From: Desulfovibrio sp. Huiquan2017
Lineage (GTDB): Bacteria; Desulfobacterota; Desulfovibrionia; Desulfovibrionales; Desulfovibrionaceae
Length of the DNA: 64,000 bases
Direction of reading: 5' to 3'
Assembly (NCBI RefSeq): GCF_017351175.1
Contig: NZ_JAFMPN010000005.1
Location: forward strand, 62,001-126,000
Shown: piece after piece, positions 1-64,000 of the stretch
Layout of the letters: the number at the start of each line of letters is the position of its first letter
Position numbering within the stretch: the first letter of the stretch is position 1
Translations under genes and position numbers: made by a program
Notes under the pieces: model-generated
Told to the model about the DNA's origin: nothing
The model's database searches: none
What the model saw: the letters and a program-made list of their open reading frames with translations, nothing else

Positions 1-100
1 ATCAAAACGAACGCTCTTCGTACGTAATTATTCTGTAAACTAAACACGAGATTTGTATGATCCCACGAATCCAAAGGCTGACAATGGTTTCCGGCGATTG

Positions 101-176
101 TTTTTTGGAAAATATCACCACCATTTTGCGCTGTTTTTTTGGAAAATATCACCATCTTTTTTGGGGAATATCACCA
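101..176 (+). repeat. Three iteron-like direct repeats, putative plasmid origin
   Basis: Three 20-bp direct repeats of the form TTTTTTGGRRAATATCACCA lie at 101-120, 135-154 and 157-176. The last two are 22 bp apart, about two helical turns. A T/A-rich stretch (about 190-240) follows, then the rep gene. Iterons beside a winged-helix Rep gene are the usual layout of a theta-type plasmid origin. That this is an origin is inferred; more iterons may lie left of the window. Confidence 0.7.
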
Positions 177-289
177 CTGCGCCAAAAAGTGATATAAAAA
201 TATAAATATAATCCTTGACTCTTGGATAGTTACCGAGATATTTGTTTAGTTATGTAGGCGACAAGGTCAATCAAAAAGGAAATTCTAAG

Positions 290-1579
290 ATGGTTAAAGA
301 CAAGCTGAACAGGGTCGCACCGGTGATCAAGCAGCTCCGAGAACTGTCAGACCGACCCCAAAGCCCGGTTGCCTCCGGCGACATCACGCACTTGCGGTAT
401 GAAACGACCCGAATGACGTACGAGGTGTCGAGTACAAGTCCACTCCCCAGGCAGTGTGACGTCAAAATCTACTATTACTGCCTCGGTGTCAGGCAGCAGC
501 AAGAGTATGACGGAGGCGACAGAAACCGTGTAGCCATTTCTATCCTCGATATTTTGAAGGGATGCGGCATGTCTAAGTCACGGCAGAACTACGACAACGT
601 TGTCGAAGCGTTGCGGCGATACAACGATTTGCGAATGCGCCTCAAGTACAAAGACGCTTCCGGGATCGCAGAGAACTGGTTCGGCTTGTTTGACGCAAGG
701 ATCCGCAACCGAAACGTGGAGTTGATATTTTCCGATTTCTACCTCGAGGCGCTTGAGGCCGATGACGCAAACACCCACTTTCTGGCCCTTGAGCACATTG
801 CAGGGCTGACCGGCCTGGCAATCCAGATTTATTCGATGATGCAGACGCACCTGTTCAGCGCGACAGATAAGGTTCGGCCCTACAAGGAAAAGGCAAGGCT
901 GATCACGCGCAAGCTGTTCGGCGAAGATCGCGGACGTGAAATCCCTGTCAGCTCTGCTCTGACGCACTACGTCAAGCCGGCGCTCGAGCGTATCGAGAGG
1001 GAAACTGGCTGGAGAATAAGCGTCAAGAAAGACGGACGCGGCGAGGATTGCGTGTGGACATTCTCGACGGCCGAAGTTCCGAACTCTTTCCGCGTTGCCG
1101 GTCTTACAATGGAAGAAGAAGCCAAGCTCCGCGACAACGATGAACAGGTCGCCGAGACAACCGCTACGCAAGCGGCAGCGGCGTCCACGGAACTTCCCGA
1201 CGCCGTGATCAGGGCAATCCCTGAAAAGTACCGTGCAGACAAAAAGCTCCGCGAGGTTCTAAACGAACTGCTCACAAAGACAGTAGAACGAAACGTCGTC
1301 GTCTTGTGCGAGTCGGTAAACACGAGGAAGGTCAAGAATTTTGCAGCTGTCATAATGGGGATGCACAATGCCAGCACACTCCTGGAACAGGCAAAAAAGG
1401 TCGGTGCGAACAAGAGCCTCAAGACGTTCGACGAGACACTCGTTAAGCGCCTTGATGCCGCAGCGTACGTGATGGATTGCGGCGAGGACTTCTTCGCAGA
1501 GACGTGCAAGGCAAGAGGGGTAACGCCGGAGCAGGTAAGGGAATACGTCGCCAAAAAACAGGCTAACGACGAAGCGTAG
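290..1579 (+). CDS. Plasmid-type replication initiator protein (Rep, winged-helix)
   Basis: Predicted replication initiator that would bind the upstream iterons and open the origin. The first 250 residues have the look of the two winged-helix domains of the Rep_3/RepB type, with a basic patch and long amphipathic helices (for example YNDLRMRLKYKD and ALTHYVKPALERIERETGW). The C-terminal 170 residues are charged and helical and less conserved. The ATG at 290 is chosen over the in-frame TTG at 242 because AAGGA lies 9 bases before it; this gives 429 residues. Its place directly after iterons supports the role. The family call rests on general pattern and context, not on a search. Confidence 0.72.
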   Translation: MVKDKLNRVAPVIKQLRELSDRPQSPVASGDITHLRYETTRMTYEVSSTSPLPRQCDVKIYYYCLGVRQQQEYDGGDRNRVAISILDILKGCGMSKSRQNYDNVVEALRRYNDLRMRLKYKDASGIAENWFGLFDARIRNRNVELIFSDFYLEALEADDANTHFLALEHIAGLTGLAIQIYSMMQTHLFSATDKVRPYKEKARLITRKLFGEDRGREIPVSSALTHYVKPALERIERETGWRISVKKDGRGEDCVWTFSTAEVPNSFRVAGLTMEEEAKLRDNDEQVAETTATQAAAASTELPDAVIRAIPEKYRADKKLREVLNELLTKTVERNVVVLCESVNTRKVKNFAAVIMGMHNASTLLEQAKKVGANKSLKTFDETLVKRLDAAAYVMDCGEDFFAETCKARGVTPEQVREYVAKKQANDEA

Positions 1580-1588
1580 CACACAAGA

Positions 1589-1612
1589 AAGCCCCCGCCA
1601 GGGGGATTCTTC
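1589..1612. terminator. Hairpin between convergent rep and acidic membrane protein genes
   Basis: CCCCC (1592-1596), loop GCCA, GGGGG (1601-1605), followed by a T-rich tract. It sits between the rep stop and the 3' end of the minus-strand gene, so it may serve as a shared terminator. Confidence 0.5.
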
Positions 1613-1644
1613 TTTCTTCATTTTCATTCATTTTTCATCAGCCA

Positions 1645-2103
1645 TCAATCGTCCCACATCCCGCACCCGATGCCGATTCCGTCATCATCAAACGACAAGC
1701 ACCCGCACCCACAAATATCGTCATCAATCCCAATCGACGAACACCCGCAGAAGTCGTCGTCAATAGACGAACTCGGCCAGTCGTCATCGCCGAACGCCGA
1801 GGGCGAGGACGACATAAAATCGTAATCGGACAACAAAAAATCGGACGAAGAGTCGTAGTGAATATTACAGGGGAGATGGCTGTAAATCGGAGAATAGTAA
1901 ACGTCGTCATTATTCAGCAAATCCGCGTCATCATCGCAGAACATATCATCCGTCGATGTGATCCCGATCCCATCATCGCCGAACATCGACTGCCACCCTT
2001 CCCCATCGTCTTCACCGGCCGACCAGTTCGTCGTCCCGCCGCCGTTCCGTACAAGAGCACCGAACAGCACTGCGGCCCCAAGAATCATGATCACGATTTC
2101 CAT
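1645..2103 (-). CDS. Short membrane-anchored Asp/Ser/Gly/Cys-rich acidic protein, unknown
   Basis: A 152-residue protein of unknown function. It begins with one hydrophobic segment (about residues 1-18). The rest is low-complexity and strongly acidic, with runs such as DDD and SSS and imperfect repeats of the type S-x-DDD-x-CGC or DDDGIGI near the C-terminus. The start is set at the internal ATG because GGGGAAG precedes it closely. Acidic Ser/Asp/Gly tails can bind metal or act as surface or cytoplasmic tails; the clustered Cys residues would fit metal binding, but this is speculation. It converges on rep. I recognise no family. Confidence 0.5.
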   Translation of the reverse strand: MEIVIMILGAAVLFGALVRNGGGTTNWSAGEDDGEGWQSMFGDDGIGITSTDDMFCDDDADLLNNDDVYYSPIYSHLPCNIHYDSSSDFLLSDYDFMSSSPSAFGDDDWPSSSIDDDFCGCSSIGIDDDICGCGCLSFDDDGIGIGCGMWDD

Positions 2104-2303
2104 TTGCTTCCCCTTTTTTCTTTTGCCTGTCCATTCACACAATCGCTCGATTTAGCACCGGAGCCCAGAGATTTTTCATTTCCACATGCTATAACCAGTC
2201 CTTTTTATTCTTTTTTCATCTTTTAGTGGCGTGGCGACCGGACCGTTTTTCTCGGGGATGGTGGAGGCTTTTTTGCGGGAATCTAGGTGGAGACAACGAA
2301 TAC

Positions 2304-2894
2304 GTGAGTATGATGTACGATAAAAAATACCGATCGGCAGAGGATGCGCTGCGGTGGTTGATCGCGGCGCGGGATACGGCTGGTACAGTCGGATCCGTAA
2401 CTGGAAGAGGTGTAGTTGACGGAGAACTCGGGCTTACGCCTGATGGCGACGTGTTCGGGCCGTCGGCAGAAGACCGGATCCACACGCGGCGCGACTTGGA
2501 AATGATCATGGACGACGGGATGGACGGGATGGACCGGATGATGCACAAGATACTCGACGTGTATCTTGATTGCGAGTGCGTCCGGACCTACCCGGAGGAC
2601 GATAACGGCGAACGGCGGCCGGGGGCGGTCGACTATGTGGTGTACTGGCGGCGGTGTTCACGGCAATACGCGAACAGACTGATCACGCAGATGCTCGATG
2701 GCGTTGAAGACAATCTCTGGCGGTACGATATGCTCCGCGAATGCCCGTATCCTGTTCGCGGCGATGTACAGATGCCGGACGTAGACGAGGGCGGCGGCGT
2801 TCGGGCAGTGCGCCAGGTCGTCACGGAAGAATATCTCGAAGCGGTCGCCGACTATTACTCCGCGAGGAGCTGGAAGCGGCTGAATCCGGGATAA
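2304..2894 (+). CDS. Hypothetical protein, unknown
   Basis: Unrecognised soluble protein of about 196 residues, Asp/Met/Arg-rich, with several Cys (a DCEC pair near the middle, others near YWRRCSRQ and LRECPYP). The open frame extends back to a GTG at 2226, but the upstream residues look unnatural. A GTG at 2304 or ATG at 2310, 12-18 bases after GGTGGAG, seems a better start; the exact start is uncertain. Coding character is like other plasmid- and phage-borne small genes. The next gene begins 136 bases later after an A/T-rich leader. Confidence 0.45.
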   Translation: MSMMYDKKYRSAEDALRWLIAARDTAGTVGSVTGRGVVDGELGLTPDGDVFGPSAEDRIHTRRDLEMIMDDGMDGMDRMMHKILDVYLDCECVRTYPEDDNGERRPGAVDYVVYWRRCSRQYANRLITQMLDGVEDNLWRYDMLRECPYPVRGDVQMPDVDEGGGVRAVRQVVTEEYLEAVADYYSARSWKRLNPG

Positions 2895-3030
2895 TCTCCC
2901 AATATTGACTTTTAAAAACAAATCCAGTTTACTGTTTATATATGATTAATGGGTATTAATTATCACGAACAGAACGTTATTGATCCTAGTCTCTAACAAA
3001 TACTAAGTGTTCAAAAAAAGAGGAGCTCCC

Positions 3031-3318
3031 ATGAAAAAAGTGATTCTTGTATGTGCAATGATGGTGATGATGTCTTCACTGGCTTTTGCTGGTCAGGCTC
3101 AAACCGGTGATATTACGATCGATAGCAACGTCGGCGAGATCAACACCATGGCAACCGGTGACGACTCTTCAGCCACAGCGAACATACACTCGGTCGAAGT
3201 TACTAACGGCAAGACCGGCGACATTACGATCAAAGGCAAGGCCAAAAACGTCACTACAAGTGCAACCAAGGGCGGTATCGCCACAACTAACATCGGCAGT
3301 GTCAAGGTAGGCGACTAA
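3031..3318 (+). CDS. Exported two-repeat protein, candidate amyloid/fibre subunit
   Basis: A 95-residue exported protein. Residues 1-20 are a classic signal peptide ending SLAFA. The mature part is two tandem repeats of about 35 residues, each starting TGDITI and ending NIHSV or NIGSV, with alternating polar, Gly, Thr, Ala and Asn residues. The second repeat ends at the C-terminus with VKVGD. Short secreted Gly/Asn/Thr repeat proteins beside a CsgG-like gene are typical of functional amyloid subunits such as CsgA, but the repeat is not the curli Gln/Asn repeat. The fibre role is inferred. First gene of the operon; GAGGAG precedes the ATG. The stop overlaps the next start (TAATG). Confidence 0.72.
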   Translation: MKKVILVCAMMVMMSSLAFAGQAQTGDITIDSNVGEINTMATGDDSSATANIHSVEVTNGKTGDITIKGKAKNVTTSATKGGIATTNIGSVKVGD

Positions 3319-3623
3319 TGATATTTCGCTTTGTGAAACATATCTTGCGAGCAGCGCTCCTTGGAGCGCTGCTTTCTTGTGCATGTTTTGCGGGCGACTT
3401 TTCCGACGGAATAGATAGCGGGGACGGCTTTCAGTTTGGGAACGACCTCAAAGGCAAGCCAAATACTAGTTTTCACAAGGCCAAGGCCAGAAGCAGGATG
3501 AAAGCCGGAGAGGCGATCACTGGCGATGAAGGCGATGTGAACTATGGTAGTGTGGTTGACAGTGAAGTCCATGGTGATGTCACGATAATAATCGAAGAGG
3601 GTGACACCACCATCATTAAATAA
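3318..3623 (+). CDS. Small exported protein with degenerate GDVTI repeat, candidate minor subunit
   Basis: A 101-residue exported protein with a signal peptide (about residues 1-25, cleavage near CACFAG). The mature chain is charged in the middle (KAKARSRMKAGE) and ends with GSVVDSEVHGDVTIIIEEG, which resembles one arm of the repeat in the preceding gene. It could be a nucleator or minor fibre subunit, as CsgB or HfaA are in known systems; this is inferred from position and the shared GSV/GDVTI signature. Its start overlaps the upstream stop by one base, so the two are probably translationally coupled. Confidence 0.65.
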   Translation: MIFRFVKHILRAALLGALLSCACFAGDFSDGIDSGDGFQFGNDLKGKPNTSFHKAKARSRMKAGEAITGDEGDVNYGSVVDSEVHGDVTIIIEEGDTTIIK

Positions 3624-3633
3624 AGGTTGCTCA

Positions 3634-5160
3634 ATGCGCTCATTCGGCATTCTTCTGGTTTTGGTTGCGTTGCTATCTGTTGGGGGGTGCAACAACAAGG
3701 TTGTTCAGGTTGATTTACCCAAGGAACCGCCGCAGGCACAGGTGTCGGATTACGGTGGTGCGCTGGTCAAGCTGGGGCGGTTGACCAAGCTACTGCGCAC
3801 CCAGCCGGTTAAGGTACAGACTGTAGGCGTCGTAGACGATACAGGTGTTTCGCAAGCTACCGGTGGCGAAATCCCCTTTGACGTCACTGAAATGATCAAA
3901 AGTGCGGTCAATCGTATTGGCGGGAAGGTCACCTTTGTGCCGTACGATCCTGTTTTTCTCAAAAATCAGGCTGCTCTCAAATTTACCTCGCTTCGCAACA
4001 AGACCCGACCGGATGTTGTCCTGCATGGCGGCATCACGGAATACGATCGTGCTTTGGAGGTCGTGAACGACAGCGCCGATTTTGGCGGAGATTTTGGTGC
4101 GGGGAAAAATTCCCTTGGGATTGATGCCGGAAAAAGCTCTGCTTCATCCACGTCGCGAATCACTCTGGACATCAACATGATGGATTTCGAGACTATGGCG
4201 ATGGTTCCGCAAGTCCAGGCAGTCAATTCAATCCGAGTCTACAAGGGAATGAATGAAGCTGAACTGGGATTTTCCATAATGGGCGCATCATTTGGCCTGT
4301 CTGGATCCGTCAAAAAAATCCAGGGGCATCACGCAGCAATCAGAACACTCATTGATTTGAGTGTCCTGGAGGTGATCGGCAAGTATTTGAACATCCCCTA
4401 CTGGAAATGCATTGGCCCCGACATCCCGGCGGACCAGCTGGTCCTGGAACGCATCAAAGAAGAGTACAGCCAGGCGAGCGGACAACGCAAAATCCTGATG
4501 ATCCAAAAGCTGTTGAGTGTATATGGTATCAACCTTTCGCTGACAGGCAAGCTCGACAACAATACCGTCAACGCCCTGTATAGCTATAAGGATGCGTATG
4601 GTGTTAAGAGTGATACCCTGAATGCCGATTTCTACGAAAGACTTTTTCTCGACATGCCGGTCTTCACCCGATCCAAGATCAAGCAGCAGATGGCATCTGC
4701 AAAACAGGTCAGCATCGCCAATCACCCCCAGATCGCATCTGCGCCCTCCCTCCAGATTCAAGTGCAGGCCATGAAAAAGCGATATCGAAAGGGTGAGGCG
4801 GTCCAGATACAGTTCGACGGTAATCAGGATTTTTACGGTAAACTGTTTTATGTAATGGCGGATGGTGGTGTAGCACAACTCCTACCCAATGCTCTGCGAA
4901 ACGAGAGCCGTTTTCAAGGGGGGAAAAAGTACACCGTTCCCAACAATGATGACAATTTCGCTTTGAACGTCACCCCCCCACTGGGAACGGAGAAAATCAT
5001 CCTTTTTGCCAGCCCGGAGCCTCTGCCGAACCTTCCCATGAAGGCAACCCCAGACGGCTTGGGGTATTTTGAAATGCCTTTGGCGGAGATTGCCAAAGAG
5101 CTGCATGCGAAATCTTCCCAGTTGACGATATCGACATGGACCATTGAAACCCTTCCCTAA
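3634..5160 (+). CDS. CsgG/HfaB-like outer-membrane lipoprotein with PG-binding and DUF4384-like domains
   Basis: A 508-residue lipoprotein, with signal peptide and lipobox LSVGGC (lipidated Cys19). Residues about 40-260 resemble the CsgG/HfaB family: GGITEYDR, then SRITLDINMMDFETM, and a C-terminal helical segment. CsgG-family proteins form the outer-membrane ring that exports amyloid subunits. Residues about 285-345 look like a peptidoglycan-binding-1 domain (IQKLLSVYG, TGKLDNNTVNAL), and about 370-470 like DUF4384 (FYGKLFYVMADGGVAQLLPN). Known CsgG is about 277 residues, so this is a long multidomain form. The ATG at 3634 has AAAGG eight bases upstream. It lies between the repeat proteins and an OmpA-like gene, which supports secretion and wall anchoring. 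Confidence 0.78.
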   Translation: MRSFGILLVLVALLSVGGCNNKVVQVDLPKEPPQAQVSDYGGALVKLGRLTKLLRTQPVKVQTVGVVDDTGVSQATGGEIPFDVTEMIKSAVNRIGGKVTFVPYDPVFLKNQAALKFTSLRNKTRPDVVLHGGITEYDRALEVVNDSADFGGDFGAGKNSLGIDAGKSSASSTSRITLDINMMDFETMAMVPQVQAVNSIRVYKGMNEAELGFSIMGASFGLSGSVKKIQGHHAAIRTLIDLSVLEVIGKYLNIPYWKCIGPDIPADQLVLERIKEEYSQASGQRKILMIQKLLSVYGINLSLTGKLDNNTVNALYSYKDAYGVKSDTLNADFYERLFLDMPVFTRSKIKQQMASAKQVSIANHPQIASAPSLQIQVQAMKKRYRKGEAVQIQFDGNQDFYGKLFYVMADGGVAQLLPNALRNESRFQGGKKYTVPNNDDNFALNVTPPLGTEKIILFASPEPLPNLPMKATPDGLGYFEMPLAEIAKELHAKSSQLTISTWTIETLP

Positions 5161-5183
5161 GCGAATACACTAAGGAACTTGAT

Positions 5184-5747
5184 ATGATAAATAGAATTCT
5201 CTCAGTCGTGGCTGTCATCCTTGCCGTCAGCTTTCCTGCCTGGTCTGAAGACTCCGTCAATTTCATGAACAAAATCCCCACCAGCGATGAACTTGTTGAA
5301 GCTCTGGCAGAACCCGAAATTGAGAAGACTCCCCGGATTCGCGGTATCCAGCTACGCAAGAAAGGGGCTACGGCGAGCGTTGCCCCTCAGGCTCCCCCAA
5401 AAACCGCACGGGTCATCCTTGACATAAAATTCGAGTACGACTCCTACCGCCTGACTGCCAAGGCCAAGAAAACGTTGGATTCTCTGGGAAAAGCCCTGAA
5501 TTCCGACAAGCTCCAGAACAATAACTTCATACTTGAAGGGCATACGGATGCCACCGGAAACGATGCATACAACATGCAACTTTCAAAACGCCGTGCCGAA
5601 GCTGCGTCCCAATATCTCCAAACTGTCTGCAACGTAAATGGCAGCCGCCTCGTCACCAAGGGCCTCGGTGAGAGACGCCCGCTGGACAAAGCTGACCCTG
5701 AATCCGGCTCAAACAGGCGGGTAGAGGTGGTAAATGTCGCTGAATAG
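5184..5747 (+). CDS. OmpA-family peptidoglycan-associated protein
   Basis: A 187-residue exported protein: signal peptide (about 1-21, ending PAWS), a Pro-rich linker, then an OmpA C-terminal domain (about 75-187). The domain shows the usual FEYDSYRL start, the LEGHTDATG motif, the NMQLSKRRAEAASQYL helix and the RRVEVV end. Such domains bind diaminopimelate in peptidoglycan non-covalently. No beta-barrel is present, so it is probably a periplasmic or lipid-free wall anchor. A good ribosome site (AAGGA) precedes the ATG. It probably tethers the adjacent CsgG-like exporter or fibre base to the wall; this role is inferred. Confidence 0.85.
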   Translation: MINRILSVVAVILAVSFPAWSEDSVNFMNKIPTSDELVEALAEPEIEKTPRIRGIQLRKKGATASVAPQAPPKTARVILDIKFEYDSYRLTAKAKKTLDSLGKALNSDKLQNNNFILEGHTDATGNDAYNMQLSKRRAEAASQYLQTVCNVNGSRLVTKGLGERRPLDKADPESGSNRRVEVVNVAE

Positions 5748-7275
5748 GAACCCCAAAGCGCCCAACCTGCTCTGTGCATGTGTAATTTGCATCATTGGTT
5801 TACTCACCTTTTCTGCAAACTCCCACGCTGCGCCAGAAGACTATATTGAACGATACACGCGGCGTACTGAGTATAAGACCCTTGAGATTGGAGACAAGTT
5901 GGTACCCCACCATATGGTTATTCCCAGCTTGCACTACGAGAACAAGTTTGGGGGAACTGTTCAGGACGATTTAAAGAACTACGACGAACGCGTAGAAGCA
6001 TACTCTAGATCCTTTGCCACCTATGCCCTCAACAATAACGTGAAGTCCGACGTGGACTTTTTGGCCAATGTCAAGACGACGCTCGACAGCGTTGGAGCTG
6101 CAACGGACGTCACTGAAAAAATGGTAAATACATTGGGTATTGTTGCCCGAGGGGCTGACCTTGCTACCCAATCAAAGATACTGAACACCCTGAAAGCTAC
6201 ATACCACTTTGAAATTGTAGGAGAAATAGGGGGGCACGCCGAAGTCGTAGGAGACCTTGTCGATATTGCGGACAAAGTCGTTTTGTTTGCCGACGTTATG
6301 CTGGAGGCCAAGAAGGCGTCGGATCGATCAAGAGATCAGGAGATCACACAGCTTGAAACCATCCAGCAACGGATGCTGGAATCCGGGGTCTCAGATACTG
6401 CAGCTTTGGACGGCATTGAGGCAGCCTTGAAAAAACTTCAAGAAGACAAAGGGTATGCTGATGCCGTCGTCAACGAATTGCAGGAGCGAAAGCATGAACT
6501 GGCAGGTGAAATCATGAAGTCAGGCGTGGATGTTAAAATTGGCGCCATGGCTTCAGCCAACATATCCGCTTACATAGTAGGGACAGCTTCCGTCTCGACC
6601 CTAGGGGCGGGTTTTCTTATTTCAGGAGCAGCTATGATTGCCAAGGACGGAATAAGTTCATGGGCCGCCGGAGGCCGCTTCAAGGAACTCGAAAAGCAGG
6701 CAAGCTGTTTGGCAAATCTTGACCAATACCTCAGGAAGTCCGATCCTACCTGGAGTGCTTCCCTCGATCAATACAAGCTGGCTCACGCGTACCTCAGCAT
6801 CCAACTTGAGATGGCACAGATACATGAAAACGAAATGGGAAAAATTGAAAAATGGACAGGAAGCTTCGACCCGTCAGTGATTGCTTTGCTGGAGCAGGAC
6901 CTGTCATTTCTGGCAACTATGATTGCAAGCCTGGAAAGCTCTCTTCCCGTGGAGGGACTGATCGCCCTTCCAGAGGCCTCCCTTCCCGAGAACTACCAAC
7001 CAACCGATCCTTCGATAGGGAATTCTGGGCTTTACTCCTCTAGCAGTTCTCCAAATCTCGGAGACATCACTATCGATTCCAAAGTCGACGACGTGACCGT
7101 CATCAACAAAACCCGGGCTGACCTTGAGGTGAATATCCATTCCATTGAAGCACATGGCAATGCGAAGTCAGGCGATATAACCCTTAAAGGCCGTGGCAAC
7201 AATATCACCGTCATCAAGAAGTCTCGTCAGAGTGAAGCAGAAGTCAATGTAGGATCTGTAGTAGTGGGTGACTAG
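5734..7275 (+). CDS. Large exported helical protein with C-terminal fibre-type repeats
   Basis: A 513-residue protein with a signal peptide (about 1-32, ending NSHAAP). The body is mostly helical and coiled-coil-like, with a Gly/Ala hydrophobic segment near residues 275-310 (ASVSTLGAGFLISGAAMIA) that could insert into a membrane. The last 70 residues carry the same two repeats as the protein at 3031: LGDITIDS...VNIHSIEA, then SGDITLKG...VNVGSVVVGD. This suggests it co-assembles with, or caps, the same fibre. The helical body recalls pore-forming or adhesin stalk proteins, but I recognise no family. It overlaps the OmpA-like gene by 14 bases; GAGGTGG lies before its ATG. Confidence 0.72.
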   Translation: MSLNRNPKAPNLLCACVICIIGLLTFSANSHAAPEDYIERYTRRTEYKTLEIGDKLVPHHMVIPSLHYENKFGGTVQDDLKNYDERVEAYSRSFATYALNNNVKSDVDFLANVKTTLDSVGAATDVTEKMVNTLGIVARGADLATQSKILNTLKATYHFEIVGEIGGHAEVVGDLVDIADKVVLFADVMLEAKKASDRSRDQEITQLETIQQRMLESGVSDTAALDGIEAALKKLQEDKGYADAVVNELQERKHELAGEIMKSGVDVKIGAMASANISAYIVGTASVSTLGAGFLISGAAMIAKDGISSWAAGGRFKELEKQASCLANLDQYLRKSDPTWSASLDQYKLAHAYLSIQLEMAQIHENEMGKIEKWTGSFDPSVIALLEQDLSFLATMIASLESSLPVEGLIALPEASLPENYQPTDPSIGNSGLYSSSSSPNLGDITIDSKVDDVTVINKTRADLEVNIHSIEAHGNAKSGDITLKGRGNNITVIKKSRQSEAEVNVGSVVVGD

Positions 7276-7309
7276 CTTGACGTTCTTCAAGCAGATCAGG
7301 GGCGGGCTT

Positions 7310-7804
7310 ATGCAGGCTTTCTGTTTCTGGCTGGTTGCGTCAGCCGTTCTGCTTCTTCCAAGTCCTTCTATCGCAGAGTCAATTCTGGATATTCTTCCCG
7401 GCATGCCTATGCCTGCGCTGAATGAACTGCGCAGCGCAACATGCGTAGAGATCAGGACCTATTCCGCAGACAAGTTCCCGCAGGTGCCAGGGCCGGAAAC
7501 CACAGTGACCGTGTTTCGCTGCGCAGAAAGGCAGTTAGCCTTGTTTCAATTCATCAACTTGAACGTCTATGCGGTTGCCTCCAAAGACAGAAATGGCATG
7601 ATAGAGTCGTGCGTCGATGAGGACTCCCTAGGACTTTGCACACGCTTGGTCCAGGAAGATGAGGAGTTTGAGGTCGATTTCGCTGCGTACGACGTTTCTA
7701 CACAGCCTTTTGAAGCGTATGACATCAATATTCTCAAGACACCTCAGCCGGAAGGCATGACCATACACAAGGCGCCAACGGATTTCTCGGGAGAGCCGCA
7801 ATGA
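7310..7804 (+). CDS. Exported hypothetical protein of the repeat-protein operon
   Basis: A 164-residue exported protein with a signal peptide (about 1-22, ending SIAES). The mature part contains five Cys (ATCVEI, FRCAER, ESCVDE, LGLCTR and one near the signal), so disulfides are likely. No family recognised. The ATG at 7310 is preferred to the GTG at 7268 because AGGGGCGG lies six bases before it and the signal peptide then starts normally. It overlaps the next gene by four bases (ATGA), which indicates coupling. It may be a periplasmic chaperone or accessory factor, comparable in position to CsgE/CsgF or HfaD; this is inferred from context only. Confidence 0.6.
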   Translation: MQAFCFWLVASAVLLLPSPSIAESILDILPGMPMPALNELRSATCVEIRTYSADKFPQVPGPETTVTVFRCAERQLALFQFINLNVYAVASKDRNGMIESCVDEDSLGLCTRLVQEDEEFEVDFAAYDVSTQPFEAYDINILKTPQPEGMTIHKAPTDFSGEPQ

Positions 7805-8094
7805 GGATCGTTTCCCTGACGCTTTTCACGCTCCTTCTTTCATCATCCATGGGACTCTGCGCCAGTATCAATAATTCCGATTTTGCCGAAAATGATGAGA
7901 CCGCGGCGGTCGAGAACTCCGGTGTATTGGCCCAAGACAGAGCTCCAGAAATGCATAAGATATCAAAAGAAGCATTCATCGCCAAAAAACATGGGCGGGA
8001 CGTTATCATCAAACAGACATCCACGAATGTTTTTCAGCATTCCGGTGGGAGAGGCGGCGACGCCCAGAATAACATCGGAAAGATGAAACGCTAA
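7801..8094 (+). CDS. Small exported protein with one C-terminal repeat arm
   Basis: A 97-residue exported protein with a signal peptide (about 1-21). Its C-terminal 35 residues (RDVIIKQTSTNV, then GGDAQNNIGKM) follow the same layout as the GDITIKGKAKNV...NIGSV repeat of the first gene in the operon, so it is the fourth repeat-bearing secreted product. It is the last gene before a long intergenic hairpin. The link to the fibre is inferred from this resemblance. Confidence 0.6.
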   Translation: MRIVSLTLFTLLLSSSMGLCASINNSDFAENDETAAVENSGVLAQDRAPEMHKISKEAFIAKKHGRDVIIKQTSTNVFQHSGGRGGDAQNNIGKMKR

Positions 8095-8372
8095 CGCTTG
8101 ATTTTGTCAGCCTAAACACGGGAAATTGTTTTCCCGGAGCGGAATCATTATTTCGGAATGCGAAGCCGAATTCGAGAATGCGGCATTTTCCCTGACACAA
8201 ATAAAATCACGACCGAGTTCAACCGAACTATTCCTATAACCGACCTACTGACGGTGCCGTGCGTAAGCCAGTGTTGCCAGCCTTGCACACTTCAGGACTC
8301 TGGCTGGAGCCGCTCGTCCTTACGGGGTGCACTGTCGTGCTCCCCGTAAGGACGAGCTTGTCTCGCAGAGCG
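8095..8372. other. Intergenic gap between convergent operons
   Basis: A 278-bp gap between the repeat-protein operon and the caspase-like gene. It holds one long hairpin at 8312-8357 and otherwise no convincing gene on either strand. Confidence 0.6.
8312..8357. terminator. 16-bp-stem hairpin, probable bidirectional terminator
   Basis: A perfect inverted repeat: 8312-8327 (GCTCGTCCTTACGGGG) pairs with 8342-8357 around a 14-base loop. It lies between two convergent genes. There is no long T run, so termination may be factor-assisted. Confidence 0.6.
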
Positions 8373-11234
8373 TTACTCGGCGTTGGTCAGCACAAAGTCA
8401 TTGCCTCTGTGGTAGAATGTAGGCTGCTGCTCCATCCCCCATACTTTCGAACTGAGAGCAGGAACCCCCTTGGTTACGTACTCGCCAACCTCCACGAGGC
8501 TTACCTGCTTGTCTGACGCGATATTATCGGCTTTGCCCTTTAATCCGTCGACCAGGACATATGTAAATAGACCATGTCCTTTGTACCCTTCCAAGGCGTT
8601 GCCCTGCGAAGAGGCAGCAGTCAGTACAGCGCGCCCGGTCGCTCTGTTCAATCGTCCCGTCGCCGCCTTCATTGCGAACTCAAAATCCTTGCCAACAAAT
8701 GCCCCGGATTGACAGGTATCGAGGATTATGAGGCTTTCGCGAGCAGGGACGCTGAGTAGTGCCTGATTCAGCAGTTCCTGATTGAGCGCTTGTTGAAGAA
8801 TGGATTGTTCACTTACGGTTTCCAATTCGCTTGGCAGGAAATGATATTTGCTGTTCAATGTCAGCCCATGGCCGCTAAGATAGAGGACAAAGCAATCCTC
8901 GGGTTTCGCCTTCTTTCCTATGGATTCAATAGCGTTGATGATACTGCTGCGTGTCGCCTTTCTGTTTTCGACGTTTTCGACAAACACATTGGTAAAGCTT
9001 TCATGAGCGCCTTTTCTGAGGGCGCTAGAAAGATAGCGGGCATCGTTGACGGCATTTTGCAAGGTGAGTTCTTTTGCAAGGTATGCATCGACGCCCACGG
9101 CCAGAATATACAGGTTTCGTTTTTGGACATACACGTTGTTTTTGAGGGTGGCAGTGGCGGTGACGGATTCAATACCGCTTTCAATCGAAAAGCTGCGAAC
9201 TTCGACAGTATTTCGCCCAGGGCTGGCAACAAAAGCCCGCTCCAGAGCGTACTGTGCGCCAATCCGCGCCGCAGAGGAAGGCGAGCCGTCTTCCGCAACC
9301 TTGGTGCCGTTGATGTAATATGAAATCGGACCGATCCCGCCGCCCTTGTCAGTGGCAGTAACGCGAGCCTGAATTATTCCATCTTCAATCGTACATGCAA
9401 TAGCAATCTTGGGCGGGGCACCTTTATCAATGAGGTTTATGATGGAGCCGGACTCCTTCTTGGCCTGGGCGATGAGGTTCTCATAGGTGCCCATGAGACG
9501 ATATTGCACGAGATCTGGGCGATAGAAGGTGTCATAAAAGCGGTCTATGCTGTAAAATTTCGCTTGTTTGCCCGCACCTTGATTTACATGGAAGCCGACG
9601 AGGGACTCGCCTCCCGGCGAATGGTCGAAGAAGCCTTCTGGCGTCCACATAATCCAGCGTTTTTTATCAGGATGGATGAAGCAGCTCAAGATGAGGGAGC
9701 CTGTTTTCGCATTGTTGAATCGTATACACCCATCAGGATATACCGTTACAATTTTGTTGCCGTTGTCTATTGGAACGATGCTCAATACCTGGCTTAAGGT
9801 GAAGTCAATCCATCTGAGTTTGGCTTCGGGAGTATAGCAGATTATCATCATGTGCGTTCCAACGACGGTATCGCCGTTTGGAAGATGGCTGTAACTGGTA
9901 ACGTATGAGTTAAAGGGAATCCTGACACGTTTTCCATTGATAATGGGAGAACGGGTTTTCTTCATTTCCACTTTCAACGATGCAGTGGCATGTGATGTAT
10001 CAGGCTTGTTGCTCAGATTGGGATTTGGCCCGGTTGAAACAAGGCGCCTCTCCAAATCGACGATGACGCCTTGACCATTGTCAGTAGGCAGGAAGACAGT
10101 CCGTCCATCCGATGAAGTAGAAAGCTCCAGCCTATTCACTTCCCCTTCAACATAAGTAATCAACGACGGCAGTACCCGATGGTATCGAATTTTATCATCG
10201 TCAAGGAAATAGAAGCCGTTTGGCGTTATCACGAGATGGCCGCCTTCAATGTAGAATGCTTCCTCAAAGGCTTTATCGGTTACGTTGATTTCTTCAGGGA
10301 TATAGTTATTTTTCGGACTCATGGCGTAGATCTTGTCATACCTCAATCCGTACAACACCGGACCATCAAGCTTTTGACTCCAAGACAAACTTTCCCGCTT
10401 ATATTTTGATTCAATGTGGATTTTTGTTTTTCTCCCAGTCATTATATCGACGACATGTATATCATTGTCGAAGGTTGTATACGCTGCCTTTGCACCATCG
10501 GAAGAGATGGTGGCGTCATACATTTTTCCTTTTTTAAGATTCTCCTTGAAAATTGTACCGAATCTGTTGTCCAGCACAGTGTATCCGGTCTTGTAAAAAA
10601 CAAGCATGGAGTTGTTGTCAGCAAAGTGAATACCGTTGATGCTGTCGGGCATAATAACGCGTTTCTCAATCCTCAGCGTCTTCCTATTGACAATGACCAA
10701 AGTTCTGGATGCACCCACCACAAGGTGTTCACCTGACGGCGAAAATGCGGTTGCCGATATTGTGAATCCATGGGAGCTAAAAATCCCCGGCACTACGACT
10801 GAACCGACCATGTCACCGGTTTCAGCGGAGAAAACATATACAAAAAAGTTGCTGCCAATTGGGCCCATGTGCGGTGCGGCAACCATCTTGCCATCATCAG
10901 AGACGGAGGCACCTGCCATTAACCCGACAAGGCCCGCATTCATTTCCACCCTTATGGTGGATAACAAACGTCCAGTTGAGGCATTCCAAACCTTACATGT
11001 TTTATCTATCGAGCAGGAGACAAGGTATTTTTTATTGTTGCTGATGGCCGCACTATTAAGCAAACCGTTGTGCATCTCAGTATTCAACTTCATGAAAAGC
11101 GGGGTTGAAGATTTCCCGCTAATGATAGCACTGAGATCAAAAGACCCGGCTAAAGCCGTAATGGGCAATGATATTGTAACGACTATGAGTATAAAAAGAA
11201 AAACCAACCGACAATTATCTGTTCTAGTTGCCAA
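8373..11234 (-). CDS. Exported beta-propeller protein with C-terminal caspase-like (C14) domain
   Basis: A 953-residue exported protein. Residues 1-30 are a signal peptide (ITALAG). Residues about 50-560 form WD40-like or beta-propeller blades (CSIDKTCKVWNASTG, TAFSPSGEHLVVG) and end with MWTPEGFFDHSPGGESL, a segment typical of bacterial propeller-caspase proteins. An Ig-like region (about 605-695) follows, then a caspase fold (about 705-953) with catalytic His789 in YLSGHG and Cys841 in DTCQSG. Both residues are intact, so it is probably an active periplasmic or surface protease. It converges on the repeat-protein operon, and DUF4384-type domains, as in the CsgG-like lipoprotein, often accompany caspase genes. 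The substrate is unknown. Confidence 0.85.
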   Translation of the reverse strand: MATRTDNCRLVFLFILIVVTISLPITALAGSFDLSAIISGKSSTPLFMKLNTEMHNGLLNSAAISNNKKYLVSCSIDKTCKVWNASTGRLLSTIRVEMNAGLVGLMAGASVSDDGKMVAAPHMGPIGSNFFVYVFSAETGDMVGSVVVPGIFSSHGFTISATAFSPSGEHLVVGASRTLVIVNRKTLRIEKRVIMPDSINGIHFADNNSMLVFYKTGYTVLDNRFGTIFKENLKKGKMYDATISSDGAKAAYTTFDNDIHVVDIMTGRKTKIHIESKYKRESLSWSQKLDGPVLYGLRYDKIYAMSPKNNYIPEEINVTDKAFEEAFYIEGGHLVITPNGFYFLDDDKIRYHRVLPSLITYVEGEVNRLELSTSSDGRTVFLPTDNGQGVIVDLERRLVSTGPNPNLSNKPDTSHATASLKVEMKKTRSPIINGKRVRIPFNSYVTSYSHLPNGDTVVGTHMMIICYTPEAKLRWIDFTLSQVLSIVPIDNGNKIVTVYPDGCIRFNNAKTGSLILSCFIHPDKKRWIMWTPEGFFDHSPGGESLVGFHVNQGAGKQAKFYSIDRFYDTFYRPDLVQYRLMGTYENLIAQAKKESGSIINLIDKGAPPKIAIACTIEDGIIQARVTATDKGGGIGPISYYINGTKVAEDGSPSSAARIGAQYALERAFVASPGRNTVEVRSFSIESGIESVTATATLKNNVYVQKRNLYILAVGVDAYLAKELTLQNAVNDARYLSSALRKGAHESFTNVFVENVENRKATRSSIINAIESIGKKAKPEDCFVLYLSGHGLTLNSKYHFLPSELETVSEQSILQQALNQELLNQALLSVPARESLIILDTCQSGAFVGKDFEFAMKAATGRLNRATGRAVLTAASSQGNALEGYKGHGLFTYVLVDGLKGKADNIASDKQVSLVEVGEYVTKGVPALSSKVWGMEQQPTFYHRGNDFVLTNAE

Positions 11235-11309
11235 AATAGACCTTCCTGTGCTACATGGTTACGGTTGTAATTTAGATCACTCTACTTATTTACTGTCAAG
11301 GAGCTCTCC

Positions 11310-11885
11310 ATGGTGCGCGTATTCAAACTGGCCATTTTGGTGGTAACCATTACCCTGCTGACTGGGTGTGTCTCACGATATTCGACCAGCCGTTATGGAA
11401 ACAAAGTCGTTTTAAATGACAATGAATCAAAGGAGTCCGTAGTAACCCAAGTCGCGAATGCTCGCTTTGTGGGGCAGGCCGATCAGATAGTTTATGGCAT
11501 GCGCATGAAAACATATGTGTATGAACTGGGAAAAGATTGGATAGTCATAGGCACAGTCGACAAGGATGATTACCTCAGGTCTTCCATGCATCGAATGAGT
11601 CAGGACCCTGAGTTGGTGGAAGTTTTGGGGATCGAACAGTCTGACCTGAGTGTCAGGAATCTTCCCTCCATAGATAGATTGAAAGGTGGAGGCTGCGCCC
11701 TTGGCCTCAGCAGTATATCCACCTTGAATGATAAAGTCCTTTTAGCTATTTACGTAGATAATACCTTGCTCAATCTGCAGATGTGTAAAGAGGTTGAGGA
11801 TATCGAAGGTTTTTACGCACTGTATCCTGATATGGCTGAGCAGTTTGTCGCAAAGGCGTCTGAGGCAATCAAGATTACCCAATAA
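11310..11885 (+). CDS. Lipoprotein divergent from the caspase-like gene, unknown
   Basis: A 191-residue lipoprotein with signal peptide and lipobox LLTGC (Cys20). The mature part is a mixed alpha/beta domain with three further Cys (GGGCALG, LQMCKE and the lipid Cys), with no family recognised. CAAGGAG lies before the ATG. The 75-bp gap to the caspase-like gene on the other strand probably holds divergent promoters, so the two may be co-regulated and act together, for example as an outer-membrane partner or inhibitor. This is inferred from arrangement alone. Confidence 0.65.
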   Translation: MVRVFKLAILVVTITLLTGCVSRYSTSRYGNKVVLNDNESKESVVTQVANARFVGQADQIVYGMRMKTYVYELGKDWIVIGTVDKDDYLRSSMHRMSQDPELVEVLGIEQSDLSVRNLPSIDRLKGGGCALGLSSISTLNDKVLLAIYVDNTLLNLQMCKEVEDIEGFYALYPDMAEQFVAKASEAIKITQ

Positions 11886-12153
11886 GCCGATCCAATTTCC
11901 AAAACGGTTGATATTCTGCCGGACTTGACTTGTTGAAATTGATTAATTGATTTACGATAATGGTTTGCACCATTGACGGTGCAAACCCTTTATGTTGTTC
12001 AGCTTGTCAACACCCAAAAAAACAGTCTGGCTCAACACGCAACATTTTGAAATATTTCATGTTAATTGACCTCCGTTCGTTCCCAATAATGGACATGTGT
12101 TGATCGGGGATCCATCTGATAGGGTGCCGTCCGGTCCTCTCCCCCCCCTCCTG
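11886..12153. other. Intergenic gap with terminator-like hairpin
   Basis: A 268-bp AT-rich gap between convergent genes. Its only clear structure is the hairpin at 11962-11987; no other gene seen. Confidence 0.5.
11962..11987. terminator. Perfect 10-bp hairpin downstream of the lipoprotein gene
   Basis: GGTTTGCACC (11962-11971), six-base loop, GGTGCAAACC (11978-11987), followed by CTTTAT. Probable terminator for the lipoprotein gene. Confidence 0.5.
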
Positions 12154-12774
12154 CTAGGCATCCGCAGTCAAAATGAGCAGTTGGTACTGGATCATCCGGG
12201 CCTGCTCCTGCAGCTCCTCAGTGGAGACCACCCCCGGCCCCGGGTTGGTGAAGCTCTCGTCATAATTTCCAATGAATCTGTGCCCCTCGAGCAGACCGTA
12301 TTTTGCAGACAGTATCCGGTACGTGTCTCCAAAACATTTAGCGAAAGCCAAACCCGCCTTGAAGAGACGAGACACATACGCGGCCTGGGCCTGTACAACC
12401 ACGGCACCGCCCTTGAGCTCCAGGGTCATCCCCAACTGCAGCTTGGCCAGCATGTGCGGGCTATCAAAGATCTTGCTCTTGTCGCACGGCACAATGACGA
12501 AGATCGGCACCGAGGCGGGCTTGTAGGACTCCCCCCGGATGCGGGCCAGCTTGCGCCGAAGAGTCTCAATCTGCCCGAACCTGGCCGCGAGCTCTTCGAC
12601 TTCCCCCCGACGCTCAAGACTCCGCTCCCATTTACGAGAGTTTACGGCAAAACCGCCCCCCACCGTAACCCAAGGGAAGGACCTGATCCGCTTATGAGCT
12701 CCCATCTTCGCAGCCATCTCAAGCCTCTGGATGGCCTGTTCCTGAGGAGTCGCACCACACTCTAGGAAAGCCAC
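12154..12774 (-). CDS. DUF6884-like protein
   Basis: A 206-residue cytoplasmic protein. After a basic helical N-terminus (about 1-85), residues 90-200 show IFVIVPCDKSK, then AAYVSRLFKAGLAFA, ILSAKYGLLEGH and NYDESF. This matches the layout of proteins annotated as DUF6884 (a CSxSK start and an ILSAKYGLL motif), related in form to YaaA-like or nucleotide-handling domains found in phages and near DNA-modification genes. The GTG start overlaps the upstream SLOG-like gene by 13 bases, with GAGGG before it, so the two genes are coupled. The biochemical role is not established. Confidence 0.55.
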   Translation of the reverse strand: MAFLECGATPQEQAIQRLEMAAKMGAHKRIRSFPWVTVGGGFAVNSRKWERSLERRGEVEELAARFGQIETLRRKLARIRGESYKPASVPIFVIVPCDKSKIFDSPHMLAKLQLGMTLELKGGAVVVQAQAAYVSRLFKAGLAFAKCFGDTYRILSAKYGLLEGHRFIGNYDESFTNPGPGVVSTEELQEQARMIQYQLLILTADA

Positions 12775-13226
12775 GGCTCCACCCTCGCGATTTGTACCTG
12801 CAACCCGTCCGTTTGAGCACGAATGAGAATGTTATGCACCTCAAGGTTGGTGCCGTCCCATAGTGCTACGACAGCTTCGATCTTTCTTCGAGTGAGAACG
12901 CCCTGCAAATATTCGCAGACATCCTCTTCTTTCTGACAGTCCACAGGCACGCCGCGAAACGGCAGGCTGAACTGGCGGGCGAGCTTCTGTCCCACGAGGG
13001 AGTCACAGCCCGGCCCGGCGAAAACAGCCGTCACGGAAAAGGAGGCTTTGCGCACGGCCTTGAGAAAAAGGCCAATCCCGCAGTACGCAAGGCGTAGGCG
13101 AATTTCATCTTGTTGAACTTGAACATCTTTTCTTCTCCAGAAGAACGACCTTGGCCGCAAGCCTAAGCTGATCAGTGACAACTCTGTTCCCCGCGGACAA
13201 TTTCTATTCCCGGTGATTACCCACAT
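12762..13226 (-). CDS. SLOG/DUF2493-like nucleotide-sensing domain protein
   Basis: A 154-residue protein with start chosen at the ATG giving MWVITGNRN, because SLOG (cpYpsA, DUF2493-like) proteins begin with ITGSR-type strands. It continues with VTAVFAGPGCDSLVGQKLARQF, then VVALWDGTNLEVHNILIRAQ near the end, equivalent to the ALWDG(T)S-G-T-H-I-A segment that binds nucleotide or ligand in this fold. Longer upstream residues (to 13367) look non-coding and overlap the candidate RNA. SLOG domains often act as sensors in phage and defence loci. Coupled with the DUF6884-like gene; the pair is probably one functional unit. Confidence 0.6.
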   Translation of the reverse strand: MWVITGNRNCPRGTELSLISLGLRPRSFFWRRKDVQVQQDEIRLRLAYCGIGLFLKAVRKASFSVTAVFAGPGCDSLVGQKLARQFSLPFRGVPVDCQKEEDVCEYLQGVLTRRKIEAVVALWDGTNLEVHNILIRAQTDGLQVQIARVEPWLS

Positions 13227-13299
13227 CTGCCAAGGCTTTTGGCTAAAGTGCGAGTTTCGCGTCAGGCTTGGAGAGATTGCGAGTTGAGACGAAAAGGAG

Positions 13300-13330
13300 T
13301 TGACAGTAACAGAAGGGTCATGGTCATAAT
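13300..13330 (+). promoter_or_regulatory. Possible sigma-70 promoter for a structured RNA
   Basis: TTGACA at 13300-13305 and CATAAT at 13325-13330, 19 bases apart, which is slightly long. It lies just upstream of a run of hairpins that ends in a strong terminator, and no plus-strand gene follows. Confidence 0.4.
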
Positions 13331-13336
13331 AAGGGC

Positions 13337-13466
13337 GAACGGGAGGTTCTGTGAACCAGGGCCGCATACCCCGTTACGGGACAAACGAAAGGAACGTGTC
13401 TCAGCACGTTCACCCCAGACAAGCTCAAGGGAAGAGGTCGGCTGCAACCGGCCTCTTCCTTTTTTG
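13337..13466 (+). ncRNA. Candidate structured small RNA with four hairpins and a terminator
   Basis: About 130 bases without a credible ORF. In order: hairpin GGTTC-TGT-GAACC (13345-13357), CCCG-TTA-CGGG (13370-13380), GAACGTG-TCTCAG-CACGTTC (13392-13411), and a 12-bp stem at 13430-13459 with one G-T pair, followed by TTTTTT. A promoter-like sequence lies just upstream. It resembles no RNA family that I recognise; it could be a small regulatory RNA or a leader. The start is inferred from the promoter. Confidence 0.4.
13430..13465 (+). terminator. Strong intrinsic terminator
   Basis: A 12-bp stem, 13430-13441 with 13448-13459 (loop CTGCAA), then T6. It would end the candidate RNA. Confidence 0.75.
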
Positions 13467-13474
13467 ATCCCTAA

Positions 13475-13591
13475 CTATTTGAGAAGGTGATCAAGAAGGG
13501 CTTTGATGGCTTCCAGTGCAGAAGGCCAATCAATGTCGCGCAAGCAGTCCATGAGGACCTCCTGCACGAACAGCTCAATGAACGTCTTCAT
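13475..13591 (-). CDS. Possible 38-residue small protein
   Basis: A short ORF encoding an amphipathic helical peptide that begins MKTFIELFVQEVLMDCLRD. GAGG lies seven bases before the ATG; a second in-frame ATG two codons earlier has poorer spacing. Regular hydrophobic spacing and a good ribosome site suggest it is real, but at this length chance cannot be excluded. Function unknown. Confidence 0.35.
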   Translation of the reverse strand: MKTFIELFVQEVLMDCLRDIDWPSALEAIKALLDHLLK

Positions 13592-13796
13592 AGGCATACC
13601 TCGTTAACCACAACCCGTTTGGCCAGGGGTAGAGGCAGCCCTGGGAGGGGACAAATCCCCACTGCCCAGAACCATATCTAAAACTAACGGTGACTTCCAG
13701 AAGGAAAAATCAAAGGTTTTTTGATCGGTTATGAGCAGTGAGAAAATTACGCGGAGAAAGCCATTGGCGTTTTCTCTTTAGAATGCACAATGCCAA

Positions 13797-13834
13797 AATC
13801 TCTCTCCTTTGAAAAAAAGGAGAGAGATTTTTTT
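13797..13834. terminator. Strong 14-bp-stem intrinsic terminator
   Basis: AATCTCTCTCCTTT (13797-13810), five-base loop, AAAGGAGAGAGATT (13816-13829), then a T run to 13834. It also has A residues on its left side, so it could act on both strands. Confidence 0.75.
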
Positions 13835-13937
13835 GATGTTTTCCGTTTTGCCCCCTTCCCCCTTTCTGAATAGGCATGGTAAAATTACGTTGTGGGGAGT
13901 CCATTCCCTTTTCAACTTCAACCTGAAGAGCAAAACA

Positions 13938-14228
13938 ATGATTGAGGAGTCTGGGCAAAAGCAGTCCGACATTAAGGAGATTGGCGGGGTTATCTTCCAG
14001 CTTCAAGAAGGTATGTACGTGGCCGGCGGCACGGAGGATGCCGAATGTGTGATCTATGGCGACACCAGCCCCGAGGGCCAGGCCGGTCTGGAACTCTTCA
14101 AATTGTGGTGCGGCGAAAACAACGTTTACTACTACGGATGGCCTCATGAGAAATTCTTGGAGTCCGAAGCTATCGAACAAGCTCAGATCGGCGGCTACAG
14201 CGACCTTTTCTGGGAAGATTTGTCATAG
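13938..14228 (+). CDS. Hypothetical acidic protein, 96 residues
   Basis: A 96-residue acidic cytoplasmic protein of unknown function, rich in aromatic residues (VYYYGWPHEKF). The open frame extends to 13809, but that part reads through a terminator hairpin. The ATG at 13938, after AAGAG, is the likely start. The next small gene starts 12 bases after its stop, so they are probably one transcript. Confidence 0.55.
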   Translation: MIEESGQKQSDIKEIGGVIFQLQEGMYVAGGTEDAECVIYGDTSPEGQAGLELFKLWCGENNVYYYGWPHEKFLESEAIEQAQIGGYSDLFWEDLS

Positions 14229-14240
14229 GGGGGACGTGGC

Positions 14241-14372
14241 GTGTCTGAAAAGGAAAGTCTGCTGCGGATTGCTCGAAATCAGATCCGTACCATCAACGAA
14301 ATGCGGGCCAGAGTGGGTATGAAACCATTGGGAGATGTTCATGAGGCCCCCCGGTGGATACTTCAGTTGTAG
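14241..14372 (+). pseudogene. 5' part of a small gene split by the IS481-family element
   Basis: GTG start with AGGGGGG upstream; encodes 42 native residues (begins VSEKESLLRIARNQ). The reading frame then runs into the insertion sequence, whose first bases TGTAG supply the stop. Removing the element and one target-site copy joins 14241-14367 to 15585-15730 in frame, giving 273 bases and 90 residues. The restored protein is basic, helical and unrecognised. Confidence 0.75.
14361..14367 (+). repeat. Left target-site duplication of the IS element
   Basis: CTTCAGT immediately left of the element; the same seven bases are at 15578-15584. Preceding A residues on both sides would allow eight bases. 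Confidence 0.85.
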
Positions 14373-14395
14373 TGGTTCATACTTGATCTGACAGT
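14368..14395 (+). repeat. Left terminal inverted repeat of the IS element
   Basis: 28 bases starting TGTAGTGG and ending TTGATCTGACAGT. It matches the inverted right end at 22 of 28 positions, with the inner 13 identical. Confidence 0.85.
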
Positions 14396-14426
14396 CTGCC
14401 CTTTTGACGGAGCCTGAATTGTCAGA

Positions 14427-15466
14427 TTAGTTGAGCTTTGAAACGTGTTCCGTCCAGAGCTGCTTTCCGTCAATCATAGTTTCCATGGACGTTCGTCCGC
14501 AACACATGTTCCCCTGATGCGTCCGTTCCGAGTTGTATTCGCCAATCCATGCGTCAAGATCAGCCTGCAAAGAGCCCAATGAAGTGTAAAGGGTTCGCCG
14601 AAATGCGACCTGATAAAACTCATTGAGGATGGTCTTGTGAAAGCGCTCGCAGATGCCGTTGGTTTGCGGATGCCTGGCCTTCGTTTTCGTATGCTCGACG
14701 CCGCACACACCGAGAAAAAGCTCATAGTCGTGCTTCTCCACACTGCCACAGTATTCCGTGCCTCTATCCGTCAATATCCGCAGGATGCCCATGCCTTGCT
14801 CCTCGAAAAACGGCAGAACCTTGTCATTGAGCATGTCCGCGGCAGTAATCGGAGTCTTGGTCGTGTACAGTTTGGCCGCTGCCCATTTTGAATACGTGTC
14901 GACGAAGGTTTGCTGGTAAATGCGGCCAACGCCTTTGATCGTGCCGACGTAGAACGTGTCCTGGCTTCCAAGATATCCAGGATGTGCCGTCTCGATCTCG
15001 CCGTGGGCAAGATCGTCGTCCTTCTTTTTCTCAAGCGCCTGCACCTGGGCTTCGGTCAGAATCATTCCCGATTCTGCGGAGAGCTTTTCCAATGCTCGCA
15101 AACGCAGCTTGAAGTTGTGCAAATCGTGCCGAAGCCAGATCGACCGCACGCCGGAAGGCGAAACAAACGTCCCGAGCTTGCCGAGTTCGTTGGTGGCTCT
15201 GGTTTGTCCGTAAGCGGGAAAGTCGGTGGCATAGGCAACGACGGCATCTTCGATGGCCGGATCGACTCTATTTTTCAGATTCGGCTTGCGCCGGTTCTTG
15301 TCAAGCAGAGCTTCAACACCGCCGTCTTCCTTGGCGGCCTGATATCGATAAAAGGTGTCCCGAGAAGAGCCCATCAGCTTGCAGGCTTCGAGACGTTGCC
15401 GAGTTCTTCCGCCAGATTGAGCAGGCCGACCTTGTGTTTTATGACGTTGTGATTGAAACTGGACAT
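14427..15466 (-). pseudogene. IS481-family DDE transposase, frameshifted near the N-terminus
   Basis: The start ATG (15464-15466) follows AAGGAGAACCTC and encodes MSSFNHNVIKHKVGLLNLAEELGNVSK. At 15384-15388 the frame slips: AAG CCT GCA AGC TGA is read, where one extra base (AAG GCC TGC AAG CTG ATG) would continue into the long downstream frame SRDTFYRYQAAKED, which is intact to the stop at 14427. The intact part contains helix-turn-helix remnants, then the rve-type DDE core (HPGYLGSQDTFYVG, ILTDRGTEYCG, QTNGICERFHKTIL). A single-base deletion is the simplest account. No slippery heptamer is evident, so programmed frameshifting is unlikely. A sequencing error remains possible. Confidence 0.8.
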
Positions 15467-15533
15467 GAGGTTCTCCTTGAGCACAGGGCTCGGTTTGATG
15501 GTGTTCAACATTTCCATCAAAAGGGAGAACCTC
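15467..15533 (-). promoter_or_regulatory. Leader stem-loop that would hide the transposase ribosome site
   Basis: GAGGTTCTCC (15467-15476) pairs perfectly with GGAGAACCTC (15524-15533). Within it TTTGATGG (15494-15501) pairs with CCATCAAA (15514-15521). In a transcript entering from outside the element, the stem would cover the AAGGAGAACCTC just before the ATG. Similar read-through protection is known in other insertion sequences. Confidence 0.6.
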
Positions 15534-15549
15534 TCGTTTTTCAAGAGGA

Positions 15550-15577
15550 ACTGTCAGATCAAATCGAAACTACTTCA
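15550..15577 (-). repeat. Right terminal inverted repeat of the IS element
   Basis: On the minus strand it reads TGAAGTAG ... TTGATCTGACAGT. It mirrors the left end. Confidence 0.85.
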
Positions 15578-15584
15578 CTTCAGT
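15578..15584 (+). repeat. Right target-site duplication of the IS element
   Basis: CTTCAGT, identical to 14361-14367. Confidence 0.85.
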
Positions 15585-15730
15585 TTCGTTATCGAGTGTT
15601 TGACCACCAAACCGTCTGCACGGAAGCGGGCAGTCTGGGTGAAATTGTCAGTTGGCTCAAAGGTGTTGCTTTCGCAATGCGCCTTTCTTTGAAATGTCAT
15701 CAGGAACTTTTGCAAAAGGAGGCGGCTTAG
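15585..15730 (+). pseudogene. 3' part of the small gene split by the IS element
   Basis: Continues the frame from 14367 with FRYRVFDHQTVCTEAG, ending at a TAG at 15728-15730. Contains a GEIVSWLKGVAFAM segment. Without the 5' part it has no start codon of its own. Confidence 0.75.
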
Positions 15731-16143
15731 GTGATCAAGTCGGCCGTGGGTTTCTTGCTTATCTGCGGCCGCTTTTTTCATGGGTTGCCTGAGGTGATGA
15801 CAACTCTTTAATTTCCTTTATGAGGCCCCTATCTGACAAATCTCTTAAAAGATCCTTGTTTTTAGCGATGTAAAAAATGGCCGTTTTTGATCAAAATAGG
15901 CCATTTTTGCGTTTTTGAATCGTTTTCGCGTTTTGCGATCGAAACGCGGATTTCGGTCTATTTTGATTAAAAAACGCCATTCCATACCCACTTTCCCCCA
16001 CCCGGAACCGCATCGAGTAAAGGGGGGCGGCAATTTCCTTCCATTTTTTTTTGCTGATCCGATGCTCTTTTTTGCCGGAGCTGCGGTCCTTCGGCGAATG
16101 AGTAGGTAGGACCGCAAAAAAAAACGCGGCCAAGGAGAATCAA
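15731..16143. other. Non-coding gap with several inverted repeats
   Basis: A 413-bp gap. It contains a 10-bp-stem hairpin AAAAATGGCC/GGCCATTTTT (15873-15908), a 7-bp stem CGCGTTT/AAACGCG (15927-15948), a CCCCC...GGGGGG pair (15995-16027) and an 8-bp stem TGCGGTCC/GGACCGCA (16082-16116). No gene is evident. It could include an origin of transfer or a control region; I cannot say which. Confidence 0.4.
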
Positions 16144-16352
16144 ATGGCAAAGATCAGAAATGGCGGGATGGTTGTTGGCAAGGATGGGAAAAGCTGACCA
16201 GGTGCTACATCTGCGGTCAGCCGTACAGGGATTTGAACAAGCTCGACACGAAGACAGATGGCAAGGCCGGGGCCGAGATCGTCGAGGTGTGCGACAAGTG
16301 CGCTGTTCAGCTCCGACGGAACGCGAAGCGTAACGGCAAGGGAGGGAAGTAG
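16144..16352 (+). pseudogene. Small zinc-ribbon protein gene with a frameshift
   Basis: AAGGAG, then ATG at 16144 encodes MAKIRNGGMVVGKDGK before a TGA. One frame over, the sequence continues EKLTRCYICGQPYRDLNKL ... VEVCDKCAVQLRRNAKR to TAG at 16350-16352, with a CxxC...CxxC zinc-ribbon pattern and no start of its own. Adding one G to the GGG at about 16187-16189 would fuse both halves into a 69-residue protein. It may be a recent mutation, a sequencing error in a homopolymer, or less likely recoding. Confidence 0.5.
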
Positions 16353-16354
16353 GC

Positions 16355-16456
16355 ATGGCTATGCTCCCACCCGAGAGGCGTTGGAAGTGGCCATACGCAA
16401 TGGCCGACGAGATTGTGGCAACGGCCGCCGTCCGGAGGTTCCATGGGGCTTCTTGA
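16355..16456 (+). CDS. Possible 33-residue small protein
   Basis: Begins MAMLPPERRWKWPYAMAD two bases after the zinc-ribbon stop, with GGGAAG upstream; it overlaps the next small ORF by 14 bases. Spacing like that of tightly packed phage genes. Function unknown. Confidence 0.35.
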   Translation: MAMLPPERRWKWPYAMADEIVATAAVRRFHGAS

Positions 16457-16634
16457 CAGCCTCCTCACGATTCTCCGGCCATCCAATGTACAACCCAACC
16501 AAACACACGCCGCAATGCCACCAAGACGCGATGACCGGATGCTCCTCCGCGCCTTGGCGGCGTTCGCCGGTCGCCGCAACCAGGATCCACCGATGTTCGA
16601 CTGCAAGGCCGAACACCGTGGCGAACGGCGGTGA
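16443..16634 (+). CDS. Possible 63-residue basic small protein
   Basis: Begins MGLLDSLLTILRPSNVQPN and ends with an Arg-rich tail; one amphipathic N-terminal helix. It follows the previous ORF with a 14-base overlap. Unrecognised; a real gene is plausible but not certain. Confidence 0.35.
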   Translation: MGLLDSLLTILRPSNVQPNQTHAAMPPRRDDRMLLRALAAFAGRRNQDPPMFDCKAEHRGERR

Positions 16635-16651
16635 CACGACGCCCCATTTCT

Positions 16652-16717
16652 GCTGTTTCCCCCACGCTTCCCAATGGACATGGGAATACGACTATAGATG
16701 AAGGGGGCAGAGATCCT
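16652..16717 (+). repeat. Structured repeat unit 1 (two-layer hairpin)
   Basis: Outer arms CCCCC (16659-16663) and GGGGG (16703-16707). The inner 6-bp stem TTCCCA/TGGGAA (16668-16686) has a 7-base loop. It shares GCTGTTTCCCCCAC and GAAGGGGGCA with unit 2. Confidence 0.55.
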
Positions 16718-16755
16718 TGGCCCACCGCAGATGATCCTTTTTTCTTCTCGTTACG

Positions 16756-16821
16756 GCTGTTTCCCCCACTCCCTCTATGCCAGGGAGGACAAGAGACAAG
16801 AGTGAAGGGGGCAAAATTTCC
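16756..16821 (+). repeat. Structured repeat unit 2 (two-layer hairpin)
   Basis: Outer arms CCCCC (16763-16767) and GGGGG (16807-16811). The inner 6-bp stem CTCCCT/AGGGAG (16769-16787) also has a 7-base loop. The inner stem sequence differs from unit 1, but pairing is kept. A degenerate third copy without the inner stem is at 15991-16038. Confidence 0.55.
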
Positions 16822-16926
16822 TTTTTGATCCTTTTTCCTCGGAATCGCCTTCGCGGCGCTGATCCTTATTTCCTTATCCCGGAGACGGAGTGGACAGCCA
16901 ACGCAACTCCGAGCACAGTCTCGTAC

Positions 16927-17610
16927 ATGAGAAGAAAGGCACCGACACATATCAACAGCACTGTCCCCGGTCTCGTAAACGAATTTCCCAACCACGAACC
17001 TGAAACTGCCGCCGCTTGCGTCATCGGCAACCTCCATGGCGGTCAGCTGATAACCGTGACCAGTCGGCCGAGCGTCGGCAAAACGAACCTAGCGGCGCAT
17101 GTCGTAGCGAGGGTGTCTGCACTGACGCCAACACCGGTCTCGTCCGCAGTGTTTTCATTAGAGGAGGCGACCGACATGTTCGCTATGCGTATCTTGTCTG
17201 CCGTCTTCTGCGGCAACCTGCACCAAGCCGCAACTCTGCTGTCACAAGCCCCAATCGTGATCGATGACACACCGGGTATATCCGAGCTAAAGCTGACTGA
17301 CCGATGCAGAGACTTGGCGCCACTTGGACTCGTCGTCATCGACTACCTCCAGCTCCTGCAGTCAGGACTTGAGCATGGAAGCCCGGAAGACGAGATCAAT
17401 CGCGTGGTTCCAGGCTTGAAAAAACTAGCAGAGGATCTGGATGCACCGGTCATTATTCTGTTCCAACTTCCACGACATGTTGATGAGCGCCCGGATCGCC
17501 GCCCAGAACTGTCGGATCTGAATCAAGCCTTGGCTGACGCAAGCGACATGGTCATCCTGCTGACTCCTGGCCATGATCACCACTCCACCCGCATCATCGC
17601 CAAATCCTAG
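16927..17610 (+). CDS. Short DnaB-like helicase ATPase domain
   Basis: A 227-residue protein that matches the RecA-type core of DnaB helicases: Walker A SRPSVGKTNLA, then AVFSLEEATDMFAMRIL, Walker B VVIDYLQLL, FQLPRHVDERPDRRPELSDL and IIAKS at the very end. The N-terminal domain of DnaB (about 150 residues) and the C-terminal segment after the IIAK motif are missing, so it is about half of normal length. It may be a minimal plasmid or phage helicase, or a decayed one. The frame extends upstream to 16777, but that part crosses the hairpin repeats; the ATG at 16927 seems the earliest sensible start, with a weak ribosome site. Confidence 0.6.
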   Translation: MRRKAPTHINSTVPGLVNEFPNHEPETAAACVIGNLHGGQLITVTSRPSVGKTNLAAHVVARVSALTPTPVSSAVFSLEEATDMFAMRILSAVFCGNLHQAATLLSQAPIVIDDTPGISELKLTDRCRDLAPLGLVVIDYLQLLQSGLEHGSPEDEINRVVPGLKKLAEDLDAPVIILFQLPRHVDERPDRRPELSDLNQALADASDMVILLTPGHDHHSTRIIAKS

Positions 17611-17789
17611 CCATTGCCCCGCTGCCCGCAGGGCTTTCTCCTTTTCCTCCTCTTCAATCCTTTTTCAACAGCGAGAAATCTCTCAACTTTTTTCATTTCA
17701 TTCGCCAAACAGCTTGACTTCCGCTATCGAAATGTGAAATATTCACACCATGGACGGCGGCAATAGCCGCAAAACGAAGGAGATCGAAA

Positions 17790-18191
17790 ATGGAAGAAGT
17801 CAGACACAGATACGGATGCGAACGGAAGTACCGGCTCTACGGCCCTGCACACTCTGTCAGGCGCCAGATCGAACACCGCGCGGCCATGCCTTGCCCGAAG
17901 TGTCGCAAGGCCGCCGAAGAAGCCCTGTTCGTCGCACGGTGCGAAGAGGCCGCCCTGGCTAACGCCGAGATGGGGCTGCCAGAGCTGACCGGCACCGCCG
18001 CACAAGTCGCATACGCCGAAACAATCCGCCGTGATGGAGTTCGCGACGCTCTTCGAATGGTCAACGCAGACAAGGAACAGGACGTTATCGACACCCTGTC
18101 CAAGGCTACCGCCGCAAAGTGGTGGCTGGACAACAGGGAGTTGCGGTTTGGTGCCTGGACAGCCAAGGCCAAGGCTGACTTCGGGGCATAA
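17790..18191 (+). CDS. Hypothetical protein with CPKC motif
   Basis: A 133-residue protein. AAGGAG sits close before the ATG. The N-terminal third contains RYGCERKY and, further on, MPCPKCRKAAEEAL, which could form a small zinc site. The rest is Ala-rich helix. Unrecognised; probably part of the plasmid/phage-like block. Confidence 0.55.
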   Translation: MEEVRHRYGCERKYRLYGPAHSVRRQIEHRAAMPCPKCRKAAEEALFVARCEEAALANAEMGLPELTGTAAQVAYAETIRRDGVRDALRMVNADKEQDVIDTLSKATAAKWWLDNRELRFGAWTAKAKADFGA

Positions 18192-18221
18192 ACAAGATAC
18201 AAATTTCGGAGGAGAATGAAA

Positions 18222-18587
18222 ATGGCAACAGTATCGCTTGAAAAAAACTGGACACGCGTCAACCTGACGCTCTGCGCCGAGACAAGGGACCGGCTTGAGA
18301 AGTGGAAGCAGAACGGCATCTCGTTGCCGACGGCATTGGCGACATGCACCAGGCTCGTTTTCGCAGACGGAATGTCTCCACTTCACACGCCCAGGGGCGA
18401 CGTCGAGCGGGTCACGTTCCAACTCCCGACGCACATCCTGGCCATCATCGACCTCCTGGCCGAGCGGTGGCAGGTCAGCAGGTCCGAGGCCGCTGATCGA
18501 ATACTGCAGATCGGAGCTGAGGCAGTCGAAACCGAGGCCAACACGAAGGTGTCGGTCATCATGCCGTTTGAAAAAGAGGAGGTCTAA
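18222..18587 (+). CDS. Possible ribbon-helix-helix-like DNA-binding protein
   Basis: A 121-residue protein. The ATG at 18222 is nine bases after GGAGG; an ATG two codons earlier is closer than usual. Two similar segments occur: RVNLTLCAETRDRLEKWKQ (about 11-29) and RVTFQLPTHILAIIDLLAE, then WQVSRSEAADRILQIGAEA. Both have the strand then two-helix pattern of ribbon-helix-helix domains, so this could be a tandem RHH regulator. Inferred from pattern only. Confidence 0.5.
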   Translation: MATVSLEKNWTRVNLTLCAETRDRLEKWKQNGISLPTALATCTRLVFADGMSPLHTPRGDVERVTFQLPTHILAIIDLLAERWQVSRSEAADRILQIGAEAVETEANTKVSVIMPFEKEEV

Positions 18588-18588
18588 C

Positions 18589-18963
18589 GTGGGAATCGCT
18601 CGCATCAACTTGGCCGCCTGGGTGGCCATGGCCATCGGCCTCGTGTCAGTGTTCCTGATCAGATTCGCGGCACCGTCCGACGCGTCGATCTGGTACGCCA
18701 TGACCCCGACCCTGCTGACCTTGCCGGCGTACATATGGGCCGTCCTCGGTCATTGGGATTGTCCAAGGCACACGCCAATGACCCTCGCCGGGATCGGCAT
18801 CTCCGGCACGGCCATGGCCGCATTCACGGCCTTGTCGGCCGTCGATTCTGGCGACGCCATCCCGGTCTTGCTCGGCACGTGCATGTGCATCTCGGCCAGG
18901 ATCTTGACCTCCTTCATGATCAAGTCCCCGATGTTGACCACCGACATTTCACGCCTCAAGTAG
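18589..18963 (+). CDS. Small integral membrane protein with about four helices
   Basis: A 124-residue protein, GTG start with AGGAGG before it and one base after the previous stop. Hydrophobic segments at about 6-25, 37-52, 62-80 and 88-106 suggest four membrane passes. Function unknown; small membrane proteins like this occur among phage and plasmid accessory genes. Confidence 0.55.
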   Translation: MGIARINLAAWVAMAIGLVSVFLIRFAAPSDASIWYAMTPTLLTLPAYIWAVLGHWDCPRHTPMTLAGIGISGTAMAAFTALSAVDSGDAIPVLLGTCMCISARILTSFMIKSPMLTTDISRLK

Positions 18964-19008
18964 CCCGTCCAACACAACCTTCTTCAGCCACCCCGCCAAC
19001 ACCCGCCA

Positions 19009-19027
19009 AGGCCCCTTCCAGGGGCTT
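19009..19027 (+). terminator. Hairpin after the membrane protein gene
   Basis: AGGCCCCT, loop TCC, AGGGGCTT (19009-19027); weak T content after it. Confidence 0.45.
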
Positions 19028-19154
19028 TACTCCTCGCTCTGTCAATCGCTCCCACGCCACATTTTCACCACCATCAAGCCCCATCTTTTTCCAACTTTTT
19101 CATCTTTTTTTGGCCGACCGTCTGACCGGGAACGGCAACGTCCAGGAAATCGCC

Positions 19155-19232
19155 ATGGCGACCATGTTCGGTCATTTCATGCGGCGGCCGATGGAGCGTC
19201 GGGTCCTGCTCGGGATCCGGGCGAGAGAGTAA
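19155..19232 (+). CDS. Possible 25-residue peptide
   Basis: MATMFGHFMRRPMERR onward, ending with TAA at 19230-19232. AGGAA lies seven bases before the ATG. Very short and basic; could be a leader peptide. Confidence 0.25.
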   Translation: MATMFGHFMRRPMERRVLLGIRARE

Positions 19233-19713
19233 ACAACCGGGAGCGGCGGAACACCACCCCGCTCCCGGAACCAGAGGCCCCTTCGGGGGTCTTGCTCTTC
19301 GTTCGCGATGAGGTTGCGATCGAAAGCCAGGGCCGGATATGATCGGTCCAAAATCGGATATTTCAGGAATTTGCCGGGGGCTATATAGCGCACGTCGCGC
19401 GACAGATTGCCTCTCTGTACAAGCCGTCCGGCCATAAAGCCCTCATTTTTGAGGGCTTTTTTCGTTGAAGAAAAGAGTTTACGACCACCACGAAACGTGC
19501 CTATATATTATAGTTCTGAAAAAATCAGAAATCGGTTGACAGAACCTCTCGCAATATGAGAGGTATAGCCTCGTCCGGAGACTCCTCCGGTATCACTACC
19601 CCCAAAAAAAATCAGGGAGAATGCCTATAAATAACAAATTCTAAGCGTTGTGTGGTCCTGCCACCCGGCCAACAATTCTGTTGTCCGGCACCCTCTTTCC
19701 AAGGAGGACGGCC
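19233..19713. other. Regulatory gap before a block of small genes
   Basis: About 480 bases. Hairpin CCGGGAGCGG/CCGCTCCCGG (19237-19268), then a clear terminator (19436-19463), then an AT-rich segment with TATATATTATAG (about 19502) and a TTGACA at 19536-19541 overlapping an inverted repeat CCTCTC/GAGAGG (19545-19562). This could be a promoter with an operator. No gene seen. Confidence 0.45.
19436..19463 (+). terminator. Intrinsic terminator
   Basis: AAAGCCCTCA (19436-19445), loop TTTT, TGAGGGCTTT (19450-19459), T run after. Confidence 0.8.
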
Positions 19714-20232
19714 ATGAACTGTAAACCCCAAACCAACCCTGTCCCCGGCGTCGTCCGGGACATCCCCACCACCCCGATCGAGGTCTTCACGACCTGTCGC
19801 GAGGTGCCACTTTACGACGGTCAGCTCTCGAGCGGCACCCTCGTCGAGAATTACGGTACGTACGCGAACGTGACCGGCAAATTCCAGGACCGCGATATCT
19901 CGTTGCGCGTCGATTACGACGTTGCGAATTGGATCGTCCGGACCGCCGTAAAAAACAAAAAAACCATTGGCGCGGCACCGTACCGCGAACTGCTCGTGAC
20001 CAAAGTCACAGCCCATGTCCCGGCCCTTGGCGGCGACCTGCTCTGCGGTTCGCTGATCATGCGCGTCGGCAATAGATACGGCGTCAGCGCGTTCATCCAA
20101 AAAGAAAACGGCAACCTCGTTCCGAACGGCGCTACGTTCGACAAAAAGGACGGCGAGAAACTGGTCGCGGCAACAAAAGCCAAGCCCCATTGCCGCCGCC
20201 CTACAGCATCGATCTGTGCCCTGGGGGTGTAA
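19714..20232 (+). CDS. Hypothetical protein, phage/plasmid type
   Basis: A 172-residue protein starting at the ATG after AAGGAGGACGGCC; upstream residues of the longer frame are not convincing. Mixed beta-rich character in the middle (ISLRVDYDVANWIVRTA, RYGVSAFIQKENG). No family recognised. The next gene starts two bases after its stop, so it heads a small operon. Confidence 0.55.
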   Translation: MNCKPQTNPVPGVVRDIPTTPIEVFTTCREVPLYDGQLSSGTLVENYGTYANVTGKFQDRDISLRVDYDVANWIVRTAVKNKKTIGAAPYRELLVTKVTAHVPALGGDLLCGSLIMRVGNRYGVSAFIQKENGNLVPNGATFDKKDGEKLVAATKAKPHCRRPTASICALGV

Positions 20233-20233
20233 T

Positions 20234-20464
20234 GTGAATAGCTGTCTCACCCCCTACATCCTGACCGACGAAGCCGGATCCTGTGGCCTTGTCCTGCTCG
20301 TCGTCCCCGTCAACGAGATCATCACGGCGGCCCATGCCGCCTGTCTGATCGGCAACGACGACGGCTCATGCTGCTGTGTCATCTCCAAACACCGCCGGCA
20401 CAACGCCCCGCGTATCCGTCCGCATGTCCGCTGTAAAAAGGGGGTTCGCAATGTCAAAGCCTAA
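20234..20464 (+). CDS. Cys-rich small hypothetical protein
   Basis: A 76-residue protein with GTG start after GGGGGT. Seven Cys, including a CCC triplet, around a hydrophobic core (GLVLLVVPVNEIITAAHAACLIG), and a basic C-terminus. Overlaps the next gene by 14 bases. Function unknown; metal binding is possible. Confidence 0.45.
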   Translation: MNSCLTPYILTDEAGSCGLVLLVVPVNEIITAAHAACLIGNDDGSCCCVISKHRRHNAPRIRPHVRCKKGVRNVKA

Positions 20465-20735
20465 GCTCATGACCAGGTTCCTTGTCGGGTTCGACCTTAT
20501 CGATCTCCGCCCTGGCACGTGGCCCCTTCATCCGACCTGCGATTTCCCCTATTACGAGGCGTTCCTCCGCGATCACGACTGCCACGAGGATGTCATCTAC
20601 GAATCTTCGTATGACGATCCGACACGGCTCGGTAGATGTCGCCGCCCCCTTGAGCGCTGCGACCTGACTTGCCCCGAGCCCGAGCTGATCGGCCCATTGC
20701 CGTACTGGGATCCACGCGACGAGCCGCCATTCTAA
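20451..20735 (+). CDS. Hypothetical acidic protein, 94 residues
   Basis: Starts MSKPKLMTRFLVGFDL; AAGGGGG lies before the ATG. Rich in Pro, Asp and Cys (DHDCHEDV, RCRRPLERCDLTC). Unrecognised. Overlaps the previous gene in another frame, typical of packed phage genes. Confidence 0.45.
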   Translation: MSKPKLMTRFLVGFDLIDLRPGTWPLHPTCDFPYYEAFLRDHDCHEDVIYESSYDDPTRLGRCRRPLERCDLTCPEPELIGPLPYWDPRDEPPF

Positions 20736-20994
20736 CGCCAAAAATCCGCTCAAAACCGCCGGTGGCACGTCTTTTTTCGGCGTGTCACCGGAGAAAAACC
20801 ACTGGCGCTCACAGGTTTTTCCGTGCGCCATGTTTACGACCACTTGAAACAGCGCTTTATCAAGCGATTTCTTGATGTTACGCACTTGACTTTCTGGATT
20901 TCGAGGGTGTCCAATCTGCTCATGACGGTGACAATGCCGAGGCCGAGAGGTTGGCCCGGACGTTCAAGATACCGCAAAAAACCGGAGGAAATAG
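20736..20994 (+). other. Gap with a startless coding-like tail
   Basis: From about 20,874 to 20,997 one frame reads LDFLDFEGVQSAHDGDNAEAERLARTF and so on to a TGA that overlaps the next ATG. It has protein-like composition but no start codon, so it may be the tail of a decayed gene. Nothing else seen. Confidence 0.3.
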
Positions 20995-21414
20995 ATGACC
21001 GACAACAGTAAACAACAGCCCCCCAACTCGATTCGCGTGCTCCTTAGCCTGCTCGTCGGCGACAAGCAGATGGAAATCCGCAACGTGTCCGGGTTTATCC
21101 CCGGCCTGACTCCAAACGGCGGTCAGTTCCACAGCGCGACCGTCTGCAGAGACCGGCGTGGAGACCTCTACTTGCGCCACCCGCACTACTACGTCGACGA
21201 TTACGGCGAGACGGACACCATTTACGACGTGCGGCTCACAAACAAAATGCTCCTGCTTTTGCTCTACGGTTGCACCTCGCTCGACAACGCCCCTGCTGAC
21301 AACTTTTTCTACTACCCCGACGGTCTGCCGGAGATCAGCGACGAGGAATTTACTCGTATCTTGAACGATGCCGCAGCCGAGGTCTGCAAGATCAACATGA
21401 TCAATAACAGCTAA
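20995..21414 (+). CDS. Hypothetical protein, 139 residues
   Basis: Good ribosome site (CCGGAGGAAATAG) before the ATG. The sequence is mixed alpha/beta with aromatic-rich middle (RHPHYYVDDYGE) and acidic C-terminal helix (EISDEEFTRILNDAAAEV). No family recognised. Part of the run of small accessory genes. Confidence 0.5.
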   Translation: MTDNSKQQPPNSIRVLLSLLVGDKQMEIRNVSGFIPGLTPNGGQFHSATVCRDRRGDLYLRHPHYYVDDYGETDTIYDVRLTNKMLLLLLYGCTSLDNAPADNFFYYPDGLPEISDEEFTRILNDAAAEVCKINMINNS

Positions 21415-21418
21415 CCAC

Positions 21419-21455
21419 ACGCCCCTGGAGGCGGCCCAACGGCCGCCCGGGGCGT
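21419..21455 (+). terminator. Two-layer hairpin between small genes
   Basis: ACGCCCC/GGGGCGT outer and GGCGGCC-CAAC-GGCCGCC inner stems. No T run, so possibly a pause or processing structure. Confidence 0.4.
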
Positions 21456-21488
21456 TGGATTATAAACGGGAAGAAAAAGGAGAAAAAA

Positions 21489-21842
21489 ATGGGGTCAAAG
21501 AGAAGAATCATCAAGACAGATGACGGTGCCAGCGTTGACGCCACCGGATTCGTCGAACGGTACCTGCTTGTCGATGAGCAGAACGTCGTCCAGGCGACGA
21601 CGGACACGCGGGGCAGTTATCGGCTTTCAACGGCAAGACCGGTAAACGGCATCGCAACGGAGTCCCCGGACATGCAACTGGTTTTCTTCCCGCACATGAT
21701 CAATGCCGTTTTCCCGGACATGCCGGATGACGACAAGCGGGAGATGTACCGGCGCACAAGCGCCGTGCTCGTGGCGGCCGGGGCCATGGACGGCGTTGCG
21801 ATGATTGAGGACATGATCGTTGCCGAAGAGATATATCAATAA
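21489..21842 (+). CDS. Hypothetical protein, 117 residues
   Basis: AAGGAG lies before the ATG. Predicted beta-strand N-terminal half and Met/Asp-rich helical C-terminus (MPDDDKREMYRRTSAVLVAAG). Unrecognised. Confidence 0.5.
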   Translation: MGSKRRIIKTDDGASVDATGFVERYLLVDEQNVVQATTDTRGSYRLSTARPVNGIATESPDMQLVFFPHMINAVFPDMPDDDKREMYRRTSAVLVAAGAMDGVAMIEDMIVAEEIYQ

Positions 21843-21936
21843 ATAAACAGGCGACGCGGCCGGACCCAGGAAACAGTGGCTGGGCGGCCGCAGGAGGCGT
21901 CGTGAAGGCCCGTGTGCATGCGCTCTTGGAGGAGCG

Positions 21937-22875
21937 ATGCACACAAAAAAGACAGAAGCAAAATCGGCAGAAACCCATCTCGTATTCACCACCAACGGCG
22001 GCGCGATCGACGGTTGCGCCGGGGCGTTCGACGACAAAGCCGCAGCTGATCACGTCGCCACGGAGCTGAGACGGCTCGGACACGACTGTATCGTCGAGAC
22101 CAGGGAGCGAAACATCGTCATCGTCCGCGTCTCCGGCGACGACGTTGCCCCTGTCCGGACCATCTCCGAGGCGGACATGATCGACCTCGGTAACGGCCAG
22201 GTCATCGACAAGGGACACACCGTCGAGGAGGCCATGACACGAGCAAGGGCCGTCCACCACCCAGTCCCCACCACACTCACCAGCCATCACGAAATCAAGG
22301 TCAGCACAGACGACTCCGGACGGACAGTCGTCGAGTTCACCGGATCTGCGGCACAGTTAATTGCGGAAAATGCCAGGGAATGCACCCTGGATACCGCCTC
22401 CAAGATCAAGGACGGCAACGGTAAACCGACAAGCAAGTTCAGGTCGAACCTTGCCGGACAGATCGGCGAGGCTGCCGGGCAAATCTATCTCCATGGCCCC
22501 GTAGCCGGAATGGCACGGTACAGCACGGAGCGGCAGGTCCGGAACGCCGACAAATACCGCGGCGACGGCGGCGTGGATGCGCTGATCGGATCTATGCGAA
22601 TCGACTTCAAGACGACACTCAGGTTCGCAAGACACGCCGCCCCGGAAAAGTTCCGCCTCGCTGTACGGCCGCACGAGAGGCACCATGAAACGACGTACGT
22701 CATGGTCTTGGCCGACAAGATCGGATACGACCACTTCATGGTCACAATCGTAGGGATCTGCCACGAATCCGACCTCCCAGACACCGCCGAAACCGCCGGC
22801 ACGTTCCGCGGAGCCTACACCGTCCCCGTCCCCCGACTGTCCGCCCCGTCCAACCTCCTGGAGGCAACAGCATGA
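21937..22875 (+). CDS. Possible PD-(D/E)XK nuclease-like protein
   Basis: A 312-residue protein with GGAGGAGCG before the ATG. The N-terminal 70 residues are a small alpha/beta unit (HLVFTTNGGAIDG, HVATELRRLGHDCIVETRERNIVIVRV). The C-terminal half contains NLAGQIGEAAGQIYLHG, YRGDGGVDALIG and RIDFKTTLRF, which matches the E...D-x(n)-D-x-K order of PD-(D/E)XK nucleases. If so, it may be a restriction-like or Holliday-type enzyme. No homologue recognised; the assignment rests on motif order. Confidence 0.45.
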   Translation: MHTKKTEAKSAETHLVFTTNGGAIDGCAGAFDDKAAADHVATELRRLGHDCIVETRERNIVIVRVSGDDVAPVRTISEADMIDLGNGQVIDKGHTVEEAMTRARAVHHPVPTTLTSHHEIKVSTDDSGRTVVEFTGSAAQLIAENARECTLDTASKIKDGNGKPTSKFRSNLAGQIGEAAGQIYLHGPVAGMARYSTERQVRNADKYRGDGGVDALIGSMRIDFKTTLRFARHAAPEKFRLAVRPHERHHETTYVMVLADKIGYDHFMVTIVGICHESDLPDTAETAGTFRGAYTVPVPRLSAPSNLLEATA

Positions 22876-23102
22876 CCGCACCAGACAACACCTACGCCGG
22901 CTACACGTCGTTCGGATACGACACAGAATAGGACGACGCCGAAACCGCCGCCCTGCTCTACGAGATCGACGTGTCCGTGTCGGCACGTCTCCGGGAGGAC
23001 CGTGGATCCGGCGGCCCCCTTAACAGGGAAATCCATTATTCAAGGTTCGACCTGGCCGAGGCCGAGGCTGACGAGATGGCAAGAGCCAGAGGCGAGATCT
23101 GA
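22872..23102 (+). pseudogene. Small ORF with in-frame amber codon at codon 20
   Basis: ATG overlaps the previous stop (ATGA). Encodes MTAPDNTYAGYTSFGYDTE, then TAG (22929-22931), then continues in frame for 56 sense codons (DDAETAALLYEIDVSVSARL onward) to TGA at 23100-23102. The downstream part has clear protein-like composition. Likely a recent nonsense mutation; amber read-through cannot be excluded. Confidence 0.45.
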
Positions 23103-23480
23103 TCACTATTGACCTGCAACAGGAGGCCCCGAAAGGGGCCTTCCTCTTTTTAAATCTTTTTCCCCGCAAAAACTTGACCCTGGAGATTGCGCCGAGCGAT
23201 GATCGGATTCTTTGGGGATGCATTCCCCACCCATTCTCATCTCACTTCCTCCTGGAAGCCGCGGGACCCACCCCCTAAAAAGGGCCGCCAGCTTCCACTT
23301 TTTTTGCCATATGCGGTGCAAAAACTGCACATTACGAAACTTTTTTTGATGCAATATTTTGCACAATCTAAAAATATACAGTTATTTCAATATTTTTATG
23401 CGTAATGCAAAAACAATGAATCGTCAACTTGTTGAAATAGTTGTTGATTTGCAGAATCGGCGTGGTACGATTCCGTCGAT
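23103..23480. other. Terminator then AT-rich control region before xis-like gene
   Basis: A 378-bp gap. Terminator AGGCCCC-GAAA-GGGGCCT (23124-23141) and T run, then AT-rich DNA with repeated TGCA motifs: TGCAAAAACTGCA (23317-23329), palindrome TGCAATATTTTGCA (23350-23363) and TGCAAAAAC (23406-23414). Could bind a regulator or the excisionase. No gene seen. Confidence 0.4.
23122..23151 (+). terminator. Intrinsic terminator
   Basis: GC-rich stem around a GAAA loop, followed by TTCCTCTTTTT. Confidence 0.7.
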
Positions 23481-23756
23481 ATGGGGAAATCGCATTTGAA
23501 AAGATCGGAGGTCGCCAAGACCCTTGGCGTGTCGCAGAAGACGGCTGTCAGACTGCTTGAGAAGTGGGGGGTGGATCCGTGCGCTGATCTCGGTCCCGGA
23601 CGCGGAATGGGGTACCGCTGGCGGACGGCTGATGTCGTTGCGGCACTCGAAAAAACCAGGCCGCACCGGACGACACCTGCTCCTCGGCCACGGCCACGCA
23701 AGAAGGCGCACGGTCTTGATAGTCCGACGCTCATGGCCGACCTTTTCGGCGAATAG
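23481..23756 (+). CDS. Excisionase-like helix-turn-helix protein
   Basis: A 91-residue protein with an N-terminal winged helix-turn-helix: LKRSEVAKTLGVSQKTAVRLLEKWG, followed by a YRWRTADVVAALEK segment typical of MerR/Xis-type folds. The tail is basic and Pro-rich. It lies 78 bases before the integrase gene on the same strand, so it is probably the recombination directionality factor or an integrase regulator. The ATG has no strong ribosome site. Confidence 0.6.
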   Translation: MGKSHLKRSEVAKTLGVSQKTAVRLLEKWGVDPCADLGPGRGMGYRWRTADVVAALEKTRPHRTTPAPRPRPRKKAHGLDSPTLMADLFGE

Positions 23757-23834
23757 CAGAGTCCCGTTGACGCCATTTTCGAGGCGGGGCACCATATCGG
23801 TTCCATGAAATATTCCGAGTCTTGAGGAGGACTT

Positions 23835-25028
23835 ATGGCGATCAAGCGGCAAGTGGGGAAGAAAGAGACGCTGTATCACGTCTATTATCGACACCCGTAT
23901 CTGGACAAGACTGTCTACGAGCCGTTCGGACACGACGAGGATGCGGCCAAGAAACGCAATGCGGAAGTGAAATATTTGCTCAAGTACGACAGGGAGTCGT
24001 TCCTGCCGGAGCGGCATGTTGACGACACGGAGAAGACCGGGCCTACCGTCGACGACATACTGTTGCTGTACCTGCAGGATGTCGCCGCAAGAAAAAAGGG
24101 GCAGGATCTTGCGAAAGAGAACATGGCGACAACTCTGTCCCACCTGAAATTCGTCCGCCCAATCATCGGCCACATCCCTGTCTCCGAACTGACCAAGACA
24201 CACCTGCGGGAGGTGGTCGCAGAACTGCGGAAGCCGCATGTAATCGACATGACTTACACCAATGATGGCAAGGTCAAGAAGGTCAAGCGCGAGGTCAAGG
24301 GCAACTCCCAGACGACAATAAACAGGAAGGTCGGCATCGTCCAAAGCGCCCTAAATTGGGCCGAGGAGCAGGAGCTTATCGAGGAGAACCCGGTCTTCCG
24401 TTTTTCCGGGGCCAAGCGTGGGCCGAACAATAAACCAGCCCCGCCAACCGTCGAGGAGGCCAACCTCATCGTCGCTGCGGCCTCCGATCATGTCCGCCGC
24501 GCCGTTGTCCTCGGTGTCGGGACCGGGGCAAGAATGGGCAGGTCCGAGTTGCTGAAGGCGACATGGGCGGACGTGTCGTTCGAGCGCAGCTGCATCCGTA
24601 TCGCGTCGGCCGAGAAAAACAAGAACATCACGTATCGGGATATCCAGCTTAAGCCAAATGTAATGGATGCCTTGAGATACTGGCGCAAGAAAGACGCGGA
24701 CACCGGACACGTAGGTCACATCATCCACTGGCGCGGGAAACCGATCAAATCTCTCAAAACGGCTTGGTGGAAGACACTGGAACGTGCCGGGATCACTCGC
24801 CGCATCCGCCCATACGACTGCCGCCACCATTTCATAACAGAGGCCCTTCGCAAGGGGTGCGACCTCAAAGCCATATCAACGATCGCCGGTCACGCAGACC
24901 CAACCATGATCCTCAAGCATTACCAGGAGGTCGTCGAGGAGACCAAGGCGGCGGTCATCAACTCCACCTCGGAGCTGGAACTGCCGGACCTGGACACAGG
25001 CCCACAAGATCTCGCCAAAGCTAAATAG
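23835..25028 (+). CDS. Tyrosine site-specific recombinase (integrase)
   Basis: A 397-residue phage/ICE-type integrase. N-terminal arm-binding region (about 1-65), core-binding domain (about 70-190; ENMATTLSHLKFVRPIIG), then a catalytic domain: Arg233 in TGARMGRSELL, Lys near 264, box-II YDCRHHF with Arg330, His353 in AGHADP, nucleophile Tyr363 in ILKHYQEV. The usual box-II His is Tyr327, a change tolerated in some members. GAGGAGG precedes the ATG. It ends at a terminator 180 bases before an attachment-site copy, the normal order for tRNA-targeting integrases. Probably active on tRNA-Pro. Confidence 0.92.
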   Translation: MAIKRQVGKKETLYHVYYRHPYLDKTVYEPFGHDEDAAKKRNAEVKYLLKYDRESFLPERHVDDTEKTGPTVDDILLLYLQDVAARKKGQDLAKENMATTLSHLKFVRPIIGHIPVSELTKTHLREVVAELRKPHVIDMTYTNDGKVKKVKREVKGNSQTTINRKVGIVQSALNWAEEQELIEENPVFRFSGAKRGPNNKPAPPTVEEANLIVAAASDHVRRAVVLGVGTGARMGRSELLKATWADVSFERSCIRIASAEKNKNITYRDIQLKPNVMDALRYWRKKDADTGHVGHIIHWRGKPIKSLKTAWWKTLERAGITRRIRPYDCRHHFITEALRKGCDLKAISTIAGHADPTMILKHYQEVVEETKAAVINSTSELELPDLDTGPQDLAKAK

Positions 25029-25046
25029 CTACCCCACCATCAACCT

Positions 25047-25072
25047 GGCGGCGCTCCGGCGCCGCCTTTTTT
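25047..25072 (+). terminator. Integrase terminator
   Basis: GGCGGCGC (25047-25054), loop TCCG, GCGCCGCC (25059-25066), then TTTTTT. Confidence 0.9.
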
Positions 25073-25207
25073 AGCTCTGTGTCCCGAACCGACTTGAACC
25101 GATTTTTATCCTACAACTTATCCGTTTTTAGCCCTATTTTATCCGTTTCACTGTCGGATAAGCCTGTTTTTGCCTTGCAAAAACAGACAGTTAGAACGCA
25201 TTCCATG

Positions 25208-25256
25208 CGTTCGGGACGCAGAGATCGGAGGTTCAAATCCTCTCATCCCGACCAGA
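25208..25256 (+). other. Attachment-site copy 1: 3' half of a tRNA-Pro gene
   Basis: Contains the anticodon loop TTCGGGA (CGG anticodon), T-arm GGAGG-TTCAAAT-CCTCT, acceptor 3' strand CATCCCG and ACCA. The 5' half (D arm, acceptor 5' strand) is absent, so this is not a functional tRNA. Shares a perfect 38-bp core (25219-25256) with copy 2. Confidence 0.8.
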
Positions 25257-25263
25257 AAAAACA

Positions 25264-25301
25264 GGCACTTACATGACATTCATGTAAGTGCCTTTTTCTT
25301 T
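25264..25301 (+). terminator. Terminator following att copy 1
   Basis: GGCACTTACATGA-CAT-TCATGTAAGTGCC (25264-25292), then a T-rich tail. Differs from the terminator after copy 2, so it came with the inserted DNA. Confidence 0.85.
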
Positions 25302-25321
25302 TGTCACATCATTTGTCACAT
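25300..25321 (+). repeat. Two TTTGTCACAT repeats, possible integrase arm sites
   Basis: At 25300-25309 and 25312-25321. Related TGTCACAT copies are at 26053-26060, 26065-26072 and inverted at 26100-26107. Confidence 0.4.
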
Positions 25322-25503
25322 TTTTCTAACACCGAGTCAAAAATAAGCTAAGATTATAACACGATATCAACTATATGCTTTGCGCTCGGAACGCATAGAT
25401 TGCTCCTCGTGCATTCATTGATTGCCCTGATAAAAAGATATACTTAAATATCAGTCTACAGCTCTTGCCACTATAAGTCCTAACCCCGTACCAAGATATT
25501 GCC

Positions 25504-26022
25504 ATGTGGGAACTAATTAAGGACATAGGAATTCCAATTTTGACTTTTGGCCTAGGCTTCCTGTCGAAGCGGTATATCGACAGTAAAAACCTCACTACTG
25601 AACACGATATCAGGGTCTTTCATACGCTTGATGCCATAGCCGACGAAAATGCTATGAGAGCAATCTACGGAGGCGCACGCTCAAGCTACCATATTGGTCA
25701 GGCTAGAAATAATTTTTATCACTATCTCTCAGAGGCACCGAAAGCATCTAACAAATTCCTTTTTGATATTATCGAAAACAAGAAAACGCAGCTCCTGAAA
25801 GCAACCGATGAGTTACTAAGCTACTATGCCATAGAAGGACTACCCACTCGTAACGATGATCAGTCTATTGACCCCGCAACGATGGAGGGGATTTTTGATC
25901 GGGATCGAGAAAGGGTCAGGTTCGAACAGGAAGTAATGCCCAAAAGTGACATACTCGCAGAGGCATTCAAAGCAGCCTTCATTGATTACCGAGCCACAGT
26001 AAAAAAAAGGCTAAAAGTCTAA
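25504..26022 (+). CDS. Membrane-anchored hypothetical protein, cargo between att copies
   Basis: A 172-residue protein with one N-terminal membrane segment (IGIPILTFGLGFL, about 8-20) and a helical, charged cytoplasmic part. No family recognised. It is the only gene between the two att copies, in DNA that looks AT-richer than the backbone, and the start has only a weak ribosome site. Single genes at such sites are often defence or fitness cargo; this role is inferred from position only. Confidence 0.6.
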   Translation: MWELIKDIGIPILTFGLGFLSKRYIDSKNLTTEHDIRVFHTLDAIADENAMRAIYGGARSSYHIGQARNNFYHYLSEAPKASNKFLFDIIENKKTQLLKATDELLSYYAIEGLPTRNDDQSIDPATMEGIFDRDRERVRFEQEVMPKSDILAEAFKAAFIDYRATVKKRLKV

Positions 26023-26052
26023 TTAATAGAACAAACCAGTACGACTTGATAC

Positions 26053-26107
26053 TGTCACATTTCTTGTCACATTCTAGACCCCATTTACGGGTATTTTCTA
26101 TGTGACA
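26053..26107. repeat. TGTCACAT repeat cluster near att copy 2
   Basis: Direct copies at 26053-26060 and 26065-26072 and an inverted copy at 26100-26107. Same motif as beside att copy 1. Confidence 0.4.
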
Positions 26108-26154
26108 TACAAAAATAAATCCAAGTATTACAAACCATACAACGCAAGCCATCC

Positions 26155-26203
26155 CGTTCGGGACACAGAGATCGGAGGTTCAAATCCTCTCATCCCGACC
26201 AGA
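26155..26203 (+). other. Attachment-site copy 2: 3' half of a tRNA-Pro gene
   Basis: CGTTCGGGAC, one mismatch, then the same 38-bp core as copy 1 (26166-26203) through CCA and GA. No 5' half, so not a functional tRNA. Marks the junction with the backbone; the intact tRNA-Pro is expected left of the window. Confidence 0.8.
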
Positions 26204-26211
26204 TAAATCAA

Positions 26212-26245
26212 GGGGTTACGCAATAGCGTAACCCCTTTGTCTTTT
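26212..26245 (+). terminator. Terminator following att copy 2
   Basis: GGGGTTACGC-AATA-GCGTAACCCC (26212-26235), T-rich tail. Probably the native tRNA-Pro terminator. Confidence 0.9.
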
Positions 26246-26520
26246 CCTCATCTGCTCATCTTCCGATTGCGCCCCCCCATGGGGCGCCCTGCAAAACGGC
26301 ATGGCCCGTCGAGCGACTCGTCACAACAACGACATCGAGAGCCCGGTTGGCCCAACGGCATTTCACGCGACAACGCCCCGACTCCGACGGGTCCAAGGAC
26401 ATTTCTTGTCACCATTCGTGCTTTCCCCCATATTCGTGTTGACATTCGAGCCCCCCGCCCCTACATGCCGCCAACACAGGCCGGGGTTGCCGGAGTCCAT
26501 GAATCAAGGGAGGATGGGAC

Positions 26521-28434
26521 ATGACCCATGCACAGGAAGAATGGACCGTCGAGCGGTCCGCGGAACTCTATCGCGTCCGGGATTGGGGCGCGGGCTTTTT
26601 CGGTGTCTCCGAGAACGGGGACTTGCAGGTAACCGCCCGGCCCGGCGATTTTTCCGGGGCGGTATCCATTCCCGAGATCATCGGGGGAATCCAGGCGCGC
26701 GGGCTGGACATGCCGGTGCTGCTGCGCATCGAGAATCTCCTGGAAACCCAAATCACGCTGCTCAACGAGAGCTTTCTCCAGGCCATGGACAAACTCGCCT
26801 ACCGGGGCGCCTATCTCGGCGCCTACCCTATCAAGGTCAACCAGCAGCAACAGGTAGTCGAGGCGGTCACCCGCCATGGCCGCAAATACCACCACGGGCT
26901 GGAGGCCGGGAGCAAGGCCGAGCTTATCGCCGCCCTGGGCATGCACAACGACCCCGACGCCGTGCTTGTCTGCAACGGCTACAAGGACGAGGAATTCGTG
27001 GACCTGGCTCTGCACGCCGTACAGCTCGGCTTCCGGTGCGTGCTGGTCATCGAGATGCCGAGCGAGCTTCAACTGATCATCGAACGCTCCCGGGCGCTGG
27101 GCGTGGAGCCCATCCTCGGCGTGCGCGCCAAGCTCTCCTCCCAGGCCACGGGTCAATGGGCCGAGTCCGGCGGCGACCGCTCCATCTTTGGCCTCAACGC
27201 CTCCCAGATCATTGAGATCATCGACAGCCTCAAGGAGGCGGGCATGCTCCATTGCCTGCAACTGCTCCACTACCACCTGGGCTCGCAAATTCCGAATATC
27301 CGGGCGATCCGCACCGGCGTGGCCGAGGCGGGACGCATCTACGCCGGACTCACGGCCGAAGGCGCGGGCATGCGCTACCTCGACCTGGGCGGAGGCCTGG
27401 CCGTGGACTACGACGGCACCCGGACCAGCCTGTCCAGCAGCCGCAACTACTCGGTCCACGAATACTGCGCGGACATCATTGAAGGAGTCATGACCGTACT
27501 CAACGAGCAGGGCGTGGACCACCCGACCATCATCACCGAGTCCGGGCGGGCCCTGGTCGCCTACTATTCCATATTGCTTCTCAACGTGCTTGACGCCGCA
27601 CGCTTCGAGCCCGAGCCCCTGCCCGGTGCCCTTCCCGAGGACACCAACATCCACATCCGGCACCTTCACGAGACCATGCTCGCCCTGACCCGCGACAACG
27701 TCCAGGAGAGCTTCAACGACGCCCTCTACTACCGGGACGAGGTCCGCCAGGCATTCAACCAGGGAATCATCACCTTCCGAGAACGAGCGCTGGGCGAAAA
27801 CGTCTTCTGGCTGACCATGCGCACCATAGCGGTCCTGGCCAGGGACCTGCCCTCCCTGCCCCTGGAGCTTGAGGGATTGACCCGCACTTTGTCGGATATC
27901 TACTACTGCAATTTCAGTGTGTTCCAATCACTGCCCGACGCCTGGGCCATCAACCAGCTCTTTCCGGTCATGCCGGTGCACCGGCTGGATGAAAAGCCCA
28001 CTCGCGAGGGGTCCCTGGCCGACATCACCTGCGACTGCGACGGCAAGATCGACCGCTTCATCGAGGGGGCCGGGGTGGACCGGACCATGGCCCTGCACGC
28101 CCTCAGGCCGCTGGAGGAATACTACCTTGGCGTGTTCCTCGTGGGCGCGTACCAGGAAACCCTGGGTGATCTGCACAACCTCTTCGGCGACACCAACGTG
28201 GTGACCATCCGCATCATGGACAACGGAAAGTACGAATTTGTGAGCGAACTCGAAGGCGACACCGTGGAAAATGTACTGTCCTATGTGGAGTACGACACCA
28301 AGGCCCTGCTCACCCGGTTCCGCGAAACCGCCGAGGCGAGCGTGCGCAAGGGACTGATCACCCCGGCACAACGCCGGGAAATCCTCCAGGCCTACCGAAA
28401 CGGGCTGCAAGGCTACACCTACCTCGAACGTTAG
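26521..28434 (+). CDS. speA: Biosynthetic arginine decarboxylase
   Basis: PLP-dependent decarboxylation of arginine to agmatine, the first step from arginine to putrescine and spermidine; cytoplasmic. At 637 residues it is of normal length for SpeA. The PLP lysine is Lys105 in AYPIKVNQQ; other family features are LEAGSKAEL, HYHLGSQI, the glycine-rich phosphate loop DLGGGLAVDYDG and the TCDCDGKID segment carrying the active-site Cys of the partner subunit. GGGAGG lies before the ATG. It stands alone as the first backbone gene after the mobile region. Confidence 0.95.
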   Translation: MTHAQEEWTVERSAELYRVRDWGAGFFGVSENGDLQVTARPGDFSGAVSIPEIIGGIQARGLDMPVLLRIENLLETQITLLNESFLQAMDKLAYRGAYLGAYPIKVNQQQQVVEAVTRHGRKYHHGLEAGSKAELIAALGMHNDPDAVLVCNGYKDEEFVDLALHAVQLGFRCVLVIEMPSELQLIIERSRALGVEPILGVRAKLSSQATGQWAESGGDRSIFGLNASQIIEIIDSLKEAGMLHCLQLLHYHLGSQIPNIRAIRTGVAEAGRIYAGLTAEGAGMRYLDLGGGLAVDYDGTRTSLSSSRNYSVHEYCADIIEGVMTVLNEQGVDHPTIITESGRALVAYYSILLLNVLDAARFEPEPLPGALPEDTNIHIRHLHETMLALTRDNVQESFNDALYYRDEVRQAFNQGIITFRERALGENVFWLTMRTIAVLARDLPSLPLELEGLTRTLSDIYYCNFSVFQSLPDAWAINQLFPVMPVHRLDEKPTREGSLADITCDCDGKIDRFIEGAGVDRTMALHALRPLEEYYLGVFLVGAYQETLGDLHNLFGDTNVVTIRIMDNGKYEFVSELEGDTVENVLSYVEYDTKALLTRFRETAEASVRKGLITPAQRREILQAYRNGLQGYTYLER

Positions 28435-28467
28435 GCGACCCCGCCCGCTCCGTCCGACAAAACAATT

Positions 28468-28500
28468 GCAGCCCCGGACACCATTGGTGTCCGGGGCTGC
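28468..28500 (+). terminator. speA terminator
   Basis: 15-bp perfect stem GCAGCCCCGGACACC / GGTGTCCGGGGCTGC around ATT; no T run but very stable. Confidence 0.8.
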
Positions 28501-28598
28501 GGCTTCATGCGCCTGTCCACCGGGCGACAGGGGGCGCTATCCTCGGAGGGTGAGGCACATGATGGCCCGAACGGGAGATCGCCCGGAGGGTCCTGAGC

Positions 28599-30713
28599 TT
28601 AGTCCCTGCCCGCTTCGGCAATGACCGTGACGTCGGCGTCCCGGGTGTATTCGGCCCCGGCATCCGCGTCGTAGCAGGTCAGTCCGCAACGCAGGCAGCG
28701 ACTCGCCTCCTTCCGAGCCTTTTCGTAGGAGATGGAACCGGCCACTTCCTCCTTGAAGGTGTGCCGACGCTCCTCCACGCTAACCAGGGGCTCTTGAACC
28801 CTGGGGATGGAGTATGTCACGCGCATGTCCTTGAGAATGGATTCCGGGATGACCTGGACCTGCTGATTGTCCGGCTCGGGAACCGTTCCCTGGGTGACGT
28901 GAAAGTGGATGGAACGTGCGGCACGGCGTCCTTCGGACACCGCCTGGATGAGGATGTTGCGGCCGGTGTGGACCTCTCCGCCCACGAACACGTTGGGGAT
29001 GTCGGTTTGCAACGTGGTCGGGTTCGCGCTGATCCCACCGGTCTTCTTATCCATATTGAACAGGGGATTGCCCTCGGCATCGCGCAGCAGACTGTCGTCC
29101 ACCAGGCGGTCCGTGGCTGCGACGACCATATCGGCCGCCACAAAGGAATTGGTCCCGGACACGGGATTGGGGCCGCCCTTGGCCTTTTCCGGATCGTCGT
29201 AGGCCAGGTCGCAATAAGTCACACCGCAGACAATGCCGTCCTCGGCCACCAGGCCCAGCGGCGCGGTCATGTAGCGGAGGTCTGCCCCGATTTCGACGGC
29301 ACGCTGAATCTCCTCCTTGTTGGCGGACATCTTGCGCTGGATGCTCGGCACCAGGGCGATGGCCGTGGCGCCGAGGCGGATAGCGCTGCGGACCACGTCC
29401 ATGGCCGTGTTGCTGCCGCCGACCACGACCACTGTCTTGCCGCGAAGGTCGGTGTATTCCCGCCCAACGGCGTTCAGGAAGGAAATGGAGTCCTGCACTC
29501 CCTGAACATCATCGTTTTCGATGCCGAGCGACGGCACCTTCCAGGCGCCCGTGGCAATGAAGATCGCCTCGAACCCCTCATTCTCAAGATCGGCCAAGGT
29601 CACGTCCCGGCCGAAGGTCACGCCGGTGCGGGCCTCCACACCGAGGTTGAGAATGGTCTGCACTTCCCAATCCACCACCTTCTTGGGCAGCCGGTACTCC
29701 GGGATGATGCCGCGCATCATGCCGCCGATGTTCTGGCGCTTCTCGAAGATAACCGGCTCATGCCCCACGCGGCGCAGGAAGTAGGCGCAGGACAGCCCGG
29801 CCGGGCCGCCGCCGATGATGGCCACTTTGTGTCCGCTGGGCGGATTGCAATGCAGGGCGACGCGATTGCCCGAGCGCATCTCCCAGTCCGCCACGAAACG
29901 GTGCAGGGTGTGGATGGCCACGCCTTCGTCCACGATCTTGCGGCGGCAAATGTTCTCGCACGGGGCCGGACAGACGCGGCCCACGGCCAGAGGCAGCGGA
30001 TTGTGCTCCTTGATGGTCAGGAGCGCGCCGCGCATGTCGCCCTGCTTGAGCTGCTGGATGTACCGGCGCACGTTGATCTGGGCCGGGCACTTCTGCATGC
30101 ACGGAGCCAGGCAGTCGTCGGTCTGGTTAAGATGCAGGAGCACGCTGGTCACGCTGGAGATGCGGATGGCCCCGGTGGGGCACGCCTCGGCGCACTTGCC
30201 GCAGGACCGGCAGGCGTTCCAGTCCACCACCGGCAACCCGGCGTCGCTCAGGCGGATGGCGTTGAAGCCGCAGACCTTGACGCAGGTGCCCAGACCGATG
30301 CAGCCGATGCCGCAGGACTTCTCGCCGCCGTAAAGCAGCGCCTCGGCGCGGCAGTCCTCCACGCCCTTGTAGTCGAACAGCAGGTTGGCCCGGGAGCCGC
30401 CGCTGCATATGTTCGTGGCCACCTTGGGCTCCTTGAACTGCACCTCGGCCCCCATGATCCCGGCGATGCGCGCCGCGACTTCCTGGCTGGCCACCACGCA
30501 GACCTCGGGCGCGGCCTCGCCGTTGACCACGGCGGCGGCCGCCGCCGTGCAGCCCGGATATCCGCAGCCGCCGCAGTTGGCGCCGGGCAGGCACGCTTCG
30601 ACCCTGGCCACACGCGGGTCCTCCTTGACGTAGAGGATGCGGGAAGCGACGGCCAGGATGGAGGCCGCCGTCAGCCCCAGGAGAAACAAAACCAATATGG
30701 ATGAGGTTACCAT
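28599..30713 (-). CDS. rnfB: RnfB fused to a GltD-like FAD/NAD(P) oxidoreductase
   Basis: Subunit B of the Rnf ferredoxin:NAD+ oxidoreductase, 704 residues against about 190-280 for simple RnfB. Residues 1-25 are a membrane helix; the [4Fe-4S] motif CGGCGYPGC lies at 47-55; ferredoxin-type motifs are at about 138-148 and CRSCGKCAEACP (168-179). From about residue 200 it becomes a GltD/NADPH-dependent glutamate synthase small-chain-like unit: CLAPCMQKCP, first dinucleotide site GGGPAG (301-306), second site VVVVGGSNTAMD (about 420), and a C-terminal CLRCGLTC. It may link ferredoxin, NAD(P)H and Rnf directly. Last gene of the operon. Confidence 0.92.
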   Translation of the reverse strand: MVTSSILVLFLLGLTAASILAVASRILYVKEDPRVARVEACLPGANCGGCGYPGCTAAAAAVVNGEAAPEVCVVASQEVAARIAGIMGAEVQFKEPKVATNICSGGSRANLLFDYKGVEDCRAEALLYGGEKSCGIGCIGLGTCVKVCGFNAIRLSDAGLPVVDWNACRSCGKCAEACPTGAIRISSVTSVLLHLNQTDDCLAPCMQKCPAQINVRRYIQQLKQGDMRGALLTIKEHNPLPLAVGRVCPAPCENICRRKIVDEGVAIHTLHRFVADWEMRSGNRVALHCNPPSGHKVAIIGGGPAGLSCAYFLRRVGHEPVIFEKRQNIGGMMRGIIPEYRLPKKVVDWEVQTILNLGVEARTGVTFGRDVTLADLENEGFEAIFIATGAWKVPSLGIENDDVQGVQDSISFLNAVGREYTDLRGKTVVVVGGSNTAMDVVRSAIRLGATAIALVPSIQRKMSANKEEIQRAVEIGADLRYMTAPLGLVAEDGIVCGVTYCDLAYDDPEKAKGGPNPVSGTNSFVAADMVVAATDRLVDDSLLRDAEGNPLFNMDKKTGGISANPTTLQTDIPNVFVGGEVHTGRNILIQAVSEGRRAARSIHFHVTQGTVPEPDNQQVQVIPESILKDMRVTYSIPRVQEPLVSVEERRHTFKEEVAGSISYEKARKEASRCLRCGLTCYDADAGAEYTRDADVTVIAEAGRD

Positions 30714-30737
30714 GATCTCGTCCTTGTACTTGTACGG

Positions 30738-31313
30738 TTACGCGGCCATGCCCTGAAAGGCGAGAAAGACCAGCGACATGATGCCCGCCGTGACGAGCGC
30801 CACCGGAATGCCGCGGAAAACGACCGGCACCGGAGAAACGTCAAGCCGCTCACGGATGGCGGAGATGATGACCAGGGCGATGAGGAAACCGATGCCCGAG
30901 GCAAGGGAAAAGGCCATCGCCTTAACGAACGAATAGTTGCTGCGCTGAACCATGATGGCCACGCCCATGACCGCGCAGTTGGTGGTGATCAACGGCAGGA
31001 ACAACCCGAGCGAGGCGTGCAGGGGCGGAATGACCTTCTTCAGGAAGAGCTCCACGAACTGGACCAGGGAAGCGATGACCAGAATGAAGACAATGGTCTG
31101 GAGGTAGCCGATGCCGTAGGGGTTCAACACATATTGCTGCAGGGGCCAGGTAAAGGCCGTGGCCATGAGCATGACGAAGATGACCGCCGCGCCCATGCCG
31201 ATGGCCACGTCCGTGGACTTGGACGTGCCCATGAACGGACAGGTGCCCAGGTACTGGACCAGGACGATGTTGTTGATGAAGATGGCCGAGATGAACAGCA
31301 TGAAGTAATCCAT
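30738..31313 (-). CDS. rnfA: Rnf complex subunit A
   Basis: A 191-residue integral membrane protein with six helices. Conserved Cys in LGTCPFMGTS and in ITTNCAVMGVAI; with the matching pair in RnfE these ligate the membrane [2Fe-2S] cluster that carries electrons across the membrane. Normal length. It starts three bases after rnfE ends and is followed by rnfB; same transcript. Confidence 0.95.
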   Translation of the reverse strand: MDYFMLFISAIFINNIVLVQYLGTCPFMGTSKSTDVAIGMGAAVIFVMLMATAFTWPLQQYVLNPYGIGYLQTIVFILVIASLVQFVELFLKKVIPPLHASLGLFLPLITTNCAVMGVAIMVQRSNYSFVKAMAFSLASGIGFLIALVIISAIRERLDVSPVPVVFRGIPVALVTAGIMSLVFLAFQGMAA

Positions 31314-31316
31314 GAT

Positions 31317-32009
31317 CTAGCCCTCCCTCTTGGCCGTAATGCACAGGTTGCAGCCCGCGCAGGACGCGCAGGCCGTATTCTGCGGCTCGGTTTCGGGTTC
31401 GCCCTTGCGTCGGCTCAGATACCGGTTGAACGCATTCATGCCCGCCAGGATCACTCCCAGGCAGACGAATGCGCCGGGGGCCATGACCATAAAGTGCGCG
31501 GGCTGGAAGGAGTCCCAGGCCACCGGAATGCCGAAGACCGTGCCGCTGCCGAAGCCCTCGCGCAAGGCCCCGAGAAAGGTCAGGGACAGGGTGAAGCCGA
31601 GCCCCATACCCAGGCCGTCGGCGATGGACGGCAGGACCGGATTCTTGGAGGCGAAGGCCTCTGCGCGGCCCAAAATGATGCAGTTGACCACGATGAGCGG
31701 CACGAAGATGCCAAGCTTCTGGTACAGGGAATAGGTATAGGCCTGCATGAGCAGCTCCACGGCCACCACCAGCGAGGCCGCGATGACGATGAAGCAGGCG
31801 ATGCGCACCTTGCTCGGAATGACCTTGCGCAGGCCCGAGATAATGGCGTTGGACAGGGTCAGGACGAAGAGCACGGCCACGCCCATGCCGAGTCCGTTCT
31901 CCGCCGTGGAGGTCACGGCCAGGGTCGGGCACAGCCCGAGGACCACGCGAAACGGCGGCAGCTCGTCCCACAGCCCCTTGAGGAATTCCTTCTTGAGGGA
32001 AGCACTCAT
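31317..32009 (-). CDS. rnfE: Rnf complex subunit E with Cys-rich tail
   Basis: A 230-residue integral membrane protein homologous to RnfA. Conserved Cys are seen in LGLCPTLAVTS and VVNCIILGRAEA, the partners of RnfA for the [2Fe-2S] site. Unusual: the C-terminal 17 residues carry CASCAGCNLC (Cys214, 217, 220, 223), which looks able to bind an extra metal or Fe-S centre. It lies between rnfG and rnfA. Confidence 0.93.
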   Translation of the reverse strand: MSASLKKEFLKGLWDELPPFRVVLGLCPTLAVTSTAENGLGMGVAVLFVLTLSNAIISGLRKVIPSKVRIACFIVIAASLVVAVELLMQAYTYSLYQKLGIFVPLIVVNCIILGRAEAFASKNPVLPSIADGLGMGLGFTLSLTFLGALREGFGSGTVFGIPVAWDSFQPAHFMVMAPGAFVCLGVILAGMNAFNRYLSRRKGEPETEPQNTACASCAGCNLCITAKREG

Positions 32010-32020
32010 TATATAGCTCC

Positions 32021-32590
32021 TTAGGACGCCGGCCAGAGGTCGGCGATTTGCGGCTTGATGCCCTTGTACAGAGTGAGGGCCTTACGCACCGCGTCCACCG
32101 CTCCGGTGGACGAATAAGTCGCTCCGGCCACGGCGTCGATGTCGCCGTCCTTCGAACTCAGGGCCATGGAGTCGAGGCCATGTCCCTTGAACTGCTTGAG
32201 GAAGGCGGACTTCATGATCCGCGTGCCCACGCCCGGGGTCTCGGTCTGGGTGGTGATGCCGATGCCGATGAGCCGATCGGCGTTCACGTCGAAGCCGACC
32301 ATGACCCCGACATCCCCGGAATAGCCGGGAGCGAATGTCTCGAAGGCCACGCCCACGAGCTTGCCGGAGCGCCTGGCCGGGAACACGGTCACCCCGTCCA
32401 CGGTCTTTCTCTCGGCGATGGGGTCGTTGTCGCACCCGGCGAGCACGGTCATCAGGGCCGGGCCCTGAACATTGACGAGCACCTGTTGTTCGATCTTGTC
32501 CTTGGTGGCCCGCTTCAGGTTGACCAAAAGGGTACCGGAAGCGGCGCAGATAAGGGACAGGACCACGATCATATTGATAATTTCACGCAT
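32021..32590 (-). CDS. rnfG: Rnf complex subunit G (FMN protein)
   Basis: A 189-residue periplasmic-facing flavoprotein anchored by an N-terminal helix (about 6-24). The FMN-attachment motif AGATYSS places covalent FMN at Thr158, as in NqrC/RnfG. ETPGVGTRIM is another typical family segment. Starts two bases after rnfD ends. Confidence 0.93.
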   Translation of the reverse strand: MREIINMIVVLSLICAASGTLLVNLKRATKDKIEQQVLVNVQGPALMTVLAGCDNDPIAERKTVDGVTVFPARRSGKLVGVAFETFAPGYSGDVGVMVGFDVNADRLIGIGITTQTETPGVGTRIMKSAFLKQFKGHGLDSMALSSKDGDIDAVAGATYSSTGAVDAVRKALTLYKGIKPQIADLWPAS

Positions 32591-32592
32591 GG

Positions 32593-33576
32593 CTATCTGA
32601 CTCCGAAGAACTTGGGACGAAGACGGTCCAACAGCGGGCTGAGGAGGTTCGCCACCATGATGGCGAAGGGCACGCCGTCGGGATACACCCCGTAGACGCG
32701 GATGATCACGACCATGGCCCCGACAATGAGGCCGAACACGGTCTGGGGAATCTTGCCGACCGGGCTGGAGGCCACGTCAGGGGCCAGGAAAAAGGCCCCG
32801 AACACGGTGCTGCCCGCCAGAAGGTGGAACATGGGATCGGCATAGGCCGTGGGGTCGATCATCCAGAAGGCGGTCGCCGTGCCCGCCACGCCCAGAAGGA
32901 AGCCCACCGGGATGAACAGGCGGATCCAGCGGGTGGCGAGCAGGAAAAGACCGCCCGCGGCCAGGGCCATGACCTGCGACGACCCCAGGCCGCCGAGCTG
33001 CCGCCCGACGAACAGGTCCATATAGTCGAACTGGAGGAGGCTGCTCACTCCGAAATGCATGAGCTGGTCCACGGGGCTGTTGGCCACGTAGCTCGCCAGA
33101 TTGAGGTCGATATCCATGGCCGCGGGCCAGGAGAAGCGACAGACGGCCCAGGCGACCAGCGGGGCGCAGACCGGATTGCAGCCGAAACCGCCGAACACGG
33201 TCCTTCCGAGGGCGATGGTCAGGACGCCGCCGATGGCCACCAGCCACCAGGGCGCTGTGGCCGGGAGCAGGAAGGCGAAGAGCACGCCCGCGTACAGGGC
33301 CGAGTAATTGTCAACGTCCACGTCGCGCTTCTGGAGCCGCAGACAGAGGACTTCGGTGAGCACGGCCGCGGTTCCGGCCAGGCCGATGACCGAGATCGCG
33401 CGGTAACCGTACATGACCACCGCCATGACGGCGGCCGGCAGCAGAGCCAGCAGATGGGCCTGCATCATGCCCTGGATGGTCCGCCCGCTGCGCCAGTGCG
33501 GCGGCGGCGAAACCGTCAACCGGAGCGAGACGTCGGACATGGCTTTGAGTATGGGAGGATTCATATCGTTCATCAT
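32593..33576 (-). CDS. rnfD: Rnf complex subunit D
   Basis: A 327-residue membrane protein, NqrB/RnfD family, with about nine to ten helices. The segment FGAFFLAPDVASSPVG is the usual FMN-attachment neighbourhood of the family, here with Ser where Thr is common. Forms the ion-conducting core with RnfA and RnfE. Between rnfC and rnfG. Confidence 0.93.
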   Translation of the reverse strand: MMNDMNPPILKAMSDVSLRLTVSPPPHWRSGRTIQGMMQAHLLALLPAAVMAVVMYGYRAISVIGLAGTAAVLTEVLCLRLQKRDVDVDNYSALYAGVLFAFLLPATAPWWLVAIGGVLTIALGRTVFGGFGCNPVCAPLVAWAVCRFSWPAAMDIDLNLASYVANSPVDQLMHFGVSSLLQFDYMDLFVGRQLGGLGSSQVMALAAGGLFLLATRWIRLFIPVGFLLGVAGTATAFWMIDPTAYADPMFHLLAGSTVFGAFFLAPDVASSPVGKIPQTVFGLIVGAMVVIIRVYGVYPDGVPFAIMVANLLSPLLDRLRPKFFGVR

Positions 33577-33616
33577 CCTTAGTGTTGTCGAACTTCGTGG
33601 TTGTTCCCCGTACCGG

Positions 33617-34762
33617 CTAGGCCTGGGCGTCCTGGCCCTTGGCCCTGAGCTGCGCTTTGGCGAAACGGATATATTGGAGTAACGGCCGCCTGGCGAAACA
33701 GTTGAAAGCGCACAGACCGCACTCGAAGCAACTGTTCAGGCCGTACCGCTCGGCTTCCTCGAACCGCTCGTATTCGGCGCAGCGGCTGATGAGATGAGGC
33801 TGGACCCGTGCCGGGCACTGGAGGACGCATTCCCCGCAGTTGATGCAGGCGGCGTCCTGAACCGCCGGAATGGCGTCCGAGGAGGTGATGAACAGGCCGT
33901 AGTCTGTCTTCTTCACGCCCTCGTCCAGGCTGTAGATGGCCTCGCCCCGGAACGGCCCGCCCAGGACGATGGTGTCGCCGGGATGGGTGTCGAGACCGAG
34001 GATATCCAAAAGATGCCGCACGGGCGTACCGATGGGCACGCGATAGTTGTGCCCGGCGATGGTCATCACGGTCTCGGTGATGGGCAACCCGGTCAGGACC
34101 ACCTGGCCCAAGTCATACAGATCCATGACGTTGATGACCCGGGTGCCCTCGGGGAATTCCTTGCCGGTCACGGCCCGGACCACCAGGGCGTCGAGGGAAT
34201 ATGGGTACTTGGCCCGGACCCCTACGGTCTCGGCCCCCGGAATGGAGACCGGATCGCCCTTGGGCGCGGCCAGGACGGTCCGATTGGGCGCAAGCAGCTT
34301 GCGCGCCAGGGCCAGACCGGCGGCCAACTCCTCGCGGCCGTCCCGCAGCAGTTGCTGGGCCACGGAAACGCCCGGTTCCGGATTCAGGCCGTTGATAACC
34401 AGGACCTCGGCCCTGCCCATGAGCTGAATAACATTCACGCCGAGCCCCTGCAGGACGCGCAGCAGCTCCGCACCGTTGCCCATGGAGTTCACGTCCACCG
34501 GGGAAACGGTCTCTTCGCCGCCCGTGCAGCGCAGGATCAGGCTGTGATAGTTGACGCCCGTGACCTTGCCGCCCGCGGCCGCGTGGAAGGCTCCTCCGCC
34601 GGGAGCGGGGTGTTCGGCAATAACCTCGCCCTTGGTCAGGACGCTGCCCTTCTTGGTTTTCAGCACCAGGTTGCGGACCTGGATATGCAGTTCTTCCGGA
34701 AGCGCCAGATCGCGAATGGAATTGATCAGTTCTGAATCAAGGGAATATTGTATCTTGAGCAT
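33617..34762 (-). CDS. rnfC: Rnf complex subunit C
   Basis: A 381-residue peripheral cytoplasmic subunit that holds the NADH/FMN site and two [4Fe-4S] clusters. Glycine-rich region near the N-terminus (EHPAPGGGAFH), SLBB-like middle part, cluster motifs CINCGECVLQCP and CFECGLCAFNCF near the C-terminus. Starts three bases after the cytochrome gene ends. Confidence 0.94.
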   Translation of the reverse strand: MLKIQYSLDSELINSIRDLALPEELHIQVRNLVLKTKKGSVLTKGEVIAEHPAPGGGAFHAAAGGKVTGVNYHSLILRCTGGEETVSPVDVNSMGNGAELLRVLQGLGVNVIQLMGRAEVLVINGLNPEPGVSVAQQLLRDGREELAAGLALARKLLAPNRTVLAAPKGDPVSIPGAETVGVRAKYPYSLDALVVRAVTGKEFPEGTRVINVMDLYDLGQVVLTGLPITETVMTIAGHNYRVPIGTPVRHLLDILGLDTHPGDTIVLGGPFRGEAIYSLDEGVKKTDYGLFITSSDAIPAVQDAACINCGECVLQCPARVQPHLISRCAEYERFEEAERYGLNSCFECGLCAFNCFARRPLLQYIRFAKAQLRAKGQDAQA

Positions 34763-34765
34763 GGA

Positions 34766-35245
34766 TTACCTCGCGTGGCACTGGTAGCAGGCGTCGTCGC
34801 CGAAGGGGCCGCCGTTTTCCTCGTGGCACCCCATGCACAGGGTGTGGAAGGCCTCGCCCCGGGTGGGAATGGATTCCACGTCCGGCCACTCATCCTTGGG
34901 AAGGGGGCCGGCGGGCACGCCGTCATGACAGCGCAGGCAGGCCTTCTGATCCGAAAACGCCTTGGGGTGGTTGAGACGGAATTGTTCGTCGAACTCCGCC
35001 GGATGACACGCTCCACACGGCAGATAGCTTTTCTCGCCTTCAATGCCGTCGTGGTGACAGTCTTCGCAATCGGCTCCATAGTCCTGGGCGTGCACCTGGT
35101 GGGCGAACACGACCCGCCCGCCGGTGTTGTCCAGGATGACCCGCGCCGGCACATCCTGCTTCTCCACCGGGATGGCATAGCCGATCACGGCCCCTGCAAA
35201 CAGGAGCGCCACGATCGCTGAAATGATGAAATATCGGTTCTTCAA
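34766..35245 (-). CDS. Membrane-anchored multiheme cytochrome c of the Rnf operon
   Basis: Five CxxCH haem motifs: CEDCH, CGACH, CLRCH, CMGCH and CYQCH. An N-terminal membrane segment (YFIISAIVALLFAGAVIGYA) anchors it facing the periplasm. In sulfate reducers an equivalent cytochrome precedes rnfC and connects the Rnf complex to the periplasmic cytochrome c3 pool. The start is uncertain: the frame goes back to 35326, but a TTG at 35245, nine bases after GAGG, gives a normal signal-anchor. 159 residues with this start. Confidence 0.85.
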   Translation of the reverse strand: MKNRYFIISAIVALLFAGAVIGYAIPVEKQDVPARVILDNTGGRVVFAHQVHAQDYGADCEDCHHDGIEGEKSYLPCGACHPAEFDEQFRLNHPKAFSDQKACLRCHDGVPAGPLPKDEWPDVESIPTRGEAFHTLCMGCHEENGGPFGDDACYQCHAR

Positions 35246-35880
35246 CTGGTCAATCCTCGCTCGGATAAGGGTTTTACACACACGGGAGGTACTCCCGTCT
35301 TTTTGGGCGCCCGGCCTCATTCCCACGTTCCGATTGATTAGTCAATCAGTAATAAAGGAAGCAGAAAGCATGCCATTTAAGACGCATTACCCCAACTAGA
35401 TAAAATAGTTACAACATATTAATATAATGACTGAAATAATAGCAAACGAGACAGCGTGTCCAGCCAGGGAATCATGCAAGCCCCCCGAACCTGTCAGCCC
35501 AGATCTCGCAAAGTATACTTTTGCGGTATGGATTTTAGCAGAAACTGGGCGTATCCCGCCTCTACCCGTCAGCGGTTATTCAGAAGATCCTCCTTTGAAA
35601 TTAATATGTTCTATTTAACAACAACGCAATAAACTCGCCATTACAGGGGCATTCCCCCACATCTCGCAACCCGGTGAATCGCGCAAAATCGACGCCACCC
35701 CCCTTTTGCGCGAACAAACCGGGAAGATTTCCCCCGGCCACCACTTTTATCCAATATTTTAGATGGGCGCTCACTGTCCCAAAAGATAAACCGGGACGAT
35801 TCCGGCGGAGCGTTGTCCAGGTCACGCACCAACGACACGAAACGCCGTTCGCGCGCGCACTCGAGCGGCCGCAAAGGCCG
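35246..35880. other. Intergenic region upstream of the rnf operon
   Basis: About 630 bases. Hairpin ACGGGAG-GTA-CTCCCGT (35282-35298) lies in the rnf leader; GATTGA-TTAG-TCAATC (35332-35347) could be an operator. A 63-codon plus-strand ORF at 35427-35618 lacks a ribosome site and is not called. The rnf promoter should lie here. Confidence 0.4.
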
Positions 35881-36921
35881 TCAGCTCGGCATTTGCGGTT
35901 TGTTCAGGACGACCAGAAGGAATTCGGCCAGATGTTGGGCGGTATTGATGAAGCTCATAACCTGAAAGTAGCGGCGCACCTCGAACCGTTCGATGACGCC
36001 TTCTTCGCGCAATTCGATGAATCGCTTCTCCACTTCGTCCACGGCCTTGGCCAGGGGGTGGGGGTCGTAATGGGCGCCCCGTCCGATGGCTCGCAGTGCC
36101 TGCGCTATATTCTCGGCCAACTGGGTGAGTTCCGGAGCCATGATGATGTCGAAACCATCGCCCTCCACCTCGTTGAGCAGGCTGGGCGTGGACTGAAGCC
36201 GCTCCACCACCGAATTGAGCGTGTTGACCTGCACGGCGAGCAAATCCATGTCGTCGCGGAAGACCCGCCTCTCGGTGGAATAGATTTTGTTGTACAGCAC
36301 CCGGTTGGCCTGGACCTCGCGGGCCAGGTCGAAGAACAGGTCCGGATCGGTCTTCCGCTGGCGATGAAGAAAGTTGCCCATGAGCAGCAAAACGTTGTCC
36401 GCCACCTGGTCATATTGGTCGCTCAACCGTCCGAGAAGCGCCGAGGTGGTCCGGTTGGGCCAGACCGCCACCGAAACCAGGAAGGCGCAAAGCACGCCGA
36501 TACCGATCTCAGCCACTCGGAACAGGGTGAATTCGATACGGTGCTCCGCCCCCAGGCTGGTCAGAAAAACAATGGACATGGTGATGGCCGCCATGCGGTA
36601 GCGCACATCGTAGCGCGTCAGGTAGGCGCAGATGCCCGTGCCCAGAAAGATGGCCACCAGGGTGAAACCATGGGTGGGCGGAAAAATGAGGATCATCAGG
36701 ATGCCCATGCCCGCGCCGATGGCGGTGCCGGTGAACCGGTACAGGCTCATCTGGATGGAGTCGGCCACATGCATCTGCATGACAATGACCGTGGTGATGA
36801 CCGCCCAATAGCCATAAGGCATGCCTATCCAGCCTGCGGCCGCATAGGCCAGGACGCTGGCCAGGCCGACCTTGAGTCCGTGCCGAACGTGACTGCTGAT
36901 ATTTTCCGCGTTGAAAGCCAT
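35881..36921 (-). CDS. FUSC/aromatic-acid-exporter-type membrane protein
   Basis: A 346-residue protein. The N-terminal half has about six membrane helices (GLKVGLASVLAYAAAGWIG, YGYWAVITTVIVMQ); the C-terminal half is a helical cytoplasmic domain. This arrangement matches the FUSC/ArAE family (proteins related to YccS, AaeB), which export aromatic carboxylates or other compounds. The ATG at 36921 is preferred over the upstream start at 36999, which reads non-native residues. Substrate unknown. Confidence 0.8.
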   Translation of the reverse strand: MAFNAENISSHVRHGLKVGLASVLAYAAAGWIGMPYGYWAVITTVIVMQMHVADSIQMSLYRFTGTAIGAGMGILMILIFPPTHGFTLVAIFLGTGICAYLTRYDVRYRMAAITMSIVFLTSLGAEHRIEFTLFRVAEIGIGVLCAFLVSVAVWPNRTTSALLGRLSDQYDQVADNVLLLMGNFLHRQRKTDPDLFFDLAREVQANRVLYNKIYSTERRVFRDDMDLLAVQVNTLNSVVERLQSTPSLLNEVEGDGFDIIMAPELTQLAENIAQALRAIGRGAHYDPHPLAKAVDEVEKRFIELREEGVIERFEVRRYFQVMSFINTAQHLAEFLLVVLNKPQMPS

Positions 36922-37051
36922 TCCGTGCCTTGTGGGGTGATTGTATGTCGACCATATCCGAATGAACGGACAGGTCAACGCCGTCCGGCCCTTTCGCATA
37001 AGGACCGGGTCGGGTCAACCCCGAAGTTTCACACCGGAACGGTTGGAGGAC

Positions 37052-38398
37052 CTATTCGCCCGGCTTGGCCATCCCTTCGAAGCGCTTGAGCTTTTCGCGC
37101 AGTGTCTTGCGATTGATACCGAGGATTTCGGCCGCCCGGGTTTTGTTGTCCCCGGTCATGACCAGGACGTTACGGATGTGTTCGAGCTCGACCTCCTCCA
37201 GCGTACGGTTGACGCTGCCCTCGCGCGGCAGGCTGAAGCGCATGGCTTCGGGCAGGTCGGTGACCCCGATGGTGTCGTGGTCCACAATGACCACCAGCCG
37301 CTGGATAAGGTTTTCAAGTTCGCGGACGTTGCCGGGCCAGTCGTAGCGCCGCAAGGCCTGCAGGGCTTCATCCGAGATGGTCGGCGGCACGCGGTGCATG
37401 CCCTTGGAGAACTCGGCCAGGAAATGGTTGATGAGTACGAGCAGATCGTCCCCGCGTTCGGAAAGGGGCGGCACGTGGATATCAATGACGTTGATCCGGT
37501 AAAAGAGGTCTTCGCGGAATGTCCCCTCGTCCACCATACGCCGCAAGTCCTTGTGGGTGGCGGCCAGGATGCGCACGTCCACGGTCTTGCCGATGCTCGA
37601 CCCCACTTTGCAGAATTCTTTGGACTGGAGAACCCGCAGGAGCTTGGCCTGCATGGTCGGGCTGGCGTCGCCGATCTCGTCCAGGAAAATGGACCCGCCG
37701 TTGGCTACCTCGAAAAAGCCCGCCCGGGATTCCTTGGCCCCGGTGAAGGCCCCCTTGACGTGACCGAACAGTTCGCTTTCCACCAGGCTGTCCGGGATGG
37801 CCGTGCAGTTGACCGGCACGAACGACGCGGTCCGACGGTCGCTGTTGTAGTGCACGGCCCGGGCCACCAGCTCCTTGCCGGTGCCGGAATCGCCGCTGAT
37901 GAGCACATTGGCGTCCGAGGCCGAAGCCTTGCCGATGCGCTGAAAGACGTGCTCCAGCTCGGGCGAGGTGCCGATAATCCCGAAATTGTCCGGCGGCGTG
38001 TCGGCCGATGACAGCACCCGCCTGCGCTGCAGCCGCTCCACGATGCGCCCCACCGAGGAAAGCAGCTCTTCGGTGGTGAACGGCTTGGCCAAATATTCCC
38101 CGGCTCCGTCCTTGATGGCCTCCACCGCTCCGGGGATGGAGGGATAGCCGGTGATCATCATGATTTCCACATCCGGCAGGTTGGCCCGCACGTGTCTGAT
38201 CAGGTCCAGCCCCGAGGCCACGGGCATGCGGTAGTCGGTGATGACCAGGTCGATGGCCTGGTCTTCGAGCAGGGCCACGGCCTCATCCACCCGGCCGCAG
38301 GTGAAGACGTCGTATCCGGCGGGCACAAGATTGCGCTTGAGCACCTCCAGAGTCGATTTACTGTCGTCCACGGCCAATATGCGGATATTCCTGCTCAT
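37052..38398 (-). CDS. NtrC-family sigma-54-dependent response regulator
   Basis: A 448-residue regulator with receiver (about 1-120, phospho-Asp in LVITDYRMP), AAA+ domain with Walker A GDSGTGKE and the sigma-54-contact motif GAFTGA, and a Fis-type C-terminal helix-turn-helix (KTRAAEILGINRKTLREKL). Four-base overlap with the upstream kinase gene, so the two form a pair. Its targets are unknown; two sigma-54 promoters in this window are candidates. Confidence 0.93.
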   Translation of the reverse strand: MSRNIRILAVDDSKSTLEVLKRNLVPAGYDVFTCGRVDEAVALLEDQAIDLVITDYRMPVASGLDLIRHVRANLPDVEIMMITGYPSIPGAVEAIKDGAGEYLAKPFTTEELLSSVGRIVERLQRRRVLSSADTPPDNFGIIGTSPELEHVFQRIGKASASDANVLISGDSGTGKELVARAVHYNSDRRTASFVPVNCTAIPDSLVESELFGHVKGAFTGAKESRAGFFEVANGGSIFLDEIGDASPTMQAKLLRVLQSKEFCKVGSSIGKTVDVRILAATHKDLRRMVDEGTFREDLFYRINVIDIHVPPLSERGDDLLVLINHFLAEFSKGMHRVPPTISDEALQALRRYDWPGNVRELENLIQRLVVIVDHDTIGVTDLPEAMRFSLPREGSVNRTLEEVELEHIRNVLVMTGDNKTRAAEILGINRKTLREKLKRFEGMAKPGE

Positions 38399-39885
38399 GC
38401 CCCATCATCCTCCGGGTCGCGCAGATGGCAGGGAAAGCCGACTTCCACCCGGGTCCCCTCCTCCGGCGAACTTTCCACCTGAATGAATCCCCCGTGGGCC
38501 TTGACGATGCCATGTATCACGGACAGCCCCAGGCCCGACCCCTTGTCCACGTCCTTGGTGGTGAAAAACGGGGTGAAAATCATCTTAAGCACGTCCGGGG
38601 TCATGCCCGGCCCGGTATCTTCGACCACCAGATAGGCATCGCTCTCGTGATTGATGGTCCGGATGGTCACGGTGCCGCCGTTGACCATGGCCTGGATGGC
38701 GTTGACCACCAGGTTGACCACTACCTGCTTCATGTGCTGCGGGTCGGCCAGGATCTTCGGAAGGGTGCGATCGAAGTCGCGAACGATCTCGATGTCGTTG
38801 CGCCGGGCCCCGGACTCGGTGATGCGCAGGGCCTGCTCCACGGTTTCGTTGAAATCGATGAACGTCGGCTGGGGCGGCAACTGGCGCCCGAAGAACATGA
38901 GCTTGCGAATGATTTCCCGGGCGTGCAGCGAAGAGTCCACGATGTTGTTCAGGTCCGTGGCCACCTGGGTGGGCAGGTTCGGGGTCTGGAGGGCAAGTTC
39001 GGCAAACCCGAGGATATTGGCCAGGGGTTCGTTGATCTCATGGGCGACCCCGGCCGAGAATTGGCCGATCTTGGCCAGCCTGTCGGATTGCCGCAGTTGA
39101 CGTTCGAGTTCCTGCTTGGCCAGGCGGGTTTCCCGCTTGGACACGAGAATGACCACCTGCTGGACCACGGTGGTAAACAGATCGCACTCGTCCTCCAGAA
39201 AACCGGGCCGAGCCGCGTCGTCACGCACGGCCACACTGAGCGACCCCCGCTTCTCGTTGTTGACGACGAGATCGGACTTGAGCATATGGCCGCTCTCCTC
39301 GAAGCCGGGAGTCTGAAAGATCTTATGCCCGAGCCGAAGCCGTGCGTAGGTCATCTCGGGGTTCTGAAAGGCCGCCGGAAGGAGCTCGACCACCTGGTTC
39401 AGGAGATCGTCCATGGACCGGTGAATCTCACCCATGAGCTGGCTCAGGGAATAGAGACAACTGAGTTCCTTGTTGCGCTCAAGCAGGGTGAACCGCTCGC
39501 GCAACAACCCCTTTTCGCGCAGGACCAGGTCGGTCACGTCCTGGCCAACACACAGCAGGCTGACCACCTCGCCGTTGGAATCGGTCAGCGGCTTGAGATT
39601 CCAGTTGACGTAGACCGTGTCGCCGTCCTTGGCCCGGATGCGCCCGGCAAAGGCGGTCACGCCCTGGCCGTGGGCCCCTTCGAGCAGGGCCCGGCGGGCC
39701 ATTTCCCGCTCATCCCGGGGAATGAAGACCTCGAACCAGTCGCGGCCCGCCAGTTCCTGGAGGTGATAGCCGGAGAGGTGTTCCAGCTCGGAGTTGCCGT
39801 GGATGATCCCCCCGTCCAGGTCGAGCGAGACCACGATGCCGTGGGTCAACTCCATGACGGTGTCGTAATAGTTCTGGAGATTCAT
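38395..39885 (-). CDS. PAS-domain sensor histidine kinase
   Basis: A 496-residue soluble kinase: PAS domain (about 5-115, GIVVSLDLDGGIIHGNSELEHLSGY), a GAF-like region (about 150-255), HisKA with GVAHEINEPLANILGF (His near 280), and HATPase with VVNLVVNAIQAM and VVEDTGPGM. The ATG at 39885 follows GAGGAAGC; an upstream start at 39918 is less likely. Partner of the NtrC-type regulator that follows. Confidence 0.9.
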   Translation of the reverse strand: MNLQNYYDTVMELTHGIVVSLDLDGGIIHGNSELEHLSGYHLQELAGRDWFEVFIPRDEREMARRALLEGAHGQGVTAFAGRIRAKDGDTVYVNWNLKPLTDSNGEVVSLLCVGQDVTDLVLREKGLLRERFTLLERNKELSCLYSLSQLMGEIHRSMDDLLNQVVELLPAAFQNPEMTYARLRLGHKIFQTPGFEESGHMLKSDLVVNNEKRGSLSVAVRDDAARPGFLEDECDLFTTVVQQVVILVSKRETRLAKQELERQLRQSDRLAKIGQFSAGVAHEINEPLANILGFAELALQTPNLPTQVATDLNNIVDSSLHAREIIRKLMFFGRQLPPQPTFIDFNETVEQALRITESGARRNDIEIVRDFDRTLPKILADPQHMKQVVVNLVVNAIQAMVNGGTVTIRTINHESDAYLVVEDTGPGMTPDVLKMIFTPFFTTKDVDKGSGLGLSVIHGIVKAHGGFIQVESSPEEGTRVEVGFPCHLRDPEDDGA

Positions 39886-40018
39886 GCACGCTTCCTCATT
39901 TGAAGAAAATACAATCATTTCGGCCAGGAGTAAATCCCCTCATGGATGAATGCGCGATCCGGCGGCCAAGAAAGCCGCCGGACCACGCGGGGCTAGGGTA
40001 TGCTGCGCATTCCGAGGT

Positions 40019-40705
40019 CTAGTGACTGAGCTTGAGCCCCCACCCTTCGAAGACGAAGAGGATGGCGAAGCCGTACCACAAGGTATAAGCCACATAGAAG
40101 ACCAGGGAGAAGATCACCAGACCGATATCGTCGCTGATGTGCTGGGCCTCCACCTTGTAATAATTATAGGACGCCTCAATAGCCTTGGTCCGGACCGTGT
40201 CCACGACCTTGGCGGACTCGAACATGCTCTGCTTGTTCAGGGACTTGCTCATGAGCTTGAGGGATGTCCACCAGTTGAACAGGGAACGGCGCGGAGCTAT
40301 GCCGTACTTGGTCTGCATGGCGTCGCCGTTGTTGTCGTACATAAGCTTGGCGTCGTCCAGACTCGCCCCCAGGATTGTCCCCAGGGAACCGGTCACGCGC
40401 AGGGCCGGGCCGTCCACCGAAGCCGTCGCACCGGCCTTGGTGAACAGTTGGGCGGATTGCAGGGCCTCGGCATCGGTGCCGTAGGTCAGGTTCAGATCCA
40501 CATCCTTGTCGTTGTAGGGAGCGACATCGGTCTTCAACGCACCCGAGTAGTCAATGGACCCCTTCGAGATGGAATTGTACAAATTGTCCAGGAACTGCAT
40601 GGCGTTGTGCCCATGGTAGATAGGCTGGAACATCATGAACAGGACCACGAAGAAGACGGCCAGCAGGCTGAAGCCCGTATAGAATTCCTTTTTGTTGTAG
40701 ATCAT
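40019..40705 (-). CDS. Membrane protein next to TauE-type exporter, unknown
   Basis: A 228-residue protein with an N-terminal helix (about 10-27), a large outside domain, and a C-terminal hydrophobic pair (about 188-215). No family recognised; it starts four bases after the TauE-like gene ends, so it probably works with it. Confidence 0.75.
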   Translation of the reverse strand: MIYNKKEFYTGFSLLAVFFVVLFMMFQPIYHGHNAMQFLDNLYNSISKGSIDYSGALKTDVAPYNDKDVDLNLTYGTDAEALQSAQLFTKAGATASVDGPALRVTGSLGTILGASLDDAKLMYDNNGDAMQTKYGIAPRRSLFNWWTSLKLMSKSLNKQSMFESAKVVDTVRTKAIEASYNYYKVEAQHISDDIGLVIFSLVFYVAYTLWYGFAILFVFEGWGLKLSH

Positions 40706-40709
40706 GGCC

Positions 40710-41984
40710 TTAAGCCTCCTTTCTCTTGAGCTTGGAAATGTTCATCAGGAAGGTCCCCACCACCCAGACGGAGAATCCGCCGATGACGATGAAGAACGCC
40801 CAGATGCCGATGGTATTGAGCACGGCTCCGGTCCCCGGCGAGAGCGAGATGATCTCCATTTCGGCCAGCTTGCTCGGCAGGGCGAATATCCGGTTCATGA
40901 AACCGGCCAACACGGCCATGGCGTAGAAGCCCCGGATGGTGATGCCGGGCACGATCTTGGTCACCAGGGCGCCGATCTGGATGCCCAGCAGGGAACCGAT
41001 GAGCATGCCCATGGCCAGGGTGTAGAAGATGAAGCCGTAGATGGCGTACTGGGTGATGGACGCGAAGCCCGCCGTGAACACGATCTGGAATATGTCGGTG
41101 CCCACCGTGGTCATGGAGGAGACGCCGAGCACGTAAACGAAGATCGGGAAGGTCAGGAAGCCGCCGCCGACACCCATGATGCCCGCGGCCAGGCCGACCA
41201 GAGCGCCGGACATGACCAGGAATATCCAGGAGATTTGACGGCCTCCGGCCACCAGGTCCTGGTCGAACTTGATCATGGGCGGGCACTTGACGTCCTGCAG
41301 GTTACGACACAGGGCGCCGATCTCGACCCCTTCGCCGCCGTGGGCGTCGCCGCCCTTCTCCGCCTTGCGCGAGCGCAGGAAGTCGGCCAGGGCGTAAAAG
41401 CCCAGGAAGCCAAGCATCAGGGAGTACACGGTGGTGATGAAGGCGTCGCTCAAGATCGGGTTGATCTCGTACAGCACGCGGTTGATCACGCCGCCCGCTG
41501 TGGCTCCGAGCACGGCACCCACCAGGAAGACGACGGCCAGGGACACGGACACGTTGCCCAGCTTGCGGTGGATGACGCTGCCCATGATCGCCTTGGCGAA
41601 GATGTGGAACAGGTCGGTGCCCACGGCCAGGATGCCCTTGATGCCTGCGGACATGAGCGCCGGGGCGATGATGAAACCGCCGCCCGCGCCGATGCAGCCG
41701 GTAATCAGGCCCGCGCCCACACCGATGGCGATGGAAACCAGAAAGATGCCCAGGCTGTAGAAAGCCGGGCTGTATGCCTTTTTGCCGCCGAGCAGGTGCG
41801 GCAGGGCCGGCCCGATGTCGTCGGCGAAGGCCACGCCGATCAAAATGATGGGAATGATCATCAGTCCGATGAGCAGCAATTTCTTGCGGCTACTCACGAT
41901 GGACTTGGCGTTTTCGATCTCCCACTGGGCAAGGGCTCCGGCCCCCGCCATCATGAATCTACCCCATTGGCTGAAAAATCGCAT
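40710..41984 (-). CDS. TauE/SafE-family sulfite/sulfonate exporter
   Basis: A 424-residue integral membrane protein with two repeats of the TauE/SafE fold: GAGLITGCIGAGGGFIIAPALM and AAGIMGVGGGFLTFPIF. The family exports sulfite, sulfoacetate or related anions. It has an extra N-terminal cytoplasmic helix and a central loop. Located 60 bases after three receiver genes, probably in one transcript controlled by the kinase at 43265. In a sulfate reducer, sulfite or sulfonate export is plausible. Confidence 0.88.
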   Translation of the reverse strand: MRFFSQWGRFMMAGAGALAQWEIENAKSIVSSRKKLLLIGLMIIPIILIGVAFADDIGPALPHLLGGKKAYSPAFYSLGIFLVSIAIGVGAGLITGCIGAGGGFIIAPALMSAGIKGILAVGTDLFHIFAKAIMGSVIHRKLGNVSVSLAVVFLVGAVLGATAGGVINRVLYEINPILSDAFITTVYSLMLGFLGFYALADFLRSRKAEKGGDAHGGEGVEIGALCRNLQDVKCPPMIKFDQDLVAGGRQISWIFLVMSGALVGLAAGIMGVGGGFLTFPIFVYVLGVSSMTTVGTDIFQIVFTAGFASITQYAIYGFIFYTLAMGMLIGSLLGIQIGALVTKIVPGITIRGFYAMAVLAGFMNRIFALPSKLAEMEIISLSPGTGAVLNTIGIWAFFIVIGGFSVWVVGTFLMNISKLKRKEA

Positions 41985-42044
41985 GATTATCCTCGCTTCC
42001 TCTTGTTTTGTTCAACCCGTCCGAAGCACCCACCCTCGGGCCGA

Positions 42045-42428
42045 TCACTTCGAATTGCTTCTCTTCCTCATGGCCGCATCTTCTATTTTGCGAACCAGCT
42101 CCTCCAGATCCGCCGGCTTCAGGAGGTAATCGAACGCCCCCATGGCCAAACTGGAAATGACGATGTCCGTATTGGCGTGGGCGGTCAGCATGACCACCTC
42201 CACCTCGGGATGACGCCGCTTGATGGCGCTCAGGGTCTTGATCCCGTCCATGCCCGCCATCTTGATGTCGAGCAGGACCACGTCAAAGGGACTAGAGGCC
42301 ATGATCTCAAGGGCCTGAGCCCCGCCGCCCGCGGTCATTACGGACACCCCCCTCCGGCCTAGACGCTTGGCCAGGGCATCGGTGTACCCGGCCTCGTCGT
42401 CGATGAGCAGTACCCTGACGTCGTTCAT
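42045..42428 (-). CDS. Stand-alone receiver protein 1
   Basis: A 127-residue single receiver domain: acidic LLIDDEA, phospho-Asp in VVLLDIKMAGMDG, Thr in MLTAHA, Lys in LLKPAD. No output domain. Overlaps receiver 2 by four bases. Confidence 0.92.
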   Translation of the reverse strand: MNDVRVLLIDDEAGYTDALAKRLGRRGVSVMTAGGGAQALEIMASSPFDVVLLDIKMAGMDGIKTLSAIKRRHPEVEVVMLTAHANTDIVISSLAMGAFDYLLKPADLEELVRKIEDAAMRKRSNSK

Positions 42429-42835
42429 GCCCGTACGCTCCCGGCCCCCAGTTCGAGTGCCTTGGTGAGCAATCGGTCAAATTCCACGGGCTTGGAGAGA
42501 TAGCCCGCCGCACCGAGCTTGATGCACTCGTCGCGGGCCTCCTCGCTGCCGTGGCCGGTCAGCATGAGCACCGGCATGTCCGGGGCCATCAGCCGGAACA
42601 CCTTGAGAATCTCGATCCCGCTCATGCCCTGGAGCTTGAGATCCACGATGGCCACGTCGAACTCCTCGCGGCGAAGCAGCCGCACCGCTTCATCGCCGCT
42701 CGCGGCCGACGCCGCTTCCACGCCGCGCCGACGCATGCGCTTGCACAGGACCTCGGCGAACCCGGTCTCATCGTCCACGATGAGCAAACGCACGTCCCGG
42801 CCCGCGCCGCCGGCTGTGTCCACGGTCCTGTCCAC
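42425..42835 (-). CDS. Stand-alone receiver protein 2
   Basis: A 136-residue receiver: LLIVDDE, AIVDLKLQGMSG, MLTGHG, LSKPVE. No output domain. Same operon as its neighbours. Confidence 0.92.
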   Translation of the reverse strand: MDRTVDTAGGAGRDVRLLIVDDETGFAEVLCKRMRRRGVEAASAASGDEAVRLLRREEFDVAIVDLKLQGMSGIEILKVFRLMAPDMPVLMLTGHGSEEARDECIKLGAAGYLSKPVEFDRLLTKALELGAGSVRA

Positions 42836-42840
42836 GCCGC

Positions 42841-43272
42841 CTACCCCATGCGCCCGGCGATGTCGCTAACCCGGGCCTCGATGGCCTCTTCCTCGCGCTC
42901 GCCCTTGAGCGCCACGGCTTCGGCGATCTTCTTGTTCAGGTCCTCGAAGCTGCACGGCTTCATAAGGTAGTCATATGCCCCGTGCTGAATGCCTTCCACG
43001 GCCGAAGGGACCGTGGCATGGCCGGTCAGCATGATGACTTCGACCAGGGGGTGCGCTTCCTTGATCTCCTGCAACACGACCAGGCCGTCCTTGCCGGGCA
43101 TCTTCATATCCAGGATGACCACCTGAATGTTCGGATATTCCGCCAACTGGACCATGGCCTCGTCACCGTCGAAGGCTTGGAAAACGGTCATGTTGCGCTT
43201 TTCGAGCCGCTTGGCCATGGTTTCGACGAACCCTCGCTCGTCGTCCACGATCAAAACAGTGGCATCAGTCAT
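42841..43272 (-). CDS. Stand-alone receiver protein 3
   Basis: A 143-residue receiver: VLIVDDERGF, VVILDMKMPGKDG, MLTGHA, LMKPCS, then a charged C-terminal helix. Overlaps the kinase gene by eight bases. Confidence 0.92.
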   Translation of the reverse strand: MTDATVLIVDDERGFVETMAKRLEKRNMTVFQAFDGDEAMVQLAEYPNIQVVILDMKMPGKDGLVVLQEIKEAHPLVEVIMLTGHATVPSAVEGIQHGAYDYLMKPCSFEDLNKKIAEAVALKGEREEEAIEARVSDIAGRMG

Positions 43273-44980
43273 GTTGAATCTCCTGTCGCGTTTCAGGTTG
43301 CCTGGTGGACGCGGGCAGCGGCAAACGGATGGTGAACCGCGTGCCCTTGCCCATTGCGCTTTCCACGTCTATCTCTCCACCCATCTGGTGGATAATGCCG
43401 AAACATATGGATAATCCGAGTCCGCTCCCCTTGCCCACAGGCTTGGTGGTGAAGAACGGATCGAAAATGCGGCCCAGATTCGCGGCCGGAATGCCGGGGC
43501 CAGTGTCCTCCACGGCAATGACCGCCTGGCCGTCCTGCACGCCGCAACGGAGGGACAGCTTGCCGCCGTCTGGCTCCATGGCCTGGATCGCGTTGTTGAC
43601 CAGATTGAGCAGGACCTGTTGCAGTTCGGTGGCCGATGCGGAAATGCACGGCATGGACTCGTCCAGATCGAGGTTGAAGTCCACTTGGGCGAACCGGGCC
43701 TGCTGCATGGAGATGTCCACCACTTCGCGGATGAAATCGGGTACGGCCATCTCGGTCACCCGGGAATCGGACTGCCTAGCAAAGGAAAGGAGCTTGTGGG
43801 TGATATCCTTGCACCGTCGCCCCTGGTTGCCCACCTGGGTCAACGCCCGCCGAATCTCGCCATAGGAAGGCAGGTCCTTGCCTTCGTCCTCCATGAGGTC
43901 GCCGACCCAGCCCGCCTCCTCGATCATGATGGCTACCGGATTATTGATCTCGTGCGCGATGCCGGCGGCCAGCTCGCCGATGGCCGCCAGCTTGCCGGTC
44001 TCGACGATCTGCTTGCTCATGAGCTCGGACTCCTGATCGATGGCCTGGAAACGAAGCACGAGCTTGCGCGAGATGATCAGGGCCATGGCCACGATGGCCA
44101 GGCCACCGATGAGAAAGATGCCCAGGGTCACAAGTTCGGTGCGGGTCATGGCCGAGAAGGCGTCGGAGGTCTTCTGCTGATAGACCAGCTTCCAATCCCC
44201 GCCCTTGAGGGGCGCGGTCACCGTGACGTACGTATCGCCCCCGCGGTCCACGGATTCAAAGATGGATACCCCGGCCAAGGAGCTGATGTCGCCAACCTGA
44301 CGGCGCGGGGTCAATTCCAGATCCTGGTTGCGCTCGTCCTTGGGCCGGGTCTGGTACACGCCCCGCCCGTTCAGGATGTAGGCGAAGCCGGTCTCGCCGA
44401 TGCGGATGTTCTGGACCAGGTAGCTGAAGGACAGGAAGTCGATGGTCGCCCTGAGAGTCCAGCGCGCCTCGCCCCGTCCCTGGCTGATGGAGATGATGAA
44501 GTGGGGGGACTGGCGCAACCCCTCGAACACATCGCTGATGATGGCGTCGCGTTCCTTGGAGTTGCGAAACCAGTCCGCCCCGGAGTAGTCCGCTCCCAAA
44601 AGGTTAAACGGACCGGCATAGGCCACCTGGCGGCCTTGGCTGTCAACCACGCCCAGGTCAACGAAGATGCGGCCGTACTGCTGCTGCATCCCGCGCAGGG
44701 CCTTTTCCAGGTGGTTCGAGGTGGTCAGGTATTCGAAAGAGGAGGTCCGGGCGATGTATTGGACCTCGGTGAGCTTGTCTTGCAGGAAAGTGTTGATGTC
44801 GGCCGCGTGCTTGTCCACGACCTCGCCCAGATGGGCGAAAACCTTTTCGGTATATATTGAGCGGAACTGATGGAAGATGAGTCCGCCCACTAAGATGAGC
44901 GGGGCGAAAGATACCGTGATGACCGTCAGCGACAGATTGCGCGACAGGTTGTCGTATGATGACTTCCGCTCGGGATGCAT
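43265..44980 (-). CDS. Membrane sensor histidine kinase with dCache-like domain
   Basis: A 571-residue kinase. Two membrane helices (about 18-38 and 283-305) flank a periplasmic dCache-like region (GGDWKLVYQQ). No HAMP is obvious. HisKA: GIAHEINNPVAIMIEEAG; HATPase: LLNLVNNAIQAM, VEDTGPGI, FDPFFTTK. First gene of an operon with three receivers and the TauE-like exporter. A consensus sigma-54 promoter lies 70-80 bases upstream. Confidence 0.9.
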   Translation of the reverse strand: MHPERKSSYDNLSRNLSLTVITVSFAPLILVGGLIFHQFRSIYTEKVFAHLGEVVDKHAADINTFLQDKLTEVQYIARTSSFEYLTTSNHLEKALRGMQQQYGRIFVDLGVVDSQGRQVAYAGPFNLLGADYSGADWFRNSKERDAIISDVFEGLRQSPHFIISISQGRGEARWTLRATIDFLSFSYLVQNIRIGETGFAYILNGRGVYQTRPKDERNQDLELTPRRQVGDISSLAGVSIFESVDRGGDTYVTVTAPLKGGDWKLVYQQKTSDAFSAMTRTELVTLGIFLIGGLAIVAMALIISRKLVLRFQAIDQESELMSKQIVETGKLAAIGELAAGIAHEINNPVAIMIEEAGWVGDLMEDEGKDLPSYGEIRRALTQVGNQGRRCKDITHKLLSFARQSDSRVTEMAVPDFIREVVDISMQQARFAQVDFNLDLDESMPCISASATELQQVLLNLVNNAIQAMEPDGGKLSLRCGVQDGQAVIAVEDTGPGIPAANLGRIFDPFFTTKPVGKGSGLGLSICFGIIHQMGGEIDVESAMGKGTRFTIRLPLPASTRQPETRQEIQHD

Positions 44981-45546
44981 GGCCCCACTCTCGGTTGCGG
45001 TCTCGGCCGTCCCGGCCGTATACCCTTCACCTCTACCTGATCACCATGAGCAAGCCGTGTGCCATAACCGCCTTCGCCCCAATGGGACAGTGATGACGAC
45101 GATTAATCACAATATACTAGAATTACTAACCTTGTTTAAAGACATTTCCCCGCAACCGTCTCATTCTCGACGACCGGGAGGCGGGCGCGACATCCCGATG
45201 CCTACGCTTTTGGGGTAAAATCGGTACTTTTTGCCCCGGCGGAACAAAAAGTACCGCACCCATCAATACACCCCGGATCCCCGTATGAAAGGGCACACAT
45301 CCAATCCATAGCATGACATGGGTAAAAACGCCCCACTTTTCCATTCATTCCTTTGAATAGGTTTGGCATTTTTTTTCACCCCGGTAGGCCCGCTCGCCGG
45401 TTCCTTCCGAACCACAATGCCATAACAAATTGTAATAACAGAGTATTAGCAACATTCAACAAGTGGAGAAAAAAGTATCATGACCTGTTGCATTTCCCAC
45501 CGTCAGCATGTTCATTGAAGAGAAACCTCACAGGAGAGACCACGTC
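44981..45546. other. Divergent intergenic region
   Basis: A 566-bp gap between the kinase (minus) and a lone receiver (plus). Holds the sigma-54 site at 45050-45063 and otherwise no clear gene. Confidence 0.5.
45050..45063 (-). promoter_or_regulatory. Sigma-54 promoter for the kinase-receiver-TauE operon
   Basis: On the minus strand: TGGCACACGGCTTGC. The GG at 45062-45063 and GC at 45050-45051 are ten bases apart, the required -24/-12 spacing. Confidence 0.65.
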
Positions 45547-45915
45547 ATGCCCGATTCCATCCGCATATTACTCGTTGACGACGAACCCGCCTTCGTCTCG
45601 GTCCTGTCCCGCCGACTCGGCCATATGGGGGCGCGGGTGCATACGGCCGAGGGCGGGGTCGAGGCCTGGGCCGTGCTGGAATCCGGCCCCGTGGACGTGG
45701 TTCTGCTGGACATGAACATGCCCGACCTGAACGGAATCGAGACCCTCAAGATCATCCGCAAGAATTTTCCGGCCACTGAGGTCATCGTGCTCACGGGCGA
45801 AGGCGACATGGCCCGGCACATGCAATCCCTGGATGCCGGCGCCTTCGACTTTCTCCTCAAGCCCGTCCCCCTGGAACGGCTTTGGAAACGCATTCTGGAC
45901 GCCGCCGGACGATAA
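45547..45915 (+). CDS. Stand-alone receiver protein 4
   Basis: A 122-residue receiver with ILLVDDEP, VVLLDMNMP, VLTGEG and LLKPVP. The start follows AGGAGAGA. Divergent from the kinase operon; may take part in the same phosphorelay. Confidence 0.9.
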   Translation: MPDSIRILLVDDEPAFVSVLSRRLGHMGARVHTAEGGVEAWAVLESGPVDVVLLDMNMPDLNGIETLKIIRKNFPATEVIVLTGEGDMARHMQSLDAGAFDFLLKPVPLERLWKRILDAAGR

Positions 45916-46077
45916 TTCCCGCGCTCCGATCGGCCCGGACGGCAGAAGAACTTCCCGCCATGCAAAACGTGGTGCCGAAAGAGTTGGTTATGGTTGCATT
46001 GCCGCCCGACTCCGGGCAATCTGATAAGGGTGCCTCCTTTGGAGACCGTCCCTCAAACCAGCCCATCAGGAGTAAAT

Positions 46078-48270
46078 GTGACGCAGAGAATACAGGCAGG
46101 CAATCTGTCGATACACGAGGATCTCGCCCGGGCCGTGCGAACCATCGCCAACGGCACAGGATTGACCGAAGCCGCCTTTTGGGCCGGAGCCGAAGCCGTG
46201 TTCCGGAGCTTCACCCCGCGCAACCGGGAGCTGTTGGCCGAACGCGACCGCATCCAGGCCGCCATGGACGAATGGCACGGGGCGCACCCCGGCCAGCCCG
46301 GGGACAAGCAAACCTATCACGCCTTCCTGCGCGAGATCGGCTATCTTGTGCCCGAAGGCGGGGATTTCACCATCTCCACGGAGAACGTAGACCCCGAGAT
46401 CGCCACCATAGCCGGGCCGCAATTGGTGGTCCCGGCGACCAACGCCCGCTTCGCCCTGAACGCGGCCAACGCCCGCTGGGGCAGCCTGTACGACGCGCTC
46501 TACGGCTCGGATGTCATTGAGCGGGACGAGATTCCGGCCAAGGGATACGACCCCAAACGAGGACAGCAGGTCATGGCCTGGGCGGCCGCCCATCTGGACG
46601 TCGCCGTCCCCCTGGCCGACGGAGCGCACCGCGACGCGGCCGGATTCAACGTGGTTGATGGCCCGTCGGGCAAGGAAATCTCCGTCTCCCTGCTCAACGG
46701 CAAGGGTACATCCCTGCGCGACCCGTCCCAATTCGCGGGCTTCATCGAGCGGGACGGCGAACTCAAGGCCCTGCTCTTCGTCAAAAACGGCCTGCACATC
46801 GAAATGCAGTTCGACCCCGAGCACCCGGTGGGCCGCGACCACCCGGCGGGCGTCAAGGATGTGGTCCTGGAGTCGGCCATATCCACCATCCTCGACTGCG
46901 AAGACTCCGTCGCCGTGGTGGACGGCGAAGACAAGGCCCTGACCTACCTGAACCTATTCGGCCTGATCAGGGGCGACCTCGAAGCCAGTTTCGACAAAGG
47001 CGGCAGGATCGTGACTCGCACCCTGAACGACGACCGGACCTACACCGCGCCCGACGGAGGGACCGTGACCCTGCCCGGCCGGAGCATGCTGCTGGCCCGC
47101 ACCGTGGGCCACCTGATGACCACGGACGCAGTCCTGCTGGATGGCGAGGAGGTGCCGGAAGGCATCCTCGATACGCTGGCCACCGGGCTGATCTTCCTGC
47201 ACGACCTCCACAGCGACGGCCGCTGGCGAAACAGCCGGACGGGCAGCGTATACATCGTCAAGCCCAAGATGCACGGTCCCGACGAGGTCGCCTTCACCCG
47301 CGACTTGTTCTCGGCCGTGGAAACGGCCCTGGGCATGCCCCCGTTGAGCCTCAAGGTGGGCATCATGGACGAGGAGCGTCGGACCACACTGAATCTCAAG
47401 GAATGCATCCGGGCGGCAAAAGACCGGGTCATCTTCATCAACACAGGCTTTCTGGACCGCACGGGCGACGAGATCCACACGGCCATGGAGGCCGGTCCCG
47501 TGGTCCGTAAGGAGGCCATCAAGGCCGAGCCGTGGATCGAGGCCTACGAGGACTGGAACGTGGACATCGGCCTGGCCTGCGGGTTTTCCGGCAAGGCCCA
47601 GATAGGCAAGGGCATGTGGGCCAAGCCGGACATGATGCGCGAGATGGTCGAGACCAAGGGCGCGCACCCCAAGGCCGGGGCCAACTGCGCTTGGGTGCCC
47701 TCTCCCACGGCGGCCACCCTGCACGCCCTGCATTACCATCAGACGGACGTCTTCGCACGCCAGCGCGAGCTGGCCGGGAAGATGCGCGCCTCCCTCGACG
47801 CCCTGACCACCCTGCCGCTCATGCGCGGCGAACGCCCGACCGCCGAGGACATCGCCCTTGAGCTGAGCAACAATTGCCAGTCCATCCTCGGCTACGTGGT
47901 CCGCTGGGTGGACCAGGGCGTAGGCTGCTCCAAGGTGCCGGACATCAACGGCGTGGGCCTCATGGAGGACCGGGCCACCCTGCGCATCTCCAGCCAGCAC
48001 CTGGCCAACTGGCTGCGTCATTCCATCTGCACCGGGGAGGAGGTCATGAACACCCTCAAGGCCATGGCCGAGGTGGTGGACCGCCAGAACCAGGGGGATC
48101 CGGACTACCGTCCCATGGCCCCGGACTTCGACAAGAGTTTCGCCTTCCAGGCGGCCCGCGACCTGATCTTCAAAGGCGCGCGCCAGCCCAACGGCTATAC
48201 CGAACCGATCCTGCACGCCCGGCGCCGCCAAGTAAAAGCCGCCGATAAACCCGCCACCGTGGAGAAATAA
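46078..48270 (+). CDS. glcB: Malate synthase G
   Basis: Condenses glyoxylate with acetyl-CoA to malate. 730 residues from the GTG at 46078 (AGGAG just upstream), close to the usual 720-730 of the G form. Typical segments: [42 protein letters not shown] and [19 protein letters not shown]. No isocitrate lyase gene is in the window, so glyoxylate may come from glycolate or glycine. The serine dehydratase gene starts two bases after the stop. Confidence 0.95.
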
Positions 48271-48272
48271 AC

Positions 48273-49634
48273 ATGGCGTCCATCACCACATCCATCTTCG
48301 AACTGCTCAAGATCGGCCCCGGCCCGTCCAGCTCGCACACCATCGGCCCCATGCGGGCCGGTTTCGATTTCATGCGTTTGATCCGGGAACTGCCCGAAGC
48401 GGACCGCCAAAGCGCCGACGACCTCGAAATCCGGCTGTTCGGCTCCCTGTCCGCCACGGGCGAGGGACATGGCACCCCCCGGGCGATCATGTCCGGGCTG
48501 CTCGGCTCCCAGCCCGACACCTGCGGGGCCGACACCCTGGAACAGTTCATGGACAAGGACAAATCCTTCGACCTGGACCTGGGAGGCAAGACCCTGGCCT
48601 TTGCGCCCGGCCGGATCATCATGGACGCGGTGCAACACGACTACGCCCATCCCAACACCATGATCTTCCGGCTCAAGGTCGGGGACCGCATCCTGCTGGA
48701 ACGCATCTACTACTCCGTGGGCGGCGGGTTCCTGCGCTGGGACGGCTGGGAAGAGCCCGAACGGGGCGCGCCGCTCCACCCCTACTCGACCATGGCCGAG
48801 TTGAAGAAGCACCTGCGGGACAAATCCATGCGGCTGCACGAACTCATCCTGGCCAACGAAACGGCCATCACCGGAGCCACCGAGGAAGAGATCAATCTGG
48901 GACTCGACCACATCATCGCGGTCATGGAGCAGGCCGTGGAAAACGGCATCCGGACATCGGGCGTGCTGCCCGGACCCATCGGCCTCCAACGCAAGGCCGC
49001 GGCCATGTACGACCGCGCCCGCCAGGAGTATTTCCAGGGACCGGGCTTCATCAAGGCGCTCAACGCATACGCCCTGGCCGCCTCCGAAGAGAACGCGGCC
49101 GGGCACTGCGTGGTCACGGCCCCCACCTGCGGGGCCGCCGGGGTCATACCGGCCATCATCTTCATGCTCAAGCGGCATACCGGGGCCTTGCAGACCGAGG
49201 TGCGCGAGGGACTGCTGGCCGCCTGCGCCATTGGTTTCCTGTGCAAGCACAACGCTTCCATCTCCGGGGCCGAAGTCGGCTGCCAGGGCGAAGTGGGTGT
49301 GGCCTCGACCATGGCCGCGGCCATGATCGCCTATGCCCGGGGCTACCGCTTCCAGGTCACGGAAAATGCCGCCGAAATCGCTCTGGAACACCATCTGGGA
49401 CTGACCTGCGATCCGGTGGGCGGCTTTGTTCAGATCCCATGCATCGAGCGCAACGCCATGGGCGCGGTCAAAGCGTTCAACGCCTATCTCATCGCCTCCA
49501 CCCTGGACGAAAGCTACCAGAAGGTGGATCTGGACAAGGCCATCCGGGCCATGGCCCAGACCGGCCGGGACATGTCCAACAAATATAAGGAGACCTCCGA
49601 GGCCGGGCTGGCCCTAAGCTTCACGGAGTGTTGA
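48273..49634 (+). CDS. sdaA: L-serine dehydratase (iron-sulfur, single chain)
   Basis: Converts L-serine to pyruvate and ammonia with a [4Fe-4S] cluster. 453 residues; both alpha and beta parts in one chain. Cluster and active-site segments: [48 protein letters not shown]-terminal [13 protein letters not shown]. Two bases after malate synthase, so the two form an operon. Confidence 0.95.
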
Positions 49635-49800
49635 CGATCCGCCGGACGCCCGTCCGGTCCGGCCCCTCTTGTCCGCCCCCGGCCGCCCCCTGAACACGCT
49701 TCAGCGGCATAGGCCGGGGGCAGAATTCTCTTGCTTTACAATCGGTTCACTGATAAAAAATCCTCTTGGCTTTTGCCCTTTTTCTTCTTGGGAGTTCACA

Positions 49801-50529
49801 GTGATTTCTTTCAGAGGCGTCAACAAATGGTATGGGGACTTCCAGGTCCTCAAGAATATCAACCTCAATGTGACCAAAGGGGAAGTGGTCGTGGTTTGCG
49901 GGCCCTCCGGATCCGGCAAATCCACCATGATCCGCTGCATCAACCGCCTTGAGCCCATTCAGGAAGGGGACATTCTGGTGGACGGCATGAACGTCTCCGA
50001 CGCGCGCACCAACATGACTTTGCTGCGCGCCGAAGTCGGCTTCGTCTTCCAGCAGTTCAACCTCTACCCGCACATGACGGTCATGGAAAACATCACCCTG
50101 GCCCCCACGCTGGTGCGCGGCATGAGCCGGGGCGACGCCACGGCCATCGGCATGGACCTGCTCAAGAAGGTCGGCATCCCGGACAAGGCCGGGGCCTACC
50201 CCTCTCAACTCTCCGGCGGTCAGCAGCAACGCGTGGCCATCGCACGGGGATTGGCCATGCAACCCAAAATCATGCTCTTCGACGAACCCACCTCAGCCCT
50301 GGACCCCGAGATGATCAACGAGGTCCTGGACGTCATGAAGTCCCTGGCCCGCGAGGGCATGACCATGGTCTGCGTCACGCACGAAATGGGCTTCGCCCGC
50401 GAAGTGGCGGACCGGGTCATCTTCATGGACGACGGCTACCTCATAGAAGAGAACACGCCCGAGGAATTCTTCCACAATCCACAATCCGATAGAACAAAGG
50501 ACTTCCTCAGCAAGATACTCAGCCACTGA
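49801..50529 (+). CDS. Polar amino-acid ABC transporter ATPase
   Basis: A 242-residue ATPase of the GlnQ/HisP type: Walker [11 protein letters not shown]-loop [15 protein letters not shown], signature LSGGQQQR, Walker [15 protein letters not shown]-loop VTHE. GTG start after GGGAG. Followed by the binding protein and fused permease of the same system. Confidence 0.92.
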
Positions 50530-50538
50530 CGGATTTTC

Positions 50539-50573
50539 GCCCTTGCCGGACACGGTGTCCGACAAGGGCTTTT
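50539..50573 (+). terminator. Hairpin between ATPase and binding-protein genes
   Basis: GCCCTTG...CAAGGGC with an inner CGGACA/TGTCCG stem (50539-50569), then TTTT. Could attenuate or separate the transcripts. Confidence 0.7.
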
Positions 50574-50602
50574 CATACGGACTCAATAACCAGGAGAGGT
50601 AA

Positions 50603-51427
50603 ATGAGAGTTCTCAAAGTCACCGCTATGGCCGCGCTGCTGGTCTTGGCCGCTTCCGTCGCGTTCGCCGGGCCCACCTACGATCAGGTCATGTCCACCAA
50701 GACCATCAAGGTCGGCCTGTCCAACCAGGGTATTCCCTTCGGCTTCATCGACGACAAGAACGAGTGGGTCGGCTTCGATGTCGATATGGCCACCGAGATC
50801 GCCAAGCGCCTCGGCTGCAAGCTCGAAAAGGTCGTGGTCAACAACAACACCCGCATTTCCTTCGTCCAGACCAATCCGCCCAAGGTGGACATGGTCCTGT
50901 CCAACATGACCCACAAACGCGTGCGCGACGAGAAGATCGACTTCTCCATCACCTACTTCTTCGACGGCCAGAAGTTCCTGGCCAAGAAAGGCACGGTCAA
51001 GGACGTCGCGGACCTGGCCAACATGAAGGTCGGCTCCATGCAGGGCACCACCTCCATCGTCAACGCCACCGCCTACCTGAAGTCTCTGGGCAACCAGAAT
51101 CCTTCCGTCACCGGCTATGACGGCGAGGTCGCCATGTTCGAGGCCCTGCGTTCCGGCCGCGTGCAGGCCATCACCACCGACTCCACCATCCTGCTCGGCT
51201 ACGCAGCCAAGGTGCCCGGTCAGTTCGAACTGGTCGGCGACTTCATCTCCGACGAGCCCTACGGCATCGGCCTGCCCCAGGACGATTCCGCCTGGCGCGA
51301 CATCATCAACTTCACCATCCAGGACATCTGGAAGGACGGCACCTACAAGAAGATCTACAACAAGTGGTTCGGCCCGGATTCCCAGTATCCGTTCCCGCTG
51401 ACCTCCAAGATCGAGATGTGGCCCTAA
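50603..51427 (+). CDS. Periplasmic amino-acid-binding protein
   Basis: A 274-residue exported protein with signal peptide (about 1-22, SVAFAG), SBP_bac_3 family: IKVGLSNQGIPFGFIDDKNEWVGFDVD, MVLSNMTHKRVRDEKIDFS, IYNKWFGP. Captures a polar amino acid for the adjacent transporter; the substrate cannot be told from sequence alone. Confidence 0.93.
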   Translation: MRVLKVTAMAALLVLAASVAFAGPTYDQVMSTKTIKVGLSNQGIPFGFIDDKNEWVGFDVDMATEIAKRLGCKLEKVVVNNNTRISFVQTNPPKVDMVLSNMTHKRVRDEKIDFSITYFFDGQKFLAKKGTVKDVADLANMKVGSMQGTTSIVNATAYLKSLGNQNPSVTGYDGEVAMFEALRSGRVQAITTDSTILLGYAAKVPGQFELVGDFISDEPYGIGLPQDDSAWRDIINFTIQDIWKDGTYKKIYNKWFGPDSQYPFPLTSKIEMWP

Positions 51428-51451
51428 GCGCAACGCCTAAGCCGATAATAC

Positions 51452-51480
51452 AGGTCCCGGAGCACCTTGCTCCGGGACCT
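51452..51480 (+). promoter_or_regulatory. Intercistronic stem-loop after the binding-protein gene
   Basis: 13-bp perfect stem AGGTCCCGGAGCA / TGCTCCGGGACCT, loop CCT, no T run. Such stems often protect the 3' end of binding-protein mRNA and lower permease expression. Confidence 0.65.
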
Positions 51481-51499
51481 CTGCCTTAAAAAGAGCACG

Positions 51500-53263
51500 A
51501 TGATAAAACGGTACTTCGAAAAAATCTGGGTCCAAAACCTGACCCTCCTCGCCCTGACCGGCCTGGTTATCTACTATTTCGCCTTCATCTTTGAATTCAA
51601 ATATGATTTCGACTGGGCCGTCTTCTTCGTAGAAGGCCAATACGGCCACATGGGCCACTTGATGCTCAACGGCATCAACACCACCCTGACCATCACCGTT
51701 TATTCGGCGGCCATCGCCCTGGTCATGGGCACGGTCTTCGGCCTGGCCCGACTGTCCTCCTTCAAACCGGTCTATTGGTTCGCCACGTGCTATGTCGAAC
51801 TTTTCCGCAATACGCCGCTGCTCATCCAGCTTTTTTTCTGGAACTTCGCCCTGCCCTACGCCTTTCCCGAGGAAATACGCTTCAAGCTCTTCGACATGAA
51901 CTTCGAGTTCTGGTGCGCCACCGTGGGCTGCGGCATCTTCACCGGCGCGTTCATGGCCGAGATCATCCGCGCGGGCATCCAGTCCATTCCCAAGGGACTG
52001 CTCGAAGCCGCCTATTCCTCCGGGCTGACTTTTCCCCAGACCCTGCGCAAGATCATCCTGCCGCTGGCCTTCCGCGAGATCATCCCGCCCCTGGGCAGCG
52101 AATTTCTCAACAACATGAAGAACACCTCCCTGGCCATGACCATCGGCGTATCCGAACTGTGCTGGTCCATGACCGAGGTGTACTCCCTGACCTACCGGAC
52201 CTTCGAGGCGTTCTCCGTGGCTACCCTGGTCTACCTGGGCCTGTCCCTGGCCATCGCGGGCATCCTCTACATCGTCAACGAACGCCTCAAGATCATGCCC
52301 CGCGACAGGATCACCCCCCTGCGCCGGGTGGCGGACGCCCTTTTCTGGCCCTTTGATTTTCTCGGCCGTAAACTGGAATACGTGTTCTGGTATTTCCGCA
52401 AAAGCCCGGACCAACGCACGGTCTCGCCCGTGAGACGCGCCCTGAGCCAGTTCTGCAAGCAGCTCGTCCTGGGCCTCAAGATCCTCTTCGTGGCCATCCT
52501 GATCTACGTCCTCTACAAGACCGCCATGGCGGTGATCCACTTCAACTGGGAAATCATCCGGGCCAACCTCAAGACGTTGCTCATCTGGCGTTTCCCCGGC
52601 GGCGACGACACCGAATTCTGTTACGGCCTGGGTGGACTGGCGGGCTCCCTGCTCATGGCCGCCATCTCCATCACCGGCAGCTTTTTCATCGGGTTGGCAG
52701 TCGGCATGGGCCGCACCTCCCGCAACCGCGTCTTCCGCATCCCCTGTCTGCTGTACATCGAACTTATCCGGGGCGTGCCGCTCATCCTGGTCATCCTGTG
52801 GTTCTACCAAGCCATCCTCGAATTCGTCTTCAAGGTGGACGTCCAAGCGTTCTGGGCCGCGACCATCGCCATGACCTTCTTCTTCGGGGCCTACATCGCC
52901 GAGACCGTGCGCGGCGGTATCGAGAACATCCCGCCCGGCCAGGTGGAGGCGGCCAAGGCCTCGGGCCTGACCTACTTCCAAACCATGCGCAAGATCGTCC
53001 TGCCCCAGGCGCTCAAGCAGATGCTCCCGGCCCTGGTCGGCATGTTCATCGCCGCATTCAAGGACACCTCGCTGGCCTACATCATCGGCGTCATGGAGCT
53101 GACCCGCGCGGCCTATGCCATCAACAACCGGATCATGGTCTACCCCTTCGAGATCTACACCACCGTGGCTGTGCTCTACTTCGTCTTCAGCTACTTCATG
53201 AGCCTCTACGCCAAACATCTCGAACGAAAACTCAGCCCTGAAACCATACGTATCGAAATGTAG
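51500..53263 (+). CDS. Fused double permease of an amino-acid ABC transporter
   Basis: A 587-residue protein holding two complete HisM/HisQ-type permease domains in one chain. The first (about 55-260) has the conserved loop AEIIRAGIQSIPKGLLEAAYSSGLT; the second (about 375-575) has AETVRGGIENIPPGQVEAAKASGLT. A linker with a charged segment and an extra helix joins them. Permeases of this type normally are separate genes of 220-300 residues. Together with the ATPase and binding protein it makes a full importer. Confidence 0.93.
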   Translation: MIKRYFEKIWVQNLTLLALTGLVIYYFAFIFEFKYDFDWAVFFVEGQYGHMGHLMLNGINTTLTITVYSAAIALVMGTVFGLARLSSFKPVYWFATCYVELFRNTPLLIQLFFWNFALPYAFPEEIRFKLFDMNFEFWCATVGCGIFTGAFMAEIIRAGIQSIPKGLLEAAYSSGLTFPQTLRKIILPLAFREIIPPLGSEFLNNMKNTSLAMTIGVSELCWSMTEVYSLTYRTFEAFSVATLVYLGLSLAIAGILYIVNERLKIMPRDRITPLRRVADALFWPFDFLGRKLEYVFWYFRKSPDQRTVSPVRRALSQFCKQLVLGLKILFVAILIYVLYKTAMAVIHFNWEIIRANLKTLLIWRFPGGDDTEFCYGLGGLAGSLLMAAISITGSFFIGLAVGMGRTSRNRVFRIPCLLYIELIRGVPLILVILWFYQAILEFVFKVDVQAFWAATIAMTFFFGAYIAETVRGGIENIPPGQVEAAKASGLTYFQTMRKIVLPQALKQMLPALVGMFIAAFKDTSLAYIIGVMELTRAAYAINNRIMVYPFEIYTTVAVLYFVFSYFMSLYAKHLERKLSPETIRIEM

Positions 53264-53288
53264 CCGGTCCATTGAGGACGCAAAAAAG

Positions 53289-53317
53289 GGAGGACGCCAT
53301 AAGCGTCCTCCTTTTTT
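53289..53317 (+). terminator. Transporter operon terminator
   Basis: GGAGGACGC-CATAA-GCGTCCTCC, then T6. Confidence 0.9.
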
Positions 53318-53403
53318 GCATCCCGGGCATCGGCCGTGCGCAACTTCTGCGCGCTTTGGCCGTGTGCCATTTTTGCTTCTCCATCATTTCAAGCAGTTGC
53401 GAT

Positions 53404-53418
53404 TGGCACACGCCTTGC
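53404..53418 (+). promoter_or_regulatory. Sigma-54 promoter for cytochrome c3
   Basis: TGGCACACGCCTTGC: GG at 53405-53406 and GC at 53417-53418, ten bases apart, 42 bases before the start codon. Confidence 0.7.
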
Positions 53419-53459
53419 GATGGTTCAGGCAACCGCGAACGCAAACCATTGGAGGCATC

Positions 53460-53843
53460 ATGCGACGCATCCTGATCACTCTGTTGGCCCTGTGCGCCCT
53501 CGGGACGGCCGCAACGGCCCTGGCCGGATCCCCGCCGGACGCCCTCCGGCTCGAACCGCCCAAGGGCATGGAAGCCGCCAAGTCCCCGGTGGACTTTCCG
53601 CATGGCCGACACACTGGCGCAGTCGCCGACTGTACGGCCTGCCATCACACCTGGGACGGCAAGGCCGAAATCAAGGCGTGCGGCTCGGCGGGTTGTCACG
53701 ATCAGCCAGGCAAGAAGGGGGAAACCGCCTACTACACCGCCTTCCACGCCAAGGACACGAACCGCAGCTGCCTGGGCTGCCACAAGACCGCCAAGAAGGA
53801 CGGCAAGCCCGCCCCGGTGTCCTGCAAGCAGTGTCACAAGTAA
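53460..53843 (+). CDS. Periplasmic tetraheme cytochrome c3
   Basis: A 127-residue exported class III cytochrome c. Signal peptide (about 1-22, ATALAG). Four haem motifs: CTACH, CGSAGCH (CxxxxCH), CLGCH and CKQCH, with axial His candidates in DFPHGRHTG. It carries electrons between periplasmic hydrogenases and membrane complexes such as Rnf, as in Desulfovibrio. TTGGAGG lies before the ATG. Single gene with its own sigma-54 promoter and terminator. Confidence 0.95.
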   Translation: MRRILITLLALCALGTAATALAGSPPDALRLEPPKGMEAAKSPVDFPHGRHTGAVADCTACHHTWDGKAEIKACGSAGCHDQPGKKGETAYYTAFHAKDTNRSCLGCHKTAKKDGKPAPVSCKQCHK

Positions 53844-53881
53844 TCCTCCACGCCACATCCTCCCTCGCTTCCACAAAATGA

Positions 53882-53909
53882 AAAGGCCCGCTCTCAGGCG
53901 GGCCTTTTT
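53882..53909. terminator. Terminator after cytochrome c3
   Basis: AAAGGCCCGC-TCTCAG-GCGGGCCTTT, T run. May also serve the convergent rel gene. Confidence 0.9.
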
Positions 53910-53935
53910 CAGTCATGCGGGGAGACGGCGCACGG

Positions 53936-56146
53936 TCAGGAGACGCGAATGGCCTCTTTGACCGCCTTGAGTTTCTTGACCTCGGCCAGTGCCGAATAGA
54001 GCTGGTCCAGGTCTTTGACCTCCACGGTGAAGTTGAGCAGCGTGGTCCCGTCCACCTTGGATTCGAAGTTGCCGGAATCGATATTCACGTCCATGTCCGC
54101 GAGCATGGCGCAGATGCGGCCGAGCATGCCCGGCTTGTTCAGGCACTTGATCTTGATCTTGGTCGGATACGGCTTCTCCTCCACGCCCTCCCAACTGACC
54201 TGGATGAGGCGTTCGTCCTCGAAATGCCCCACGTTGGGACAGTCGATGCGGTGCACGGTCACGCCCCGGCCCCGGGTGATGTAGCCAATGATCGGCTCGC
54301 CGGGCAGGGGATTGCAGCAACTGGCGAAACGCACCAGCACATTGTCCACGCCGGATATCTGCAATCCGTCGGCCTTGGGCTTCTTGCCGATCTCCACGCC
54401 CGAGGCGACGGTGGGCTGCTGTTCCTCTTCGGCCTCCGAAGCGGTCGGCTTCTCCCGAAGCCTGCGTTCGTCCAGGGTCTCGCCGTGCAGGACCGCGTAC
54501 AGCCTTTTTATGACCTTGCGCGGGGTGAAGCGGGAAAAACCTATCTGGGTCAAAAGTTCGTCCACGCTACCGCAGTTGAACTCCCCGGCCAGCTTGATGA
54601 ATTCGCCGTCCTTGATGGCCTTCTGCACGTTGATGCCCACCCGGCGGCCTTCCTTTTCGAGCATCTCCTTGGCCAGGCTGATGGCCCGCTCCTTCTCCAC
54701 GGTGCGGGTGTAGTGCTTGATTCGGGTCCGCGCCTTGGCGGTATTGACGAACTTGAGCCAGTCCCGGCTGGGCACGCGGTTCTTGTCGGTGATGATCTCC
54801 ACCGAATCACCGTTCTGCAGCCGGTACTGCAACGGCACGATACGGCCGTTGACCTTGGCCCCGGCGCACTTGTCGCCCACTTCGGAGTGGATGGAATAGG
54901 CGAAATCCACAGGCGTGGCCCCGTCGGGCAACTCCTTGATATCGCCGTTGGGGGTGAACACGTAGACCTCGTCCTGGAACATCTCGAGCCGGAGCGAAGA
55001 CATGAATTCACGCGGGTCGGAAAGCTCACGCTGCCAATCCATGATCTGCTTGAGCCAGGTGTATCGCTCGGCGTCGCGCTTGCCCGCGGTCCTGCCCCGC
55101 TTGGTCCCCTTGCCCACTTCCTTGTACTGCCAGTGGGCGGCCACACCGTTCTCGGCGATCCTGTGCATCTCCTCGGTGCGGATCTGGATCTCGATGCGTT
55201 CCCCTTCCGGTCCCATGACCGTGGTGTGCAGCGACTGGTACATGTTCGCCTTGGGGATGGAGATATAGTCCTTGAACCGCCCGGGCACGGGCCGCCAGGC
55301 TGCGTGGATCAGGCCGAGCACGGCGTAGCAGTCCTTGAGCGAACCGACGATGACCCGGAAGGCGATAAGGTCGTAAATTTCGTCGAAAGTCAGTCCCTGC
55401 TGTTCCATCTTGACCTGGATGGAGTGCAGATGCTTGGTCCGGCCGAACACCCTGCCCTTGATCTTGTTCTTCTTGAGCATGTCGTTGATCAGGCCGATGA
55501 CCTTGTCGATGTACGGCTCACCCGCGGCGCGGTGCTCGTGTACGGCCTCGGAGAGTTGGGCATAGACGTCGGGGCGCAGGTAGCGCAGACAGAGGTCTTC
55601 GAGTTCGGTCTTGATCCGGTGCAGGCCCAGCCGGTTGGCCAGGGGCGCGTAGATGTCCTGGGTCTCCTGGGCGATGAGCCGCTGCTTGACCGGCTTCATG
55701 TACTCCAGCGTGCGCATGTTGTGCAGACGGTCGGCCAGCTTGACCATGAGCACGCGGATGTCTTCGGCCATGGCCAGGATGAGCTTGCGGATGTTCTCGG
55801 CCTGCTGCACGGCCTTGGATTCGAAATCCATGCGGCTGATCTTGGTCACGCCGTCCACGATGTCGGCCACGTCCGAACCGAAAAGCTCCTCGATCTCGTC
55901 CACGGTGGTGTCCGTGTCCTCCACGGTGTCGTGCAGCAACCCGGCGGCCACAGTGGCCTCGTCCAACTGCATGTCGGCCAGGAGGTTGGCCACGTTCATG
56001 GGATGGGAAATATACGGCTCGCCCGAGCGCCGGACCACACCGTCATGCGCCTGGGCGGAAAAGACGTAGGCCCGCTGGATCAGGTCCAGGTCCGGGTCCT
56101 TGATGTATGAGGCCACTTTGTCAGTGATGTCGTTGATGCGAATCAT
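53936..56146 (-). CDS. Bifunctional (p)ppGpp synthetase/hydrolase
   Basis: A 736-residue RelA/SpoT homologue (Rsh). HD hydrolase domain (about 25-180) with intact HPMNVANLLADM and LLHDTVEDT; synthetase domain (about 235-350) with GRTKHLHSIQVKM and YDLIAFRVIV; TGS domain (about 390-450, VFTPNGDIKELP); C-terminal ACT domain (about 660-736). Both catalytic parts appear intact, so it can make and break the stringent-response alarmone. Confidence 0.95.
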   Translation of the reverse strand: MIRINDITDKVASYIKDPDLDLIQRAYVFSAQAHDGVVRRSGEPYISHPMNVANLLADMQLDEATVAAGLLHDTVEDTDTTVDEIEELFGSDVADIVDGVTKISRMDFESKAVQQAENIRKLILAMAEDIRVLMVKLADRLHNMRTLEYMKPVKQRLIAQETQDIYAPLANRLGLHRIKTELEDLCLRYLRPDVYAQLSEAVHEHRAAGEPYIDKVIGLINDMLKKNKIKGRVFGRTKHLHSIQVKMEQQGLTFDEIYDLIAFRVIVGSLKDCYAVLGLIHAAWRPVPGRFKDYISIPKANMYQSLHTTVMGPEGERIEIQIRTEEMHRIAENGVAAHWQYKEVGKGTKRGRTAGKRDAERYTWLKQIMDWQRELSDPREFMSSLRLEMFQDEVYVFTPNGDIKELPDGATPVDFAYSIHSEVGDKCAGAKVNGRIVPLQYRLQNGDSVEIITDKNRVPSRDWLKFVNTAKARTRIKHYTRTVEKERAISLAKEMLEKEGRRVGINVQKAIKDGEFIKLAGEFNCGSVDELLTQIGFSRFTPRKVIKRLYAVLHGETLDERRLREKPTASEAEEEQQPTVASGVEIGKKPKADGLQISGVDNVLVRFASCCNPLPGEPIIGYITRGRGVTVHRIDCPNVGHFEDERLIQVSWEGVEEKPYPTKIKIKCLNKPGMLGRICAMLADMDVNIDSGNFESKVDGTTLLNFTVEVKDLDQLYSALAEVKKLKAVKEAIRVS

Positions 56147-56161
56147 ATATGTCCGTCCGTC

Positions 56162-57799
56162 TTACGGCTGGTGTTGTAGCCGGCGTGGTATCCACCACTT
56201 TTCGGAATTGTAGGATATTCCCGCCGGGGCGGCTTTGATATTTTGTATCCGGGCCTGAACGATGGGCAGGGCCATGGGAACGTAGAGAAAACAATAGGGC
56301 ACTTGGTCGTGCAGGATTTCCTGCACTCTGTCATAGAGGGGCTTGCGCTCATCCTGCCGGACCATGTGGCGTCCCCGTTCAAGCAGTTCATCCAACTCCG
56401 GGTTGATGTAGCGGGTGAAATTCAGTCCGCCGTCCACGGCCTGGGATGAATGCCACACATTATAAATGTCGGGGTCCTGCAAGATGTTCCATCCAAGGAT
56501 AATAGCGTCGAAACGCCCAGTGTCAACGAACTCCTTGAGGAACGCGGCCCACTCCACCGTGCGCAGGGACACCTGGATGCCCACGTCCTTGAGCCGCTGT
56601 TGCAGGATGACCCCGGTCTTGATGCGCTGCGAATTGCCCTGGTTGGTGATGATCGAGATGGCGAACCGTTTGCCGTCCTTGTCCAGCCAGCCGTCGCCGT
56701 CGGAATCGGCCCAGCCCGCCTCGGCCAGCAGTTCACGGGCCTTGGCCGGGTCATAAGGACGCGGCTTGACGTTCACATCGTACTGCCAGGTGCCCGGTTT
56801 GTACGGCCCATTGGCCGCCTCGCCCAGGCCGTAGAGCACGCCCTTGACCAGTTCCCGCCGGTCGATGGCGTAGTCGATGGCCCGCCGCACGCGCACGTCC
56901 TTGAAGAACGGATGCCGGAAATTGAAACCGAGAAAGCCGTAGCCCGAGGCCAGGAAATTGAACTTGTGAAAACTGCCGTCCCATCCCGGGCCGGAGGTCT
57001 GGTAGAGGTATTGCAGGGGGTCGAGGCCCATCATATCGAGATTCCCGGCCTTGAGTTCCAGGAATTGGGTACCCATATCCGGAATGATCCGGTAGATGAT
57101 GCGGTCGATGTACGGCTTGCCTTCGAAAAAATTCGGGTTGGCCTCAAGGACCAGCTCGCTGCCCGCGGTCCATTTCTTGAGCATGTACGGCCCGGCCCCG
57201 AGAGGCTGGCGGCTGTATTTGGTGTTCAGGAGGTCCTCGCCCTCAAGAGCGTGTTTGGGCAGGATGTTTGTGGCCCAGGAAACCAGCGCCTTGGCAAAGG
57301 GCTGATCGTAGGTCACCTCGAAGGAGAATTTCCCGGTCTTGCGGAACTCCTTGACCAACTTGAAATTTCCCGCATAGGCCGTGGGCGTCTTGGGGTCAAT
57401 GGTCAACCGGTAGGTGAACTCCACATCATCGGCCGTGAGCTGCACTCCGTCGGTCCAATAGATGTCCTCGCGCAGCTTGAAGCGGAGCCGCTTGCCGCCG
57501 TCGAGCACTTCGTAGGACTCGGCCGCGTAGGGCACCAGATTGATGTTCTTGTCGTACTTGAGCAGCCCCACGTATATCTGGCCCGCGATTTCATGGGAGG
57601 ACGAATCCGTGGCCAGAAGGGGAATCAGGTTGCTCGGCTCGCCGATGGTCGGCTGAACCAGGGTGCCCCCCGATTCAGGCTCGGCCGGGACGTCCGCGGA
57701 GTCCACCGGAGGCACGGGCGTGGCGGCTCCCCCCCCATCGGAACAGGCGGTCAGGAGCAGGACGCAAAGCAGGGAGGCGATCAGGTTCTTGAGTCTCAT
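56162..57799 (-). CDS. Peptide/nickel-type ABC transporter binding lipoprotein
   Basis: A 545-residue SBP_bac_5 family lipoprotein with lipobox LLLTAC (lipid Cys near residue 19). Typical segments: EPSNLIPLLATDSSSHEIAGQIY, WTDGVQLTADDVEFTYR, VRRAIDYAIDRRELV. Binds oligopeptides or related ligands in the periplasm. No permease or ATPase genes adjoin, so it must share transport parts encoded elsewhere. ATG at 57799 chosen over the TTG at 57817. Confidence 0.88.
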   Translation of the reverse strand: MRLKNLIASLLCVLLLTACSDGGGAATPVPPVDSADVPAEPESGGTLVQPTIGEPSNLIPLLATDSSSHEIAGQIYVGLLKYDKNINLVPYAAESYEVLDGGKRLRFKLREDIYWTDGVQLTADDVEFTYRLTIDPKTPTAYAGNFKLVKEFRKTGKFSFEVTYDQPFAKALVSWATNILPKHALEGEDLLNTKYSRQPLGAGPYMLKKWTAGSELVLEANPNFFEGKPYIDRIIYRIIPDMGTQFLELKAGNLDMMGLDPLQYLYQTSGPGWDGSFHKFNFLASGYGFLGFNFRHPFFKDVRVRRAIDYAIDRRELVKGVLYGLGEAANGPYKPGTWQYDVNVKPRPYDPAKARELLAEAGWADSDGDGWLDKDGKRFAISIITNQGNSQRIKTGVILQQRLKDVGIQVSLRTVEWAAFLKEFVDTGRFDAIILGWNILQDPDIYNVWHSSQAVDGGLNFTRYINPELDELLERGRHMVRQDERKPLYDRVQEILHDQVPYCFLYVPMALPIVQARIQNIKAAPAGISYNSEKWWIPRRLQHQP

Positions 57800-57998
57800 T
57801 TTCCCTTGCAAAAACAATTTGGTTGGCCCATATAATTATGCGAGCATGGCTGACGTTCCCAGTATGGACCAACGGGTGCGAAAAGCCAAGGGGGCACATA
57901 GGGCTGGGGGGAAACAAATCCAGCTTGCCCATTGCTTGAGTTCTATGTAAGAAGTTCTGTTCGAATTTGTTGACCCGATTGATTTTACGAGACCTTAA

Positions 57999-60900
57999 AT
58001 GAGCAGCGGTGAAGAACAGATAGTCAAATCCATACTCCAGGATTTTATCGGGGACAGCGTTCCCGATTACATCCTGGAGAGCGCCCATGGCATCGTGGCG
58101 GAGAATGGCGTCGCCAAACTGGACCTCAAAAAGCGGGAACAGTATTGGGACATCGACGGCCAGGTGCAGGGAGACGATTTCCAGAATTATACTTCGGAAA
58201 TCGGTTTGAACCTATCCGACAAGACCATCAACTACTATTGCAATTGCCCGGATTCCTTCTCCGGGGTCTGCCGTCACGTGGCCGCCACGGCCGTCAAGCT
58301 GCTCAAATCCCTGGACACCGAATCCGGCGGCGAGATGCCCACGCCGCGCACGGACTGGCGCCAAACCTTCCGCCCCTTCTTCGCCACCGAGCTGGAACCC
58401 GAGGCGGGTCGTCATTACCTCATTTACCGCATCTACCCGGAGCTCGGCCGCCTGCAGGTTGCCTTCTTCCGCGCTCGCCAGAACAAGTCCGGCATCTCCC
58501 AGGTCCAGAACGAGGTCACTCTGGCCCAGATCGTGGAGAACAAGGACTGGTGCGACACATCCCCGGCCCTGCCCGGCGTGGCCGAACAGATCGGCCATTA
58601 CCTCGACTACTGGGGCCACAAGGTGGAGATCCCGGCCGGTCTGCACTCCTGGTTTTTCCGCGCGGTCAAGAACGAGTACTATCTGTACCTGCGCGAGACC
58701 GACCAGCCCGTGACCATCGAATCCAAAACCATGCAGCTCAAGCTCTCCCCGGCCTTGTCCGAGGACGGCCTGACCTTCGACATCCTGCTCGCCCGGGAAG
58801 ACAAGATGCCCTTCCCCATCACCGACGAGGAGGAGATATATTTCTACGGCCGGCTGCCGCTGTGGGTCTACTACAAGAATTCGTTCTACCCGGTGCAGAC
58901 CGGGCTGGACCCCAAGCTGGTCCAGGGCATGGTCGAGCAGAAGCCCATCGTGCCCCATGCCGACGTATCCGAGTTCCTGGACCGCGTCTGGACCCAAATC
59001 CCGGTCAGCGATCTCTGGGGCCAGGAGGACTTCCTGGAGCGGGTCGGGCCCATCTTCCAGGACGCCGACTACAATCCCAAGCTTTTCCTGGACGAGGAAG
59101 GCTCCCTGCTCGTGCTCAAGATCCAGAACATCTATTCCAACGAGCACGGCGAATTCATCATGCCCGGCCCCAACCCGGACCTGCAGACCGGTTCCTACCA
59201 CGACGGCGGCAAATCCTACCTGATCCGGCGCGCCCAGGACGAGGAGGCCCGGCTCCTGGCCGAGTTGCAGGACATGAATTTCCAGCCCCGGAACAACCAC
59301 ATCTGGTTCATGGAACAGGAGGAAGCCATCAACTTCCTGCTGGATCATTATCCGCAGTTGGTCGAGGCTTACCGGGTCTACGGCGAGCAGAACCTGACCC
59401 GTTACAAGGTGCGCACCACGCAGCCCCAGGTGGTGGCCGAGGTGGAGAGTGACGAGGAGGACAAGTGGTTCAACCTCGAACTGTCCGTGCAGTACGACGA
59501 CCAGAGGGTGCCCATCGACGTCATCTGGGAGGCGTGGACCAAGGGCAAGCGATACGTCCAGCTCAAGGACGGCTCCTACACCAGCCTGCCCGAGGCTTGG
59601 CTGAGCAAACTCGGCCATAAACTCAAGGCTCTGGGCTTTGATCCGGAAAAGGCCCCCAAGCAGCAGTTCAACCAGTTCGAGGCCCCGGTGCTCGAAAAGA
59701 TACTGGAGGACCTGCCCCAGGCCCAGACCGATGAATTTTTCGTCAAGCTGCGTGAGAAGATCAACAATTTCGACCAGATCAGGGTCATAGCCCAACCCAA
59801 GGAATTGCAGGCCACCCTGCGTCCCTATCAGGTCCAGGGCTTGAGTTACCTCAACTTCCTGCGCGAATACGGCTTCGGCGGCATCCTGGCCGACGAGATG
59901 GGACTCGGCAAGACCATTCAGACCCTGTCATACATCCAGTCCCTGGTGGACAACGGCGTGACCGGGCCGAACCTGATCGTCGTGCCCACCTCGGTCCTGC
60001 CCAACTGGGAGCGCGAGGCCCAAAAGTTCGTCCCCAACCTCAAGCGGCTGACCATCTACGGAGCCAAACGCGAGGGGCTGTTCCAGCACATCAAGGATTC
60101 CCATCTGGTCATCACCACCTATGCCCTGCTGCGGCGCGACCTGGACGAACTGCTCAAGTACGAATATGCCAGCGTCATCCTGGACGAGGCCCAGAACATC
60201 AAGAATCCGAACACCATCACCGCCCGCTCGGTGCGCAAGCTCGACGCGGGTCTGCGCGTCTGCCTGTCGGGCACGCCCATCGAGAACAACCTGTTCGAGC
60301 TCTGGTCCCTGTTCGAATTTCTCATGCCCGGCTTCCTGGGGTCCCAGCACTCGTTCCAGCGCGGCATCGTCAAGCCCATCAAGGACGGCGACGAAGAAAC
60401 GCTGGACTACCTGCGCACCCGGGTCAAACCGTTCATCCTGCGCCGGACCAAGGCCGAAGTGGCCAAGGACCTGCCGCCCAAGATCGAGACCACCCATTAC
60501 TGCGATCTGGTGGACGAACAGCGCGAGCTCTACAACGCCCTGGCCAAGAAGCTCAAAGACCAGGTCCTCCGGGACGTGGACGAAAAGGGCATGGCCAAGA
60601 GCCAGATGTCCATCCTGGATGCCCTGCTCAAGCTCCGGCAAATCTGCTGCCATCCGCGTCTGCTCAAGCTCGACATGCCCGGCGTGTCCACCAATCTGCC
60701 GTCCGGCAAGTTCGACGCCTTCAAGGACTTGGTGGTGGACATCATCGAAGGCGGCCACAAGGTCCTGGTCTTCTCCCAGTTCGTGCAGATGCTTCACGTC
60801 ATCCGCAACTGGCTGCAAATTCGGGAGATTCCGTTTGCCTACCTGGACGGCTCGTCCAAGGACCGCTTCGAGCAGGTGGACCGGTTCAACGATAATCCGG

Positions 60901-61208
60901 ACATCCCCATCTTCCTCATCTCGCTCAAGGCGGGCGGCACCGGCCTGAACCTGACCAGCGCGGACTACGTCATTCACTACGATCCGTGGTGGAACCCCGC
61001 CGTGGAAAATCAGGCCACGGACCGCACCCACCGCATCGGCCAGAAGCGCCAAGTCTTCGCCTACAAGATGATCTGCCAGAATACCGTGGAAGAGCGCATC
61101 CTCAAGCTCCAGGAACAGAAAAAGGACGTGGCCGAGGCGATCATCCCCGGCCAGTCGGCCTTGAAGAGCCTGACCCGCGACGATCTCGAGATGCTTTTCG
61201 AAATTTGA
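57999..61208 (+). CDS. SWIM zinc-finger SNF2-family helicase
   Basis: A 1,069-residue protein. A SWIM zinc finger lies at residues 81-93 (YYCNCPDSFSGVCRHV: CxC...CxH). The SNF2 motor fills the C-terminal half: motif I ADEMGLGKTIQ, DEAQ box ILDEAQNIKN, then LSGTPIENNLFELWSLFEFLMPGFLG, VFSQF, and the motif VI region NQATDRTHRIGQKRQV. The middle has no clear domain. Such HepA-like proteins remodel protein-DNA complexes or assist transcription recycling; exact role unknown. Confidence 0.92.
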   Translation: MSSGEEQIVKSILQDFIGDSVPDYILESAHGIVAENGVAKLDLKKREQYWDIDGQVQGDDFQNYTSEIGLNLSDKTINYYCNCPDSFSGVCRHVAATAVKLLKSLDTESGGEMPTPRTDWRQTFRPFFATELEPEAGRHYLIYRIYPELGRLQVAFFRARQNKSGISQVQNEVTLAQIVENKDWCDTSPALPGVAEQIGHYLDYWGHKVEIPAGLHSWFFRAVKNEYYLYLRETDQPVTIESKTMQLKLSPALSEDGLTFDILLAREDKMPFPITDEEEIYFYGRLPLWVYYKNSFYPVQTGLDPKLVQGMVEQKPIVPHADVSEFLDRVWTQIPVSDLWGQEDFLERVGPIFQDADYNPKLFLDEEGSLLVLKIQNIYSNEHGEFIMPGPNPDLQTGSYHDGGKSYLIRRAQDEEARLLAELQDMNFQPRNNHIWFMEQEEAINFLLDHYPQLVEAYRVYGEQNLTRYKVRTTQPQVVAEVESDEEDKWFNLELSVQYDDQRVPIDVIWEAWTKGKRYVQLKDGSYTSLPEAWLSKLGHKLKALGFDPEKAPKQQFNQFEAPVLEKILEDLPQAQTDEFFVKLREKINNFDQIRVIAQPKELQATLRPYQVQGLSYLNFLREYGFGGILADEMGLGKTIQTLSYIQSLVDNGVTGPNLIVVPTSVLPNWEREAQKFVPNLKRLTIYGAKREGLFQHIKDSHLVITTYALLRRDLDELLKYEYASVILDEAQNIKNPNTITARSVRKLDAGLRVCLSGTPIENNLFELWSLFEFLMPGFLGSQHSFQRGIVKPIKDGDEETLDYLRTRVKPFILRRTKAEVAKDLPPKIETTHYCDLVDEQRELYNALAKKLKDQVLRDVDEKGMAKSQMSILDALLKLRQICCHPRLLKLDMPGVSTNLPSGKFDAFKDLVVDIIEGGHKVLVFSQFVQMLHVIRNWLQIREIPFAYLDGSSKDRFEQVDRFNDNPDIPIFLISLKAGGTGLNLTSADYVIHYDPWWNPAVENQATDRTHRIGQKRQVFAYKMICQNTVEERILKLQEQKKDVAEAIIPGQSALKSLTRDDLEMLFEI

Positions 61209-61211
61209 GTT

Positions 61212-61232
61212 AAATAGGAATATTTCCTATTT
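61212..61232. promoter_or_regulatory. Perfect palindrome between SNF2 and membrane protein genes
   Basis: AAATAGGAA-TAT-TTCCTATTT. No T run; could be an operator for the following gene. Confidence 0.35.
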
Positions 61233-61309
61233 ACTTCCCTACCCGGCCCTGATAGTCATCAGCCGTGCCTGTTGACGGCGCACAACCGATGGACTTATCT
61301 GAGGGCATC

Positions 61310-62194
61310 ATGAAGTATCCCATGCACTCCCTATACGACCTGGTCACCTTCACCTTCGATCCCCTGCACCATTTCTGGGAAAAGGACTCCACCCAGCGGG
61401 CCGTGGCCGGTTTTCTGGTAGTGGTCTTCATTCTCGCACTCATCGTCATCGAAATGAAGCGACAGGGCTGGATCACCGGGCAGCCCGCGGCGCTGATCCC
61501 AACCAGCCACTTCATGGCCATCAACCTGGCCTTCACCCTGGTCCTGGTCCTTGAGGTCATCGGCCTGATCTTCACCCTGCCTTGCTCCATCTCCAAATCC
61601 GTGGGCAAGCAATTCGAAATCCTGGCCCTCATCCTACTCCGGGACGCCTTCAAAACATTGGCGGACTTTCCGGAACCCATCACCATCACGGGTCACGAGA
61701 CCGAGTTATGGATGCTTATCTCGGACGGCTGCGGGGCCGTGGTCATCTTCTGTCTGCTCGGCGTGTATTCCCTGCTGCGCAGGAACCTGGACGAGGGCCT
61801 CAAGAAGGGCACGCCGCTGTTCAAGTTTGTGGCCGCCAAAAAACTGGTCGCCCTGGTCATGCTGGCCATTTTCGTAGGCATGGGCATCCAGAACGGCCTG
61901 CATGTGCTGCACGGCGAGCATCCTTTCCACTTCTTCAAGAGTTTCTATACGGTATTAATCTTTAGCGACATCATGCTGGTGCTCATCGCCCAGCGTTTTC
62001 TGCCCGAATTCCGGGCAGTCTTCCGCAATTCCGGGTTCGCCCTGGCCACCCTGCTCATCCGGCTAGCCCTGACCGCGCCCCCCTTCTACAACGTGGCCAT
62101 AGGCATCGGTTCGGCGGCCTTCGCCTGCGTGCTCACCCTGGTCTACAACACCTTCTATTCGACCAATTCGAGATTTCTTCAGAAACGAATGTAA
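61310..62194 (+). CDS. Integral membrane protein, unknown
   Basis: A 294-residue protein with about seven membrane helices (first: AVAGFLVVVFILALIVIEM; last: FYNVAIGIGSAAFACVLTLVY). No family recognised. The ATG at 61310 follows GAGGG and is preferred to the start at 61265. Confidence 0.8.
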   Translation: MKYPMHSLYDLVTFTFDPLHHFWEKDSTQRAVAGFLVVVFILALIVIEMKRQGWITGQPAALIPTSHFMAINLAFTLVLVLEVIGLIFTLPCSISKSVGKQFEILALILLRDAFKTLADFPEPITITGHETELWMLISDGCGAVVIFCLLGVYSLLRRNLDEGLKKGTPLFKFVAAKKLVALVMLAIFVGMGIQNGLHVLHGEHPFHFFKSFYTVLIFSDIMLVLIAQRFLPEFRAVFRNSGFALATLLIRLALTAPPFYNVAIGIGSAAFACVLTLVYNTFYSTNSRFLQKRM

Positions 62195-62212
62195 GAACGG
62201 CCCGGACGGGCT

Positions 62213-62812
62213 TCAGAACAGCGCGCGCACCGAGCGAGCGTCCAGGTCGGCCGCTTCAAGGGCGAGCCCATGGTCCGTGCGCAGGACCGTGCACCGGGCG
62301 TTGCCGGGCTTGAAACGGAACAGGTCGTCCAGCGGATGGCCCGACACCCGGCAGAGCACCGCGCGGATCACGCCCGCATGGGTCGCCGCCAGCACAGGCT
62401 GCGGTCCCCGGGCCAACTCCGCAAACGCGCTCATGGCTCGGTCGGCCACGTCCGCAAAGCTCTCGCCGCCGGGCACCCGGAACTGGGCGAGCCGCCGCCC
62501 ACGCGCCGCGTATTCCGACGGGAACCGCTCACGGATGGCGGCAAAGGACAGGCCGTCCCATGCCCCCATGTCGATCTCGTCCAATGCGGGCAGCACTTCC
62601 ACATCCTGGCCCAGCCGTCCGGCAAGGGGGGCGATAGTGGCCAGAGCACGGCCCGCCGGGCTCGAACAAAGCCGCGCCCACGGGACACCGCCCAGGACAT
62701 CCGCCAGATCGCGGGCCTGTTCCCGGCCCTCCGACGAAAGAGGCAGGTTCGTCCTTCCCACGCACCGCCCCTCGCCGCCCTCGGTCCGACCATGCCGTAA
62801 AAGCACGATCAC
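62213..62812 (-). CDS. Histidine phosphatase family protein (CobC/GpmB-like)
   Basis: A 199-residue enzyme: LLRHGRTEGGEGRCVGRTNLPLS holds the RHG phosphohistidine motif; second His in AATHAG. Could be alpha-ribazole phosphatase or another phosphatase; no cobalamin gene is beside it, so the substrate is open. Overlaps the MobA-like gene by four bases. Confidence 0.85.
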   Translation of the reverse strand: MIVLLRHGRTEGGEGRCVGRTNLPLSSEGREQARDLADVLGGVPWARLCSSPAGRALATIAPLAGRLGQDVEVLPALDEIDMGAWDGLSFAAIRERFPSEYAARGRRLAQFRVPGGESFADVADRAMSAFAELARGPQPVLAATHAGVIRAVLCRVSGHPLDDLFRFKPGNARCTVLRTDHGLALEAADLDARSVRALF

Positions 62813-63945
62813 GCTAGGGCCTCCCGGGCTATATGCTCGGCCGAGTCGGCCATCTCGCGGTCGAACCGGGCCATGATATTCCTGGCGCGATCAAGCCGCC
62901 CCAGAATGGCCTCCTCGGCCCCTTCCTCATTTTTATACTGGGCCACCTTTTCCAGATAACGCTCCTCCAGCGGGACCGGGCCGTGACAACGGACCAGCTT
63001 GTCGGCCAAAAAAACGACCTCCTTCTCGGTGATAGGCGCATCGTCGGACAGGGCCACGTCGAAATGGGCGGCCACGATGTCGGCGGCGTCGGGAAAGCCG
63101 TGAGCGCGCAGCAACTCGGCTCCGGCGGCCTCATGCCGCTTGGTCCCCTTGCCGATGTCGTGGACCAGAGCCGCACCCAGGACCAGGCCGGGGTCCAGCC
63201 GGACAGCATCCGGCCGCTCCGGCAGACGCGCGTTCAACCGTTCGCACAAGGCCACGGCCACCTTGGCCACAGCCCGGCAATGGTCCCGGATATGGTCCGA
63301 GACCCCCTGCAGCCGGAACAGCTCACCGCACTCGTCCGGCAGGGGGTACCCCACCCCCGCCACGGCCAGGGCCAGATCGTAGCCCTCGGGGTGGTCCAGG
63401 TCATGCGTGATCCCGAAATCGGCTACGTCCAGGTCGAGCGCCCTGTCCTCGAAAAGGTCCAGCACGGTCCGCAGCCCCCCGCTCCCGTTGTGGGCGGAAA
63501 TGGCCGGAATGACTTCGGCCCCGATCAGGGGCGGATGGCCGCGCTCCCCGCCGAACCGGGGATAGAGCACGGACGGCCGCGTACGTTTAAATTCCTTCAA
63601 AAGACGGGCCACGGTCTCGGGCCGCACCAGGGGGATGTCCGCCGGAAGCATGAAAAACGCCTCCACGTCCGCACCCAGAGCACGCACCCCGGTCAAAACC
63701 GATGAATACATGCCGCGCTCGAAGGCCGGATTATACACGGCCGAAGCGCCGGCCTCCATGGCACACGCAGCCACATCGGCGGCGCGCTTGCCCGTTACGA
63801 CCACAATCCGGTCCACGCCGCACGTCTTGAACAGGCGCACGCAACGCGACAGGACCGTGCCGCCCATAAGTGGCAGCAGCGGCTTGAACCGCCCCATGCG
63901 CGAGGACCGCCCGGCTGCGGGAATGACCGCCGCAACACCACCCAT
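62809..63945 (-). CDS. MobA/MocA-like nucleotidyltransferase fused to HD domain
   Basis: A 378-residue fusion. Residues about 3-190: NTP-transferase fold with VIPAAGRSSRMGRFKPLLPLMG and MLPADIPLV, as in the MobA-like proteins that add CMP or GMP to molybdopterin. Residues about 220-330: HD phosphohydrolase-like domain with ALVHDIGKGTKRHE and AAHFDV. One-base overlap with the upstream XdhC-like gene suggests a role in molybdoenzyme maturation. Confidence 0.87.
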   Translation of the reverse strand: MGGVAAVIPAAGRSSRMGRFKPLLPLMGGTVLSRCVRLFKTCGVDRIVVVTGKRAADVAACAMEAGASAVYNPAFERGMYSSVLTGVRALGADVEAFFMLPADIPLVRPETVARLLKEFKRTRPSVLYPRFGGERGHPPLIGAEVIPAISAHNGSGGLRTVLDLFEDRALDLDVADFGITHDLDHPEGYDLALAVAGVGYPLPDECGELFRLQGVSDHIRDHCRAVAKVAVALCERLNARLPERPDAVRLDPGLVLGAALVHDIGKGTKRHEAAGAELLRAHGFPDAADIVAAHFDVALSDDAPITEKEVVFLADKLVRCHGPVPLEERYLEKVAQYKNEEGAEEAILGRLDRARNIMARFDREMADSAEHIAREALA

Positions 63946-64000
63946 TACGCTTTCCCCGCGCGGACCTGGATGAGTTCGCCCACAATGCTGACCGCGATCT
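63945..64000 (-). CDS. C-terminal end of an XdhC/CoxI-like protein (partial)
   Basis: Only the last 17 codons are in the window: IAVSIVGELIQVRAGKA, stop TAA at 63945-63947. The IAVSI-EL-VRAG ending is typical of XdhC-family molybdenum-cofactor insertion proteins. Stop overlaps the next start (TAATG). Confidence 0.6.
   Translation of the reverse strand, partial: IAVSIVGELIQVRAGKA

Follow-up and report, generated by a model that had tools for sequence, protein, structure and literature searches.

Curli (CsgA–CsgG, type VIII secretion) pair a CsgG-superfamily lipoprotein with a secreted repeat protein encoded beside it, and a small secreted accessory gene adjoins the ring gene; the section of PMC10192328 that treats the curlin repeat gives its length as 23 residues. 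In the Caulobacter holdfast anchor, as part of PMC6707917 describes it, the CsgG-like protein HfaB is needed by the surface proteins HfaA and HfaD, and HfaA is likened to the curlin CsgA. A seven-gene operon in the 64,000-nucleotide stretch of Desulfovibrio sp. Huiquan2017 DNA analysed here (the window) has both the pairing and the adjoining small gene in common with curli, and differs in having a repeat of about 36 residues versus the 23 described for curlin (PMC10192328) and a gene 3 product of 508 residues with extra C-terminal parts versus 277 in CsgG. Its likeness to HfaABD, a CsgG-like protein with surface partners, is drawn from the published description (PMC6707917). None of the seven operon proteins matched the Pfam curlin, CsgE or CsgF models at E<=1, the repeat proteins scanned gave no Curlin_rpt match at that threshold, and the curlin repeat exceeded its cut-off in 0 of 13 genomes (weak matches in three, E 0.4–0.6). 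This gene set was not described in the literature searched. On balance we favour the view that the operon encodes CsgG-type export machinery of the outer membrane that serves a secreted family of ~36-residue repeats other than curlin.

The operon comprises seven co-directional open reading frames (positions 3031–8094, + strand), whose junctions are overlaps of 1, 14 and 4 bases or gaps of 10, 23 and 34 bases, and it sits in a region of low GC content that also contains an integrase. The tight packing of seven genes for exported products proposed in the earlier note was borne out in coordinates and spacing; the export signals, signal-peptide-like N termini in genes 1, 2 and 4–7 and a lipobox in gene 3, were judged by eye. 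Searches for promoters and terminators returned 4 and 7 sites against shuffle means of 5.7 and 6.7, and therefore carried no signal. The features are as follows.

3031..3318, + strand: gene 1, secreted protein of 95 residues, signal peptide plus two repeats; candidate exported subunit
3103-3213 and 3214-3315, + strand: repeats R1 and R2 of gene 1
3318..3623, + strand: gene 2, small secreted protein of a family kept just before the CsgG-like gene; may act as channel adaptor or nucleator
3634..5160, + strand: gene 3, lipoprotein of 508 residues
about 3634-4416, + strand: CsgG-superfamily domain of gene 3 by profile comparison, first half of the protein
about 4486-4653, + strand: peptidoglycan-binding-like stretch of gene 3, placed by aligning relatives
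4783-5022, + strand: DUF4384 of gene 3
5184..5747, + strand: gene 4, OmpA family (Pfam 6.8e-23)
5734..7275, + strand: gene 5, large secreted protein with a two-repeat domain (7054-7272) at its C-terminal end
7310..7804, + strand: gene 6, product small and secreted; a GTG at 7268 is an alternative start
7801..8094, + strand: gene 7, small secreted protein whose C terminus is one degenerate repeat
8373..11234, - strand: WD40 and caspase-like protein (Pfam C14 1.1e-14), start codon uncertain; kept near the operon in genome G006
11310..11885, + strand: lipoprotein, kept near the operon in G006 (51.8% identity)

The repeat domain consists of two repeats of ~36 residues each (~72 residues in all) with the pattern GD(I/V)TI...N(I/V)GSV, and makes up the bulk of gene 1 and the end of gene 5, with a single degenerate copy in gene 7. 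R1 and R2 resembled each other more closely than any of 2,000 shuffles in gene 1 and likewise in gene 5, 0 of 2,000 shuffles were as good as the match between the gene 1 and gene 5 domains, and 4 of 2,000 were as good as that between gene 7 and the gene 1 domain. The repeat or a part of it had also been claimed for the frame at 3318 (gene 2), alongside those at 3031, 5734 and 7801; the other three stood, and gene 2 was rejected as a repeat carrier because 1,040 of 2,000 shuffles scored equally well. The gene 2 family profile does, weakly, hit a number of repeat proteins, at best with 9.5e-7 when their repeats are summed. Plain autocorrelation was weak for the window repeats, its value being reached by 52 of 500 shuffles for gene 1 and by 37 of 500 for the end of gene 5. 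The repeat profile had no match in the PDB at E<=1, and a Pfam scan of the repeat proteins revealed no recurring family; one long repeat protein from genome G425 passed the Pfam cut-offs for an adaptor-complex subunit and an arginyl-tRNA synthetase N terminus, unrelated models whose matches we take as artefacts of repetition. AlphaFold2, given an alignment of only five rows, predicted eight short strands in gene 1, four per repeat, at pLDDT 48, too low to speak for or against a fold. Two repeats are few for a fibre subunit, which speaks against a fibre.

Gene 3 had been called a CsgG-like lipoprotein, and profile comparison agrees, placing its family in the CsgG superfamily. Aligned with full-length Escherichia coli CsgG in hhalign, 12 gene 3 relatives gave a probability of 93.5 over 229 columns; without the signal peptide this became 62 over 200 columns, a score reached by 0 of 200 shuffles. 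A smaller profile, of four sequences, reached a probability of just 30. Against the PDB (177,635 sequences) there were only five matches at E<=1, all of them CsgG, the best of them weak (E 0.087). Against the Pfam CsgG model gene 3 itself gives no hit up to E<=10, let alone at the curated cut-off; the 14 CsgG-like proteins put through the scan, gene 3 among them but not L041 or L043, include 8 with sub-threshold matches. An AlphaFold2 monomer of gene 3, built on an alignment of only two rows, reached pLDDT 30, which likewise neither favours nor disfavours a fold. A plasmid search for named relatives gave nine records. Two of the matches, both Azospirillum, reach the CsgG-like part (query 78-436 and 176-460), and the other seven are confined to about 358-467, on the DUF4384 side. 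The G425 protein found one plasmid record, and a contig scan that used one protein as query, not an alignment, found one named relative. The Azospirillum ramasamyi plasmid protein WP_111069504.1 resembles gene 3 in carrying CsgG-like (sub-threshold), PG_binding_1 and DUF4384 regions in that order next to an OmpA gene, but the 15 kb read around it held no match to the repeat or gene 2 profiles.

Co-occurrence and gene order across genomes form a stronger pattern than the earlier note could draw on. Distant genomes share an order in which a secreted protein of 35–39-residue repeats is followed by the gene 2 family, a conserved small secreted protein, and then by the CsgG-like gene; in G054 the repeat gene and CsgG-like gene lie 17 kb apart. 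A profile built from the distant repeat proteins recovers gene 1 (13.1 bits, matched by 0 of 100 shuffles). In a set of 98 relatives of the window, three had the repeat and the same three had a full-length CsgG-like gene; the CsgG-like search there used a single protein as query and may therefore have missed divergent copies. The case that the earlier note had named as contrary, a repeat that is widespread without a CsgG-like partner, was sought among 395 genomes and 104 relatives of G425, and the association held. The broad repeat profile matched eight of the 395, seven of which were among the nine with a CsgG-like gene, the eighth match being ribosomal protein L21. In the G425 relatives, about 74 of which were already in the 395-genome draw, the repeat set and the CsgG-like set were identical (four and four). 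Three of these four carriers (G492, G501 and G517) were new and had been used in neither profile. Across the 30 relatives that count as new by their numbering, the repeat was found in 3/3 with a CsgG-like gene versus 0/27 without (Fisher 2.5e-4); the order of repeat, gene 2 and CsgG-like gene was kept in all three unused loci (L092-L094). The exception is G137, from the same family as the window, in which the narrow profile finds a one-repeat secreted protein (score reached by 1 of 2,000 shuffles) although there is no CsgG-like match. Also counting against the preferred reading, the narrow profile fails to recognise most distant repeats, and the broad one misses L014a, G378a and G473, with no match in the G378 or G473 genomes and nothing in the L014 genome.

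Gene 2 has no Pfam match at E<=1. An earlier four-sequence profile had touched CsgF (pairwise E 0.006, probability 6); with 11 sequences the match was gone and mature CsgF did no better than its shuffles (157 of 200 as good), which led us to drop the idea that gene 2 is homologous to CsgF. By eye, the mature gene 2 N terminus resembles the CsgF channel peptide. A role analogous to that of CsgF is possible. The OmpA-like wall anchor of the earlier note stands as far as gene 4 is an OmpA protein for which an anchor role is plausible, but it is not constant across loci: in G006, G054 and Azospirillum, blastp showed an OmpA-type relative of gene 4 close to the CsgG-like gene; L041 had a weak one at a distance of 7.6 kb, and the other loci searched had none. 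A gene 6 relative lies about 1.7 kb from a second repeat protein in G054 (E 2.8e-11, small database).

Dedicated export of the repeat proteins is likely. Gene 3 lipoproteins would form an outer-membrane ring, which the peptidoglycan-binding-like part of gene 3 and the OmpA protein of gene 4 would fasten to the wall; the gene 1 product would cross the inner membrane, go through the ring unfolded and stack outside as a short beta-solenoid subunit. At the channel, gene 2 may serve as adaptor or nucleator, a CsgF- or CsgB-like job without demonstrable homology, and in gene 5, and probably in gene 7, the repeat would serve as a C-terminal module, these proteins being exported by, or docking onto, the same assembly. 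The exported repeats probably build a solenoid fibre, or a coat, on the surface, and cargo would bear the repeat as its C-terminal module. The chances of a surface polymer are about even, and amyloid in the strict sense is rather unlikely. What the earlier note termed a curli-like but distinct fibre is thus upheld in its CsgG-superfamily gene, non-curlin repeat and tight association, and stays conjectural as to fibre or amyloid. A more tentative possibility is a new class of CsgG-exported extracellular filament, with ~36-residue beta-solenoid repeats and its own adaptor (gene 2). It would occur in several families of the phylum to which the window belongs and also in Campylobacterales, and its two-repeat domain would double as a tag at the C terminus of diverse cargo proteins, plugging them into the filament.

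An alternative is that the ring and repeat proteins form a coat or anchor at the surface that does not polymerise, in which closed solenoids, bound at the ring via gene 2 and OmpA, hold cargo such as gene 5. HfaABD, which anchors a polysaccharide, is a model for such an arrangement. We think it rather unlikely, even though genes 1 and 5 and their G006 counterparts have just two repeats, the repeat domain is a C-terminal module on differing proteins (a large G006 protein matches gene 5 solely in this domain, and a FecR protein of G329 ends in it), and wall-binding-type matches in gene 3 relatives accompany the OmpA protein; relatives can have many repeats, as a fibre subunit would: a G425 protein has about seven, and one long frame of G517 gave ten overlapping profile matches.

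Less probable still is that gene 3 is a periplasmic CsgG-superfamily lipoprotein that assembles or senses without forming a channel, the repeat proteins being periplasmic or reaching the surface by another route. Ring formation is a prediction, gene 3 carries DUF4384 and its relatives have peptidoglycan-binding matches, and Pfam CsgG includes many non-curli proteins, curli accounting for 171 of 601 hits in the count given in part of PMC3521004. Yet in distant genomes the genes for the ring and for the repeat protein sit together. The CsgG alignment, moreover, extends through the barrel-forming stretch of CsgG. Very improbable is a defence reading, in which the island operon would serve against phage or under stress, the neighbouring WD40-caspase being its core and the exported proteins its sensors or effectors. 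The caspase matches a PADLOC model (9.9e-18), the surroundings are low in GC with an integrase, and G006 keeps a counterpart near the operon (46.6% identity) and has a second caspase, but over 17 comparison stretches blastp found the WD40-caspase only in G006 and, as its caspase part, in the Azospirillum locus, and the seven operon proteins had no PADLOC match at E<=0.01 except that of OmpA to the MotB-type ZorB.

If the preferred reading, CsgG-type export of a non-curlin repeat family, is true, such export would be a general platform for different repeat substrates and not one for curlin only. Structural work would then have a second natural family that may form self-assembling solenoid fibres, the C-terminal module would be usable for protein display, and the recurrent three-gene core would provide a simple, testable minimal system.

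The source genome (3.97 Mb, 48 contigs; window at 62001-126000 of contig C5) carries, at window positions 3031-8094, a plus-strand operon of seven genes that overlap or are separated by short gaps:

gene 1, plus strand, 95 aa
gene 2, plus strand, 101 aa
gene 3, plus strand, 508 aa
gene 4, plus strand, 187 aa
gene 5, plus strand, 513 aa
gene 6, plus strand, 164 aa
gene 7, plus strand, 97 aa

Putative signal peptides, with a lipobox in gene 3, were recognized by eye, in agreement with the earlier note's proposal that all seven products are exported. Two of the seven proteins exceeded a Pfam cut-off: gene 3 as DUF4384 (3.1e-23) and gene 4 as OmpA (6.8e-23), the latter bearing out the OmpA-like protein proposed for the operon. 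Gene 1 had a sub-threshold DUF2807 match (0.015), no operon protein passed an NCBIfam cut-off, and the best PHROGs match among the six proteins queried was 0.007.

Profile comparison upheld the assignment of gene 3 as a CsgG-like lipoprotein. Pfam CsgG did not match gene 3 itself, even at E<=10; sub-threshold matches were found in 8 of the 14 CsgG-like proteins scanned, from comparison genomes (G handles) or loci (L handles) (G054, 4.1e-4; L014, 8.7e-4; G425, 0.0016; G492, 0.0017; an Azospirillum plasmid locus, 0.0062; G517, 0.037; G501, 0.058; G329, 0.061). Against E. coli CsgG, a four-sequence gene 3-family profile gave a probability of 30 and a 12-sequence profile 93.5 over 229 columns. CsgG minus its signal peptide aligned to the 12-sequence profile with a probability of 62 over 200 columns, a score equalled by 0 of 200 shuffles, and the PDB (177,635 sequences) yielded five matches at E<=1, all CsgG (best 0.087). 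In gene 3 relatives the CsgG-like region is followed by a stretch matching PG_binding_1. The match passes the cut-off in G054 (1.4e-5) and Azospirillum (1.1e-11) and falls short of it in G378, G187, G517 and the same-genus genome G006; gene 3 itself gives none. Next comes DUF4384, in the window as well as in G006, G054 and Azospirillum.

Gene 1 consists of two repeats (37 and 34 residues) and little else, and the same two-repeat domain forms the C-terminal end of gene 5; none of 2000 shuffles equalled the alignments within and between the two genes. Gene 7 has a single degenerate copy, its score equalled by 4 of 2000 shuffles. The earlier note had assigned the repeat or part of it to four genes, which holds for genes 1, 5 and 7 and is not supported for gene 2, where 1040 of 2000 shuffles scored as well. 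G006 has the two-repeat domain twice: one copy stands by itself and the other is C-terminal in a large protein that elsewhere does not match gene 5; 17 columns are invariant across the four domain copies from window and G006.

Sixteen CsgG-like loci, including the window, were compared for gene order. By profile, gene 2 adjoins the CsgG-like gene in 13; the profile comprised eleven sequences from ten of these loci, and gene 2 was also found in all three left out of it (L092, L093 and L094). The profile had no match in L041 or the Azospirillum locus, and L037, the third locus lacking one, starts at a contig edge. A repeat protein, identified from a profile match or else by inspection and period, is encoded on the same strand within about 3 kb upstream of the CsgG-like gene in 12/16 loci, counting L094, which retains only the end of a repeat protein at its contig start. 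Repeat proteins lie 6-7 kb away on both sides in L014 and 17 kb away in G054; in G329 the repeat is the tail of a FecR protein on a different contig from the CsgG-like gene, and no repeat protein was seen in the Azospirillum locus. The G329 FecR-domain protein (L060 757-1704) ends in two family repeats.

G054 also has a second repeat protein with a gene 6 relative on the same strand (L045 2066-5155). A protein encoded on that strand too passes the Pfam CsgG cut-off (3.4e-14), and the group may represent an additional, smaller system. In L093, from G517, a 965-residue ORF (5114-8011) upstream of the ordinary repeat gene is matched ten times by the repeat profile, in overlapping positions. Four loci were inspected 3' of the CsgG-like gene:

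L038 4522-8031
L092 4307-7275
L093 10841-13199
L094 2422-6357

In each, by eye, two secreted proteins whose mature part starts AGN follow the CsgG-like gene, with a short third in three of the four. A DUF2807-type protein lies downstream in three, as does a trypsin-PDZ-type protease in three, the loci read for it being L038, L092 and L094 (both by Pfam for L038, otherwise by eye).

Among 98 window relatives, a full-length CsgG-like gene occurs in three and the repeat in the identical three; eight more match gene 3 in its DUF4384 half only. A draw of 395 genomes from the window's phylum, Desulfobacterota to judge by gene content, contained nine with the CsgG-like gene and eight matching the broad repeat profile, seven in common, an overlap biased because six of the seven contributed to the repeat profile. 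The eighth match proved to be ribosomal protein L21, which passes an NCBIfam cut-off at 6.4e-35. Of the CsgG-positive genomes outside the repeat profile, G329 matches the broad repeat and G378 and G473 do not. Gene and repeat coincide in the identical 4 of 104 G425 relatives (with G425 left out, 3/3 versus 0/100; Fisher 5.7e-6). The cleanest test comes from the 30 relatives that, by handle number, were new rather than already in the phylum draw: 3/3 versus 0/27 (Fisher 2.5e-4), the three positives having no sequence in either profile. The narrow, window-type profile matched in the phylum draw the window and, marginally, G137 (0.004) and G238 (0.005). The G137 match is a secreted one-repeat protein (L034 1324-1704; 1 of 2000 shuffles equals its score), and G137, of the window's family, had no match to the CsgG-like gene; the protein is either a true exception or a remnant.

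Sixteen repeat proteins or domains, chosen by eye, all had a best period of 35-39 residues; at most 1 of 500 shuffles did as well in 13 of them, as against 34-52 in gene 1, the gene 5 end and the G006 C-terminal domain. The broad profile, built from G484, G425 and G187 repeats, all far from the window, recovered gene 1 (13.1 bits), G006 (25.0), G054 (31.5), G378b (27.1), G262 (15.4), G235 (19.0) and L014b (6.2), each at 0/100 shuffles. Its score for the gene 5 end was low (6.5 bits, 1/100), and it failed on L014a (88/100), G473 (47/100), the G006 C-terminal domain (10/100) and G378a (negative score, 2/100). The narrow profile recovered both L014 proteins (0/100), gave mere hints at G187, G262 and G378b, and missed G484, G425a, G378a, G473 and G235. 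We thus regard the kind of repeat as common to the loci and sequence homology as supported for part of them.

The operon sits in a stretch of low GC, 0.45-0.53 over the first 16 kb, 0.57 at 16-24 kb and 0.51 at 24-26 kb, rising to 0.58-0.67 beyond, with these features:

242-1579, weakly RepA-like gene
8373-11234, WD40-caspase gene with a conserved counterpart close to the G006 operon
14427-15374, transposase
23835-25028, tyrosine integrase

Positions 1-26000 (GC 0.45-0.57) are probably an integrated island, and its mobility would account for the operon's presence in only 3/98 relatives. Two neighbours of the operon, the WD40-caspase gene and a gene for a lipoprotein, are kept in G006 (46.6% and 51.8% identity, respectively). 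G006 caspase genes lie at L016 6594-7823 and 13996-16872; a second, TPR-type caspase is on the operon's other side.

In curli, CsgG forms the channel through the outer membrane, and CsgF, lining the upper part of that channel, links it to CsgB (PMC7304575); each subunit is a solenoid in which the repeats stack (PMC10192328). By analogy, gene 3 would be the channel, gene 1 the exported subunit and gene 2 an adaptor or nucleator; the OmpA protein and the wall-binding-like part of gene 3 would form an anchor, and the C-terminal two-repeat module may send or dock cargo. An alignment test did not show gene 2 to be CsgF. The predicted gene 1 model, a poor one at pLDDT 48, has eight strands, four per repeat, a pattern compatible with a solenoid. 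Gene order, co-occurrence and CsgG homology are the only parts of this scheme demonstrated. Dedicated export of the repeat proteins is likely, and a CsgG-type export system for non-curlin repeat proteins is a reasonably probable explanation. Our confidence in both is reduced because the genome sets overlap and because G137 is an exception.

Dueholm et al. 2012 (PMC3521004), in the portion consulted, describe a single curli system in Desulfovibrionales and many non-curli proteins within Pfam CsgG, and that portion gives no account of the repeat or gene 2. Among the open-licence PMC papers listed by literature searches, no title or abstract opening described such a system. CsgG-type export is already known, and it is the substrate repeat and the accessory gene 2 that appear to be new.
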